From NCBI GenBank assembly GCA_017614895.1, contig JAGAAZ010000047.1, forward strand, positions 1 through 48,726: a stretch of DNA of 48,726 nucleotides. The letters are read 5' to 3'. This document shows, one piece after another, positions 1 through 48,726 of this stretch. Numbering within the stretch: position 1 is the first letter of the stretch; each line of letters opens with the position of its first letter. The notes beneath the pieces are model-generated. The model was given only the letters and a program-made list of their open reading frames with translations, had not been told where the DNA came from and did not search any database. The position numbers and the translations under genes were made by a program. The stretch is from Bacteroidaceae bacterium. GTDB taxonomy: Bacteria; Bacteroidota; Bacteroidia; Bacteroidales; Bacteroidaceae.

Positions 1-1
1 A

Positions 2-295
2 CAGATGCTCGACAATGCCAACCAATTCACCCAGCAAGGAACCATCACACTGGAATGCCGATTGAAAGATGAACGAAATGTCAACTTCATCGTCACCGAC
101 ACAGGCATTGGCATTTCCGAAGAGAATGCAGAACGTGTCTTCATTCCATTCCTCAAGCTCGACTACTACAGCGAAGGATTGGGCATTGGCCTTACCATTG
201 TTCGCCGATCTGCCGAGTTGATGGGTGGCACATTCATCCTCGATTCTTCCTACAAAGAAGGTGCCCGATTTGTGCTCACCATGCCGCTTGCATAG
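2..295 (+). CDS. sensor histidine kinase, C-terminal fragment (HATPase domain)
   Basis: The reading frame is open from the window edge, so only the last ~97 residues of a longer protein are seen. They form the ATP-binding domain of a histidine kinase: an N-box (LDNANQFT), a G1 box (DTGIGI), an F-box region (VFIPF) and a G2 box (GLGIGLTIVR), ending in the usual final strand (GARFVLTMP). In this family the domain binds ATP and phosphorylates a conserved His in the upstream dimerisation domain, which lies outside the window together with any sensor region. A hybrid kinase with a receiver domain after this point is excluded because the stop follows directly. The signal sensed cannot be inferred. 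A weak hairpin follows the stop. Confidence 0.9.
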   Translation, partial: QMLDNANQFTQQGTITLECRLKDERNVNFIVTDTGIGISEENAERVFIPFLKLDYYSEGLGIGLTIVRRSAELMGGTFILDSSYKEGARFVLTMPLA

Positions 296-324
296 TTCAA
301 AGCAAGGTGAACTCCATTCTTTTT
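294..324 (+). terminator. weak terminator-like hairpin after the kinase gene
   Basis: The arms AGTTCA (294-299) and TGAACT (308-313) pair perfectly around an 8-nt loop, and a short T-run (CTTTTT) follows at 319-324. The stem is short, so termination may be leaky. Confidence 0.4.
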
Positions 325-399
325 GCTGGTTTTGTAGCAAGAAATGGGCTTTGTTTGGTATTCATCGCCCCAAAATTTGGTCGTTTTCTCATTTATCCG

Positions 400-407
400 T
401 ACCTTTG
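400..407 (+). promoter_or_regulatory. Bacteroidetes -7 element before the aminotransferase gene
   Basis: TACCTTTG matches TAnnTTTG of the primary Bacteroidetes sigma factor. A TTG at 377-379 lies 20 bp upstream and fits the -33 element. The start codon is about 50 bp downstream. Confidence 0.7.
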
Positions 408-456
408 CACAATTATTGTGTTTTTTTAATTGTAAAAACTTTATATCTATTAAGAT

Positions 457-1659
457 ATGCCTAAAATATCCATACGAGGAACGGAAATGCCCAGTTCGCC
501 TATCCGTAAACTGGCACCGCTGGCAGAAGACGCAAAAAAGCGTGGCATCAAGGTCTATCATCTGAACATCGGACAGCCCGACCTGCCCACACCACAGGTG
601 GCATTGGATGCAATCCGAAATATCGACCGCAAAATACTGGAATATAGCCCTTCACAAGGTTATCGCAGCTATCGTGAGAAGTTGGTGAACTACTATGCGA
701 AGTACGACATCAACCTGACGGCAGATGATATCATCATCACCAGTGGTGGTTCCGAAGCGGTGCTGTTCTCGTTCTTGGCATGTCTGAATCCTGGCGACGA
801 AATCATTGTTCCTGAACCTGCTTATGCCAACTACATGGCATTCGCCATCTCGGCAGGTGCTGTGATTCGCACCATTGCCACGACCATTGATGAAGGTTTC
901 TCGCTTCCGAAGGTGGAAAAGTTTGAGGAACTCATCAATGAGCGTACCCGTGCCATTCTCATCTGCAACCCTAACAACCCAACGGGTTATCTCTATACAC
1001 GTCGTGAGATGAATCAGATTCGTGACTTGGTGAAGAAGTACGACCTCTATCTCTTCTCCGACGAGGTGTATCGTGAGTTCATCTACACAGGTTCGCCCTA
1101 TATTTCTGCTTGCCACTTGGAGGGCATTGAGCAGAACGTGGTGCTGATTGACTCTGTGTCGAAGCGTTATAGTGAGTGTGGTATCCGTATTGGTGCACTC
1201 ATCACGAAGAACGAGGAAATCCGTAAGGCTGTGATGAAATTTTGTCAGGCACGCCTTTCTCCTCCATTGATTGGTCAGATTGCAGCTGAAGCAAGTTTGG
1301 ATGCACCAGAGGAGTACAGCCGTGACGTCTATGATGAATATGTGGAGCGACGCAAGTGCCTGATTGACGGATTGAACCGCATTCCTGGTGTTTATTCACC
1401 TATCCCAATGGGTGCCTTCTATACCGTGGCACGTCTTCCTGTAGATGACTGCGAGAAGTTCTGTGCATGGTGTCTCTCAGAATTCAATTACGAGGGTGAG
1501 ACCGTGATGATGGCACCAGCTGCTGGTTTCTACACCACGCCTGGGGCAGGAAAGAACGAGGTGCGAATTGCCTACGTGCTGAAGAAGGAAGACCTCGTGA
1601 GAGCACTCTTCGTGTTGAGAAAGGCATTGGAAGCATATCCTGGGAGAGTCGAAAATTGA
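457..1659 (+). CDS. PLP-dependent aminotransferase, class I/II (aspartate aminotransferase-like)
   Basis: This 400-residue cytoplasmic protein has the fold type I aminotransferase signature: an N-terminal NIGQPDLPTP segment, SGGSEA near residue 97 for phosphate binding, NPNNPTG at 171-177 with the PLP-contacting Asn, SDEVY at 201-205 with the Asp that holds the pyridine nitrogen, and SVSKRYSECGIRIG containing the probable Schiff-base Lys236 and the substrate or PLP-binding Arg244. Length is normal for the family. It transfers an amino group between an amino acid and a 2-oxo acid; the substrate (aspartate, aromatic or alanine type) cannot be fixed from sequence. The ATG at 457 is chosen because a promoter lies ~50 bp upstream. 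The next gene begins 9 bp after the stop, so the two are probably co-transcribed. Confidence 0.93.
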   Translation: MPKISIRGTEMPSSPIRKLAPLAEDAKKRGIKVYHLNIGQPDLPTPQVALDAIRNIDRKILEYSPSQGYRSYREKLVNYYAKYDINLTADDIIITSGGSEAVLFSFLACLNPGDEIIVPEPAYANYMAFAISAGAVIRTIATTIDEGFSLPKVEKFEELINERTRAILICNPNNPTGYLYTRREMNQIRDLVKKYDLYLFSDEVYREFIYTGSPYISACHLEGIEQNVVLIDSVSKRYSECGIRIGALITKNEEIRKAVMKFCQARLSPPLIGQIAAEASLDAPEEYSRDVYDEYVERRKCLIDGLNRIPGVYSPIPMGAFYTVARLPVDDCEKFCAWCLSEFNYEGETVMMAPAAGFYTTPGAGKNEVRIAYVLKKEDLVRALFVLRKALEAYPGRVEN

Positions 1660-1668
1660 GGTTGAGGT

Positions 1669-2916
1669 TTGAGATTCGAACTTTTCATAGCAAAGCGCAT
1701 TTATGCGGATAAGACTGAGGACGGGGAACGATTTTCCCGTCCTGCCATTCGTATAGCGATGCTGGGCGTCGCCATTGGTGTGGCAGTCATGCTGATCAGC
1801 CTTGCTGTGGTGCTGGGTTTCAAGCACGAGGTGAGTTCGAAGGTCATAGGCTTTGGCAGTCACATTCAGGTGCTGAGCCTCACCCAGAATCAGAACTATG
1901 AGATGATGCCCGTGCTGACCAACGACACGTTGATTCGCAAGGTGAAGAAGGTGCAGGGTGTTGAACGCATTCAGAAGTTTGCCACGAAGATTGGCATCCT
2001 GAAAACGGAGGAGAACTTTCGTGGTTTGACATTCAAAGGAGTGGGAGAGGACTATGACCTTTCATTCTTCCGTAATTCGATGATTGACGGAAAGATGCCT
2101 AAGTTTTCCTCCAAAGAAGCTTCAAATGAAATTCTCCTTTCTCAGAAGGTGGCTGGTGACCTTGGCGTGAAGGTGGGCGACAAGATTTTCGCCTATTTCA
2201 TGGGTGAGGAATCGATGCGTGCACGTCGTTTCAAAGTGGCTGGTGTTTTTGCCACCAACATGAACGATTTCGATAAGAATTATGTCATCACCGACATCTA
2301 CACGGTTCGCAAACTGAATGGTTGGGACGAAGAGATGTCATCAGGTTTGGAGGTGAAAGTCAACGACTTCGACAGGGTGGAGGAGTTGACGAACAAACTT
2401 CAGTTCATTCATAAGGGCACCGACCGCAATGGTGTCACCTATGGCGTGTTCAGCATCAAGGACATCGCAGCCCATACGTTTGCCTGGTTGTCTGTGTTGG
2501 ACATGAATGTGGTGATGATCCTCGTGCTGATGATCTTGGTCAGCGCATTTACGGTCGTCAGTGGACTGCTCATCATCATGCTCGAGCGCATCAACATGAT
2601 TGGCACGCTGAAAGTGCTGGGTGCGACCAATGTGTCCGTGCGAAACATCTTCATCCATTTCAGCGTCATGCTGGTGGGTCAGGGCTTGCTTTGGGGCAAT
2701 GTTTTTGGTTTGCTCTTTTGTTGGATTCAGCAGCAGTTTCACCTCATCTCTCTCGATGCCTCCGTCTATTATATCGATTCCGTGCCCATTCAGTTCAATT
2801 GGTGGCTCATCCTCGCCATCAATGTAGTGACACTCCTCATTGCTACGCTTGTCATCTGGGGCAGTTCACATCTCATCAGCATCGGCAAGCCATCGGAAAC
2901 CATTCGCTACGAATAG
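1669..2916 (+). CDS. ABC transporter permease, LolC/LolE (FtsX-like) family
   Basis: The 415-residue protein starts with the usual short cytoplasmic segment (RFELFIAKRIY), then one membrane helix (about 30-55, rich in G, V, A, L), a ~200-residue periplasmic domain, and three C-terminal helices (about 270-300, 320-350 and 375-400). This is the 1+3 topology of LolC/LolE and other FtsX-domain permeases. In Bacteroidetes these are annotated as lipoprotein-releasing or FtsX-like permeases; the partner ATPase (LolD-like) is not in this window. No ATG exists before residue 31, and an in-frame stop at 1663-1665 forces initiation after it. TTG at 1669 is the only start that preserves the conserved N-terminus. 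Translation probably couples to the aminotransferase upstream. Confidence 0.87.
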   Translation: MRFELFIAKRIYADKTEDGERFSRPAIRIAMLGVAIGVAVMLISLAVVLGFKHEVSSKVIGFGSHIQVLSLTQNQNYEMMPVLTNDTLIRKVKKVQGVERIQKFATKIGILKTEENFRGLTFKGVGEDYDLSFFRNSMIDGKMPKFSSKEASNEILLSQKVAGDLGVKVGDKIFAYFMGEESMRARRFKVAGVFATNMNDFDKNYVITDIYTVRKLNGWDEEMSSGLEVKVNDFDRVEELTNKLQFIHKGTDRNGVTYGVFSIKDIAAHTFAWLSVLDMNVVMILVLMILVSAFTVVSGLLIIMLERINMIGTLKVLGATNVSVRNIFIHFSVMLVGQGLLWGNVFGLLFCWIQQQFHLISLDASVYYIDSVPIQFNWWLILAINVVTLLIATLVIWGSSHLISIGKPSETIRYE

Positions 2917-3020
2917 ACTTGCCTTATTGTGATTGATGGCGAATCAAACAAATAGTTATGAAAATAGAATGTCATGTGAAAATAATGACTGGATGATTTG
3001 GATATGTCAAGAAAAATCAA

Positions 3021-3028
3021 TACCTTTG
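3021..3028 (+). promoter_or_regulatory. Bacteroidetes -7 element before the secreted WG-repeat gene
   Basis: TACCTTTG matches TAnnTTTG, with a TTG at 2998-3000 20 bp upstream as the -33 element. It lies 35 bp before the start codon and probably drives the next two or three genes. Confidence 0.7.
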
Positions 3029-3062
3029 TGGCAACAATCGTGAACTAATCTGCGATCTAAAT

Positions 3063-4187
3063 ATGAAAAGGCTGACCTTTATTGTTGCTGCCGTTATGGC
3101 AATGACTTCTGTGGATGCTAATGCACAGGGGTGGCTGAATCGTGTCGTGGATGTGGCTGTGGGTGAAGTGAAGGGACGGGTGAAAGAAAAGGTGAGAGAG
3201 AAAGTCAATGAGGCTGTGGAGAAAACAGTGGAGAAGACTGCGGAAGATGAGGAAGAGTCGGTGAGAAATGAAGAAGCGCGTGTGGACGATGAGACAACGG
3301 ATGTGGTTCTGGCTCGAAAGGGGAATGATTTGACCACAGTGGATTTCTGCGACTTCCTGCATTATTGTAACGGAGAAGAGGCTGGTCCAACCCTCGCTGT
3401 CTTCACGAAGGCGTATTGTTCGACTCCTGCATTTGAGGCCTTGAATGAGCGTGTGTTCAATGCCGTGATGGAATCGCCGAAGGTTTATGAACAGGGCGTC
3501 CAACAGTTAGAGACCATCATCAAGGTGAATAAAGAGAGCGGGGAGCACGTCTCACAAGAACAGCTGGACGAGTGGAACAGAGAACTGAAGGAGTTGCGCG
3601 AGAAGAAGCGGAATGCCCGTCCAGTTGACTATAAGGCAATCTTGGACGAGATTCTCAATCATGCGGTCGGTCATCGGTTTTTCTGGGCTGCCCAACCGAT
3701 GTTTGACGGTTTGGTATCGGTCAGAACGATGGAGAACGTGGAAAAGGGATGGGGTGTCATCAATTCACAAGGAAAGACTGTGATACCTTTCCAGTACAGT
3801 GATATCTGCTTCAGTCTTTTTGGAGAAGACGAGCACATGAACGTGATTCTTGGCTTTAACCCTGATGTGGGCATGTCTGTGTATCGTCCCGATGGCTCAC
3901 TAATCACGCCACAGAAATTTTGGGGAGGATATCTCCTGCCGCTGAACACCATCGTTGTCAATTTCACCAAAAACACATGTGGATTGCTGGACGAGAAGAC
4001 GGGAAAGGTCTTGACAACCCAGAAGTACGAGGAAATCAAGGATAATCTTTCCAATCTGCTTGACTCCAATAGTGTCGTTATCTATGGTGTTCGCAACGGT
4101 AAGAACTACATCCTTTCGAGGGATGGGCGTGAGATAGGTGAACTCATCATGACCTATGACACGCCGCACCAAGTGATATTCTATTGA
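3063..4187 (+). CDS. secreted protein with WG (KWG)-type repeat
   Basis: The 374-residue protein begins with a Sec signal peptide (KRLTFIVAAVMAMTSVDANAQG, cleaved after ANA or nearby). Next comes a charged, probably helical stretch (about 25-75) rich in V, K and E with regular VKEKVREKV spacing. A middle helical region follows (about 150-190), and the C-terminal third contains at least one recognisable WG repeat near residue 230 (WGVINSQGKTVIPFQY). The repeat is known to pack as small beta units, often in extracytoplasmic proteins. The molecular function is unknown. The next gene has a similar signal peptide and helix (ANAQG/VNAQG then K-rich), so the pair look distantly related at the N-terminus. 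Expected location is the periplasm or outer surface. Confidence 0.75.
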   Translation: MKRLTFIVAAVMAMTSVDANAQGWLNRVVDVAVGEVKGRVKEKVREKVNEAVEKTVEKTAEDEEESVRNEEARVDDETTDVVLARKGNDLTTVDFCDFLHYCNGEEAGPTLAVFTKAYCSTPAFEALNERVFNAVMESPKVYEQGVQQLETIIKVNKESGEHVSQEQLDEWNRELKELREKKRNARPVDYKAILDEILNHAVGHRFFWAAQPMFDGLVSVRTMENVEKGWGVINSQGKTVIPFQYSDICFSLFGEDEHMNVILGFNPDVGMSVYRPDGSLITPQKFWGGYLLPLNTIVVNFTKNTCGLLDEKTGKVLTTQKYEEIKDNLSNLLDSNSVVIYGVRNGKNYILSRDGREIGELIMTYDTPHQVIFY

Positions 4188-4236
4188 TGCCTGACAGGAC
4201 CGATTCTTTTATTAATCACCTTAAATAAATAAAACA

Positions 4237-5883
4237 ATGAGAAAAAAGACACTGACTATGTTGGCTGTGCTCCTGATGATGGGCACGGCTGATGTGAATG
4301 CACAGGGCGTTCTGAAGAAACTGAAGCAGAAGGCCGAAAACGCCATCACCAAGGTGGCTGGTGTGAACACGAATGAGAGGGAGGATGAAGATGAGGACGA
4401 TAGCGAAGGCGCTGTAGCTGTGCCTAAAGGCTCCGACATCATTCAGAAACGCAAGCAGACAACGCTGATATGGAATGGTGTTGTGAAACCCAGCACAGCC
4501 ACCACATCGCAGGCACTCTTGGCAGAGTTACCCCCACTTCCGTCGGCCGAGAAGATGGCTCGAAGCACTCAGGAGGAGCGCGATGCCTACTACATGAAGA
4601 TTCTGGCTGTGACGGAACGTGCTACCCAGCTGGAAGAGAATGCGACGGGTTGTTCGGATGCCGAGACAGAGGCTGAACGCAAGAAGTGGGAAAACAAAAT
4701 CTGCGACCAGTTCGGCATCACACAGAAGGAGCTGGAGATTTTGGGGGATGACAACATTTCCGAGTCGCAGAAAGAGCCTATCCGTCAGAAGATGATGACC
4801 AAGATACTGGGTGTTGACATGAATGATAGTGAGATGGAGAAATTCGAAAAAATGAGCGAGAAGGAGCAGGAGGCATATATCAAGGCCCATCCTGAGTTTG
4901 TGGCAAAGATGCAGAAGGCTGCAACCAATGCGATGGATTTTGGTCAGAAGATGCAGCAGATGGCAAGTGGGGCGGTGACGCTGGAAACCCGGATGGCAAA
5001 ACTGGCGCAGGATATGCAGAAGTTCGCTGAACGAGAGTCGGCTCACGACTATTCTGCTTTGGGTGCGAAGTATAACAGCAAGTTGGAGAAGATATACAAG
5101 CAAATCTTCGCTACTGATGACATGTCACAGGTGGATGCCCTCTATGCGGAGGCTGACGAACTGCTTTACAACTACCGACTGGAGGCTGCCAAGGAGTATC
5201 GTGCTTCGTTGGCACGCCAGATTGAGAAAGAAAAGACATACTTGGCTGAGTATAACAGCATCATGAGCGATGCCGTGAAAGATGGAACCCTGCCCGAATG
5301 TGCGCTTGAACGTGCTGATTTCAATATGGTGATTAGCATTGCCAACATCTTGGAGGATGCCTACAAGGACATCCCCGAACTGGATGCCTCGCCTGTGGAA
5401 AAGAAGGTGCTCTACACGCTGCCGAAGGGATATGGGTTCGCCATTTCAGAGAACCGATGCTATGTAGGCTTCCCAAGTGGAGGTGTGGATGCTGCTGCCA
5501 ATGCGGGAAGAGGTGGCGGTCCCGTCTGCTGGCTGTTGGAAAAGTGGCCTATGCTGGTGTCGAAAGATTCGAAAGACGGTGTGCTGAGCTACGGCGTGCT
5601 GAATTGCGATGGTGTGAAAGACATCACGGAGGCTGAACTGGTGGCGTTCAACAAGAAAGCCTCCTACAAGAACATGAAGGATCAAAGAAAGAAGGAGAAA
5701 CCTGCCTACGGCAAATATAAGAGCCGTAGCGGCAAGCGTACCGTGGAGTATGCTGAAGATGGCTATCTGGTCATCGAAGGCATGAGTTACTTCGACCCGG
5801 TTTCTTTCTCGGCACAGGAGGACAAACTGCAGTGGGTGGAGATTGACGGCAACCAGATAGTGCTCTGCACCTATAAGCTCTAA
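4237..5883 (+). CDS. secreted, largely helical protein of unknown function
   Basis: A 548-residue protein with a clear signal peptide (RKKTLTMLAVLLMMGTADVNAQG) followed by a lysine-rich helix and an acidic patch (EDEDEDDSE, about 46-55). Residues ~85-340 are rich in E, K, Q, A and M and look predominantly alpha-helical or coiled. The C-terminal ~180 residues contain more beta-like segments (VLYTLPKGYGFAISENRCYVGF) and end in a short strand (QIVLCTYKL). I recognise no catalytic motif. The signal peptide and first helix resemble those of the gene 49 bp upstream, which suggests a shared export or association role. Co-transcription is likely because no promoter or terminator is visible between them. 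Confidence 0.7.
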   Translation: MRKKTLTMLAVLLMMGTADVNAQGVLKKLKQKAENAITKVAGVNTNEREDEDEDDSEGAVAVPKGSDIIQKRKQTTLIWNGVVKPSTATTSQALLAELPPLPSAEKMARSTQEERDAYYMKILAVTERATQLEENATGCSDAETEAERKKWENKICDQFGITQKELEILGDDNISESQKEPIRQKMMTKILGVDMNDSEMEKFEKMSEKEQEAYIKAHPEFVAKMQKAATNAMDFGQKMQQMASGAVTLETRMAKLAQDMQKFAERESAHDYSALGAKYNSKLEKIYKQIFATDDMSQVDALYAEADELLYNYRLEAAKEYRASLARQIEKEKTYLAEYNSIMSDAVKDGTLPECALERADFNMVISIANILEDAYKDIPELDASPVEKKVLYTLPKGYGFAISENRCYVGFPSGGVDAAANAGRGGGPVCWLLEKWPMLVSKDSKDGVLSYGVLNCDGVKDITEAELVAFNKKASYKNMKDQRKKEKPAYGKYKSRSGKRTVEYAEDGYLVIEGMSYFDPVSFSAQEDKLQWVEIDGNQIVLCTYKL

Positions 5884-5929
5884 GGGATGAACGAAAGGAT
5901 TCTCTTCACGCCATTCATTGAGATAGAGG

Positions 5930-6661
5930 ATGATTGATTTTGTCAAATGTAAATGGATGCTGTGGATGCTGTTCGTGGTGAGCAGCACCACAGCATTCTC
6001 TATGAACCACAGGAAAGCTTTTGGCAACGATTGGCAGGAGGCTGAACAGTATGTGGAGGAACATCGGGCGGAATGGCGAGAGACATTTGATGTATTTGAA
6101 GTGGATGCGATGGTGGCAGAAGCCATTGTCTTTCCAGAACTTATACGTTACAGCCGATGGCAGGATGAGATTGAGTCTGCTGCCGTTACAGCCCTTTACG
6201 TGAATGGAGGGAAGCAGCAGGCGAATTTCTCCATCGGAAGGTTCCAGATGAAGCCGTCTTTTGCCGAAGAGCTGGAGAGGGATTGGAACCGTTCGATGTT
6301 GGTTCAGACTTACGAGTTTGTGTTTGATACGCATGACACATCGACAGCTCGTCGCAGTCGAGTCAAACGATTGGGTACCATGCTGGGGCAATGCCGATAT
6401 CTTGCTATCTTCATCCGATTGCAGCAATTGAGGCATCCTGAATTGTTACAATGTTCCAAACAAGAGCAAGTGCGCCGTCTTGCCACGCTTTACAATCGTT
6501 CCTATACAGCATCTTGGCAGGAAATGGATAGTTTAGCTCTTGAAAAGCATTTCCACACCGACATGATTAAAACACGTCGCACCCGTCTCTACAGTTATGC
6601 TGCTATTGCTGTAGAGTATTATATGTGTGTGGCTCAGTTTTCTTACGCTAAGCGAATATAG
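5930..6661 (+). CDS. secreted lysozyme-like (transglycosylase-like) hypothetical protein
   Basis: The 243-residue protein has an N-terminal hydrophobic segment (about 8-22, WMLWMLFVVSSTTAFS) consistent with a signal peptide. The part VAEAIVFPELIRYSRWQDEI, followed ~25 residues later by NFSIGRFQMKPSFAEEL, resembles the arrangement in lysozyme-like lytic transglycosylases: a catalytic-type Glu at the end of a helix and then a G-x-FQM-xP-S segment. The Glu in VFPE is the candidate acid. This is a fold-level resemblance from reading, not a confirmed family. It sits 46 bp after the 548-residue secreted protein and may be the last gene of that unit. A periodic repeat array starts at its stop codon. 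Confidence 0.65.
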   Translation: MIDFVKCKWMLWMLFVVSSTTAFSMNHRKAFGNDWQEAEQYVEEHRAEWRETFDVFEVDAMVAEAIVFPELIRYSRWQDEIESAAVTALYVNGGKQQANFSIGRFQMKPSFAEELERDWNRSMLVQTYEFVFDTHDTSTARRSRVKRLGTMLGQCRYLAIFIRLQQLRHPELLQCSKQEQVRRLATLYNRSYTASWQEMDSLALEKHFHTDMIKTRRTRLYSYAAIAVEYYMCVAQFSYAKRI

Positions 6662-6725
6662 TACGCACCTGACGTACTGTAAGTGCGCTAAGGACGTACC
6701 AAGAGTGCGCTAGAGACGTACTAAA
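6660..6725. repeat. six 11-bp units in an alternating A-B array
   Basis: Six consecutive 11-bp units follow the preceding stop codon without gaps. A units start at 6660, 6682 and 6704 (AGTACGC, AGTGCGC, AGTGCGC); B units start at 6671, 6693 and 6715 (GACGTAC in all three). Each unit has 4 less-conserved bases at its end. The A-B pair therefore repeats every 22 bp, close to two helical turns, so all units face nearly the same side of the DNA. Confidence 0.85.
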
Positions 6726-6773
6726 ACTTTTCTTTTGTATCAAAGATTCTAGATCCTCGTTCCAGAAAACGTC

Positions 6774-6828
6774 ACTCGAGTCGAATGATGAAATGACTCG
6801 AGTCAGATGGCAAATCGACTCGAGTGAA
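6774..6828. repeat. three ACTCGAGT palindromes at exact 22-bp spacing
   Basis: The 8-bp palindrome ACTCGAGT occurs at 6774-6781, 6796-6803 and 6818-6825. The 11-bp spacers between them (ATGATGAAATG and ATGGCAAATCG) resemble each other, giving an A-B-A-B-A pattern of 11-bp units. The last copy lies about 50 bp before the -33 region of valS, a position where an operator or architectural protein could act. Confidence 0.85.
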
Positions 6829-6903
6829 GGTTTTTATGGGAGGAAAACAAGGTTTGTGAAGACAAACTTGGGGTTTCCTTGTGGCAATGTGTGGAAAAAT
6901 GCT

Positions 6904-6911
6904 TAACTTTG
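6904..6911 (+). promoter_or_regulatory. Bacteroidetes -7 element before valS
   Basis: TAACTTTG matches TAnnTTTG. A TTG at 6879-6881 is 22 bp upstream, slightly longer than the usual spacing. The valS start codon is 21 bp downstream, so the leader is short. Confidence 0.6.
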
Positions 6912-6932
6912 CAGGTCAAAATTTAAAAACCA

Positions 6933-9680
6933 ATGGAATTAGCAAAAAATTATAGCCCCTCCGAGGTGGAGGGAAAGTGGTATCAATACTGGCTTGACCA
7001 CAAATTGTTTGCCAGTAAACCCGATGGACGTGAGTCGTACACGATTGTGATTCCGCCACCCAATGTGACTGGTGTGCTTCACATGGGTCACATGCTCAAC
7101 AACACCATTCAGGATATCCTTATCCGTAAGGCACGCATCGATGGCAAGAACGCTTGCTGGGTGCCTGGCACTGACCATGCTTCCATCGCTACGGAGGCGA
7201 AGGTGGTGAACCGCCTGGCAGAACAGGGCATCAAGAAGCGTGACCTCACTCGTGAGGAGTTCTTGAAACATGCTTGGGCATGGACAGACGAACATGGAGG
7301 CATCATCCTGAAGCAGCTGCGTCGTCTGGGTGCATCCTGCGACTGGGACAGAACGGCCTTCACGATGGACGAGAAGCGTAGTGAAAGTGTGTTGAAGGTC
7401 TTCGTGGATCTCTACAAGAAGGGTCTTATCTATCGTGGTCTCCGCATGGTGAACTGGGATCCGAAAGCGCAGACGGTGCTCTCGACTGAGGAGGTGATTT
7501 ATCGTGATGAGAAGAGCCACCTGTATCATCTGAAATATTATGTAGCTGACCCTGAGAATCTCACTTCTGTGGGCAGCAAGGTTTCCATTGAGACTTTGGA
7601 ACAGGAGGGTAACATCATCCACAAGGATGCCAAGGGCTTTTATGCTGTGGTGGCTACCACACGTCCTGAGACCATCATGGGTGATACAGCCATGTGTATC
7701 AATCCGAAAGACCCGAAGAACCAGTGGCTGCGTGGTCACAAGGTGATTGTGCCGCTGGTGAACCGTGTTATCCCTGTGATTGAAGACCGCTATGTGGACA
7801 TCGAGTTTGGTACTGGCTGTCTGAAGGTGACTCCTGCTCATGATGTGAACGACTACGCATTGGGTAAGGCGCATAATCTTGAAACCATCGATATCTTCAA
7901 TCCTGACGGAACCCTCTCTGAGGAGGCTGGGCTCTATGTGGGAATGGACAGAATGGACGTGCGCAAGCAGATTGCCATCGACCTGAAAGAAGCTGGTCTG
8001 ATGGAGAAGATTGAGGACTACGAGAACAAGGTGGGCTATTCGGAGCGTAACCAAGACACGGCTGTGGAGCCTCGTCTCTGTAAGCAGTGGTTCCTCTCGA
8101 TGAAGCACTTTGCTGACATCGCTCTGCCTCCTGTGCTCGAAGGCAAGATCAAGTTCTATCCGACCAAATATGTGACCACTTACCGTAATTGGCTTGAGAA
8201 TATTCAGGACTGGTGCATCAGCCGTCAGCTCTGGTGGGGACACCGCATTCCTGCCTATTTCCTGCCCACTCCAGAAGGGGAGGAGGAGAAGTATGTGGTG
8301 GCACTCACAGCTGAGGAGGCTTTGGAAGAGGCAAAGAAGATTCCTGGCTACGAGAACCTCACCATCGACCAGTTGGTACACGATGAGGATGCGCTCGACA
8401 CTTGGTTCTCTTCATGGCTCTGGCCTGTGTCGCTCTTCGATGGCATCAACAATCCTGGCAACGAGGAAATCAATTACTATTATCCCACCAGCGACTTGGT
8501 GACAGGTCCAGATATCATCTTCTTCTGGGTGGCTCGTATGATCATGGCTGGTGAGGAATATCTGAAGGATGTGCCTTTCCGCAATGTCTATTTCACGGGT
8601 ATCGTGCGAGACAAACTGGGTAGAAAGATGTCGAAATCACTGGGCAATTCTCCTGATCCGATTGGTCTGATTGAGAAGTATGGTGCCGATGGTGTGCGTA
8701 TGGGTATGCTCCTGTCTGCTCCTGCAGGCAACGACATCCTCTTCGACGAACAGCTCTGTCAGCAGGGTGCCGCCTTCTGCAACAAGATTTGGAATGCGTT
8801 CCGTCTCGTGCAGGGTTGGGAAGTGTCTGACTCGCTTGCACAGCCCGAGGAAAACAAGAAGACCATTGCGTGGATGGAGGCAACCATCAAGAAGGCATTG
8901 GTGGAAATCGATGGACTCTATAAGCGCTATCGTCTGAACGAGGCGTTGATGGCTGTCTTCAAACTCTTCACAGACGAGTTCTCTGGCTGGTATCTGGAGA
9001 TGATCAAGCCTGCTTATCAGGCACCGATTGATGCTGAGACCTTCAAGGCAACGCTGAACTTCTTCGAACAGCTGATGAAGATGATTCATCCATTCATGCC
9101 ATTCATCACCGAAGAACTCTATCAGCATATCGCAGAGCGTAAGGACGGAGAAAGCATCATGGTGGACACACTCATCCTTGATGCACCCACTGAGGAAGAT
9201 GCTCGTCTGATTGCTCAGTTTGAAGAGGCGAAGCAGGTCATTTCTGGTGTGCGTGCCGTTCGTCAGAGCAAGAACATCTCTCCACGTGAACCACTGACAC
9301 TTGAGGTGGTGCTCGCTGCCAACGATAAGAATATCACTCAGTGCCCAGCACTCGGTTCCATCATCAAGAAGATGGCTTCTTTGGCTGACATCCTCTATGT
9401 GCAGGCCAAGAGCGATGGTACTTCGACCTTCATGATTGGCACGACGGAATATGCTGTGCAACTTGGTAACCTCATCGACACGGAGGCTGAAATCCAGAAG
9501 ATGGAGGCTGAACTGAAGCACTTGCAAGGTTTCCTCGTCGGTGTGCAGAAGAAACTCAGTAACGAACGTTTCGTGGCGAATGCACCTGCTCAGGTGGTGG
9601 AACTCGAACGCAAGAAGCAGAGTGATGCTGAAACCAAGATTGCAGCACTTACAGAGAGCATTGCAAAATTGAAGAAATAA
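6933..9680 (+). CDS. valS: valyl-tRNA synthetase
   Basis: The 915-residue protein charges tRNA-Val. It has the class I ATP-binding motifs: HMGH at 50-53 inside [13 protein letters not shown], and KMSKS from residue 565. Between them lie the editing (CP1) domain, with [12 protein letters not shown] and the [16 protein letters not shown] segment, and the zinc-free connective regions. The anticodon-binding helical domain follows. The last ~70 residues form the ValRS-specific C-terminal coiled coil ([15 protein letters not shown] to [14 protein letters not shown]). Length matches bacterial ValRS (about 880-950). It appears monocistronic, with its own promoter and a strong terminator directly after the stop. 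Confidence 0.98.
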
Positions 9681-9683
9681 ATG

Positions 9684-9715
9684 AAAAAGGAGTGAATCGA
9701 AATTCACTCCTTTTT
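9684..9715. terminator. bidirectional terminator between valS and the GIN-domain gene
   Basis: A perfect 14-bp stem (arms 9684-9697 and 9702-9715) closes a CGAA tetraloop. The outer pairs are A5 on one side and T5 on the other, so it can terminate transcription on both strands. It lies exactly between the two convergent stop codons. Confidence 0.9.
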
Positions 9716-10441
9716 CTATTGTAACTCATTGAAGAGGTTGATGTCGTTCGGATTCTTGATCCTTACGTTTTGAGCCTTACCCGTCAGCTTCAGGGTTTGT
9801 TTGCCATCATTGATGACAATGAGATTCTTCACATCCATGTTGACATTGATGGTGGCAGTACTGCGTGAATAGAGGGACGCATCTTCTGCCTGAAGGTCGG
9901 TGATGTCGATGTTGCCGATGCCCGTTGATTGCAGGTCGAATGTGGTGCATTCCACTCTGCCGATTTTCATGCCGCCCGTACTGAGCACGCCCAATTGGAT
10001 GTTCTCGGCACGCCAGGTGGCTTGGCTCTCGAAACTTCCATTTCCACAAACGCTCACACACTTCAACTCAGGGGCGGACACATACATCTTAATATTATTG
10101 GTGCTCCCATAGATGTTAATGTCCGTGTTGTTGTCTGTCTGTAGATTGACCGTCAATATATTGCTGTCAAATTCTGTGGTCAGGTAGTTCAAGGTGGTGC
10201 TGTCACCCTCCACTTCGATGCTGTAGTTTCCCTGCGTGTAGATGATGTCCACACTGCCGAGATTGGTGATATAACTGAAATCGAACGGGATGCTGATGCG
10301 TTTCTTGATGATGTTCTGCTTTCGCTGCTCAGTCTTTTCAGGACCCTTATTGTCTGTTTTCACCTCGTTGCTTGTGGTGGTACGACGACATGCGCCCAGC
10401 ACAAGCAGTGTCGCGAATGTGATGATGATTCCGTATTTCAT
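9716..10441 (-). CDS. lipoprotein with a GIN (DUF2807) beta-helical domain
   Basis: The 241-residue protein starts with a lipoprotein signal peptide with lipobox LVLGAC (Cys17), followed by a polar linker. From about residue 50 the sequence is made of short beta repeats typical of the head-GIN or DUF2807 domain: FSYITNLGSVDIIYTQGNYSIEVEGD, SAPELKCVSVCGNGSF, STGGMKIGRVECTTFDLQSTGIGNIDI. Proteins of this family occur throughout Bacteroidetes as putative adhesin-like envelope proteins; the ligand is unknown. It has its own promoter (CAAAGGTA on the plus strand, upstream), ends at a shared bidirectional terminator and appears monocistronic. Confidence 0.88.
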   Translation of the reverse strand: MKYGIIITFATLLVLGACRRTTTSNEVKTDNKGPEKTEQRKQNIIKKRISIPFDFSYITNLGSVDIIYTQGNYSIEVEGDSTTLNYLTTEFDSNILTVNLQTDNNTDINIYGSTNNIKMYVSAPELKCVSVCGNGSFESQATWRAENIQLGVLSTGGMKIGRVECTTFDLQSTGIGNIDITDLQAEDASLYSRSTATINVNMDVKNLIVINDGKQTLKLTGKAQNVRIKNPNDINLFNELQ

Positions 10442-10464
10442 AAGTTCTCTTTTCTTTTTCGTTG

Positions 10465-10472
10465 CAAAGGTA
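10465..10472 (-). promoter_or_regulatory. Bacteroidetes -7 element for the GIN-domain lipoprotein
   Basis: CAAAGGTA on the plus strand is TACCTTTG on the minus strand, 23 bp before the start codon. A convincing -33 TTG is not obvious. Confidence 0.55.
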
Positions 10473-10516
10473 ATAAATAAAATTGAGAATTATTTTGTTC
10501 TTCACATGATTTGTGT

Positions 10517-10524
10517 TACCTTTG
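10517..10524 (+). promoter_or_regulatory. Bacteroidetes -7 element before the slyD-like/aroC/ssb/kds run
   Basis: TACCTTTG matches TAnnTTTG, and TTG in TTTTGTTC at about 10496 gives a -33 element ~20 bp upstream. It is the only good promoter seen before the five-gene run that ends at 14424. Confidence 0.65.
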
Positions 10525-10564
10525 CAATCTCAAAGCGTATAATTCATATTTAAATACATACTTT

Positions 10565-11134
10565 ATGGAAATAGACAACAAGTATATCACCCTTGCATAT
10601 CAACTTTACACCATCGAGGATGGTGAAGAAGATCAGGAACCCGTTGAGGTGGCAAATAGCTGTCATCCATTCCAGTTCATCAGTGGTCTCAATCTGGTGC
10701 TTGCCAAGTTTGAGGAGAATGTGCGTGATTTGGCACGTGGTGATGAGTTTGATTTTGTCATCCCTTGTGCTGATGCCTACGGAGAGTTCAATGAGGAACT
10801 GATGTTCGATGTGCCTGAATCTGTCTTTATGGTGGATGGCAAGATTGATGTCAACTATATCCACGAGGGTGCTGTTGTCCCCATGATGGGTGAGGACGGT
10901 AGCCGATTCAATGCTACCATCATCGAACTCAAGAAAGGTGCTGTGACCATTGACTTGAACCATCCACGTGCAGGTCAGGACCTTCATTTTGTGGGTCATG
11001 TCGTTGAGAGCCGACCAGCCACCAACGAGGAAATCTCTGAGATGTTGAACGCTACCAGTGAATGTGCTGGTTGTGGTGGCGGTTGCGAAAGCGGATGTGC
11101 TGGTTGTAGTGGTGGCGGATGTGGAGGATGCTGA
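10565..11134 (+). CDS. FKBP-type peptidyl-prolyl isomerase, SlyD-like
   Basis: The 189-residue protein is a SlyD-type FKBP, predicted to catalyse proline cis-trans isomerisation and act as a chaperone in the cytoplasm. It opens with [12 protein letters not shown], has [23 protein letters not shown], and then the acidic core with [35 protein letters not shown] is the conserved FKBP/IF-domain strand that closes the fold. The last 23 residues contain seven cysteines among glycines ([21 protein letters not shown]), comparable with the metal-binding tail of SlyD, which uses His and Cys for nickel or zinc. The ATG at 10565 is chosen over an earlier in-frame codon at 10511 because the latter lies inside the promoter. 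aroC starts 2 bp after its stop. Confidence 0.92.
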
Positions 11135-11136
11135 CC

Positions 11137-12213
11137 ATGAGAAATACGTTTGGACATATATTTACGTTGACCACGTTCGGTGAGAGTCATGGTGCCAGTA
11201 TCGGTGGTGTGGTGGATGGCATGCCTGCAGGCATAGCTGTTGATTTGGACTTTATCCAGTCGGAACTCAATCGCCGTCGTCCTGGACAGAGCAGCATCAC
11301 CACTGGCAGAAAGGAAGGTGATGAGGTGGAGTTGCTGTCGGGTGTCTTCGAAGGCAAGACGACAGGATGTCCGATTGGTTTCTTGGTGCGCAACACCAAC
11401 CAGCATTCCAACGATTATGCCAATGTCAGCGATGTGTTCCGTCCGTCCCATGCCGATTTCACTTATACACAGAAGTATGGGTTCCGTGACTATCGTGGTG
11501 GGGGACGTTCCTCTGCCCGTGAGACCATCTCCCGTTGTGTGGGAGGTGCTTTGGCAAAGTTGGCATTGAAGCAATTGGGCATCAAGGTGACGGCATATAC
11601 CTCGCAGGTGGGCAACATTGCCATCGACCGTGATTATCATCAATACGACTTTGCGCAGATTGAGCAGAATGCCGTGCGTTGCCCAGACCAAGAAGTGGCG
11701 AGGCAGATGGAACAGCTGATTCTTGATGTGAAAGCAGAGGGTGACACGATAGGTGGCATCATCACCTGTGTCATCCAGGGCTGTCCCATCGGATTGGGTG
11801 AACCAGCCTTCTCCAAACTCCATGCTGACCTTGGAGCCTCCATGTTGGGCATCAATGCCGTTCATGGCTTCGAATATGGCGAAGGATTTGGTGGAGTGGG
11901 GCAGAGAGGCTCTGAACAGAACGATATCTTTTTCAATGATGGTGGACGGATCAGCACCCGTACCAATCATTCGGGTGGCATTCAAGGTGGTATCTCCAAC
12001 GGACAGGACATCTACTTCCGTGTCCTCTTCAAACCTGTCGCCACTCAGTTGCGTCCACAACAGACCGTGAACAGGGAAGGAGAAGAAGTGACGCTTGAAG
12101 TGAAAGGCCGTCATGACCCCTGTGTACTCCCACGTGCAGTACCCGTGGTGGAGGCAATGGCAGCGATGACCATCCTCGACCATTATCTGCTGAACAAGTC
12201 CATCCATCTCTAA
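11137..12213 (+). CDS. aroC: chorismate synthase
   Basis: The 358-residue enzyme converts 5-enolpyruvylshikimate-3-phosphate to chorismate, the last step of the shikimate pathway, using reduced FMN. The N-terminal [19 protein letters not shown] signature is present. The central [14 protein letters not shown] and the C-terminal SEQNDIF and [14 protein letters not shown] segments are also typical of the family. Length is normal (350-390). The ATG at 11137 gives the standard N-terminus ([19 protein letters not shown]) and lies 2 bp after the slyD-like stop, so translational coupling is likely; an earlier in-frame ATG at 11119 would overlap the upstream gene and add six unconserved residues. Confidence 0.98.
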
Positions 12214-12238
12214 ACAAGAAACTCTAAACTATCTAACT

Positions 12239-12652
12239 ATGAATAAAGTAATGCTGATTGGAAATGTGGGTGCTGACCCACAGGTGAAATATCTTGACCA
12301 AGGCGTGTGTGTGGCACAAGTGCGACTCGCCACCACAGAACGTGGCTATACCCTCCAGAATGGTACACAGGTGCCAGACCGTACAGAGTGGCATACCTGC
12401 ATCTTCTGGAGAAAGCAGGCAGAAGTGGTGGAGAAATATGTGCATAAGGGCGACAAACTTTATGTGGAGGGTAAGATACAGTCTCGTGATTGGACTGACC
12501 GTCAAGGCATCAGTAGAAAAGCAGTGGAAATCATGGTGGATAACATGGAACTGCTTTCGCCCAAGCCTGCTGCTGGTACTCAGACAGAAGAACAACCTGC
12601 ACAGGAGCAACCTGTCACACCATCTGAGAACGGAGGCAACTACCCCTTCTAA
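12239..12652 (+). CDS. ssb: single-stranded DNA-binding protein
   Basis: The 137-residue protein has an OB-fold with the bacterial SSB pattern: NKVMLIGNVGADPQVKYLD at the start, WHTCIFWRKQAEVVEKYVHKGDKLYVEGKI in the middle and SRDWTDRQG. A low-complexity Q/E/P-rich linker follows (about 110-130), and the end (GGNYPF) is a shortened form of the acidic C-terminal tip that normally binds partner proteins (DDDIPF in E. coli). The acidic residues expected just before the tip are missing here; only PF and the polar linker remain. This may be one of two ssb paralogues. The 25-bp gap to aroC contains heptamer-like repeats (ACTCTAA, ACTATCT). Confidence 0.93.
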   Translation: MNKVMLIGNVGADPQVKYLDQGVCVAQVRLATTERGYTLQNGTQVPDRTEWHTCIFWRKQAEVVEKYVHKGDKLYVEGKIQSRDWTDRQGISRKAVEIMVDNMELLSPKPAAGTQTEEQPAQEQPVTPSENGGNYPF

Positions 12653-12708
12653 TCTCTCATCTCTCAACTCTCAACTCTAAACTCTAAACTATTAACTATC
12701 AACTATGT
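12653..12708. repeat. tandem heptamer array filling the ssb-kdsA gap
   Basis: The whole intergenic space divides into 7-bp units from the base after the ssb stop to the kdsA start: TCTCTCA twice, ACTCTCA, ACTCTAA twice, ACTATTA, ACTATCA and finally ACTATGT, which contains the kdsA start codon (ATG at 12705). Neighbouring units differ by one or two bases, as expected for an old array of tandem duplications. Similar units occur before ssb, before kdsD and inside nspC. Confidence 0.85.
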
Positions 12709-13460
12709 CCCCTACCATCATAGCAGGTCCCTGTGTGATTGAGTCGATGGAATGCCTCGAAACTGTGGCAGAAGAATTGGTGCGACTCAATGAGAAGTAC
12801 GACCTCGACATCATCTTCAAATCTTCCTTTGACAAGGCAAATCGTACCTCTATCCATTCCTATCGTGGACCAGGTTTGGAGAAAGGTATGCAGATGCTTT
12901 CCGACATCAAGGAGAAGTACGGGCTTCGAATCCTTACCGACATTCACGAGAGTTATCAGGCACAACCTGCTGGCGAAGTGGTGGATGTGTTGCAGATTCC
13001 TGCCTTCCTCTGCCGTCAGACTGATCTCCTTGTGGCAGCAGCACGTACTAGTCGCATCGTCAACATCAAGAAGGCGCAGTTCCTTTCAGGCATGGACATG
13101 GAGTTCCCTGTGCAGAAGGTGCGTGAGAGTGGCAACGACAACGTGTGGCTGACCGAACGTGGCAACATCTATGGCTACAACAATCTTGCTGTCGATTTCC
13201 GTAACATTGCTGATATGCATCGTTTCACCGACACGGTCATCATGGATTGCACCCACTCCGTGCAGCGTCCAGGAGCCGCAGGTGGCAAGACGGGTGGAAA
13301 CCGTGAGTTTGTGCCAGCGATGGCATTGGCTGCCAAAGCATTCGGAGCCAATGGCTACTTCTTCGAGGTGCATCCTGACCCCGACAATGCCCTCTCTGAT
13401 GGTCCCAACATGCTCTATTTGTCAGACCTTGATCGTGTCATCTCCACGCTCATAGAATAA
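12705..13460 (+). CDS. kdsA: 3-deoxy-8-phosphooctulonate synthase
   Basis: This 251-residue enzyme condenses arabinose-5-phosphate with phosphoenolpyruvate to form Kdo-8-phosphate for lipopolysaccharide. Recognisable segments are AGPCVIES, FKSSFDKANRTS, RGPGLEKG, ILTDIHE, IPAFLCRQTDLL, CTHSVQRPG and FFEVHPDPDNALSDGPN. A Cys in AGPC (Cys10), with His184, Glu221 and Asp232, supplies the four ligands of the metal-dependent class of KdsA (the Aquifex type); the metal-independent E. coli type has Asn at the first position. The protein is shorter than E. coli KdsA (284), mainly at the N-terminus. kdsD starts 16 bp downstream. Confidence 0.97.
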   Translation: MSPTIIAGPCVIESMECLETVAEELVRLNEKYDLDIIFKSSFDKANRTSIHSYRGPGLEKGMQMLSDIKEKYGLRILTDIHESYQAQPAGEVVDVLQIPAFLCRQTDLLVAAARTSRIVNIKKAQFLSGMDMEFPVQKVRESGNDNVWLTERGNIYGYNNLAVDFRNIADMHRFTDTVIMDCTHSVQRPGAAGGKTGGNREFVPAMALAAKAFGANGYFFEVHPDPDNALSDGPNMLYLSDLDRVISTLIE

Positions 13461-13476
13461 TCATCAACTGTCAATC

Positions 13477-14424
13477 ATGGTAAAATCAAAGATATATGCA
13501 GAACGATGTTTGCGTGATGAAGCGCAGGCATTGCTTGACCTCATCCCTCAATTGGACAGCCAGTTTGAGCAGGTGGTGGACCTTATCCATCATTGCACTG
13601 GTCATGTCGTTGTGACGGGCGTGGGCAAGTCGGGACATGTGGGTGCGAAGATTGCTGCCACCTTGTCCTCCACTGGTACACCTGCCATCTACCTCAATGC
13701 GCTCGATGCCCTGCATGGTGACCTCGGCATGATTATGAACAACGATATCCTGTTCATGATCAGCAACTCGGGCAACACGGATGAACTCCTACGCATCATC
13801 GCATCACTCGAAGACCGTCACATTCCCATCGTGTCCATGACCAGCGAGAATGATTCCCTGCTGGCACAGCATTCCACCTATCACATCCTGTGCAGTGTGG
13901 AGCGTGAGGCATGTCCTCTCAATCTTGCCCCAACTTCCAGCACCACTGCTGCGATGGCGATGGGTGATGCCCTGGCTTGTGCACTGATGGAGGTGCGCAA
14001 GTTCCGTGCCAAGGATTTTGCCATGTTCCATCCTGGTGGAACCTTGGGTCGCAAGCTTCTGGTGAGGGTGAAGGATGTGATGTACACCGAAAACTTCCCC
14101 ATTGTGCCTCCTGCCATGATGCTGTCCGATGCCCTTATGATCATCAGCAGTGGCAAGCTCGGTCTTGGCATCGTCATGGACGGGGAGAAGATTCTCGGCA
14201 TCATCACCGATGGTGACATCCGTCGTGCTGTGGAAGGGGCTCGTGAGAACTTCATCAACATCCCCGTCAGCGATGTGATGACCACCACGCCGAAGACAAT
14301 TTCGCCCGAGGCGAAGCTCACCACCATCCAGCAGATGTTCCGTAACCACAAGATTCACTCTTTGCTCGTTACCGACCACGGCAAACTCGTCGGCATCGTC
14401 GATTACTTCGCTATTATGAACTAA
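13477..14424 (+). CDS. kdsD: arabinose-5-phosphate isomerase (KpsF/GutQ family)
   Basis: The 315-residue protein interconverts ribulose-5-phosphate and arabinose-5-phosphate, feeding KdsA just upstream. An N-terminal SIS domain (about 35-170) contains GVGKSGHVGAKIAATLSSTGTP and the conserved LNALDALHGDLGMI and SNSGNTDELL segments. Two CBS domains follow (about 200-315; DVMYTE and DVMTTTPKTI). The KpsF-type FHPGGTLGRKLL linker joins them. The gap to kdsA contains TCAACTGTCAATC, related to the local heptamers. A strong terminator follows the stop. Confidence 0.96.
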   Translation: MVKSKIYAERCLRDEAQALLDLIPQLDSQFEQVVDLIHHCTGHVVVTGVGKSGHVGAKIAATLSSTGTPAIYLNALDALHGDLGMIMNNDILFMISNSGNTDELLRIIASLEDRHIPIVSMTSENDSLLAQHSTYHILCSVEREACPLNLAPTSSTTAAMAMGDALACALMEVRKFRAKDFAMFHPGGTLGRKLLVRVKDVMYTENFPIVPPAMMLSDALMIISSGKLGLGIVMDGEKILGIITDGDIRRAVEGARENFINIPVSDVMTTTPKTISPEAKLTTIQQMFRNHKIHSLLVTDHGKLVGIVDYFAIMN

Positions 14425-14434
14425 AAAATAGAAA

Positions 14435-14477
14435 CAAAAAAGGGAGGGCATCATCATCTGACGCCCTCCCTTTTTTG
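14435..14477. terminator. bidirectional terminator between kdsD and the TPR gene
   Basis: A perfect 15-bp stem (14435-14449 with 14463-14477) carries GGGAGGGC/GCCCTCCC at its core, flanked by A6 and T6. It sits between two converging operons and should work in both directions. Confidence 0.92.
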
Positions 14478-14495
14478 TTCTTGTCAATTCTGGTA

Positions 14496-15842
14496 TTACT
14501 TAGCCTTGTAATACTTCTTGTATTTTGCTGCCTGAGCAGTCTGCTCTGTGTTGTTGTAGAGGATGTAGAGAGATTCTCCCCAGTATTCAGGCTCATTAGG
14601 ACATGCAGCTTCAAGTTGCTTGAACAGCTTGATGGCCTCTTCCATATCTGCTTTCTTGGAACCATTAGTCTGAGCCATCATCCATGCAGAACGTGCTGCC
14701 ATGATCAAGCATCTTTCCTCATCTGGATATTTTGCGCAGGCTGTCTGATAGATTTCTTTTGCCTCAGCATACTTTTTCTCATCGAAAGCAATTTGACCAT
14801 CCATCAGATAAGCATTCACTGCGTTCTCGTCATCAGAGAACTCGTCCTTGATGAGTTGAATGGCCTGCTTGAGTGCATCCTTGTTGCCATCCTTCTCATA
14901 CTCGCCACCATTATAGAGGTTCTGCATCAAGACGAATGCAAAATTAGAACGTAAATCCTTTTGTTCAGGGTCATTTTTCAAAGCATCGACACCAGCTTTG
15001 AGATACTTATTCTGCTTCGCCTTATCTTTCTCACGATAAAAGTTGGACAAAGAATTGTATGCCACTCCCTTATACTTCGTGTTCATCAGACCTTCGTAGG
15101 CTGAAACAATTGTCTCTTCAGGTGTGCCTGGAATGTTGAAATAAGACTGAGCACGGAAAACTTTTGCATAGGTCAGCCACTCGTCAATCTGTTCTCTTGT
15201 GAAGTTCTTGGTGAGCGTGTTCTTTTCCAAGTCTTTCATGAGGCTTGATTTCTCCATGAGAGAGAGGAATGCATCTGCATACTGGACACCCATTTTGAGC
15301 TCTTCCTGATTGTCGCTGTTAGATGCATTTTGTGCAGCCTGCAACAACGGAAGGGCTGAATTAGCCGCGATGATCTGATTCTTCTGGTGAATATCAGACT
15401 TTTCCTCAGGCTTCATCTTAGGGTCAAGTGCCACATATTCATCATACTTTTGGCAGTAGTTGATGAGTTTTGTGTTCGTCTCGAGGAACTGCTTCTTCAA
15501 CTGTTCGTTATCAGGATCAGCTTTCAGTTCAGCATTTTCCTTTGTATAGAACTCATACTGAATGTCTTTCGCTGTCTTCCATGTGTCAACGTCCTTGTTC
15601 GTGTACTCGTTCTGAACAGCAGATTCAATCATTGGAAGTGCGCCAGCGAGTTTCTCGAAGTCCGTCTCCTTACGGCCAAACGCTTCGTTAGGGATAGAAG
15701 TCTCATAGATAGACTTCGCTTTCTTGAAAGTGGCTTTTGCCGCTTTCTCAGCCTCTTTTTGTGCCTTCAAGGCTTCCTTGTCCTGTGCATAAGCAGTGGA
15801 AAGGAGGAAAAGGCCGACCATCATTAAAACTAATTTCTTCAT
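14496..15842 (-). CDS. secreted TPR-repeat protein downstream of gyrA
   Basis: The 448-residue protein has a signal peptide (KKLVLMMVGLFLLSTAYAQ) and then a charged helix rich in K, A and E. The rest is helical, with TPR-like units clearest in the second half: AYNSLSNFYREKDKAKQNKYLKAG, NAYLMDGQIAFDEKKYAEAKEIYQTACAKYP and SAWMMAQTNGSKKADMEEAIKLFKQLE. It is predicted to be periplasmic and to act as a protein-protein scaffold. Its partner is unknown. It lies 42 bp after gyrA, with no promoter or terminator visible between them. From memory, this gyrA-TPR order is common in Bacteroidales. Confidence 0.85.
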   Translation of the reverse strand: MKKLVLMMVGLFLLSTAYAQDKEALKAQKEAEKAAKATFKKAKSIYETSIPNEAFGRKETDFEKLAGALPMIESAVQNEYTNKDVDTWKTAKDIQYEFYTKENAELKADPDNEQLKKQFLETNTKLINYCQKYDEYVALDPKMKPEEKSDIHQKNQIIAANSALPLLQAAQNASNSDNQEELKMGVQYADAFLSLMEKSSLMKDLEKNTLTKNFTREQIDEWLTYAKVFRAQSYFNIPGTPEETIVSAYEGLMNTKYKGVAYNSLSNFYREKDKAKQNKYLKAGVDALKNDPEQKDLRSNFAFVLMQNLYNGGEYEKDGNKDALKQAIQLIKDEFSDDENAVNAYLMDGQIAFDEKKYAEAKEIYQTACAKYPDEERCLIMAARSAWMMAQTNGSKKADMEEAIKLFKQLEAACPNEPEYWGESLYILYNNTEQTAQAAKYKKYYKAK

Positions 15843-15884
15843 ACTTGATACGGTTTTTAATAAGTTTATAAATCAGGTTATTTA

Positions 15885-18449
15885 TTATTCTTGAGTATTT
15901 ACTTCTGGTGTTTCAGCACCTTCTTCGTTCTGGTCTTCAGGGTCTTCTGAGTGTTCTACCACACAGACAGAGCTGATCACGTCATTGCGCTTCTGTATGT
16001 CGATGAGCTTAACACCCTGGGTGTTGCGTGAAGACTTCTTGATGTCGGCTACAGCCAGACGGATGGTCACACCACTCTTGTTGATGATCATGATGTCCTC
16101 ATCCTCCATCACCTTCTTGATGGCAACCAGCTTACCGGTCTTTTCTGTGATGTTGATAGTCTTAACACCCTTACCATTACGGTTCGTGATGCGGTATTCG
16201 CCGATGGTTGAACGCTTGCCGACACCCTTCTCAGAGAGTACCAAGATGGTTGGCATGTCTGGATAGAGCTCTTCATCCGTTTCGTTCTCTTCGGCATTTT
16301 CGTCATAACCTTCAGGTTTCGTGAGCGCAATCATGCCTACCACCTCGTCTTCCTCGTCCTCATCCAGACGCATGGCCTTCACACCTGTTGCGTTACGTCC
16401 CATGTTGCGCACCGTGCTTTCGTTGAAGCGGATAGCGCGACCGTTGTGGTTGGCAATGAGAATTTCGTCCTTGCCGCTGGTGAGGAGCACCTCTACCACC
16501 TCGTCACCCTCGTTCAGGTTGATGGCGATAATACCGTTGTTGCGTGGACGTGAGTAGTTGACGAATGCTGTCTTCTTGATGATACCGCGACGGGTACAGA
16601 AGATGAGATTGTGGTTGTTCACCCATTCTTCATCATTGATGTTCTCAATGCAGATGAATGCCGTCACCTTATCGTCGCTGTCGATGTTCAGGAGGTTTTG
16701 GATGGCACGACCCTTGTCTGTGCGTGAGCCTTCTGGAATGTTATACACCTTCATCCAGAAGCAACGACCCTTCTGTGTGAAGAACATCATGGTGTTGTGT
16801 GTGTTGGCAGGATAGATGAACTCGATGAAGTCCTTATCACGAGCTGTACCGCCTTTCACACCGATGCCTCCACGAGCCTGCGTGCGGAACTCTGTGAGAG
16901 TAGTGCGCTTGATGTAGCCGAGGTGGCTCACTGTCACGACCACTTCCTCCTTCGCATAGAACTGCTCTGGGTCGAAGTTCTCGCTGGCAGTTACGTCGAT
17001 TTCAGTCTTACGCTCGTCACCCCAATTCTCCTTCACTTCGAGAAGTTCGTCCTTCATCACCTTCTTGCATAGTTCTGGATCATCCAGAATTTGCTGGAGG
17101 TATTCAATCAGTTTCATCAGGTCATCATACTCGGTATGTAGTTTTTCCTGTTGCAGACCTGTCAGTTGACTCAGTCGCATGTCAACCACGTACTTTGCTT
17201 GTGCTTCGTCGAATCCGAAACGCTCCATCAATCGTGTCTGAGCCTCCTGTGGTGTTTTTGATGACTTGATAATCTGTACCACTTCATCAATGTTGTCACT
17301 GGCGATGATGAGTGCTTCGAGCAAGTGTGCACGCTCTTCTGCTTTGCGCTTGTCGAACTTCGTGCGGCGAATCACCACATCATGACGGTGGTTAACGAAG
17401 TAGCGGATGCAGTCCTTCAATGAGAGTTGCTTTGGACGGCGGTCGGCGATGGCGATGCAGTTCACGGCGAAGGTGCTCTGCAGGTCCGTCAGTTTGAAGA
17501 GCTTATTGCGCACCACATTGGCATTGGCTTCACGCTTGATGTCAATGACGATACGCATACCTTCACGGTCAGACTCATCATTCACGTTGCTGATGCCATC
17601 AATCTTCTTCTCGTTCACCAGTGCGGCAATCTTCTTGATAAGCTCCGACTTGTTGACGTTGTATGGTATCTCGCTCACGATAATCTTATCGTGTGTACCC
17701 TCTGACTCAATCTCCGTCTTCGAACGGATGACGATGCGTCCACGACCAGTCTCGTATGCTTCTCTGATGCCATCCACACCACAGATGATGCCACCCGTTG
17801 GGAAGTCAGGACCTTTGATGTATTGCATCAGGTCGGTGCTGGTCATCTCTGGATTGTCAATGTATGCGACACAGCCGTCGATCACCTCACTCAGGTTGTG
17901 GGTGGGGATGTTGGTGGCCATACCGACGGCAATACCCGTTGCGCCATTCACCAGGAGGTTAGGGATGCGAGTGGGAAGCACAGTCGGTTCCTTCTCCGAG
18001 TTGTCGAAGTTATCGACCATATCCACCGTTTCCTTGTCGATGTCCTGAAGCATGGCCTCACCCAATTTGCTGAGACGAGCCTCCGTGTAACGCATGGCTG
18101 CTGCACCATCACCATCAACTGAACCGAAGTTACCTTGACCATCCACCAACGTGTAACGCATCGCCCAAGGTTGTGCCAGACGAACGAGTGCGCCATACAC
18201 CGATGAGTCGCCGTGTGGGTGCAAGTGACCCAGCACATCACCCACGATACGTGCGCACTTTACCGTTGGTTTGTCCGAAGTGTTGCCGTGCTTATCCATG
18301 GAGTAGAGAATACGACGGTGCACGGGCTTGAAACCGTCACGAACTTCAGGAAGGGCACGAGCCACAATCACCGACATCGAGTAGTCGATGTAGCTCTTCT
18401 TCATCGTTTCGTTGATCTCTACTTTAATAATTCTGTCTAAATCTTCCAT
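15885..18449 (-). CDS. gyrA: DNA gyrase subunit A
   Basis: The 854-residue protein is the breakage-reunion subunit of DNA gyrase, which with GyrB introduces negative supercoils. Conserved features are VARALPEVRDGFKPVHRRILYSM, the winged-helix HPHGDSSVYGALVRLAQPW and the catalytic Tyr121 in AAMRYTEARL. The C-terminal pinwheel domain contains the GyrA box as QARGGIGVKG near residue 530. The final ~50 residues are acidic (EHSEDPEDQNEEGAETPE). The position matching E. coli Asp87 is Gly86 here; I believe Gly is usual in this lineage, so no quinolone resistance is claimed. Confidence 0.98.
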   Translation of the reverse strand: MEDLDRIIKVEINETMKKSYIDYSMSVIVARALPEVRDGFKPVHRRILYSMDKHGNTSDKPTVKCARIVGDVLGHLHPHGDSSVYGALVRLAQPWAMRYTLVDGQGNFGSVDGDGAAAMRYTEARLSKLGEAMLQDIDKETVDMVDNFDNSEKEPTVLPTRIPNLLVNGATGIAVGMATNIPTHNLSEVIDGCVAYIDNPEMTSTDLMQYIKGPDFPTGGIICGVDGIREAYETGRGRIVIRSKTEIESEGTHDKIIVSEIPYNVNKSELIKKIAALVNEKKIDGISNVNDESDREGMRIVIDIKREANANVVRNKLFKLTDLQSTFAVNCIAIADRRPKQLSLKDCIRYFVNHRHDVVIRRTKFDKRKAEERAHLLEALIIASDNIDEVVQIIKSSKTPQEAQTRLMERFGFDEAQAKYVVDMRLSQLTGLQQEKLHTEYDDLMKLIEYLQQILDDPELCKKVMKDELLEVKENWGDERKTEIDVTASENFDPEQFYAKEEVVVTVSHLGYIKRTTLTEFRTQARGGIGVKGGTARDKDFIEFIYPANTHNTMMFFTQKGRCFWMKVYNIPEGSRTDKGRAIQNLLNIDSDDKVTAFICIENINDEEWVNNHNLIFCTRRGIIKKTAFVNYSRPRNNGIIAINLNEGDEVVEVLLTSGKDEILIANHNGRAIRFNESTVRNMGRNATGVKAMRLDEDEEDEVVGMIALTKPEGYDENAEENETDEELYPDMPTILVLSEKGVGKRSTIGEYRITNRNGKGVKTINITEKTGKLVAIKKVMEDEDIMIINKSGVTIRLAVADIKKSSRNTQGVKLIDIQKRNDVISSVCVVEHSEDPEDQNEEGAETPEVNTQE

Positions 18450-18501
18450 TGATTATGATTGAATGTTTTTTTGTTTGTTTTCTATATATTAAATATGTGT
18501 A

Positions 18502-18509
18502 CAAAGTTA
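18502..18509 (-). promoter_or_regulatory. Bacteroidetes -7 element for gyrA
   Basis: CAAAGTTA on the plus strand reads TAACTTTG on the minus strand, with a CAA (minus-strand TTG) at 18530-18532 20 bp upstream. It lies 52 bp before the gyrA start. Confidence 0.65.
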
Positions 18510-18802
18510 CCCATATTATTTGGAACCACCAAACAAGTCATTCAATTTTAACCGTTCTTAAAACAAAAAACCTTAAATTCGGCTCAATATCGCCCCAATT
18601 TGCGATTTTCGGTTCATTTCCGAGGGGGTACCGATGGCTATAGCGCAAACGCATACGTGGCGTATATGCCCTGATTTTCTTCCGCTATATTAATGCGGAA
18701 GACTAATCTTGTGAATCTTGATATACTTGCATGCTTTGAACATTCGTTCGACAATTATAGTGAAAAAATAACTTTTCTTTTTGTATTGTGCTCACTTATT
18801 CG

Positions 18803-18810
18803 TACCTTTG
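18803..18810 (+). promoter_or_regulatory. Bacteroidetes -7 element before guaA
   Basis: TACCTTTG matches TAnnTTTG, and TTG at 18781-18783 lies ~19 bp upstream. It fixes the guaA start at 18844, because an in-frame codon at 18781 would lie upstream of the transcription start. Confidence 0.7.
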
Positions 18811-18843
18811 CACTTGCTAAGAAAACTTATATATATTATATAT

Positions 18844-20451
18844 ATGCAGAAGATCATCATTTTGGATTTTGGTTCGCAGACGACTCAGCTGATTGGTCGC
18901 CGTGTTCGTGAGTTGAACACGTTTTGCGAAATCATGCCTTACAACAAGTTTCCACAGAATGACCCAGACGTGATTGGCGTCATCTTGTCGGGTTCGCCCT
19001 ACAGTGTGTATGAGGAACGTGCTTTCAAGCTCGACTTCGCTCAAATTCGTGGCAAGTACCCCATTCTTGGCATCTGTTATGGTGCCCAGCTGATGGCGCA
19101 CACATTCGGTGGTAAGGTGGAGCCAGAAGGCACTCGCGAGTATGGCCGTGCCAACCTCGAATTTATGGAAGAGGGCAATCCACTCTTGAAGGGATTTGCT
19201 GAGAACAGCCAGGTGTGGATGTCGCATGGTGACACCATCACGAAGCTGCCAGAAGGCTTCCGTTGCATCGCTTCGACCGCTACAGTCAAGTATGCTGCAT
19301 ACGCTGCCAATGATGAGAAGATTTGGGGTGTGCAGTATCATCCCGAGGTGTTCCACAGTATTGATGGTACCCAGCTCCTGAAGAATTTCGTGGTGGATAT
19401 TTGCGGAGGCAAGCAGGACTGGTCACCCGCTTCGTTTGTGGATCAGACAGTGGCTGAACTTCGTGAACAGGTGGGCGACGACAAGGTCATCCTTGGTCTT
19501 TCGGGTGGTGTCGATTCCTCTGTGGCAGCCGTATTACTCAACCGTGCCATTGGTAAGAATCTCACTTGCATCTTCGTCAATAACGGACTGCTCCGTAAGA
19601 ACGAGTTCACCGATGTGCTTCGTGACTATGAGTGCCTCGGTCTCAATGTTCGTGGTGTCGATGCTTCGCAGAAGTTCTACTCAGAACTGGCAGGTGTGGC
19701 TGAGCCAGAAAAGAAACGTAAGATTATTGGTGCCGGTTTCATCGATGTGTTTGAAGCTGAAGCTAAAAAGATAGAAGGAGCCAAGTGGCTCGCACAGGGA
19801 ACTATTTACCCCGATCGCATTGAGTCGCTCAACATTACGGGTAAGGTCATCAAGTCCCACCACAACGTGGGCGGTCTGCCTGAGAAGATGGGCTTGAAGC
19901 TTTGTGAACCTCTCAAATGGCTCTTCAAGGACGAGGTGCGCCGTGTGGGGCGTCAGCTCCAGATGCCTGAACACCTCATCACGCGTCATCCATTCCCTGG
20001 TCCAGGTCTGGCTGTGCGCATCCTTGGTGACATCACTCCAGAGAAGGTGCGTGTCCTTCAAGATGCAGACGACATCTTCATCCGTGGTCTTCGCAATTGG
20101 AAGGTGAAGCTCTCTGGCGAAGAAGCTCGCAAGGTGCTTGCAGCAGGTGTGCCAGCCGACATGAAGGACGGCGAGATAGAAGTTTCTCTCTACGACCAGA
20201 TATGGCAGGCAGGTGCCATCCTTCTTTCTGATGTGAAGAGTGTGGGTGTGATGGGTGATGAACGCACCTATGAAAATCCTGTGGCCCTCCGTGCTGTCAC
20301 CTCAGCCGATGCTATGACTGCCGACTGGGCAAAGCTCCCATACGAGTTCCTTGCCGAAGTCAGCAACCAGATCATCCGCAATGTCAAGGGTGTCAACCGC
20401 GTCTGCTACGACGTGTCCTCAAAACCACCAGCAACAATTGAGTGGGAGTAA
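18844..20451 (+). CDS. guaA: GMP synthase (glutamine-hydrolysing)
   Basis: The 535-residue protein converts XMP to GMP with ATP and glutamine. The N-terminal class I glutamine amidotransferase domain has Cys78 in GICYGAQ and the His/Glu pair in QYHPEVFHS. The ATP-pyrophosphatase domain carries the P-loop [16 protein letters not shown], and the C-terminal dimerisation domain contains [14 protein letters not shown] and ends in PPATIEWE, the expected GuaA terminus. Length is slightly above E. coli GuaA (525). It appears monocistronic, with its own promoter and terminator. Confidence 0.98.
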
Positions 20452-20477
20452 AAATGAGGCTATTTTAAGCTAAATTG

Positions 20478-20510
20478 AAGCACCATCAACTTATCGAGTT
20501 GATGGTGCTT
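20478..20510 (+). terminator. terminator after guaA
   Basis: A perfect 14-bp stem (20478-20491 with 20497-20510) closes a 5-nt loop. The 3' side ends in TTTTGTTTG. It lies 26 bp after the guaA stop. Confidence 0.88.
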
Positions 20511-20564
20511 TTGTTTGATAATCAATCATATCTAAAATAATTCGAATAAATGCATAATGAATGC

Positions 20565-21317
20565 TTATTCGTGTGCTTGCAGGAATTGCTCGGCACGTAC
20601 AAGATCCTCTGGAGTGTCGATGCCGATGGTTTCTATTTCGCTGATGCCGACCTTGATTTTGTAGCCGTTTTCGAGCCAGCGCAACTGTTCTAGTGATTCT
20701 GCCAGTTCAAGGCTGGACTGGGGCAGGGAGGTGATTTCCTTCAATACATTGGCACGATAGGCATAGAGGCCGATGTGTTTGTAGTAGGTGTGACCTGTGA
20801 GCCATTCGGAATGGTCCTTGCCACGGGTGAATGGGATGATGCTGCGTGAGAAATAGAGCGCCTCCATCTTCTTGTTCACCACCACTTTGGGGGAGTTGAC
20901 GTTTTCCAATGCGTCAAATCCATCCTCTGGCTTAAATGGTTTGACGAGAGTGGCAATATCTACACTCTCATCGTCGAAGCACTGACGAATGGCTTCCAAC
21001 TGCTGTGCCTGAATGAAAGGTTCGTCACCCTGGATGTTGACAACTACATCAAATCCCTGACCAATTTTTGTGAATGCCTCTTGTACACGGTCGGTACCGC
21101 TTTTATGATTGACGCTAGTCATTACTGCTTTGCCACCAAAGGTTTTGACTGCATTCATGATGCGCTCGTCATCTGTGGCCACACATACATCGTCAAGCAC
21201 TCCTTCCACCTGACGATAGACTCTCTCGATGACCGTTTTTCCTCCTAACATTGCCAATGGCTTGGCAGGGAAGCGTGTGGAGGCATATCTTGCTGGTATA
21301 ATTCCTATGAACTTCAT
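20565..21317 (-). CDS. kdsB: 3-deoxy-manno-octulosonate cytidylyltransferase (CMP-Kdo synthetase)
   Basis: The 250-residue enzyme activates Kdo with CTP to CMP-Kdo, the donor for lipid A-core assembly. The nucleotide-binding start IIPARYASTRFPAKPLAMLGGKTVIERVY is typical, as are VATDDERI, SGTDRVQEAF, VNIQGDEPF and HIGLYAYRANVL. Length matches the family (about 245-255). The ATG at 21317 gives the standard N-terminus (MKFIGIIPARYAS); a TTG two codons earlier is less likely. It lies 32 bp after the penicillin-binding protein gene on the same strand and probably shares its transcript. Confidence 0.96.
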   Translation of the reverse strand: MKFIGIIPARYASTRFPAKPLAMLGGKTVIERVYRQVEGVLDDVCVATDDERIMNAVKTFGGKAVMTSVNHKSGTDRVQEAFTKIGQGFDVVVNIQGDEPFIQAQQLEAIRQCFDDESVDIATLVKPFKPEDGFDALENVNSPKVVVNKKMEALYFSRSIIPFTRGKDHSEWLTGHTYYKHIGLYAYRANVLKEITSLPQSSLELAESLEQLRWLENGYKIKVGISEIETIGIDTPEDLVRAEQFLQAHE

Positions 21318-21349
21318 GGGCAAATGGACTTAATGATGTTGATAGCTGG

Positions 21350-23764
21350 TTAGAAGAATTCTTCGTCGTATTCGACGGCATCTTCCTCGATGGGGTGTAA
21401 CAGTCCTTCTGCAGATGGAAGGGACATCAGGTCGTTGTCGCAGGGTTGGTAATCCTCTGGAATGTCGAATTTGTCCTTTTCATTGATGCCGAAGAGTTTG
21501 CTGTTGTATATCTTTCTCATCAACTTTCCAAAGATAGGCAGGGCTGCTCTTGCACCTTGACCGAATGCCATGCTGCCGAAGTGGATGTCACGGTCATCAC
21601 CGCCTACCCAGCTAGCAACCACCAGTTTAGGACAAAAACCGATGAACCAACCGTCGGCATTGCTGTTCGTCGTACCGGTTTTACCACCCAAGTCACCTGT
21701 GATGTGGTAGGCGCCACCACGTAAGGCACGACCCGTACCTTCGTTGATAACCGCCTTAAGCATGTAGATCATCTGGCAGGCCTTCTCTTTCGATAGCACC
21801 TCGTTCATGCGTGGCGTAAAGTTAGCAATGATGTTGCCATCGGCGTCTTCAATGCGAGTGACAAGCAGGGGAGAATAGTGGATACCCATGCTAGGGAAGA
21901 TGGTATAGGCACTGGCCATCTCACCGATGCTCACGTCACCAGAACCAAGGGCAATGGTGAGGTTAGGTTGCATTGTATAAGTGGAAATCTTCAACTGTTT
22001 TTCGAGAAAGTCGATAAAGTTCTGTGGACGGATAAGGTTCAGCAGATATACCGATGCATGGTTATTTGAGTGGGCAAGGGCTGTCTTTAGGGGTACCATA
22101 CCTAGCGCACTACCTTTAGGTGTCCATCCACCATAGTTCTTGGGACTTGCATCCACGTAGTCACAAGGCGTGAAGCCCTGGCTGGAGAGTGCCAGTGAGT
22201 AAAGGAGGGGTTTGATGGTTGAACCCACCTGACGGTGACCAGGACCCAACACGTTGTCGTAGGCAAAGTGGTCGAAGTTCAACCCAGGCACGTATGCCTT
22301 CACTTGTCCGTTCTCTGGGTCGATAGCAACGGTACCTCCACGCAGGAACTTTTTATAATAGATGATGGAGTCGCGAGGACTCATCCTGACTTCCATCTCT
22401 TCTGGTGTGTCGTACGAACTTCCATATTTGAACACACGCATGTCAATCGGTGTGTTGAATGCCTGCATGATTTCATCATCGCTCAATCCGTCCGCTTTCA
22501 TCACACGATAGCGTTCACTCCTGCGGACATCCCTGTCAATGATCTTGTTCATCTTATCGACGGTCACTTGCTTGTAAGGACCTGTCTTTGAATATTTGAT
22601 TTCATTCTCGAAGGCTGGTTGCAGATACTTCGCCACATGCTCGAATAGTGCTTCTTCCGCCATTTTCTGCATACGTGTGTCGATGCTCGTGTAAATCTTC
22701 AGACCATCTGTGTAGATGTTATAATGTGAACCATCCTTCTTTGTGTTCTTGTTGCACCAACCATATAATGGGTCTGTCTCCCATGCTACAGAGTCGTCAT
22801 GATACTGCTGACCCTGCCAAGATGCATATTGGCTGCGCTCTGGACGTTTTGCCATCATGATGACACGCAGATGTTCACGGAAATAAGGGGCTGCACCCTC
22901 CTTGTGTGAAGTGATTCTAGGCTTCGGTAGCAGGGAGAGGGGTTGTGTCTTCACCTTATCCATTTCTTCTTGGCTGATGTATCCTTCTTTCACCATCTGA
23001 CCCAGCACCACGTTGCGGCGTTCCACACAACGTTCGCTTTGCAAGTACTCTCCATTCTCTCCACGCTTGTAGGGATTGTAAAGCGACGGGTTTTTGCACA
23101 TGCCCACCAAGGTGGCACACTCGTTGAGGTTCAGATCGATTGGGTCTTTTCCGAAATAGGTTCTGCAGGCGTTCTTTACACCCACACCCATATAGAGGAA
23201 GTCGAAGTAGTTGAGGTACATCGTCATGATTTCTTCCTTGGTGTAGTAGCGCTCCAATTGTACTGCGATAAACCACTCAATAGGTTTCTGCATCATACGT
23301 GCTCCGTCGGAGTGTGCTACATCCGAATAGAGCTGCTTAGCCAACTGCTGTGTGATGGTTGAACCACCACCAGCACTGCGCTGACCCATCAGCAGGCGTT
23401 TCACCACAGCGCGTCCGACAGCTTTCATGTCAATGCCTGAATGCTCGTAGAAACGGGCATCCTCAGTTGCAACCAGTGCGTGCACCAGATTCTCTGGCAG
23501 GGAATCGTATGGCACCATCAAGCGGTTTTCGCTTGCATAGCTCCAGGTGCCAATCAGTTTGTTGTCAGCTGAATATACACGCGAAGCATATTTATTGATT
23601 GGGTTCTGGAGGTCGCTCACAGGGGGCAATTTTCCTAACCATCCCTGCGAAATGGCAAACACGCCAAAGAACATCATAAAGATGATGACGCCTGTCAACA
23701 TCCACCATCTCTTAATGGCTTTATTCACACTTGATGTATCGTTGTTTTTTTTGCTGATACCCAT
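21350..23764 (-). CDS. class A penicillin-binding protein (PBP1A-like)
   Basis: This 804-residue bifunctional enzyme polymerises and cross-links peptidoglycan on the outer face of the inner membrane. After a short cytoplasmic tail comes one membrane anchor (about 21-45, WWMLTGVIIFMMFFGVFAIS). The GT51 glycosyltransferase domain has the catalytic segment EDARFYEHSGID and GGSTITQQLAKQL. The transpeptidase domain carries the three penicillin-binding motifs: S-x-x-K in GSTIKP, SNN in AHSNNHAS and KTGTT. The acidic C-terminal end (EEDAVEYDEEFF) is cytologically unexplained. From reading alone it could equally be called mrcA or ponA. Confidence 0.94.
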   Translation of the reverse strand: MGISKKNNDTSSVNKAIKRWWMLTGVIIFMMFFGVFAISQGWLGKLPPVSDLQNPINKYASRVYSADNKLIGTWSYASENRLMVPYDSLPENLVHALVATEDARFYEHSGIDMKAVGRAVVKRLLMGQRSAGGGSTITQQLAKQLYSDVAHSDGARMMQKPIEWFIAVQLERYYTKEEIMTMYLNYFDFLYMGVGVKNACRTYFGKDPIDLNLNECATLVGMCKNPSLYNPYKRGENGEYLQSERCVERRNVVLGQMVKEGYISQEEMDKVKTQPLSLLPKPRITSHKEGAAPYFREHLRVIMMAKRPERSQYASWQGQQYHDDSVAWETDPLYGWCNKNTKKDGSHYNIYTDGLKIYTSIDTRMQKMAEEALFEHVAKYLQPAFENEIKYSKTGPYKQVTVDKMNKIIDRDVRRSERYRVMKADGLSDDEIMQAFNTPIDMRVFKYGSSYDTPEEMEVRMSPRDSIIYYKKFLRGGTVAIDPENGQVKAYVPGLNFDHFAYDNVLGPGHRQVGSTIKPLLYSLALSSQGFTPCDYVDASPKNYGGWTPKGSALGMVPLKTALAHSNNHASVYLLNLIRPQNFIDFLEKQLKISTYTMQPNLTIALGSGDVSIGEMASAYTIFPSMGIHYSPLLVTRIEDADGNIIANFTPRMNEVLSKEKACQMIYMLKAVINEGTGRALRGGAYHITGDLGGKTGTTNSNADGWFIGFCPKLVVASWVGGDDRDIHFGSMAFGQGARAALPIFGKLMRKIYNSKLFGINEKDKFDIPEDYQPCDNDLMSLPSAEGLLHPIEEDAVEYDEEFF

Positions 23765-23806
23765 AATGCTTTGTAGAGTTTCTGTTAGATGCTATGAATT
23801 GATATG

Positions 23807-23814
23807 CAAAGGTA
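23807..23814 (-). promoter_or_regulatory. Bacteroidetes -7 element for the penicillin-binding protein gene
   Basis: CAAAGGTA on the plus strand reads TACCTTTG on the minus strand, 42 bp before the start codon. The -33 element is not clear. Confidence 0.55.
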
Positions 23815-23950
23815 CGAATATTCTTGGTAGCCGAAAAGGAAAAAGGGAAAAAGCTATCCGATTTACCCCTAAAACGATACTGAAATGCTCTTTAACCGTA
23901 AAAAAAAGTGAAAAATGCAGAAAAATGTTCTTTCTGTTAGAAAAAAGAAT

Positions 23951-23958
23951 TATCTTTG
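23951..23958 (+). promoter_or_regulatory. Bacteroidetes -7 element before the CMD protein gene
   Basis: TATCTTTG matches TAnnTTTG, 27 bp before the start codon. No good -33 TTG is seen at the usual distance. Confidence 0.55.
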
Positions 23959-23985
23959 CAAAAACATAAAAACTAAAGTATAACC

Positions 23986-24765
23986 ATGACAGAAATTGGA
24001 ATCAGCGAATACGCGCGTCAGCAGATAAGAAAACTCTTCTCTCAGCGCAATTCAGTCAACACGCTCAAGCGTGACCCTGAACTCACTCAGATTTTCGATA
24101 ATTTCGCCTTCGACGAGGCCCTCAAACTCACCGAAGAGCCAGTGTTGGAAAAGACCCGTTGCATGTGCATCCTGGCCAGTACCATCGGCTGCAATGCTAT
24201 GCGCCAGTTTAAGGTGTATGTGGATGTGTGTCTCAATGTGGGTGTCAAGCCACGTGAAATCCGTGAGGTCATCTACCAAACCGTACCCTACGTGGGTTTC
24301 TCCAAGATGATAGACTTCCTCCTTGAGATGAATGAGGTTTTTGATGATAATGACATCAAACTTCCTCTATCTAATCAGGGAACCACTACACCAGAGAATC
24401 GTCGCGAGAAAGGGCGTGAATATATTGATGGAATCTTTGGCGCAGGTGCTGCAGAGCAGATGGAGAAGAACTGCCCCAAAGGACAAGAGCACATCATCGA
24501 GTTTCTTGAAAGCTACTGTTTCGGTGACTTCTACACTCGTAATGGCATTGACATGCAGCATCGTGAATTGGTCACTTTCTGCCTCCTCGCTTCCATGGGT
24601 GTTGCACAGCCACAGCTTGAACAACACGGATTTGGCTGCAAGAATATGAAGATCAGCAAGAAGGAAATGGTGGCAGTGCTCACAGGTATGCTCCCATACA
24701 TTGGATTCCCCAAGACACTCAATGCCCTTACAGCCATCAACAAGGCATATCCTGAGGACGAATAA
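23986..24765 (+). CDS. carboxymuconolactone decarboxylase (CMD) family protein, two domains
   Basis: The 259-residue protein carries two tandem CMD-like all-helical domains. The first is about 40-115 (EKTRCMCILASTIGCNAMRQFKVYVDVCLNVGVK, with REIREVIYQTVPYVGFSKM). The second is about 165-255 (HRELVTFCLLASMGVAQPQLEQH, with KKEMVAVLTGMLPYIGFPKTLNAL). The family includes true decarboxylases and AhpD-type peroxidases that use a CxxC pair. Here the first domain has CMC near residue 60 instead of a clear CxxC, so a peroxidase role is not supported. The substrate is unknown. Its 3' end overlaps the convergent HAD gene by 29 bp. Confidence 0.88.
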   Translation: MTEIGISEYARQQIRKLFSQRNSVNTLKRDPELTQIFDNFAFDEALKLTEEPVLEKTRCMCILASTIGCNAMRQFKVYVDVCLNVGVKPREIREVIYQTVPYVGFSKMIDFLLEMNEVFDDNDIKLPLSNQGTTTPENRREKGREYIDGIFGAGAAEQMEKNCPKGQEHIIEFLESYCFGDFYTRNGIDMQHRELVTFCLLASMGVAQPQLEQHGFGCKNMKISKKEMVAVLTGMLPYIGFPKTLNALTAINKAYPEDE

Positions 24766-25573
24766 TAAGCTTTTCTAACGCAATCGCTACGCCGTCGTCA
24801 TTGTTGCTCAATGTAACCATGTCGGCGGCTTTCTTTATCTCTTCCGCAGCATTTCCCATTGCAATGCCCATTCCTGCAAATTGCAGCATGGAGGTATCAT
24901 TGTAGCCATCGCCGAATGCAATGATCTCAGATTTCTTCATGCCTATTTTGTCGAGGAGAATAGAGAGTCCCTTCCCTTTGTCAATGCCCATAGGAACTAT
25001 CTCCAGGAAGAACGGCTCACTGCGGAATACACCAGCCTTCCCCTTCAGCCTCTCCTGCATTTTGGTTTCCAACGCAGGAAGAAGGGTGGGGGAACCCACA
25101 ATGATGCACTTTACAATACCTGCTCCCTCTACAGCTTTTACGAAATCATCCACCTTTCGGAGGGTCATGCGGTTGCGCATCACCGAATACTGGATGTATT
25201 CATTATTATCCACCTCACTTACCACTTCTTTCTCGATATAGGTCATGATGGGCATACCATGCTCCCTCGCGCACATATATAAATAAGGTATTACATTTTC
25301 ATCCAATGTCTGTGCATGTAGTAGACTCTTTGTGCCCCAATCGTAAATCTCTCCACCGTTATAACTCATCACATACCCTCCAAACTCATCCAATCGCAAT
25401 GTTTCTGCTACATGTGCCGTTCCAAACGTGGGACGTCCAGAGGCCACAGCGACCTTTACTCCCATTTCCTGTACACGGATGAGTGTGTCCACTGTTCGCT
25501 GTGAAATACTTTGATCGTTCCTCACTAGCGTTCCGTCCAAATCCACAGCAATGAGTTTATAGGGAATGTTCAT
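24737..25573 (-). CDS. Cof-type HAD-IIB family phosphatase
   Basis: The 278-residue protein is a haloacid dehalogenase superfamily hydrolase, predicted to dephosphorylate sugar phosphates or related small molecules in the cytoplasm. Motif I is AVDLDGTLVRND with the nucleophilic Asp, motif II the Ser/Thr of VASGRP, motif III the Lys of IDKGKGLSILL, and motif IV GDGYNDTSML. The cap between motifs II and III is the IIB type. The ATG at 25573 gives the usual start (NIPYKLIAVDLDGT); an earlier in-frame ATG at 25612 would overlap the upstream lipoprotein gene. It is probably the last gene of the fimbrial-type operon. Confidence 0.92.
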   Translation of the reverse strand: MNIPYKLIAVDLDGTLVRNDQSISQRTVDTLIRVQEMGVKVAVASGRPTFGTAHVAETLRLDEFGGYVMSYNGGEIYDWGTKSLLHAQTLDENVIPYLYMCAREHGMPIMTYIEKEVVSEVDNNEYIQYSVMRNRMTLRKVDDFVKAVEGAGIVKCIIVGSPTLLPALETKMQERLKGKAGVFRSEPFFLEIVPMGIDKGKGLSILLDKIGMKKSEIIAFGDGYNDTSMLQFAGMGIAMGNAAEEIKKAADMVTLSNNDDGVAIALEKLIIRPQDMPC

Positions 25574-25581
25574 GATTTGCA

Positions 25582-26451
25582 TTAATATGTGAGAGTTGTC
25601 TCGCCGCTCCATTTTGTGTTGATGGTGATTGAGATGTCGGTGGAACGGGAGGTTGGGATGTTTTCACCGGAGAAGAAGGTGCCTGTGAAGCGTGTAATCT
25701 GATTCTGTTGGAGAGGTATATCGAACTCACGCTTCTGGATCTCGTTGTCGCTTCCATCTTTGGCAGTTACCTTCAGATGGATAGTTCCAGTAAGGTCGTG
25801 AAGGAAGGTGTAAAGGTCGAATTGCTTTTGGACCTGAGGGGTATCAATAACTAGCTTTTGGGTGGATTTGACAGAACCCAGTCCAGTGGCGGCATCGAAG
25901 GCGCCAGATCCGCCTGTGTATTCGAATTCCAATTTGGCGACGGAAGAGGGGATAGCATCGTTGATGATAAAGCGACAGAGTGCTACGATGCGGTTAAGCG
26001 TCAAGGAGAGGGTGAGAGGTTCTTCATCGATGGCGATCTCTTCGCTGTAGAGGAATGTATCACTATAGCCTGTGTTTGTGTTGCTGAATTGTATTTTCGC
26101 TGGATTTGTCATCGTGGGGTTTCCTTTGCTACTGTGTGCCAATGCTACTATGCGATAGGTGCCTGGGTCAAGTTGGAAAGAGGCCGTACCAAATTCGCTG
26201 TCACCCACCTTCTGCTTGATTTGCTTGACACATGTGTTATCAGTGTCATAGATGGCGAAGTTGAGGCGTGTGCAGACATCAGAAGTTGCTGCACGAGTGG
26301 ATGCGGTAAATGGTATCTGCTCGAGTTGATATACTGTTAGCGTGAGATTGCCCTTGGATTGTGAGGTTGTATCTTCTGGTAAGGTTAGCTTCTCACAGGA
26401 CATTGCTATTATCGAGAGAAGTGTCAACAGATAAAAATGGATGGATTTCAT
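25582..26451 (-). CDS. FimB/Mfa2-like fimbrial lipoprotein
   Basis: The 289-residue protein has a lipoprotein signal peptide with Cys19 in IAMSCEKLTLPED. Its layout fits the Bacteroidales FimB/Mfa2 family: an N-terminal beta domain (TRLNFAIYDTDNTCVKQIKQK, GTASFQLDPGTYRIVALAHS), a second beta domain (LSLTLNRIVALCRFIIND), and the typical FFSG segment near residue 263 before a final strand. In Porphyromonas, FimB and Mfa2 anchor fimbriae to the outer membrane and regulate their length. No major fimbrillin gene is near. Family assignment is by pattern, not alignment. It lies 12 bp downstream of another SCEK lipoprotein. Confidence 0.78.
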   Translation of the reverse strand: MKSIHFYLLTLLSIIAMSCEKLTLPEDTTSQSKGNLTLTVYQLEQIPFTASTRAATSDVCTRLNFAIYDTDNTCVKQIKQKVGDSEFGTASFQLDPGTYRIVALAHSSKGNPTMTNPAKIQFSNTNTGYSDTFLYSEEIAIDEEPLTLSLTLNRIVALCRFIINDAIPSSVAKLEFEYTGGSGAFDAATGLGSVKSTQKLVIDTPQVQKQFDLYTFLHDLTGTIHLKVTAKDGSDNEIQKREFDIPLQQNQITRFTGTFFSGENIPTSRSTDISITINTKWSGETTLTY

Positions 26452-26463
26452 AAATTCTTGGAT

Positions 26464-27765
26464 TTAATATTCAATGTCGATGACGGGACGGAGACGAATG
26501 GATGCGCTGAAGCCTGTCGTGCTCCAATTTAGATTATCTTCGATGTCAGTGTGATGGGTTTGTGCTCCTTTGAGGATGCCATCATCTTCGCAGAAATAAA
26601 TTTTTGAGTAGCCGGTGCTGCTAAAGGTCACAAGTTGGGTGTCTTTGCTGAAGATGGCTACCTCTGCTGAAGTTGGAAGACGCCAGTTGTTGGTAATATT
26701 GATGGGTCTTTCGAGGGTTGCCATAGGGGTAGTAAGAGCTGCACGCCAGATAGTGGAGGATGAACCAGCTTCTGGAGCCTCATATTCCACGAGCTTTTCT
26801 TTTGCCAAAAGTACTGCTGTGCGATTTGTCTCATCGACACTCACCACATAGTAACCATTACAGAAGGTGCCAGCGACGGGTCGATAGACGGTATTACTCT
26901 CGTTATAATTGAAATTAAAGGTTTCGTTATCACCCCAAGCCTCTGCTTTGACAGATACGGTGAGGGTGGATCCTTGGGCTGCATTATGTGTACCACTAAT
27001 GGTGATATGATGGTTGGCAGACATGGTTTCAGAGGCTGTGAAGGAGTAGCTGTCTGTGCCAGAAGGTGTTGTCAGTATCATTGTGATGGTGGGAACACCT
27101 TTTGATGGGAACATCAATTCTTGAGGTTGAACAGACCATGTTGTGCCGTCGTCTTCCTTGGTAAGTTCTACTGTATAATCGGTGAAAGAGGTGGCATCGT
27201 AGGTTCCGTTGAGTTTGACAGCTTTGTAAAAAGATGAAAGGGTCACCTCTACTTTTGTCACATCAATTGGGATGGACTTTAATTCAATTTTGTCAATAGA
27301 AATAATTTTTCGTTCTAAGATTATTTCCAATTCTTCCTCATCACCGTCCTCCAATGTCAGGACTTCCGTCTTCATGGCCAAATCATCCATCACTTTAGTT
27401 TCTACCAAAGTGATCAAACTATTTGCAGTTGCATTTGAAATGCTGGGTAACGTGAACCGTGATAAATCAGGACCACCGATAGCATACAATGTGTAGGTTC
27501 CTGCTCTGAGATGTGTTGTTGTCGTAGTGTTTTCGTCATCGGTTGTCAGTATCTCAATACATTTACCAGCTTCATTGAAAATGTATATCTTCGCTTCGTT
27601 CACATTCATGGTTTCTTCATCACCAACGCCTCGAGTGGATATTGTCAAAATAGCTGTACCATCCTCTTCGTCTGTATTCAATACATCGTCTTGTAATACA
27701 ATCTTCTCACATGATGCGAATACCATCATTGTGCACAAGATGCTAAAAAGTCTAATTGTCTTCAT
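26464..27765 (-). CDS. fimbrial-type lipoprotein with a C-terminal adhesin-like domain
   Basis: The 433-residue protein begins with a lipoprotein signal peptide (VFASCEKIVLQDD, Cys19). The first ~280 residues resemble fimbrillin/FimB-type beta domains: AKIYIFNEAGKCIEILT, LRAGTYTLYAIGG, then ISIDKIELKSIPIDVTKVEVTLSSFY. The last ~140 residues differ: GTFCNGYYVVSVDE, WRLPTSAEVAIFSK and IRLRPVIDIEY resemble the WRLPT...LRPV pattern of DUF1566-like or Fibrobacter-paralogous domains. This fits a tip or accessory adhesin attached to a fimbrial base. It shares the SCEK lipobox with the next gene, which suggests duplication of the anchor. Confidence 0.72.
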   Translation of the reverse strand: MKTIRLFSILCTMMVFASCEKIVLQDDVLNTDEEDGTAILTISTRGVGDEETMNVNEAKIYIFNEAGKCIEILTTDDENTTTTTHLRAGTYTLYAIGGPDLSRFTLPSISNATANSLITLVETKVMDDLAMKTEVLTLEDGDEEELEIILERKIISIDKIELKSIPIDVTKVEVTLSSFYKAVKLNGTYDATSFTDYTVELTKEDDGTTWSVQPQELMFPSKGVPTITMILTTPSGTDSYSFTASETMSANHHITISGTHNAAQGSTLTVSVKAEAWGDNETFNFNYNESNTVYRPVAGTFCNGYYVVSVDETNRTAVLLAKEKLVEYEAPEAGSSSTIWRAALTTPMATLERPINITNNWRLPTSAEVAIFSKDTQLVTFSSTGYSKIYFCEDDGILKGAQTHHTDIEDNLNWSTTGFSASIRLRPVIDIEY

Positions 27766-27799
27766 AGTTAATATTAAGATATGTTTTTTATTTGGGTTA

Positions 27800-27807
27800 C
27801 AAAGGTA
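27800..27807 (-). promoter_or_regulatory. Bacteroidetes -7 element for the fimbrial-type operon
   Basis: CAAAGGTA on the plus strand reads TACCTTTG on the minus strand, 34 bp before the first lipoprotein start. No clear -33 TTG at the usual distance. Confidence 0.55.
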
Positions 27808-27893
27808 CTCAATTTATTTGGTTAAAAAGATAAAAAATATTGAGAAAATTCTTAAATAGGTTGTTTTTTCATTTTGAAATCAAATATTATGAG

Positions 27894-27901
27894 TATCTTT
27901 G
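27894..27901 (+). promoter_or_regulatory. Bacteroidetes -7 element before the small secreted protein gene
   Basis: TATCTTTG matches TAnnTTTG, with TTG at 27874-27876 only 17 bp upstream. It lies 22 bp before the start chosen at 27924 and excludes the earlier in-frame codon at 27840. Confidence 0.6.
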
Positions 27902-27923
27902 TCCCCAATTAATAGCAACGATT

Positions 27924-28334
27924 ATGAAGAAAGTTTTTATCAGTTGGATGTTGGCGCTAGTGGCTGTAACATGCTGGGCGCAAGAGCAGTTTGTGGGAAT
28001 GTGGCAGTGTGAGGCCTTGAAAGCCACACTTGTCATCAATCTGGTGGAGAAGAAGATTCCTTTGAAGGACTTTGAAGGAGAGGACACGTATGGTTATGTG
28101 AAAGGAGAACTGAATGGTACGTGGGTGATTCTTAAAGTGAAAGAAGTGAAGGACAACAAGGCGTTGGTGAGGATGGTGAGCGACATCGGTTATGATGCTC
28201 AGGATGTGGAGTTCCGACTTACAGACGAGCAAACGATGGAAATGCGATTGGTGGGGGATCAGGTGATGAAGACGACTGAGAATGGAAAATATGTGAAGAT
28301 GCCGAAGGTGGTCGTTTTTAAGAAAAATGAATAG
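27924..28334 (+). CDS. small secreted hypothetical protein
   Basis: A 136-residue protein with a signal peptide (KKVFISWMLALVAVTCWAQ) and a mature part of about 117 residues, mostly predicted beta strands (FVGMWQCEALKATLVINLVE, YGYVKGELNGTWVILKVKEV, MRLVGDQVMKT, MPKVVVFKKNE). The pattern FVGxWQC...LxGTWVILKV suggests a small lipocalin-like or beta-barrel fold, but I do not recognise the family. Its stop codon lies inside the start of the next gene (helicase ATG at 28327), so the two are translationally coupled although a secreted protein and a helicase have no obvious shared role. Confidence 0.7.
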   Translation: MKKVFISWMLALVAVTCWAQEQFVGMWQCEALKATLVINLVEKKIPLKDFEGEDTYGYVKGELNGTWVILKVKEVKDNKALVRMVSDIGYDAQDVEFRLTDEQTMEMRLVGDQVMKTTENGKYVKMPKVVVFKKNE

Positions 28335-30624
28335 TTATTTAGACACGTTCAATCCTCCGCAGCGTGCGGCAGTGGAGTACTGTGAAGGACCTTCGTTGGT
28401 GATTGCTGGTGCAGGGTCGGGTAAGACCAGGGTGTTGACCTATAAGATTGCCTACTTGATGGAACATGGTTATCAGCCATGGTCGATTCTGGCATTGACC
28501 TTCACGAATAAGGCTGCAGGGGAGATGAAAGACCGCATTGCGAAGATTGTTGGAGTGGACTATGCGAGGATGTTGTGGATGGGTACTTTCCACAGCATCT
28601 TTCTTCGTATCTTACGCCAAGAACATGAGAAGATAGGTTTTTCCGCCAATTTCACTATTTATGATGCTGCTGACAGCAAGAGTCTGGTGAAGTCTATCAT
28701 CAAGGAGATGGAATTGGACGACAAGACGTATAAGCCAGGTACAGTGTTGGGTGTTATCTCGAACGCGAAAAATCAGTTGGTGACCGCAGCGAAGTATGTT
28801 TCGAATCCGGCGAATGCTCAGATGGATGCACGTCATAATATGGCAGCATTGGGTCAGATTTTCATGCGTTATTGTAGCCGATGCAAACAGAGTGATGCGA
28901 TGGACTTCGATGATATTCTTCTCTATACTTATTTATTGTTTGAGCAATATCCCGAAGTGTTGGAAAAATGGGAGCAACGTTTTCGGTATGTGTTGGTGGA
29001 TGAGTATCAAGATACGAATTACGCACAGCATCGGATTGTGTGGCAGTTAACCCGTCAGCATCAACATGTTTGCGTGGTGGGTGATGATGCTCAGAGTATC
29101 TATAGCTTCCGTGGCGCAAATATTGATAACATTCTGAATTTCCAAAAGATATATAGTGATTCGAAATTGTTCAAGCTGGAACGAAATTACCGTTCTACAC
29201 AAAACATAGTGGAGGCTGCCAACAGTCTGATCAAGAAGAATAGTCACCAGATTCAGAAGGACATTTTTTCGGAGAATGACCGAGGGGAGAAACTGCACGT
29301 GCTGGATACTCATTCAGATATAGAGGAGGCGAAGATGGTGGTGAATGCCATTCGAAGCATCAAGCGAAGAGAAGGGTGTGAGTATAGCGATTTTGCGATC
29401 CTCTATAGGACGAATGCACAAAGTCGTGTGTTTGAGGATACGATGCGTAAGGAAGCAATGCCTTATCGCATTTACGGAGGGCTTTCGTTCTATCAGCGCA
29501 AGGAAATAAAGGATGTGATAGCCTATTTCCGATTGGCTGTGAATCCGAATGACGAAGAGGCTTTCAAGCGCGTCATCAACTATCCTGCAAGGGGGATTGG
29601 ACAGACCACGGTGGCTAAAATTCTGGCGATGGCGACGCAGCATGAAGTGAGTTTGTGGAGTGTCATCAATAGTCCTGAGCAGTATGGTTTGGGGGTGAAC
29701 AAGGGAACGTTGACGAAAATAGGGCAGTTCCGTGAAATGATAGAATCTTTTATTGAGAATGCACAGAAGATGCCAGCCAATCAGGTGGGTACGATGATTG
29801 TGAAGCAGAGCGGCATCATTGCGGACATCTATCAGGACACTACGCCTGAAAACCTGTCGAGGCAGGAGAATGTAGAGGAAATGATCAATGGTATGCAGGA
29901 CTTCTGCGACATGCGCATGGAGGAGGGTAACGAGAATATTTCGCTGAGCGATTACTTGTCGGAAGTGTCATTGATGAGCGATGTGGATAGTGACAAGGGG
30001 GATGACGAACATAAAGTGACGTTGATGACGATTCATTCCGCCAAGGGCTTGGAGTTCGGTACAGTGTTTGTTGTGGGTCTGGAAGAGGGGCTTTTCCCCA
30101 GTGACATGGTGTCGGGCAATCCCCGTGAGATTGAGGAAGAACGCCGTTTGTTCTATGTCGCCATTACACGTGCCAAAACCCATTGCTATCTGTCGTATGC
30201 ACAGTGCCGCTTCCGATATGGACAGATGGAGTTTTCAGCTCCCAGCCGTTTCTTGAAGGACATTGACCCGAAGTATTTGGACAGGCAGCAAAGCATGTTC
30301 TCTTCAAGGAGAGGCGTGGACGACGAGGTGGAGCTGCCTTGGAAGCGAGTGTCGAGTGGGGAGAGACCTGCCGTTCGTCCTTTCCGTCCGACCATTCCGT
30401 CTGTCAAGCCCATTCCATCAGCCAGACCCACACCTGTCGGCAGCAGACCGTCAACTGTCAGCTCGCTTTCCGTTGGCACGCATATTCTCCACAATCGTTT
30501 CGGGCGTGGGGAAATCCTTCGTCTTGAAGGCGCTGGCGACAATATGAAGGCGACGGTGCAGTTTGAGAATGTGGGTACTAAACAATTGTTGCTGAAATTT
30601 GCAAAATTCGAAGTGATAGATTGA
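28327..30624 (+). CDS. pcrA: ATP-dependent DNA helicase, UvrD/PcrA family
   Basis: The 765-residue SF1A helicase unwinds DNA 3' to 5' and acts in repair and in clearing replication or recombination intermediates. Motifs seen: Q-motif NPPQRAAV, Walker A GAGSGKT, motif Ia LTFTNKAAGEM, Walker B DEYQDTN, motif III GDDAQSIYSFRGA, motif IV LERNYRST, motif V TIHSAKGLEFGTVFVVGLEEGLFP, and motif VI EERRLFYVAITRAK. After ~650 a low-complexity basic and proline-rich linker (about 670-705) leads to a C-terminal FGRGEILRLEGAGDNMKATVQFENVGTKQLLLKFAKFE segment typical of PcrA/UvrD, used for protein contacts. uvrD would be an equally valid symbol. Confidence 0.95.
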   Translation: MNSYLDTFNPPQRAAVEYCEGPSLVIAGAGSGKTRVLTYKIAYLMEHGYQPWSILALTFTNKAAGEMKDRIAKIVGVDYARMLWMGTFHSIFLRILRQEHEKIGFSANFTIYDAADSKSLVKSIIKEMELDDKTYKPGTVLGVISNAKNQLVTAAKYVSNPANAQMDARHNMAALGQIFMRYCSRCKQSDAMDFDDILLYTYLLFEQYPEVLEKWEQRFRYVLVDEYQDTNYAQHRIVWQLTRQHQHVCVVGDDAQSIYSFRGANIDNILNFQKIYSDSKLFKLERNYRSTQNIVEAANSLIKKNSHQIQKDIFSENDRGEKLHVLDTHSDIEEAKMVVNAIRSIKRREGCEYSDFAILYRTNAQSRVFEDTMRKEAMPYRIYGGLSFYQRKEIKDVIAYFRLAVNPNDEEAFKRVINYPARGIGQTTVAKILAMATQHEVSLWSVINSPEQYGLGVNKGTLTKIGQFREMIESFIENAQKMPANQVGTMIVKQSGIIADIYQDTTPENLSRQENVEEMINGMQDFCDMRMEEGNENISLSDYLSEVSLMSDVDSDKGDDEHKVTLMTIHSAKGLEFGTVFVVGLEEGLFPSDMVSGNPREIEEERRLFYVAITRAKTHCYLSYAQCRFRYGQMEFSAPSRFLKDIDPKYLDRQQSMFSSRRGVDDEVELPWKRVSSGERPAVRPFRPTIPSVKPIPSARPTPVGSRPSTVSSLSVGTHILHNRFGRGEILRLEGAGDNMKATVQFENVGTKQLLLKFAKFEVID

Positions 30625-30625
30625 C

Positions 30626-31795
30626 ATGACATTACTGGAGAGAAATATTCATCAGATACCATCACCTTGTTATGTGATGGAGGAAACATTACTGCGAAGA
30701 AACCTGGAACTGATTCGCAGTGTGGCACAACGTGCAGATGTGGAAATCATTTTGGCATTCAAGGCGTTTGCCTTGTGGAAGAGTTTCCCGATTTTCCGTG
30801 AGTACATTAGCCATACAACAGCTTCGTCTCTGTTCGAGGCACGGTTGGCAAAAGAAGAGTTCGGCAGTAAGGCACATACGTATTCTCCTGCTTATACTGA
30901 AGAGGAGTTTGATGAGATATTGGATTGTTCCAGCCATATCACGTTCAATTCGTTGAGTCAGTATGAACGTTTTGCAACCAAAGTGGAGGGTAGGGCATCT
31001 GTGGGATTGCGTGTCAATCCTGAGTATAGTGAGATTGAGACTGAACTCTACAATCCTTGTGCACCAGGTTCACGTTTTGGTGTTTTGGCAAAAGACCTGC
31101 CTGAGCAGTTGCCATCAGACATAGAAGGCTTCCATATCCATTGCCATTGCGAATCGGGCAGCGAAGTTTTTGCACGTACATTAATACATATCATAGAGAA
31201 GTTCTCGAAGTGGTTTCCGCAAATCAAATGGATTAACTTTGGAGGTGGGCATCTGATGACACGCAAGGACTACGATGTGGAACTGCTCATCAAGACCCTG
31301 CAGGATTTTCATGCACGCTATCCGCATCTGAAAGTCATCCTCGAACCAGGCAGCGCCTTTGCTTGGCAGACGGGTCCACTCGTGACGAAGGTTGTGGACA
31401 TTGTGGAGAATCACGGCATCAAGACTGCCATCATCAATGCCAGTTTCACCTGCCACATGCCCGATTGTCTGGAGATGCCGTATATGCCGACTATCCGTCA
31501 TGCCGAGATTGTGGAAGATTGTCAACTGTCAACTGTCAACTGTCAACTGTCACCTTTATATCGTATCGGTGGCAACTCCTGCCTTTCAGGCGACTTTATG
31601 GGTCAGTGGCAATTTGACCACGAGCTCCAGATAGGGGAGACACTCATCTTCGAGGACATGATTCACTACACGACCGTGAAGACCACAATGTTCAACGGCA
31701 TCGGTCATCCCTCCATCGGTCTATTGCATGAAGATGGCACCTTTGAACTCTTCCGCCGATTCACCTACGAGGACTATCTCGACAGGATGTGCTGA
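30626..31795 (+). CDS. nspC: carboxynorspermidine decarboxylase
   Basis: The 389-residue PLP enzyme decarboxylates carboxynorspermidine or carboxyspermidine to norspermidine or spermidine. It has an alanine-racemase-type TIM barrel with the PLP Lys in ILAFKAFALW near residue 46, HITFNSLSQYERF, GLRVNPEYSEIETELYNPCAPGSRFG, FHIHCHCESG and NFGGGH, followed by the beta domain with NASFTCHMPDCLEMPYMPTIRHAE and GGNSCLSGDFMG. At about residues 299-309 the DNA contains four tandem GTCAACT heptamers, coding for CQLSTVNCQLS, in a linker just before YRIGGNSC. That stretch looks like a recent insertion. It starts 1 bp after the pcrA stop. Confidence 0.94.
   Translation: MTLLERNIHQIPSPCYVMEETLLRRNLELIRSVAQRADVEIILAFKAFALWKSFPIFREYISHTTASSLFEARLAKEEFGSKAHTYSPAYTEEEFDEILDCSSHITFNSLSQYERFATKVEGRASVGLRVNPEYSEIETELYNPCAPGSRFGVLAKDLPEQLPSDIEGFHIHCHCESGSEVFARTLIHIIEKFSKWFPQIKWINFGGGHLMTRKDYDVELLIKTLQDFHARYPHLKVILEPGSAFAWQTGPLVTKVVDIVENHGIKTAIINASFTCHMPDCLEMPYMPTIRHAEIVEDCQLSTVNCQLSPLYRIGGNSCLSGDFMGQWQFDHELQIGETLIFEDMIHYTTVKTTMFNGIGHPSIGLLHEDGTFELFRRFTYEDYLDRMC
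31521..31548 (+). repeat. four GTCAACT heptamers inside nspC
   Basis: Exact copies of GTCAACT start at 31521, 31528, 31535 and 31542, followed by a partial GTCA. The 7-bp unit is not a multiple of three, so gain or loss of one unit would shift the nspC frame. The peptide repeats every seven residues. Confidence 0.95.
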
Positions 31796-31832
31796 CAACA
31801 ACAGCTTATTCATACTTTTAGCAACAAAAAAC

Positions 31833-31864
31833 GCCCCTCGGCTACGAGCATGTAGTCGAGGGGC
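31833..31864 (-). terminator. terminator of the VWA lipoprotein gene
   Basis: A 13-bp stem (31833-31845 with 31852-31864, one G-U pair) closes a 6-nt loop. On the minus strand it is followed by a T-run (GTTTTTTG), so it mainly serves the minus-strand gene; it also lies 38 bp after the nspC stop. Confidence 0.85.
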
Positions 31865-31900
31865 AACCTATACTATAACAATCTAAAACTAAATGACTTT

Positions 31901-33727
31901 TTATTTATTTGGCTTGCAAATGCTAGGAGTGGTGTCTTTGACAGCACGTGTTTCCTTGCTGGTGAGCTCAGAGATGATGTAGTCAAGTGAGTTGCCGAAG
32001 TTACTCAGGTTCTCAGTTGTGTTCTTTTCGTGAATAACATTCTTCCATTCATCCATCAGATCCCATGCGCCACCATTATCATAAGAGCAACCATAAGGAG
32101 CGAAGATGATCATACGGCGTCCAGTTGGCATGCTATCCCATGTCGCTTTCACAACATCGTATTCGTATGGGGTATATACATCATACCATTCACCATCCCC
32201 GTCTTCTTTCTGGTAAATACCAGTATTGATAGTCTTATAAGGAGCATCAGTCCACAGAATGACCACTTGACGATGGTAACCATCATCCACACCCCAATCA
32301 CGTTTGAATGCAGCCATGAGGGCTTCCAATCCACTTTCAGGAATATCGCCACCATAAGAGAGCTCGATACCATCCACATACTCCTTGAATGCGGCCTGCT
32401 GTTCTTCGTCCGTCAAATTATACGTTTCGCTGACATTTAATGCTTCATCTCCATCCACATTGATGTCACTATAAGTAACCACCTGTGTGTTCAGACCATT
32501 CAGATAAATACCAGCTGCATCACACTTCTCCTTGAACTGGCTGTAGAAAGAGAGAGCGTTTGACTTGACCATGTTGATTTCACCGTTCATACTACCAGAG
32601 ATGTCCATAACCATGACCACATCAACGGTCAGTTTGTTCTCGTCCGTCTTGAAGCTCTTGACAACCTTGTCGTACTCCACATTGCCGTCAACCTTCTGTA
32701 CAGGGTCGAGGACAAGCGAACCATAAGAAGTTGCGCCATCATTGAACTTATAATATGCACGATAGTAGTAAGTAGTAGTGGCAACCAGACCACGGAAGTC
32801 AACATCGAAGTTGGCGTCGTCAGTAAGTTCGCCTTTACCTACAAATTCAGCTTGATCCACAAAGAGTTTGCTCTGGTCTTTGTCGCATACAATACCAAAT
32901 TCACCACCCTCGTCGAAGGCTGGATCAGCGCAGAAGACAGTACCACTCAGCGTACATGAAGAGCCACCGACCTTGAAGGATGCTTTACCAGTCCAAATCG
33001 TTACGGTGTTATAGACTTTCTTTGCGTAGGTGGACTCGAAGGCGTCTGCTTCCGATGCGAAAGAAGTGGTCACACCAGCTTCTTCAGCCGTTGCTACAGA
33101 GGAGGCGTCAAAAGACATGTCAAGAATCGCCTTGAAATAGTTGGCGGCAGCCACTACAGCAGGATAGCTGGAGATTTTCTTCGTGTCGAGCACTTTAACG
33201 AAGTAGAACAAAGAAGCCTGCAGGTTGTTCGTGTAGCGTGCAGCAGCAAGGGCTGCATCAAGTGCGTCCTTATCATATTCAATTTGATTCACATAAGAAA
33301 TGTCTGAGCCACGCTTGAAGACCAGCTCAAGCACATTGTCATTGAGGAAGCTGAAGTTAAGGATACCTTCGTTCATGACAAGCTGAATAGGACGGTTTGT
33401 TTCCTTTGACACGAGGAGTAACGCTTTCGTACTTCCATCAACAGTGGAGAAATAAATGGTTCTTGTCAGCAATGTTTCAGTGGTTCCTTCAGCTCTGCGT
33501 ACTTTACTTGATGCAGGAGCTCCATATTCTTTGATGAGGAACGAACCTTTACTGGTGGCATAGCCATCATCCCAGTCACCGAATAAAGTTGGAGATAATG
33601 ATTTAATTCCGACAACAGAGTTGGTGCCTCCACCTTCTGCACCACCACCGTCATCATTGTTACTTGAACATGCTGTGAAACCGACGATGGCTAACATGGC
33701 CATCAGCATTAGATAGATTTTTTTCAT
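31901..33727 (-). CDS. von Willebrand factor A domain lipoprotein
   Basis: The 608-residue protein has a lipoprotein signal peptide (VGFTACSSNNDDGGG, Cys20). Acidic residues close to the lipidated Cys (NNDD) fit the Bacteroidetes surface-export signal, so it may face outward. Residues ~85-270 are of mixed structure. A beta region around 300-345 (FDVDFRGLVATTTYYYRAYYKFNDG) looks like a fibronectin-type module. The C-terminal VWA domain begins near 370 with the MIDAS motif DISGSM (Asp375) and continues with a metal-site Asp in WTDAPYK and VILWTD. VWA domains usually bind protein ligands through Mg2+. Ligand unknown. Confidence 0.87.
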   Translation of the reverse strand: MKKIYLMLMAMLAIVGFTACSSNNDDGGGAEGGGTNSVVGIKSLSPTLFGDWDDGYATSKGSFLIKEYGAPASSKVRRAEGTTETLLTRTIYFSTVDGSTKALLLVSKETNRPIQLVMNEGILNFSFLNDNVLELVFKRGSDISYVNQIEYDKDALDAALAAARYTNNLQASLFYFVKVLDTKKISSYPAVVAAANYFKAILDMSFDASSVATAEEAGVTTSFASEADAFESTYAKKVYNTVTIWTGKASFKVGGSSCTLSGTVFCADPAFDEGGEFGIVCDKDQSKLFVDQAEFVGKGELTDDANFDVDFRGLVATTTYYYRAYYKFNDGATSYGSLVLDPVQKVDGNVEYDKVVKSFKTDENKLTVDVVMVMDISGSMNGEINMVKSNALSFYSQFKEKCDAAGIYLNGLNTQVVTYSDINVDGDEALNVSETYNLTDEEQQAAFKEYVDGIELSYGGDIPESGLEALMAAFKRDWGVDDGYHRQVVILWTDAPYKTINTGIYQKEDGDGEWYDVYTPYEYDVVKATWDSMPTGRRMIIFAPYGCSYDNGGAWDLMDEWKNVIHEKNTTENLSNFGNSLDYIISELTSKETRAVKDTTPSICKPNK

Positions 33728-33795
33728 ACCGAGTTTGGTTTTTTAGGTTAAAGAAATATGTTAATAAATTCAGTTGTATTCAACATGAACAAGTG

Positions 33796-33803
33796 CAAAG
33801 GTA
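33796..33803 (-). promoter_or_regulatory. Bacteroidetes -7 element for the VWA lipoprotein gene
   Basis: CAAAGGTA on the plus strand reads TACCTTTG on the minus strand, with a minus-strand TTG at 33823-33825 19 bp upstream. The leader is about 60 nt. Confidence 0.7.
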
Positions 33804-33911
33804 GTGTTTGTTCTCGTAAAAACAAATTTTTGGGAAAGAAAATTACATTTTTTTTGAATAATGGCTATTTTTTGTGTGATTTTTGTGCGTAAACGTCAGT
33901 TTAGATTATAT

Positions 33912-33947
33912 GAAGAGAGCTTGGCAATCGATTGTCAAGCCCTCTTC
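33912..33947 (-). terminator. probable terminator after the beta-barrel protein gene
   Basis: A long hairpin (outer arms GAAGAG 33912-33917 with CTCTTC 33942-33947; inner arms 33919-33927 with 33932-33940, one A-C mismatch between them) closes a TCGA loop. T-runs are weak on both strands. It lies between the end of the beta-barrel gene and the VWA promoter. Confidence 0.65.
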
Positions 33948-33973
33948 TTTATCAAAGAAATGAAAAAAGTGTG

Positions 33974-36916
33974 TCAGAATCTGCCGCCGCCTCCACCGAA
34001 GCCACCGCCGCCGCCGCGACCTCCACCGAAGCCACCACCGTCACCTCCGAAGCCACCGCCGTCCATTGGCATGGCGTTCATGAAACCACGCTGTTCACGA
34101 AGACCACGACGTGCAGAAGCTGAGCCAAACAGGTTGAAGCGCCAGATGAAGTGTGCCATCACGTAACTGTAGATAGCGTTGGTCTCACGGTCGGAACGTG
34201 AAGTGGCGCTGATGTTACGGCTGATGTTGCTACGACGGTTCAGGATGTCATACGCTTGCAGAGAGATGGTTGCCTGCTTCTTGAAGAGGAATCGGTAACT
34301 GATCTGTGCATTCCAGATGAGTTCGTTCGTGTTCATGTTGGCTGAGGAGTAACCACGACGTGAACTTACGTTGATGTCGGTGGAGTAGCCGAAGCCATTG
34401 TCGAAGTTACCAGTGGATGAGAGACCGTAGTTGAATCGGTAGGTGCTCTGGTTGCCCGTTGCCACCATTTCATTCTTCGTCTTGCTGTAGGTGATGTTTC
34501 CGTTGGCACGGATGTCGATGTTGTTGAGGCGCAGGGTGATGCTCATTCTCTCACCGAGGCTGTAATCCTTTGTGGTGTTCTTGGATGTCGTCTTGGTCTG
34601 ACTCTGGTAGAGGTAGCTGACATGGTTATTCAGCGAAGCATCTGTGCTGGAGTTCAGCGTCAGCTTGTCCCATCCCAGTGGGGTGTTGAAGCCGATGGTA
34701 CCTCTGGTGTTCCAGTTACCGTTGATGTTCTCAGGACGTGAACGCTGTCCACCCGTATCTTCGTAGTACTCCGTACGCTGGGCAATGCTGTTGCGTGTGA
34801 TGCCATACGAGAAGTTCGCATTGATGCTTTGGCGCGTCGCCTCGAAGTAGTTGTTGTAGTCAAGGCTGAAGTTATGAGTGAATGACGGCTTCAAGTTCGG
34901 GTTACCTTCGCGGATGTTCAGTGGGTTGCTGTTATCGGTCAGGTTGAAGAGGTCAGTCATCTCAGGCTGTTGGGTGTTGCCTCGGTAGGAGAGGCGCATG
35001 GAGTGCTGTCTGGTGAATCGCAGACGTGCATTCAGCGTGGGTGAGATGCGTGAGATGTTACGGCTGGCAATCGTGTCCAATCCCTGATACTGATAGACCA
35101 TCTTCTGGTTCTGTGCCTCCACACGGACACCAGCGCTGATGTTGAGCAACTGTGTGATGTAGCGCAAAGAGAATTCCAGGTTGTGCGTCTTGTTGATGTT
35201 GTCAGTATAGCGTGACAGCGAATCGCTCAAATAGTCCTGATAGTAGGAAGGAAGCACGCCGTACTTATCGTAATAATCCCAAATTTCCTGACCCTTCGCA
35301 TCGTCTTTCGCAAAGTCATAGGTCTGACCGTCAGAATGACGCTTCTGGTATTGGTAGTTATAATTGAGTTGTGCAATCAGATTACGCAAGACTGGCTCAG
35401 AATACGTGAATCCGATGCTGTAGTTCTTGTTATCAGTTGGATTGTTGCGAAGACGGAAGGTCAAGTCTGTAGAGTCACCCCTCTGGTGGTAGATGACATT
35501 GGACCAGTTGTAGTTCTTGTTTTTGTTTTCGCTGAGCGTACCACTCATACGGAGGCTGATGTTACGTCCGTTGCTGCCTGTCACAGCCGAAGGACCGAAC
35601 CAAGGACCTCCACCCAAACGGCGATTGAGCAAGAGGTTTCCGCTAAGGTTATAGTTGTCTCCGTCGCTCCAGCTGGAAGAACTGTTGTCATTGACTTTGA
35701 TGGTATTGCTGATAAGATCCTTCTGGCTGATAGGGTCAGTCACTCCATTCTGATAGGGGTCATCGTTGAATGTGAGGGAAGAACTTCCCGATGAACTTTT
35801 TGTCTTACCCGTGGAAATTCTGGGTGTGAACTGGAGGGTGGTGACAGAGTCAATTTCCCATTCAACCCTGAAATCGCTGTTGAAGTTGTTGTTCTTATTG
35901 TTGTTGGAGTTGATGCTGTTGCTGTAGGATGCAGCTCTCACAAAGTTTTGGTTACTGCTCTTGGTGTAGGAGTGGCTCTTGTTCATGTTGAAGCGGAAGT
36001 TACCACCAAACTCCACCGAGGGCAGGTCATACATCAATCGTCCACCAATCTGTCTGGCTGTCGCGTTTCCGTTGCTGCCCGTATTGTTCTGGGAGCCCAG
36101 CACATTGCCCTGCATCTTTTCATTGAAGCGGTTCAGCATCACTCTGCCCGAATAGAGTTTCTCTGTACCATAACCAGCGTCGAGGTTTCCGAACCATCCT
36201 TGCTGGAATCCTTTCTTGATGGTCAAGTCAAGCACCGTCTCCTCCTCGCCGTCGTCAATGCCCGTGATGCGGCTGAAGTCCGACTGCTTGTCGTATGCCT
36301 TCACCTTGTCCACAATCTCTGCAGGCAGGTTCTTCATCGACATGTTCTGGTCATTGCCGAAGAACTCCTTACCACCTACGAGGATTCTTCTCACGGTCTT
36401 GCCGTTCACCTTGATGGTGCCATCCTCGACGGTCACGCCAGGCAACTTCTTGATGAGGTCTTCCAGCACGCTACCTTCTGGCACTTTGAACGCATCGGCA
36501 TTGAAGATGAGGGTGTCATCCTTCACCTCCATTTCCTTCAGCTCGGCAGTTACCACAGCCGATGTCAGTTCGATGCTGCTTTGGGTCATCATGATGGTTC
36601 CAATGGTCATGTTGCCCTTGTTTTCCTTCTTGTTGACCGTGATTTTTTTGTAGAAATCACGATAGCCTACATAGGAAACCTTTAAAATGTAGTTACCGTC
36701 CTTCACGCTCTTGACTGTGAAGGAACCGTCTCTTGTGGTGGCATTACCTGCTACCATACGTGTCGTGTCTGTGGTCATGACTCTGACGGTGCTGGCAATC
36801 AATGCCTCACCCGTCTCGCTGTCAATCACTTTACCTTTCAAGGTCGATTGTGCATAAGATACGATGGCTGCAATCGACAGAATACTTAAGAGAATAGTTC
36901 GTTTGGAAATAACCAT
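33974..36916 (-). CDS. outer-membrane beta-barrel family protein with Gly-rich C-terminal tail
   Basis: The 980-residue protein has a signal peptide (KRTILLSILSIAAIVSYAQ), a carboxypeptidase-regulatory-like domain (about 25-105; LKGKVIDSETGEALIASTVRV) and a plug-like domain (about 130-220; EDLIKKLPGVTVEDGTIKVNGKTVRRILVGGKEFFGND). A large barrel follows with many alternating N/S/Y/R strands, as in the Bacteroidetes OMP beta-barrel family related to TonB-dependent receptors. The last membrane strand looks like YSYVMAHFIWRFNLF. About 43 residues then follow, the final ~27 nearly all Gly with a few Phe, ending in GRF. No TonB box or SusD partner is seen; transport substrate unknown. No TAnnTTTG promoter was found upstream. 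Confidence 0.88.
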   Translation of the reverse strand: MVISKRTILLSILSIAAIVSYAQSTLKGKVIDSETGEALIASTVRVMTTDTTRMVAGNATTRDGSFTVKSVKDGNYILKVSYVGYRDFYKKITVNKKENKGNMTIGTIMMTQSSIELTSAVVTAELKEMEVKDDTLIFNADAFKVPEGSVLEDLIKKLPGVTVEDGTIKVNGKTVRRILVGGKEFFGNDQNMSMKNLPAEIVDKVKAYDKQSDFSRITGIDDGEEETVLDLTIKKGFQQGWFGNLDAGYGTEKLYSGRVMLNRFNEKMQGNVLGSQNNTGSNGNATARQIGGRLMYDLPSVEFGGNFRFNMNKSHSYTKSSNQNFVRAASYSNSINSNNNKNNNFNSDFRVEWEIDSVTTLQFTPRISTGKTKSSSGSSSLTFNDDPYQNGVTDPISQKDLISNTIKVNDNSSSSWSDGDNYNLSGNLLLNRRLGGGPWFGPSAVTGSNGRNISLRMSGTLSENKNKNYNWSNVIYHQRGDSTDLTFRLRNNPTDNKNYSIGFTYSEPVLRNLIAQLNYNYQYQKRHSDGQTYDFAKDDAKGQEIWDYYDKYGVLPSYYQDYLSDSLSRYTDNINKTHNLEFSLRYITQLLNISAGVRVEAQNQKMVYQYQGLDTIASRNISRISPTLNARLRFTRQHSMRLSYRGNTQQPEMTDLFNLTDNSNPLNIREGNPNLKPSFTHNFSLDYNNYFEATRQSINANFSYGITRNSIAQRTEYYEDTGGQRSRPENINGNWNTRGTIGFNTPLGWDKLTLNSSTDASLNNHVSYLYQSQTKTTSKNTTKDYSLGERMSITLRLNNIDIRANGNITYSKTKNEMVATGNQSTYRFNYGLSSTGNFDNGFGYSTDINVSSRRGYSSANMNTNELIWNAQISYRFLFKKQATISLQAYDILNRRSNISRNISATSRSDRETNAIYSYVMAHFIWRFNLFGSASARRGLREQRGFMNAMPMDGGGFGGDGGGFGGGRGGGGGFGGGGGRF

Positions 36917-37052
36917 AGGGTTAGTCAGTTTTTGGTTTATTGGGTTTGTTTTTGTTTGTGCTTATAAGACCGCTCACAGGACAAAAAGTTTAAGGGAGGA
37001 ACGAAAAAAGCAAAAACTTTGGATTTTATTTTGTCTTGTCTTGAGTTTTCAC

Positions 37053-37060
37053 TACCTTTG
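37053..37060 (+). promoter_or_regulatory. Bacteroidetes -7 element before the corA leader
   Basis: TACCTTTG matches TAnnTTTG, with TTG at 37031-37033 19 bp upstream. The corA start is almost 200 bp downstream, so the transcript has an unusually long leader. Confidence 0.7.
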
Positions 37061-37126
37061 CACTCGATTTCGGGAACACCTTTGAAATCATACAGAAAAG
37101 AGAGTATTCACTAATTAAAAACAACT

Positions 37127-37168
37127 ATGGACGATTATCCGGCGAATAGTATGAAGTGCCTGGGATAA
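37127..37168 (+). CDS. putative leader peptide upstream of corA
   Basis: ATG at 37127 opens a 13-codon ORF, MDDYPANSMKCLG, ending at TAA 37166-37168. It follows an A-rich stretch (AATTAAAAACAACT) typical of Bacteroidetes initiation sites and lies about 60 nt after the predicted transcription start. Its last codons overlap the 5' arm of a terminator-like hairpin. The acidic residues next to the start, with a nearby Pro, resemble peptides such as MgtL of enteric bacteria that abort translation at low Mg2+. Whether it is translated is inference; it is too short to judge by codon use. Confidence 0.5.
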   Translation: MDDYPANSMKCLG

Positions 37169-37216
37169 GACTCACCTCTCACGCGGAGTTGCCATGAGTC
37201 TTTGCCCCACCTTTTT
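37154..37216 (+). promoter_or_regulatory. terminator-like hairpin (possible attenuator) in the corA leader
   Basis: AAGACTCA (37167-37174) pairs with TGAGTCTT (37195-37202), an uninterrupted 8-bp stem. It extends outward through an internal loop to TGGG (37161-37164) with CCCA (37206-37209), and weakly to the AAG at 37154-37156 with the CTT at 37211-37213. A T-run at 37212-37216 follows. The 20-nt loop contains a small hairpin (CTC...GAG). The corA start is 35 nt further on. This arrangement, with an ORF over the 5' arm, is what an attenuator would look like. Confidence 0.6.
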
Positions 37217-37251
37217 ATTGTTCTAACATTAAAGCAAAGGTTCAGACAACA

Positions 37252-38178
37252 ATGCGAACATTCTGGAATTTTAATGGCGGCATCAAGCATGTTGATGCAT
37301 GGGAGCCAAACTGCTGGGTGCAGGTAACTTGCCCAGTGGATGACGATAGGGAGTTTCTGGAGCAGGAACTCGGTATGCCTGACTACTTCATGGAGGACGT
37401 ATCGGATGCTGATGAGCGAGCACGTTACGACATGGATGAGGGTTGGCTGATGATCATCTTGCGTATTCCTCACCTGAAGAGTGTCTCTTCGAGGAGTCCT
37501 TACACCACCATCCCGTTGGGTATTGTGATTAAGGGTGACAAGATCATCACGATTTGCAATCAGGAAACGCGGATGATGCTCGATTTTGTGAATCATCAGA
37601 TGCGTCGTGCAGAAGGCTTTACTGATGCGGCAGATTTAGTGTTCCGACTCTTCTTGAGTGCTTCAGTGTGGTATCTGAAATATCTGAAGCAGGTGAATGG
37701 CATCATTGAGAAAGCAAAACGTGACCTCGACAAGCACATCGATAACAAAGACCTCGTGAATCTTTCCCGTCTTCAAGACTCGCTCACATACTTTGGCACA
37801 TCTATTCGTGGTAATGAGTCCCTGTTGAGCAAGTTGAAGTTCCGTCTTCCTGTTGATGAATTGGATGCAGAACTCATTGAGGATGTGAACATCGAGATGA
37901 ATCAGGCCCGTGAGACCACTGCCATCTATATCAACATCCTTGACTCGACGATGGACACCTACGCGAACATTATTAATAATAATATGAATACGGTGATGAG
38001 GCTGCTGACATCGTTGAACATGATCATCCTTTTCCCGACCTTCATCACGTCCATGTTTGGCATGAACCTCATCAATGGCATGGAAACGTGGAAGATGGGC
38101 TTTCCGATTGCCATCATTGCCTGTGTGGTTTGCACGGCCATTTCGTTGTGGTGGTTCAGAAGGAAGAAGTGGTTATAA
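37252..38178 (+). CDS. corA: CorA-family magnesium/divalent cation transporter
   Basis: The 308-residue inner-membrane protein has a long cytoplasmic N-terminal domain (WEPNCWVQVTCPVDD, LGMPDYFMEDVSDADERARYD) and a long helical stalk (about 140-245). Two C-terminal membrane helices follow: the pore helix ends in the selectivity motif GMN at 270-272 (MFGMNLINGM), and the second is GFPIAIIACVVCTAISLWW. It ends in the usual basic tail (RRKKWL). The protein is expected to be a homopentameric channel for Mg2+ and possibly Co2+ or Ni2+. Its long structured leader suggests post-initiation regulation. A terminator follows about 20 bp after the stop. Confidence 0.95.
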   Translation: MRTFWNFNGGIKHVDAWEPNCWVQVTCPVDDDREFLEQELGMPDYFMEDVSDADERARYDMDEGWLMIILRIPHLKSVSSRSPYTTIPLGIVIKGDKIITICNQETRMMLDFVNHQMRRAEGFTDAADLVFRLFLSASVWYLKYLKQVNGIIEKAKRDLDKHIDNKDLVNLSRLQDSLTYFGTSIRGNESLLSKLKFRLPVDELDAELIEDVNIEMNQARETTAIYINILDSTMDTYANIINNNMNTVMRLLTSLNMIILFPTFITSMFGMNLINGMETWKMGFPIAIIACVVCTAISLWWFRRKKWL

Positions 38179-38197
38179 AATCTGATATAATTGCAAT

Positions 38198-38246
38198 ATG
38201 GGTGTACCAATTTTCATTGGCTTACGCCCATTTTTGTTTTTTTTGA
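38198..38246 (+). terminator. terminator after corA
   Basis: A hairpin pairs ATGGGTGTA (38198-38206) with TTACGCCCAT (to 38231), then CCAAT with ATTGG across a 2-nt bulge around a short T-rich loop. A long T-run (38231-38246) follows. Confidence 0.85.
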
Positions 38247-38289
38247 AATAAAATAAAAATAAGTTGCTATTCGTTTACCGATTTATTAG

Positions 38290-38297
38290 TATCTTTG
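38290..38297 (+). promoter_or_regulatory. Bacteroidetes -7 element before serC
   Basis: TATCTTTG matches TAnnTTTG. The nearest TTG upstream (38264-38266) is 23 bp away, longer than usual. The leader before serC is about 55 nt. Confidence 0.6.
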
Positions 38298-38358
38298 CAA
38301 AGATTTTTTGAAAATGGTAAAAAGAAGGAAACATCATTATATCTAATCATTAAACAAA

Positions 38359-39426
38359 ATGAAAAAGTACAATTTCAATGCAGGACCTTCCATCCTTCCT
38401 CGCGAAGTGATCGAGCAGACTGCACAGGCTTGTCTTGATTTCAATGGTTCAGGACTCTCTCTCATGGAGATTAGCCACCGCGCAAAAGATTTTCAGCCAG
38501 TAGTTGATGAGGCAGTAGCACTCTTCAAGGAACTTCTTAACATTCCTGAGGGTTACTCCGTTCTTTTCCTTGGTGGCGGTGCAAGCCTTGAGTTCTGCAT
38601 GGTTCCTTACAACTTCCTTGAGAAGAAGGCTGCCTACCTGAACACTGGTGTTTGGGCTACAAAGGCACAGAAGGAGGCCAAGGCATTTGGTGAAGTGGTG
38701 GAAGTCGCTTCTTCTGCTGACAAGAACTTCACTTACATCCCACGCAACTTCGAGATTCCAGCTGATGCTGACTATCTCCACATCACGACAAACAACACCA
38801 TCTACGGTACTGAGCTTCGAGAAGACCTCGATTCTCCAATCCCTGTGATTGCAGACATGTCTTCTGATATCTTCAGCCGTCCTATCGATGTAAGCAAGTA
38901 CGCCCTCATTTATGGTGGTGCACAGAAGAACCTCGCTATGGCAGGTCTTACTTTCGTTATCGTGAAGGAAGACGCACTGGGTAAGGTGTCACGTCACATC
39001 CCAACGATGCTCGACTATCGTACTCACGTGAAGAAGGGTTCTATGTTCAACACTCCTCCAGTAGTGCCAATCTATTCAGCATTGATGAACCTCCGTTACA
39101 TGAAGGCTCACGGTGGTGTAGAGGCTATGCAGAAGTTGGCAGAGCAGCGTGCTGAAATCCTCTATGCTGAAATTGACCGCAACAAGCTCTTCGTGGGTAC
39201 AGCAGAGAAGGACAGCCGTTCACTCATGAACATCACTTTCGTTTTGAAGCCAGAATATCAGGACTTGCAGGACGAGTTCTTGAAGTTCGCTACCAGCCAG
39301 GGCATGGTGGGCGTGAAGGGTCACCGCGATGTAGGTGGTTTCCGTGCTTCTTGCTACAACGCTATGTCTGTAGAAGGCGTTCAGGCACTCGTGAAGTGCA
39401 TGCAGGAATTTGAAGCTCAACACTAA
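38359..39426 (+). CDS. serC: phosphoserine aminotransferase
   Basis: The 355-residue PLP enzyme makes 3-phosphoserine from 3-phosphohydroxypyruvate and glutamate, the second step of serine synthesis, and often also serves in pyridoxine synthesis. It has the SerC start ([11 protein letters not shown]), [38 protein letters not shown] and [12 protein letters not shown]. The Schiff-base Lys190 lies in [12 protein letters not shown]. The C-terminal [16 protein letters not shown] is diagnostic. Length is normal (about 360). serA follows after 23 bp, forming a two-gene operon that makes phosphoserine from 3-phosphoglycerate. Confidence 0.98.
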
Positions 39427-39449
39427 TTGAAGTTTATAAATAAAATAAA

Positions 39450-40370
39450 ATGGCAAAAGTTTTAATTGCAACTGAGAAGCCATTTGCTGCTCCTGCGGTT
39501 GCTGGAATCAAAGAGATTATTGAAGGTGCAGGTTTCGAACTTGCTCTTCTGGAGAAATACACAGAGAAGGCTCAGCTCTTGGAAGCTGTGGCTGATGTAG
39601 ATGCCATCATCATCCGTTCTGACAAAATCGATGCAGAGGTGCTCGATGCTGCCAAAAACTTGAAGATTGTCGTTCGTGCTGGTGCAGGTTACGACAATGT
39701 GGATCTTGAGGCTGCTACCGCTCACAAGGTGGTGGTGATGAACACTCCTGGTCAGAATGCCAATGCAGTGGCTGAGCTCGTGCTCGGTCTGCTCGTCTTC
39801 ACCGTTCGTAACTTCTACAACGGCAAGGCTGGTTCTGAGCTTCTGGGTAAGAAGCTGGGTATCCTCGCATTCGGTAATGTAGGTCGCAACGTGGCTCGCA
39901 TTGCGAAGGGCTTCGGCATGGAAGTTTCTGCTTACGATGCTTACTGCCCAGCAGAGGCTATCGAGGCTGCTGGCGTTCACGCTGCTGCATCTCAGAACGA
40001 ACTCTTCGAGACTTGCGACATCGTGTCTCTCCACATCCCTGCTACTGCTGAAACCAAGCAGAGCATCAATAAGGCGCTTGTGGGCAGCATGAAGAAGGGT
40101 GGTATCCTCATCAACACAGCCCGTAAGGAAGTCATCAACGAGCCAGAACTCATCGAGCTGCTTGCTGAGCGTACTGACCTTAAGTACATCACCGATATCA
40201 AGCCAGATGCTGATGCTGAGTTCGCTAAGTTCGAGGGTCGCTACTTCTCTACTCCTAAGAAGATGGGTGCCCAGACTGCTGAGGCAAACACGAATGCAGG
40301 TCTTGCTGCTGCCAACCAGATCGTTGGTTTCATCAAGGAAGGCATCACAAAGTTCCAGGTGAATAAGTAA
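39450..40370 (+). CDS. serA: D-3-phosphoglycerate dehydrogenase, short lysine-type
   Basis: The 306-residue enzyme oxidises 3-phosphoglycerate to 3-phosphohydroxypyruvate with NAD, the first step of serine synthesis. The Rossmann nucleotide-binding region is LGILAFGNVGRNVARIAKGFGMEV with Asp163 after it. Arg225 (NTARKE) is the substrate-binding Arg. The usual catalytic His of the TPHIGG motif is replaced: the sequence reads STPKKMGAQT with Lys270 and Lys271, and the usual Glu partner is also missing (ITDIKPDADAEF). This agrees with the lysine-type (IIIK) PGDH described in Entamoeba and related bacterial enzymes. There is no ACT domain, so serine feedback by that route is not expected. Confidence 0.95.
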   Translation: MAKVLIATEKPFAAPAVAGIKEIIEGAGFELALLEKYTEKAQLLEAVADVDAIIIRSDKIDAEVLDAAKNLKIVVRAGAGYDNVDLEAATAHKVVVMNTPGQNANAVAELVLGLLVFTVRNFYNGKAGSELLGKKLGILAFGNVGRNVARIAKGFGMEVSAYDAYCPAEAIEAAGVHAAASQNELFETCDIVSLHIPATAETKQSINKALVGSMKKGGILINTARKEVINEPELIELLAERTDLKYITDIKPDADAEFAKFEGRYFSTPKKMGAQTAEANTNAGLAAANQIVGFIKEGITKFQVNK

Positions 40371-40396
40371 ATTCCATATAAACACACACAAAAGAG

Positions 40397-40430
40397 AAGG
40401 GTCACAATACCAATTGGCGTTGTGACCCTT
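40397..40430 (+). terminator. terminator after serA
   Basis: An 11-bp perfect stem (40397-40407 with 40420-40430) closes a 12-nt loop containing the palindrome CCAATTGG. TGTTTTT follows. It may also serve the convergent arabinofuranosidase gene. Confidence 0.88.
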
Positions 40431-40450
40431 TGTTTTTATCTATCAAGCGT

Positions 40451-42637
40451 CTATTTCTTGGTCAGTCGTATCACTCCCACAGAGTTCTCAGGCATCGTGA
40501 CCTCAAACGTTCCTTTTACGTTGCCTATGCTCTTGGTTTGTGGCGTGATGGCTTCATGATAGCTGAATGAACTATCCACATCGGGGTGGCTGGAATAATA
40601 GTTCTGGTCGCCCTGATTCTTGATGCTGAGATCATGCGAGGTGATGTATTCCACTTCGGCAGCGTAGGTGTTGTCCGAGTTCAGGTTGATGCTGACCTGC
40701 TTGTCCTGCGCCTCAGCATTGACGAACTTGATATAGACCTGTCCTGTTTTCGTGTCGATGGTGGAGGAGGTGTAGATTTTTCCGTCTGCCTCATTGCCCT
40801 TCATCACATCGTTGTGCTTCAAAGCTCTGTTTCCTGCCACGGAGAAAAGTTGCTGGTAGTAGTAGTTGCAGCTGCGCCACAGACCTCGGTTGTCGAACCA
40901 GATGAGGTTGGCTCCCCATTTGTTGTAGCCTTTCTTGCAGAAGAGTGGGGCGTAGGCAGCCATCACCACCATGTCCGAATTGCGTTCCAGACTTAGCCAG
41001 TAGGCAGCTTCAGCCAACGTGGACTGGTAGGCATTGTTGGTGCCGTTGTTGGCAAATTCTCCCACAAACACACGGGTGGGTTTGCTGCGGTCGTAAGTCA
41101 GTCCCTGACCGCCACGTTTGGCACCAGGAGCATATCGGTTGCCCTGCGTGAAGAACCAGTCATCGCCCTTGTAGTAGTGCTCATCCACATAGGTGTCGGG
41201 ATATTTCTCGTCGATTTCGGCATAGTTGTTGTCGAACTCACGTCCTGCATCACGGGCACCAGCAGTCGATACGATGATGATGTCGGGATACTGTGCCTTC
41301 ACGGCCTTGTACATGATGTCGAAACGCTCCCAGAACTCCTTCCCTTGGTTCTCGTTGCCGATACCCAGATATTTCAGGTTGAAGGGCGCTGGATGTCCCA
41401 TCTGTGCACGTACCTTTCCCCATGTCGAAGTGACAGGGCCGTTGCAGAACTCAATGAGGTCGAGGGCATCCTTCACGAAGATGTCGCGGAAGCGTTGACG
41501 GTCGGCCTCAGTCTCCAGTGGGGCAATGTACGAATGTCCCACAAATTGGCAGGTCACACCGTTGTTCAGCACAGGCAGTGGACTTGCTCCCAACGATTCT
41601 GCCATCAGGAAATACTCGTAGAAGCCGACATACTGCGAGGTCAGGTAGCCCCAGTGATTGCGGAAAGGAATACGTTCCTCGGGCTTGCCGATGGAGTTCT
41701 TCCAGAATACCTGTCCGAAGTAGTTAGGACCTTCCGACGCACATCCTCCAGGGAATCGCATGAACTTCGGATGCAGGTTGGCAAGCGCTTCCATCATGTC
41801 TTTGCGCAGAGGACCAGCCTTGCCGTTCTTCCACAGGTGGGATGCCTCTGGCAGCATGGTCACGAAGTCGAGGTAGAACGTACCTGCTGCATCGCCCACG
41901 ATGACCAGACGGCTGTCCACAGAACGTAATGCCTTCAGCGTACCCGTGTACTTCTTCCAGTCATTGGTGAGCTTTGCCACCTTCACGATGTTGGAATTGA
42001 GCTGTCCGTTGAGGTCCTCCAGATAGACGGTGACCTTTCCCTGATACTGCTGACCTTGCATGTAAAGCCCGAGGTTGTACTTCACGTTCGCCTCCACAGC
42101 CAATGAAGGGCGTTGCGTGTTGTTGGAATAAGTGGCACCACGATCACGCGAACTGGGTGTGATGCCGTAACCGTTGGCTGCAATGCCATAACCCTTTCCT
42201 GCCGACTGGATGTCGAACTTCACACAATACTGCACATAGCGAAGCTCGTCATCATACTTGTCATTCGGGTCATAGTCATACTTGCGTTCCAACGTCTTGA
42301 TGAGTGGATGGTCACTCACGGCACGAGCCTGACCCACAGCCCCATCCTTCTTCACCACCGTCCATCCGAAGAAGATGGTGTCGCTCTGCGAGAATTCGTT
42401 GGCAGGACCATCAGGCACGTTGTAAGCCTGAAACGAGTTGTTCTGAATCATCTGGGCACAAATGCCTCCATCGAGCGATTGGTTGATGTCCTCGAAGAAG
42501 ATGCCGCTGAGGGTAGGGCTGATCTCGATGCCCAAATCCTTCACGTCAACAGTCAGTTGACGCTGTTCTGTCTGTGCCGAAGCCTGTGTCAATGCACCCA
42601 ACACCAAGGCGACAGCCATCCAAAGTTTTCTTTTCAT
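40451..42637 (-). CDS. alpha-L-arabinofuranosidase, GH51 family
   Basis: The 728-residue protein has a signal peptide (KRKLWMAVALVLGALTQASAQ), so it acts in the periplasm or outside. N-terminal strands with SPTLSGIFFEDINQSLDGGICAQ match the GH51 start, then an inserted carbohydrate-binding-like beta domain (about 90-260; KFDIQSAGKGYGIA to GDAAGTFYLDFVTML). The catalytic (beta/alpha)8 barrel carries the acid/base Glu429 in GIGNENQG and the probable nucleophile Glu527 in FVGEFANNG. It releases arabinose from arabinan or arabinoxylan. No transporter or sensor of a typical polysaccharide locus is adjacent. Confidence 0.94.
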   Translation of the reverse strand: MKRKLWMAVALVLGALTQASAQTEQRQLTVDVKDLGIEISPTLSGIFFEDINQSLDGGICAQMIQNNSFQAYNVPDGPANEFSQSDTIFFGWTVVKKDGAVGQARAVSDHPLIKTLERKYDYDPNDKYDDELRYVQYCVKFDIQSAGKGYGIAANGYGITPSSRDRGATYSNNTQRPSLAVEANVKYNLGLYMQGQQYQGKVTVYLEDLNGQLNSNIVKVAKLTNDWKKYTGTLKALRSVDSRLVIVGDAAGTFYLDFVTMLPEASHLWKNGKAGPLRKDMMEALANLHPKFMRFPGGCASEGPNYFGQVFWKNSIGKPEERIPFRNHWGYLTSQYVGFYEYFLMAESLGASPLPVLNNGVTCQFVGHSYIAPLETEADRQRFRDIFVKDALDLIEFCNGPVTSTWGKVRAQMGHPAPFNLKYLGIGNENQGKEFWERFDIMYKAVKAQYPDIIIVSTAGARDAGREFDNNYAEIDEKYPDTYVDEHYYKGDDWFFTQGNRYAPGAKRGGQGLTYDRSKPTRVFVGEFANNGTNNAYQSTLAEAAYWLSLERNSDMVVMAAYAPLFCKKGYNKWGANLIWFDNRGLWRSCNYYYQQLFSVAGNRALKHNDVMKGNEADGKIYTSSTIDTKTGQVYIKFVNAEAQDKQVSINLNSDNTYAAEVEYITSHDLSIKNQGDQNYYSSHPDVDSSFSYHEAITPQTKSIGNVKGTFEVTMPENSVGVIRLTKK

Positions 42638-42697
42638 AAGATTTCGTGTTCAATAAGTTTTCAGTTTAGTAATTCATGCACAATCACAATTGTGGGG

Positions 42698-42705
42698 CAA
42701 AGGTA
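42698..42705 (-). promoter_or_regulatory. Bacteroidetes -7 element for the arabinofuranosidase gene
   Basis: CAAAGGTA on the plus strand reads TACCTTTG on the minus strand, with minus-strand TTG at 42725-42727 19 bp upstream. It lies about 60 bp before the start codon and inside the short gap to the preceding gene. Confidence 0.7.
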
Positions 42706-42745
42706 GTGCAAACTGGAGGAAATACAAAATAAAACGGGAATTATT

Positions 42746-45700
42746 TTATTCATTCACCAGTATCTTTCCGTCTTCCGTCATCCCCTCCACGCTGATGTAC
42801 ATTTCCTCACAGGTTGAGTTGTTGAAGAACTCCACTTTGGCTTTTCCTTGTGCATCAGTGGTGATGTCAGGTTGCCACCAGATGGTACGACGGAAGTCTG
42901 CCATCGGGGGGAGTACAGAATAGTCATTCATATTGAAGGTGGAGGGAATGTTGAAACCATCGAAGTAGGTGCGACGGAGTCCCTTGTTGCTTTCAGTTGT
43001 ATACTTGATACGAGTATAGAGGTAAATATAGACTGCATTGCTTTCTGATTCAGGATGGTTTGGAACAATGTAGAGACTCTTCACTTCATTCATGAACCAA
43101 GGGAAAAATTTACTGAATTCACAGCCGCCATTATCGGTATAGCCCCATTCTGGTTCGATACCTCTTTCCCCATTATCGACAATCCATTGGATGGGATGAC
43201 CATCATAAGCCATCCTTCCGTTTCCTCGATGTGATCTGATGGTACTCCTGCCTAACCGATCTCTCGGCAAATCGACACATTCGGGATTGTGAAACATCGC
43301 ATTGTTCTTGCAAAGGAACTCAAAGATGGTGGGTTCTGGTTCACCCCTGTCAAGAATCTTATCCAATTCCTTGCCCATATCGTAATAGAGGGTTGCATAC
43401 CGACGGCCATACGCCTCATTCTTGTATCTCCAGTCATCATTGGTAAAGTAGCGTCGCTTTGCCTTTACGGTCACATTCTGTATCACGTGGTCTTTCTGTG
43501 TGATGGGGATGAACTCATCTTCCTCCACATACTCTTGGAAAGGCTTTCTCACAAAGGCATTGGGCTTGAGCGGATGCAGAATCACCCTCTCTTCGGGTGT
43601 GATGTATCTCGGCTCAGGTGAGAACTGTCTGTCGATGCCCACATAGTAGGTCTTCAGCTTTTCTTTCTTCTTTCCATCTAAGGTGGTGTAGATGCACATT
43701 TTCCAATCTCCGTTCACAAATGGCAACTTGAAAGCATACCTGCCCACAGAGTCTGTTCTTGTTTGACCTAGCAGGCTTTCTCCCTTCTGGTTGTAGAGGA
43801 TGGCATACAGATGCACATCTGACACAGGATTCCGCTTTCTATAAACATTCAGCTTGCCGTTTAGAATCATCCCATCTTCCAATGGCTGTGTCTTTCGGAA
43901 GGTGTAGCGTCCAGTCATCAGCCTCCAATCATAGCGTCGCCAACCTTGTGTCAGCATCAGCAGGTCGGCGTTCTGGCGATGCTCCTGATCGTCTGCTTCA
44001 AAGTAGTAATCCACATGATTGATATATCCCCTCACTTCAGAACTCAGCAACATCCAAGTCTTCATGTTCCCCTGCTTGCCATTCGTCATCGTATGGGCAT
44101 CTATCGCAGAGAAAGAAAGATTGGCATTGGGTCTTGTGCGCAGTTCCATCTCCACCTTTCCACAAGGTTTCAGTTTCTGGGTGAGTGTGGAAACTCGTAT
44201 GCTGTCTGCCTTGTCTGGTTTGGGACAGATAAAGAACAGCCTCTCTGCCATAATCCTTCCCCAATTGTCAAAGACGGTCATCTGGTTCACACCCTCAGGC
44301 ATAGCTTTTCTGTCCAGTTCAATCTCGATAAGTGGCGCCGCTTTCATCGTGTCGCAACCGATGATATTGCCATTATGCATCAGGACATAGCCCAACAGGT
44401 TACCACAGACGCCTCTTGTACATTGAAGTGTTGCAAGCATCTGTTCATTGATGGCATCCACACTCAGCACACAACCCTCCTTCTTTACCTCAGGCAAGGT
44501 GAAGTATTGTACATTCCTGCGTTCGCTCTTCTTGAGGTTCCTCATCTGGAAGGTAAGCTTTCCTGTGTCAGGCACCAGCTCGAACATTCCTCTACCAAGC
44601 GTGTCTGTTTGAACGGAAGCAAGCACATCGCCCTTCTCGTTCATCACAAAACCCTCTCCCTCATGCGGATGTCCGTTGTCATCCACAGCCAATATTGCCA
44701 CCCGACACTTCTTGCCTGCAATCATATCACCTCCCTCTGGGTAGAAATTCACGCTGATGGTCTTCATCAGGTCGCTGGTGTAGATTCCCTCATCAATCGC
44801 CTTCTGGTAGAGCGAGTCATCGCTGGTTCGGTTGTTTGGATCACGATTGGAGTACAGCATCGTTCTGATGGTCAAGTCTGAATAGTCACCTTCCTTCTTC
44901 GGAGCCTTGAACACAGGAAATACCCTTGAGAACACAGCATTCGTGCCCCAGTTGGTCATATAGCGTGTATAGGCACGAACCTCATAGTAACCCGATGTGA
45001 GCAGCGAGTCGAGTTTCAGGTCTCCATGTGAAACACCCAATGAATCAATGGGGTACTTACACGTCTTGACAATATCGCCACTTGGATTCAACAGCTCCAC
45101 ATACAGCACCTTACTCAAATCAGAAAGGCGCCCATTGTCTGCCCTCGTCACATATGCCTTAAACCATAAGGTCTCATTTTCGAAATACCCCATGTTGTCG
45201 AAATGCAGATACACCTTCTCTTGTGGCAACACCTTGTTGAAATTCATCGCTTTCTGAATGTACGATAATATAGGAGAAGTGGACTTTCCCTTTGTCGTCG
45301 TCTTCGAACCATTGATGGCGACATTCTCTGCAATCAGTCGTTCTTCTTCTGTCCGTTGCATGAATTGTGTATCTTGTTGGAGATCAGGATTGACACCAGC
45401 CGCCAGAATGGCTTTTAAAAGATTCTCCTTCACCAAGACGCCTTTTTCTGATGGGGCAGCAATGCCATTGGCATCAGCCAATACCATACTGGCATCCAGC
45501 CTGTCAGAATGAATCTGGGCAGATGCCTTCTCCACTTCGGTAAATCCCCTTTTGTGAGTGTAATGGACTTGGATTCGAATGGTGGCAGGTTGCACTTGCT
45601 CCCCGTTCTCGTCATAACGGCTCACGTTCACCTTCAATCCTCGTACAGCACCATCGAAACGGAGCAGACGGAACGTCTTGGCGTCAATATAGAGTTTTCC

Positions 45701-46462
45701 ATACATGATGCTCTTCCAGGTTTCCACTTTGGGCCTCAGTTCGACAACGTACATCATGCTGCCTCCATCCGCTTGCAATGTCTGGCAGGACGATGCATAG
45801 TAATAATTCAGAAAGGAAGATGAGAAGGTCTCAGGAAATGGTTGGATGACAGACTCCGTCAAAAGGGTCTTTCGCATCATGGGACCTACTGTCATGAGAT
45901 TGTGCAGGTTGGTGTATTGCAATTGTGACATCTCTTGTTCTCCTGTCATCATCCTCGTCCAGTATTGCCCAGAAACCACTCGCAAATTACGTATATTCAC
46001 AGCCGACTGTGCTGTCAGGAAATCCTCCACCATTTCTTCGCATTCTCCGCTTCTGATGGTGATGCGGTTGAGAAACAGCCTTGTCTCCTTGCTGTGCTTC
46101 TTGGAATCCTGCGCCAGCACTTGGTGGGCTCTCTTCAGGATGGCATCATCGGAAAGTACCGTCACCCCTGCAACAGACAAAGACGCTGGTCGCATCTTCA
46201 CCACTTCAGGCATCTCACTTGCCTTCCATCTGCAAGTCTTGTATCCGACGAAGGAGAAACGAAGCGAGTCCTCCTCCTTTGCCACGATGGTGAAGTCACC
46301 CTCCAGATTGGTAACACATCCTCGCCCCTCTGCTTGCAAAACGTTTACAAAGGGCATTGACTCTCCTGTCTCTGCATCCACCACACGGGCACGAAACACC
46401 TGCTGCGCATAAAGCGGAGCAACAGCAAACATCAGGCATACTATATAAAGAAATCTTTTCAT
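42746..46462 (-). CDS. large secreted protein with CarboxypepD-regulatory-like and macroglobulin-like domains
   Basis: The 1238-residue protein has a signal peptide (KRFLYIVCLMFAVAPLYAQ) and a carboxypeptidase-regulatory-like domain (about 22-95; FRARVVDAETGESMPFVNV, FSFVGYKTC). A long middle region follows, then MG-type beta domains (from ~405; YLHFDNMGYFENETLWFKAYVTR, YYEVRAYTRYMTNWG), as in Bacteroidetes proteins distantly like alpha-2-macroglobulin. Two more beta modules lie in the second half (PEGGDMIAGKKCRVAIL, LNGKLNVYRKRNP), and near the C-terminus is the A2M-like strand TIWWQPDITTDAQGKAKVEFFNNS. I see no thioester CxEQ and no TonB plug. Three ATG codons lie in tandem; the last (46462) is chosen for the shortest signal peptide. 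Function unknown. Confidence 0.8.
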   Translation of the reverse strand: MKRFLYIVCLMFAVAPLYAQQVFRARVVDAETGESMPFVNVLQAEGRGCVTNLEGDFTIVAKEEDSLRFSFVGYKTCRWKASEMPEVVKMRPASLSVAGVTVLSDDAILKRAHQVLAQDSKKHSKETRLFLNRITIRSGECEEMVEDFLTAQSAVNIRNLRVVSGQYWTRMMTGEQEMSQLQYTNLHNLMTVGPMMRKTLLTESVIQPFPETFSSSFLNYYYASSCQTLQADGGSMMYVVELRPKVETWKSIMYGKLYIDAKTFRLLRFDGAVRGLKVNVSRYDENGEQVQPATIRIQVHYTHKRGFTEVEKASAQIHSDRLDASMVLADANGIAAPSEKGVLVKENLLKAILAAGVNPDLQQDTQFMQRTEEERLIAENVAINGSKTTTKGKSTSPILSYIQKAMNFNKVLPQEKVYLHFDNMGYFENETLWFKAYVTRADNGRLSDLSKVLYVELLNPSGDIVKTCKYPIDSLGVSHGDLKLDSLLTSGYYEVRAYTRYMTNWGTNAVFSRVFPVFKAPKKEGDYSDLTIRTMLYSNRDPNNRTSDDSLYQKAIDEGIYTSDLMKTISVNFYPEGGDMIAGKKCRVAILAVDDNGHPHEGEGFVMNEKGDVLASVQTDTLGRGMFELVPDTGKLTFQMRNLKKSERRNVQYFTLPEVKKEGCVLSVDAINEQMLATLQCTRGVCGNLLGYVLMHNGNIIGCDTMKAAPLIEIELDRKAMPEGVNQMTVFDNWGRIMAERLFFICPKPDKADSIRVSTLTQKLKPCGKVEMELRTRPNANLSFSAIDAHTMTNGKQGNMKTWMLLSSEVRGYINHVDYYFEADDQEHRQNADLLMLTQGWRRYDWRLMTGRYTFRKTQPLEDGMILNGKLNVYRKRNPVSDVHLYAILYNQKGESLLGQTRTDSVGRYAFKLPFVNGDWKMCIYTTLDGKKKEKLKTYYVGIDRQFSPEPRYITPEERVILHPLKPNAFVRKPFQEYVEEDEFIPITQKDHVIQNVTVKAKRRYFTNDDWRYKNEAYGRRYATLYYDMGKELDKILDRGEPEPTIFEFLCKNNAMFHNPECVDLPRDRLGRSTIRSHRGNGRMAYDGHPIQWIVDNGERGIEPEWGYTDNGGCEFSKFFPWFMNEVKSLYIVPNHPESESNAVYIYLYTRIKYTTESNKGLRRTYFDGFNIPSTFNMNDYSVLPPMADFRRTIWWQPDITTDAQGKAKVEFFNNSTCEEMYISVEGMTEDGKILVNE

Positions 46463-46514
46463 CATCATCGTTGGTTTTATGGATTGTATCTTGTCGTATA
46501 ACGAATAAGCAAGG

Positions 46515-46522
46515 CAAAGGTA
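46515..46522 (-). promoter_or_regulatory. Bacteroidetes -7 element for the macroglobulin-like gene
   Basis: CAAAGGTA on the plus strand reads TACCTTTG on the minus strand, about 50 bp before the start codon. No clear -33 TTG at the usual distance. Confidence 0.55.
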
Positions 46523-46659
46523 AACAAAAAAAATATATTTTTCTTGATTTTAACATTTTAACCTACTTCTCTACCCCTATATTACCACTTTTTTGAAAAA
46601 TGTATAAAAAAGGTGCAATTTTTTTTTCATTTCCCCTTCCAATTCCTTCTTCCTCTCGT

Positions 46660-46754
46660 ACGCACAAAATTTTGAAAGTTGCAAAAAATATTTTGAAAGT
46701 TTCAAAAAGTTTTTCTAAACTTTCAAAAAATAATTCTAAACTTTAGAAATCTTG
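46660..46754. repeat. 21-bp phased A-tract array
   Basis: Four 21-bp units start at 46671, 46692, 46713 and 46734. Each pairs an 11-bp element with a 10-bp A-rich element. The first two elements are TTTGAAAGTT-type, the next two are TTCTAAACTTT, which is nearly the reverse complement. A-tracts (46683-46688, 46704-46708, 46725-46730) recur every 21 bp, so the DNA should be intrinsically bent. GTACGCAC at 46658-46665 is shared with the array at 6660. It lies in a 413-bp gene-free stretch (46469-46881) that otherwise holds only a promoter and a terminator. Confidence 0.8.
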
Positions 46755-46816
46755 TGGACTGCCTAGTAAAGAACTTTTGTTCTTAATAGATTTCATCGAA
46801 TTCACATTATATAAAT

Positions 46817-46858
46817 ATAGAAGGAAGCAGAGGAATGATGTCCCCTGCTTCCTTCTAT
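46817..46858 (-). terminator. terminator of the LamG-like lipoprotein gene
   Basis: A perfect 14-bp stem (46817-46830 with 46845-46858) closes a 14-nt loop. On the minus strand the sequence after it is A/T-rich but has no long T-run. Confidence 0.8.
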
Positions 46859-46881
46859 TTTAGTCTTTTTGAACAGACAAT

Positions 46882-47637
46882 TTATTTCGTCACACGAATA
46901 TTCGTGATGTAGAGTCCCTCGGAACCATAGATGGCGAAGCGCTGCATGGGCTTGATGCTTGGCAGATTGGCTGTGCGTTTGCCGTTGAGGTAAATCTTTA
47001 CGCTACCCTTGTTGTAGCTGAAGGCGATGTGGTTCCAGCCCTTTTTCATGACTCTTTCGAGGTTCTGGCTCTGACCATCGAGCGATTCATCGTTGGTCTT
47101 TGAGAACCAGTACTGCAGATAGTCGGGATAGACATAAAGATGGCCGAACTCGTCTTCGTCGTTGTAGAAGATGATTTCTTGAGCTGCGTCATCAGTCCGG
47201 AAGAATTCATACTCCAGATTCCACACGTCGGGCAGTGCATTGCTGAGTTTTGGCTCAATGCGGGTTCCACTTCCACCAAACTTGAGGATGTTGCGACCAG
47301 CACAAGCATTCACCTCCATGCTGCCTTCCTTCAGATCCCACTTCGAAGGCAGTTCACCATCTTTGTCAGCTGAGAGATTGTCTTGGAAAAAAACACCTTC
47401 GGCAGGTTTGAAGTCGCCACTTTCATATAGAGCCTTCAAATCAAGAGCCTGAGCATCGGCAGGATTGGCTACGGCCTCTTCGTCGGCTTCGGTCTCCTCA
47501 TTTTGCTCTTCAGCTTCTTCTACTACTTCTGTGTTTTCATTCTCGTTGTTGGCGTCATTGGTTTTCTTGTCGCCTCCGCAAGCCGTCATCAGCATGAAGC
47601 TTGCTATGCACGTCAGTGCAAGATAAATCTTTTTCAT
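46882..47637 (-). CDS. LamG/concanavalin-like lipoprotein
   Basis: The 251-residue protein has a lipoprotein signal peptide with Cys20 (FMLMTACGGDKK) and an acidic low-complexity linker (about 28-60; ENTEVVEEAEEQNEETEADEE). A C-terminal jelly-roll domain follows (about 75-250; GVFFQDNLSADKDGELPSKWDL, GWNHIAFSYNKGSVKIYLNGKRTANLP, FAIYGSEGLYITNIRVTK), typical of LamG/concanavalin-type sugar- or protein-binding modules. The start at 47637 is preferred over 47685 because the promoter element occupies 47683-47690. Ligand unknown. Confidence 0.85.
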   Translation of the reverse strand: MKKIYLALTCIASFMLMTACGGDKKTNDANNENENTEVVEEAEEQNEETEADEEAVANPADAQALDLKALYESGDFKPAEGVFFQDNLSADKDGELPSKWDLKEGSMEVNACAGRNILKFGGSGTRIEPKLSNALPDVWNLEYEFFRTDDAAQEIIFYNDEDEFGHLYVYPDYLQYWFSKTNDESLDGQSQNLERVMKKGWNHIAFSYNKGSVKIYLNGKRTANLPSIKPMQRFAIYGSEGLYITNIRVTK

Positions 47638-47682
47638 TGTCAGAGAATTTTTGGTTAGTTGTCTAAATTGTAAAAGATGGGG

Positions 47683-47690
47683 CAAAGATA
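47683..47690 (-). promoter_or_regulatory. Bacteroidetes -7 element for the LamG-like lipoprotein gene
   Basis: CAAAGATA on the plus strand reads TATCTTTG on the minus strand, 45 bp before the chosen start. It overlaps the longer upstream reading frame and so excludes its first codons. Confidence 0.65.
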
Positions 47691-47742
47691 GTACAAACCG
47701 AACGAAAAACCAAATTTATTTGCGTATTTCTGAGATTTGTAC

Positions 47743-47750
47743 TATCTTTG
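47743..47750 (+). promoter_or_regulatory. Bacteroidetes -7 element before the DUF1015 gene
   Basis: TATCTTTG matches TAnnTTTG with TTG at 47720-47722 20 bp upstream. The start codon is 41 bp downstream. Confidence 0.7.
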
Positions 47751-47791
47751 CACGCATATTCAGAATATCAATCATCTAACAAACATAAACT

Positions 47792-48726
47792 ATGGCAATT
47801 GTAAAACCTTTTAAGGGTGTGCGTCCACCGAAGGAACTGGTGGAGGAAGTAGAGAGTCGCCCATACGACGTGTTGGACTCTGAGGAGGCTCGCGCAGAGG
47901 CTGGCGACAATGAGAAGTCGCTGTATCATATCATTAAACCTGAGATTAATTTCGAGCCTGGCACGAGCGAGTATGACCCTCGTGTGTATGAGGAGGCTGC
48001 CCGTCAGTTTGCGAAGTTCCAGAAGAACGGCTGGCTGGTTCAGGACGAGAAGGAGCAGTATTATATCTATGCACAGACGTCTTGTCTGCCTGCCAATGGC
48101 AATAAAGAGAAGACGCAGTATGGCATCGTGGTGGGAGCATATAGTGGTGACTACCAGACGGGTGTCATCAAGAAGCATGAGCTGACTCGCGCAGACAAGG
48201 AAGAGGACAGAATGAAACATGTGCGTGTGAACGATGCAAATATCGAGCCTGTGTTCTTTGCTTATCCTGACGACGAAGTGCTCTTGCAGCTGATTGCCAA
48301 GTATGCCAAGACTGAGCCAGAATATGACTTCGTGGCACCAATTGATGGCTTCGGCCACAAGCTTTGGGTGGTGAGCGATGATGAAGACATCAAGACCATC
48401 ACGGATCGCTTCGCCAAGATGCCAAACCTGTACATTGCTGATGGACACCACCGCAGTGCAGCAGCAGCCCTTGTAGGAGCTGAGAAGGCAAAGCAGAATC
48501 CGAACCATCGTGGTGATGAGGAATACAACTATTTCATGGCTGTTTGTTTCCCAGCCAGCCAGTTGACGATTCTTGACTACAACCGTGTGGTGAAGGACTT
48601 GAACGGCTTGACTTCTGAGGAGTTCCTCAAGGCACTGGAGAAGAATTTTGTGGTGGAAAAGAAGGGTGCTGCTGAGTATCGTGCACAAGAGTTGCATGAG
48701 TTCTCCCTCTATCTGGACGGCGAGTG
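47792..48726 (+). CDS. DUF1015 family protein (partial, 3' end outside the window)
   Basis: At least 311 residues are visible; the frame runs off the window. The start (AIVKPFKGVRPPKELVEEVESRPYDVLDSEEA), the middle DDEVLLQLIAKYAK, and YIADGHHRSAAAALVGAEKAK with the HHR motif identify the DUF1015 family. Members are about 410 residues long and of unknown biochemical function, though the conserved DGHHR resembles a catalytic or nucleotide-binding centre. From memory, in many Bacteroidales this gene directly follows serC-serA; here 7.4 kb separates it from serA. It has its own promoter. Confidence 0.92.
   Translation, partial: MAIVKPFKGVRPPKELVEEVESRPYDVLDSEEARAEAGDNEKSLYHIIKPEINFEPGTSEYDPRVYEEAARQFAKFQKNGWLVQDEKEQYYIYAQTSCLPANGNKEKTQYGIVVGAYSGDYQTGVIKKHELTRADKEEDRMKHVRVNDANIEPVFFAYPDDEVLLQLIAKYAKTEPEYDFVAPIDGFGHKLWVVSDDEDIKTITDRFAKMPNLYIADGHHRSAAAALVGAEKAKQNPNHRGDEEYNYFMAVCFPASQLTILDYNRVVKDLNGLTSEEFLKALEKNFVVEKKGAAEYRAQELHEFSLYLDGE

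Follow-up and report, generated by a model that had tools for sequence, protein, structure and literature searches.

What does a 13-codon open reading frame (ORF) do in front of a magnesium channel gene of a Bacteroidaceae bacterium? The ORF lies upstream of corA in a stretch of 48,726 nucleotides (contig JAGAAZ010000047.1 of assembly GCA_017614895.1), which we call the window. An earlier note on this DNA had read the ORF as a candidate Mg2+-responsive leader resembling enteric MgtL, and had proposed that a ribosome finishing it prevents a terminator from forming and thereby raises corA expression. We analysed the ORF, the RNA structures next to it and the genes behind it by comparison of related genomes and by modelling. 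The features discussed below are collected in Table 1.

Table 1. Features of the corA leader region in the window and leader-like ORFs at other loci
Feature	Position	Strand	Remarks
Putative promoter, TTG + 19 nt + TACCTTTG	37031..37060	+	Reading of the sequence; fits the Bacteroidetes promoter consensus
Leader ORF with stop, MDDYPANSMKCLG	37127..37168	+	13 codons; ATG 37127, TAA 37166-37168
Leader codons 2 and 6	37130-37132, 37142-37144	+	CG end of codon 6 kept across Ala/Ser/Pro
P1 5' arm	37162..37174	+	Covers the last codons and the stop of the leader; P1 paired in 353/371 cells
P1 3' arm	37195..37207	+	37195-37205 doubles as first P2 strand
T5 3' of the hairpin	37212..37216	+	Window sequence
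P2 second strand	37234..37244	+	8-18 nt 5' of corA; paired in 371/374 cells
corA, 308 aa	37252..38178	+	CorA by Pfam, GMN kept
Leader-like ORFs MDDYHAE.../MDDYHPD...	L328:285-410; L327:309-407; L361:730-828

A short leader ORF ahead of corA

The gene downstream had been called a Mg2+ channel gene, and Pfam identifies its product as CorA (PF01544, E 1.3e-49). The protein retains GMN; it stays under the NCBIfam cut-off of TIGR00383 (106.5 versus 200.75 bits). The 13-codon ORF ending at 37168 is present as claimed. A corA leader about 185 nt long is likewise plausible, because a TTG at 37031-37033 is followed, after a 19-nt spacer, by TACCTTTG at 37053-37060, an arrangement which we take to be the Bacteroidetes promoter consensus.

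Of 42 near relatives, 41 have a TAnnTTTG box 5' of the leader, where about 4 were expected; the fuller promoter form, with TTG 17-21 nt ahead of TAnnTTTG, occurs in 19 of these 42. The box is also present in 42 of 50 representatives (loci below 85% CorA identity, five of them common to the order set) and in 38 of 49 order-wide loci. Given its presence in nearly all near relatives, a transcription start 3' of 37127, named beforehand as grounds for giving up the idea, is unlikely.

Conservation of the leader ORF

This CorA is present in 41 of the 45 genomes of the genus. Removal of redundancy from 110 loci picked by CorA similarity alone (L001-L110) left 81, of which 80 carry a leader that begins with MDDY; the exception is L016. 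Leader peptides of Prevotella-type relatives read MDDYHAEN and similar. When two mismatches were allowed, the nucleotide pattern of the leader matched in 117 of 349 family genomes. From this search 112 loci were taken, with ten more listed places, mostly ATGGCC forms, left out; removal of five loci without an identifiable corA start and of four duplicates gave 103, and 101 of them have the short leader, while L164 and L168 have a longer ORF in its place. Loci picked by leader patterns (L111-L135, L156-L267 and L355-L365) are uninformative on the share of corA genes with a leader; for the order and class sets, as for L001-L110, the choice depended solely on CorA.

Using a CorA profile on 295 Bacteroidales genomes, we detected this CorA subfamily in 63. 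Apart from the window, G118 (seen as L140, with no leader) and the partial CorA matches G292 and G293, these provided 59 order-wide upstream regions. An ORF of 7-32 codons starting M[DE][DEG], a criterion chosen after the peptides were seen, is found in 49 of the 59, compared with 0/59 on the reverse strand and a mean of 0.9 (maximum 4) in 200 base shuffles; the other 10 lack such an ORF. Of these 49 leaders, 36 have a Pro among residues 4-7 and 46 a Pro or His there. The peptides include MDDSNPRPYSKSIN, MDEGPYHSRINY, MDEDPVPKQVNIF and MDDYPPER. Outside the order, an MDD or MED leader is present at six of 23 class-level loci (L331-L336); the underlying CorA search covered 43 genomes, and 13 of its matches were not taken into the locus set. 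As a negative control we used CorA paralogues (13 loci, 12 with a start), of which only one of the 12 is preceded by an ORF that fits the motif, and this ORF has no Pro or His in residues 4-7. An Asp-Asp start with Pro nearby, ahead of a Mg2+ channel gene and reminiscent of MgtL, is therefore conserved far outside the window, contrary to the lack of conservation that the earlier note had named as a refutation, and the corA upstream regions, whose comparison the earlier note had recommended, do hold a conserved short ORF.

The ATGGAC of the leader is lost in L016 and L040. L040 belongs to the same assembly as L047, where an intact leader stands ahead of a second corA.

Genes that follow the leader

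The pattern ATGGAYGAYTAYYAYNCNGA occurs at 19 places in 384 genomes of the order. Seventeen of the 19 MDDY[HY]x[ED] places lead into Mg2+-transporter context, and 14 precede CorA of this subfamily. At L122/L327 and L361 the leader-like ORF overlaps the start of rsmA, with another CorA type after rsmA, and at L129/L328 it stands before the gene of a CNNM/CBS/CorC_HlyC protein. No Mg2+-transporter gene follows the remaining two places, L356 and L360.

The same peptide switch could respond to something other than Mg2+: to EttA or EF-P activity, to proline or tRNA supply, to polyamines or to an antibiotic that slows early elongation. We consider such a signal rather unlikely. Early acidic/Pro motifs of E. 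coli, MgtL included, respond to EttA according to PMC11282234, and the CNNM gene of L328 has a polyamine exporter as its best NCBIfam match, below the cut-off; but with the CNNM case set aside, the leaders examined precede CorA or an rsmA-corA pair. Mg2+ as the signal of the corA leader would agree with the enteric precedent. There, low Mg2+ is reported to make ribosomes drop off MgtL at its EPDP motif, which derepresses mgtA (PMC11282234, PMC11552253), and translation of corL is inverse to expression of corA, which is itself Mg2+-responsive (PMC11552253).

Peptide and nucleotide constraint

Beyond the near relatives, the analysis covered 144 MDDY leaders, many of them found through the nucleotide pattern with two mismatches allowed. 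Their codon 2 is GAC without exception, and codon 6 is GCG (132), TCG (7) or CCG (5). Within corA, GCG accounts for 12% of the codons for Ala, CCG for 15% of those for Pro and TCG for 23% of those for Ser. One could therefore see in the conserved stretch an RNA or DNA element, such as a metal-binding or protein site, to which the ORF is incidental. Codons 2 and 6, the latter CG-ending in 144/144 despite the rarity of GCG and CCG in corA, speak for such an element, with the reservation that many of these loci were gathered by a nucleotide pattern that permits two mismatches. However, the nucleotides vary across the order: codon 2 is GAC in 44, GAT in 4 and GAA in 1 of 49 loci, and Pro is encoded by CCG (23), CCT (13), CCC (4) and CCA (1). 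What stays constant despite these changes is the start, the stop, the acidic residues and the Pro or His. Rfam, too, gave no match. We hold an element with an incidental ORF to be improbable, and the stretch reads as primarily a peptide, with a fixation of codons 2 and 6 that goes beyond a pure peptide reading.

We also considered a queuosine sensor, suggested by the run of Asp, Tyr, His and Asn residues, and dropped it because order-wide peptides begin with acidic residues and Pro without that run.

Two helices that share a strand

A hairpin with its 5' arm on the last codons of the ORF had been described, and it is present: in P1 (37162-37207), 37162-37164 and 37167-37174 pair with 37205-37207 and 37195-37202, a small apical stem is formed by 37176-37178/37186-37188, and the 5' arm includes the stop codon. 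Taken alone, the P1 hairpin of the window is unremarkable (z -1.73; 13 of 200 shuffles equally stable). An alignment of 34 near relatives shows P1 paired in 353 of the 371 cells (95.1%; slid controls 35-66%). A second helix, P2, joins the 3' arm of P1 to a strand just before the corA start and is paired in 371 of 374 cells in the same alignment (99.2%; slid controls 24-50%). Double changes were seen in P2 at 37204-37235 (5 sequences) and 37199-37240 (4), and in P1 at one pair only.

Comparison of matched with swapped strands extended this beyond the near relatives. For P2, the RNA following each leader was paired either with the corA start region of its own locus or with those of other loci. 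Among the 50 representatives, P2 reached a mean of -15.0 kcal/mol when matched versus -10.6 when swapped; the match was favoured in 45 and not favoured in 5 (Wilcoxon 6.6e-13, a P value that ignores remaining relatedness). Eighteen of the 50 rank in the best 5% of their own swaps, and for the window's own P2, 8.7% of swapped starts pair equally well. Order-wide, the values were -13.9 versus -9.7 kcal/mol, with the match favoured at 41 of 48 loci and not at 7. For P1, where five of the 50 representatives were too short and were dropped, matched strands gave -14.3 versus -8.7 kcal/mol, with 40 of 45 in favour of the match and 5 not. We saw no tie between the start of P1 and the stop codon: across 94 loci its spread is 15.1 nt from the stop and 13.0 nt from the ATG, and its correlation with leader length is 0.01.

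All parts of a translational attenuator are found here, namely a leader ORF, an adjoining helix and a competing helix over the corA start region. Another arrangement would be translational coupling, with a leader that merely brings ribosomes which restart at corA, and the distance between the leader stop and the corA start (median 56 nt, order-wide) would suit it. It leaves the constant acidic start and the P1/P2 pairing unexplained, and we give it hardly any credence.

Terminator reading

The hairpin and the T-run behind it had been taken together as terminator-like. A run of five T residues (T5) does stand between leader and corA in the window, and 29 of the 42 near relatives have it, versus 18% after shuffling. 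Among more distant loci, 4 of 46 representatives have it (6% shuffled), as do 2 of the 49 order-wide ones (5% shuffled), near the shuffled rate, and a terminator scan of the window listed no site at P1/T5. With the T-run rare outside the near relatives and the scan negative, we reject an intrinsic terminator as the conserved output, and this part of the earlier note is not supported. The direction is reversed, too. A ribosome finishing the ORF was to give more corA by preventing the terminator; in the conserved structure a finished leader would release the strand covering the corA start, and corA would therefore be disfavoured, in line with an expected rise of CorA at low Mg2+.

Transcription attenuation, in which P1 and the T-run act as an intrinsic terminator unless a ribosome finishes the leader, thus has T5 of the window and its near relatives in its favour. 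Beyond the distant loci and the scan, it is opposed by P2, which is kept better than the T-run even in the near relatives, and by its consequence that failed leader translation would reduce corA. We regard it as very improbable; an extra transcriptional layer limited to the window's genus may exist.

Ribosome position and access to the corA start

We then modelled the effect of a ribosome on the leader by removing the RNA behind its leading edge and calculating the cost of opening the corA start (-20 to +3). In the model, a ribosome at codon 4 gave an opening cost of 7.8 kcal/mol and one at the stop codon a cost of 11.6, with the higher value at the stop in 44 of 50 representatives; order-wide the values were 7.8 and 12.4 kcal/mol (higher in 44/49). 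The modelled cost for the window itself rose from 7.3 to 9.3 kcal/mol, a change of only 2. When the segment of the P1 5' arm was shuffled, the early cost went up to 10.3 kcal/mol (42/50) and, order-wide, to 12.0 (46/49). In the model, the effect thus arises from that segment.

Measurements in Prevotella bryantii, as given in PMC3155529, indicate how such structures act: a structure of -5.2 kcal/mol over the start region lowered expression to about one fifth, and a hairpin of -9 kcal/mol at -21 did not lower it. On these results P2 should block corA and P1 should not. SD-like sites precede corA in 39 of 49 order-wide loci, whereas none of the window's 42 near relatives has one there, and none precedes any of the 49 order-wide leaders; the phylum is generally reported to be without SD sites (PMC3155529).

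Proposed mechanism

We propose that the ORF is the leader peptide of a translational attenuator of corA, in which a finished leader means off and ribosome loss at the acidic/Pro codons means on. We judge this to be probable. The ORF, P1, P2 and their shared strand come from comparison, and the effect of ribosome position from modelling; the drop-off of ribosomes, Mg2+ as the signal and the direction of the switch in the cell are inferred. A ribosome would translate a very short ORF that has two early acidic codons with Pro or His close behind. Having reached the leader stop, it would cover the 5' arm of P1 and so free the 3' arm, which would pair 8-18 nt before the corA start as P2 and leave corA untranslated. 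If ribosomes were lost or held at the acidic/Pro codons, as is reported for MgtL at low Mg2+, P1 would form, P2 would be excluded and corA would be translated. By analogy with enterics, low Mg2+ would thus abort the leader and yield more CorA.

In a wider sense, Bacteroidales and some relatives may have a ribosome-based Mg2+ sensor that arose independently of the enteric one, with ultra-short acidic/Pro leaders on which ribosome loss controls the translation of Mg2+ transporter genes and not termination, in a phylum whose start regions rely on the absence of structure. The genes concerned would be corA, the rsmA-corA pair and perhaps the CNNM gene. We lean towards this generalization with some caution.

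Relation to known systems

The corA leader shares with the MgtL/CorL type a short, early acidic/Pro ORF before a Mg2+ transporter gene and, from comparison and modelling, RNA structures that exclude one another and between which leader translation would decide. MgtL of mgtA in Salmonella and E. coli likewise has a very short early-acidic/Pro ORF before a Mg2+ transporter gene and two mutually exclusive RNA structures, according to PMC11282234 and PMC11552253. However, the output of MgtL is Rho-dependent termination, whereas the alternative helix of the corA leader covers the corA start region; the peptides cannot be aligned past the acidic/Pro start, and the phylum is a different one. CorL, in the same two enterics, is a leader ORF ahead of corA itself (PMC11552253). 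It has few acidic/Pro residues and a Rho output, in contrast to the leaders analysed here with two acidic residues at positions 2-3. We keep the corA leader, known here from comparison and modelling, apart from the MgtL/CorL group with its Rho-dependent output.

Rfam, which had been suggested as a check for a known element, gave 0 matches in the window at the gathering score, M-box included, and only implausible families at E up to 10. Both the M-box and other Rfam Mg2+ leaders are leaders of Mg2+ transporters as well, but the conserved parts found here are the ORF and P1/P2 only. In attenuators of the erm type, the position of a ribosome on a leader ORF decides which helix forms, and one of the helices hides the start of the gene that follows. 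This involves stalling on the leader (PMC5118997). There, however, the stalled ribosome frees the start and the signal is a drug; in the corA leader a ribosome at the leader end is predicted to mask the start, and the signal would not be a drug. By these analogies, the corA leader would combine a sensor like that of MgtL/CorL with an output like that of a translational attenuator, and its sign would be opposite to that of the erm type.

The earlier note knew of no such element in Bacteroidetes. In agreement, the literature searched, which covered few subscription-journal papers, contained no leader of this kind for Bacteroidota, and the accessible parts of PMC7366714, PMC8040213, PMC2864571 and PMC9723704 mention no relevant corA or magnesium leader. 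If our reading is true, this would be, as far as the literature searched shows, the first such leader described in Bacteroidota, and Mg2+ sensing through fragile acidic/Pro translation would not be confined to enterics but would have arisen in a distant phylum too, with a different output. The natural variants (MDD, MDE and MEE starts; Pro, His, Tyr or Ser as the fifth residue; lengths of 8 to about 30 codons) would then form a set for the study of ribosome-destabilising nascent chains.

Two further arrangements were seen among the loci. L220 (G724) has tandem leader ORFs 233 and 157 nt before corA, both encoding MDDYPAENMD. At class level, an MDDD ORF starts 7 nt 5' of the corA start in L344, L346-L349, L351 and L353, and an MNDD ORF in L352; these overlap corA in another frame (ATGGACG-ATG) and could represent the leader in an overlapping version.
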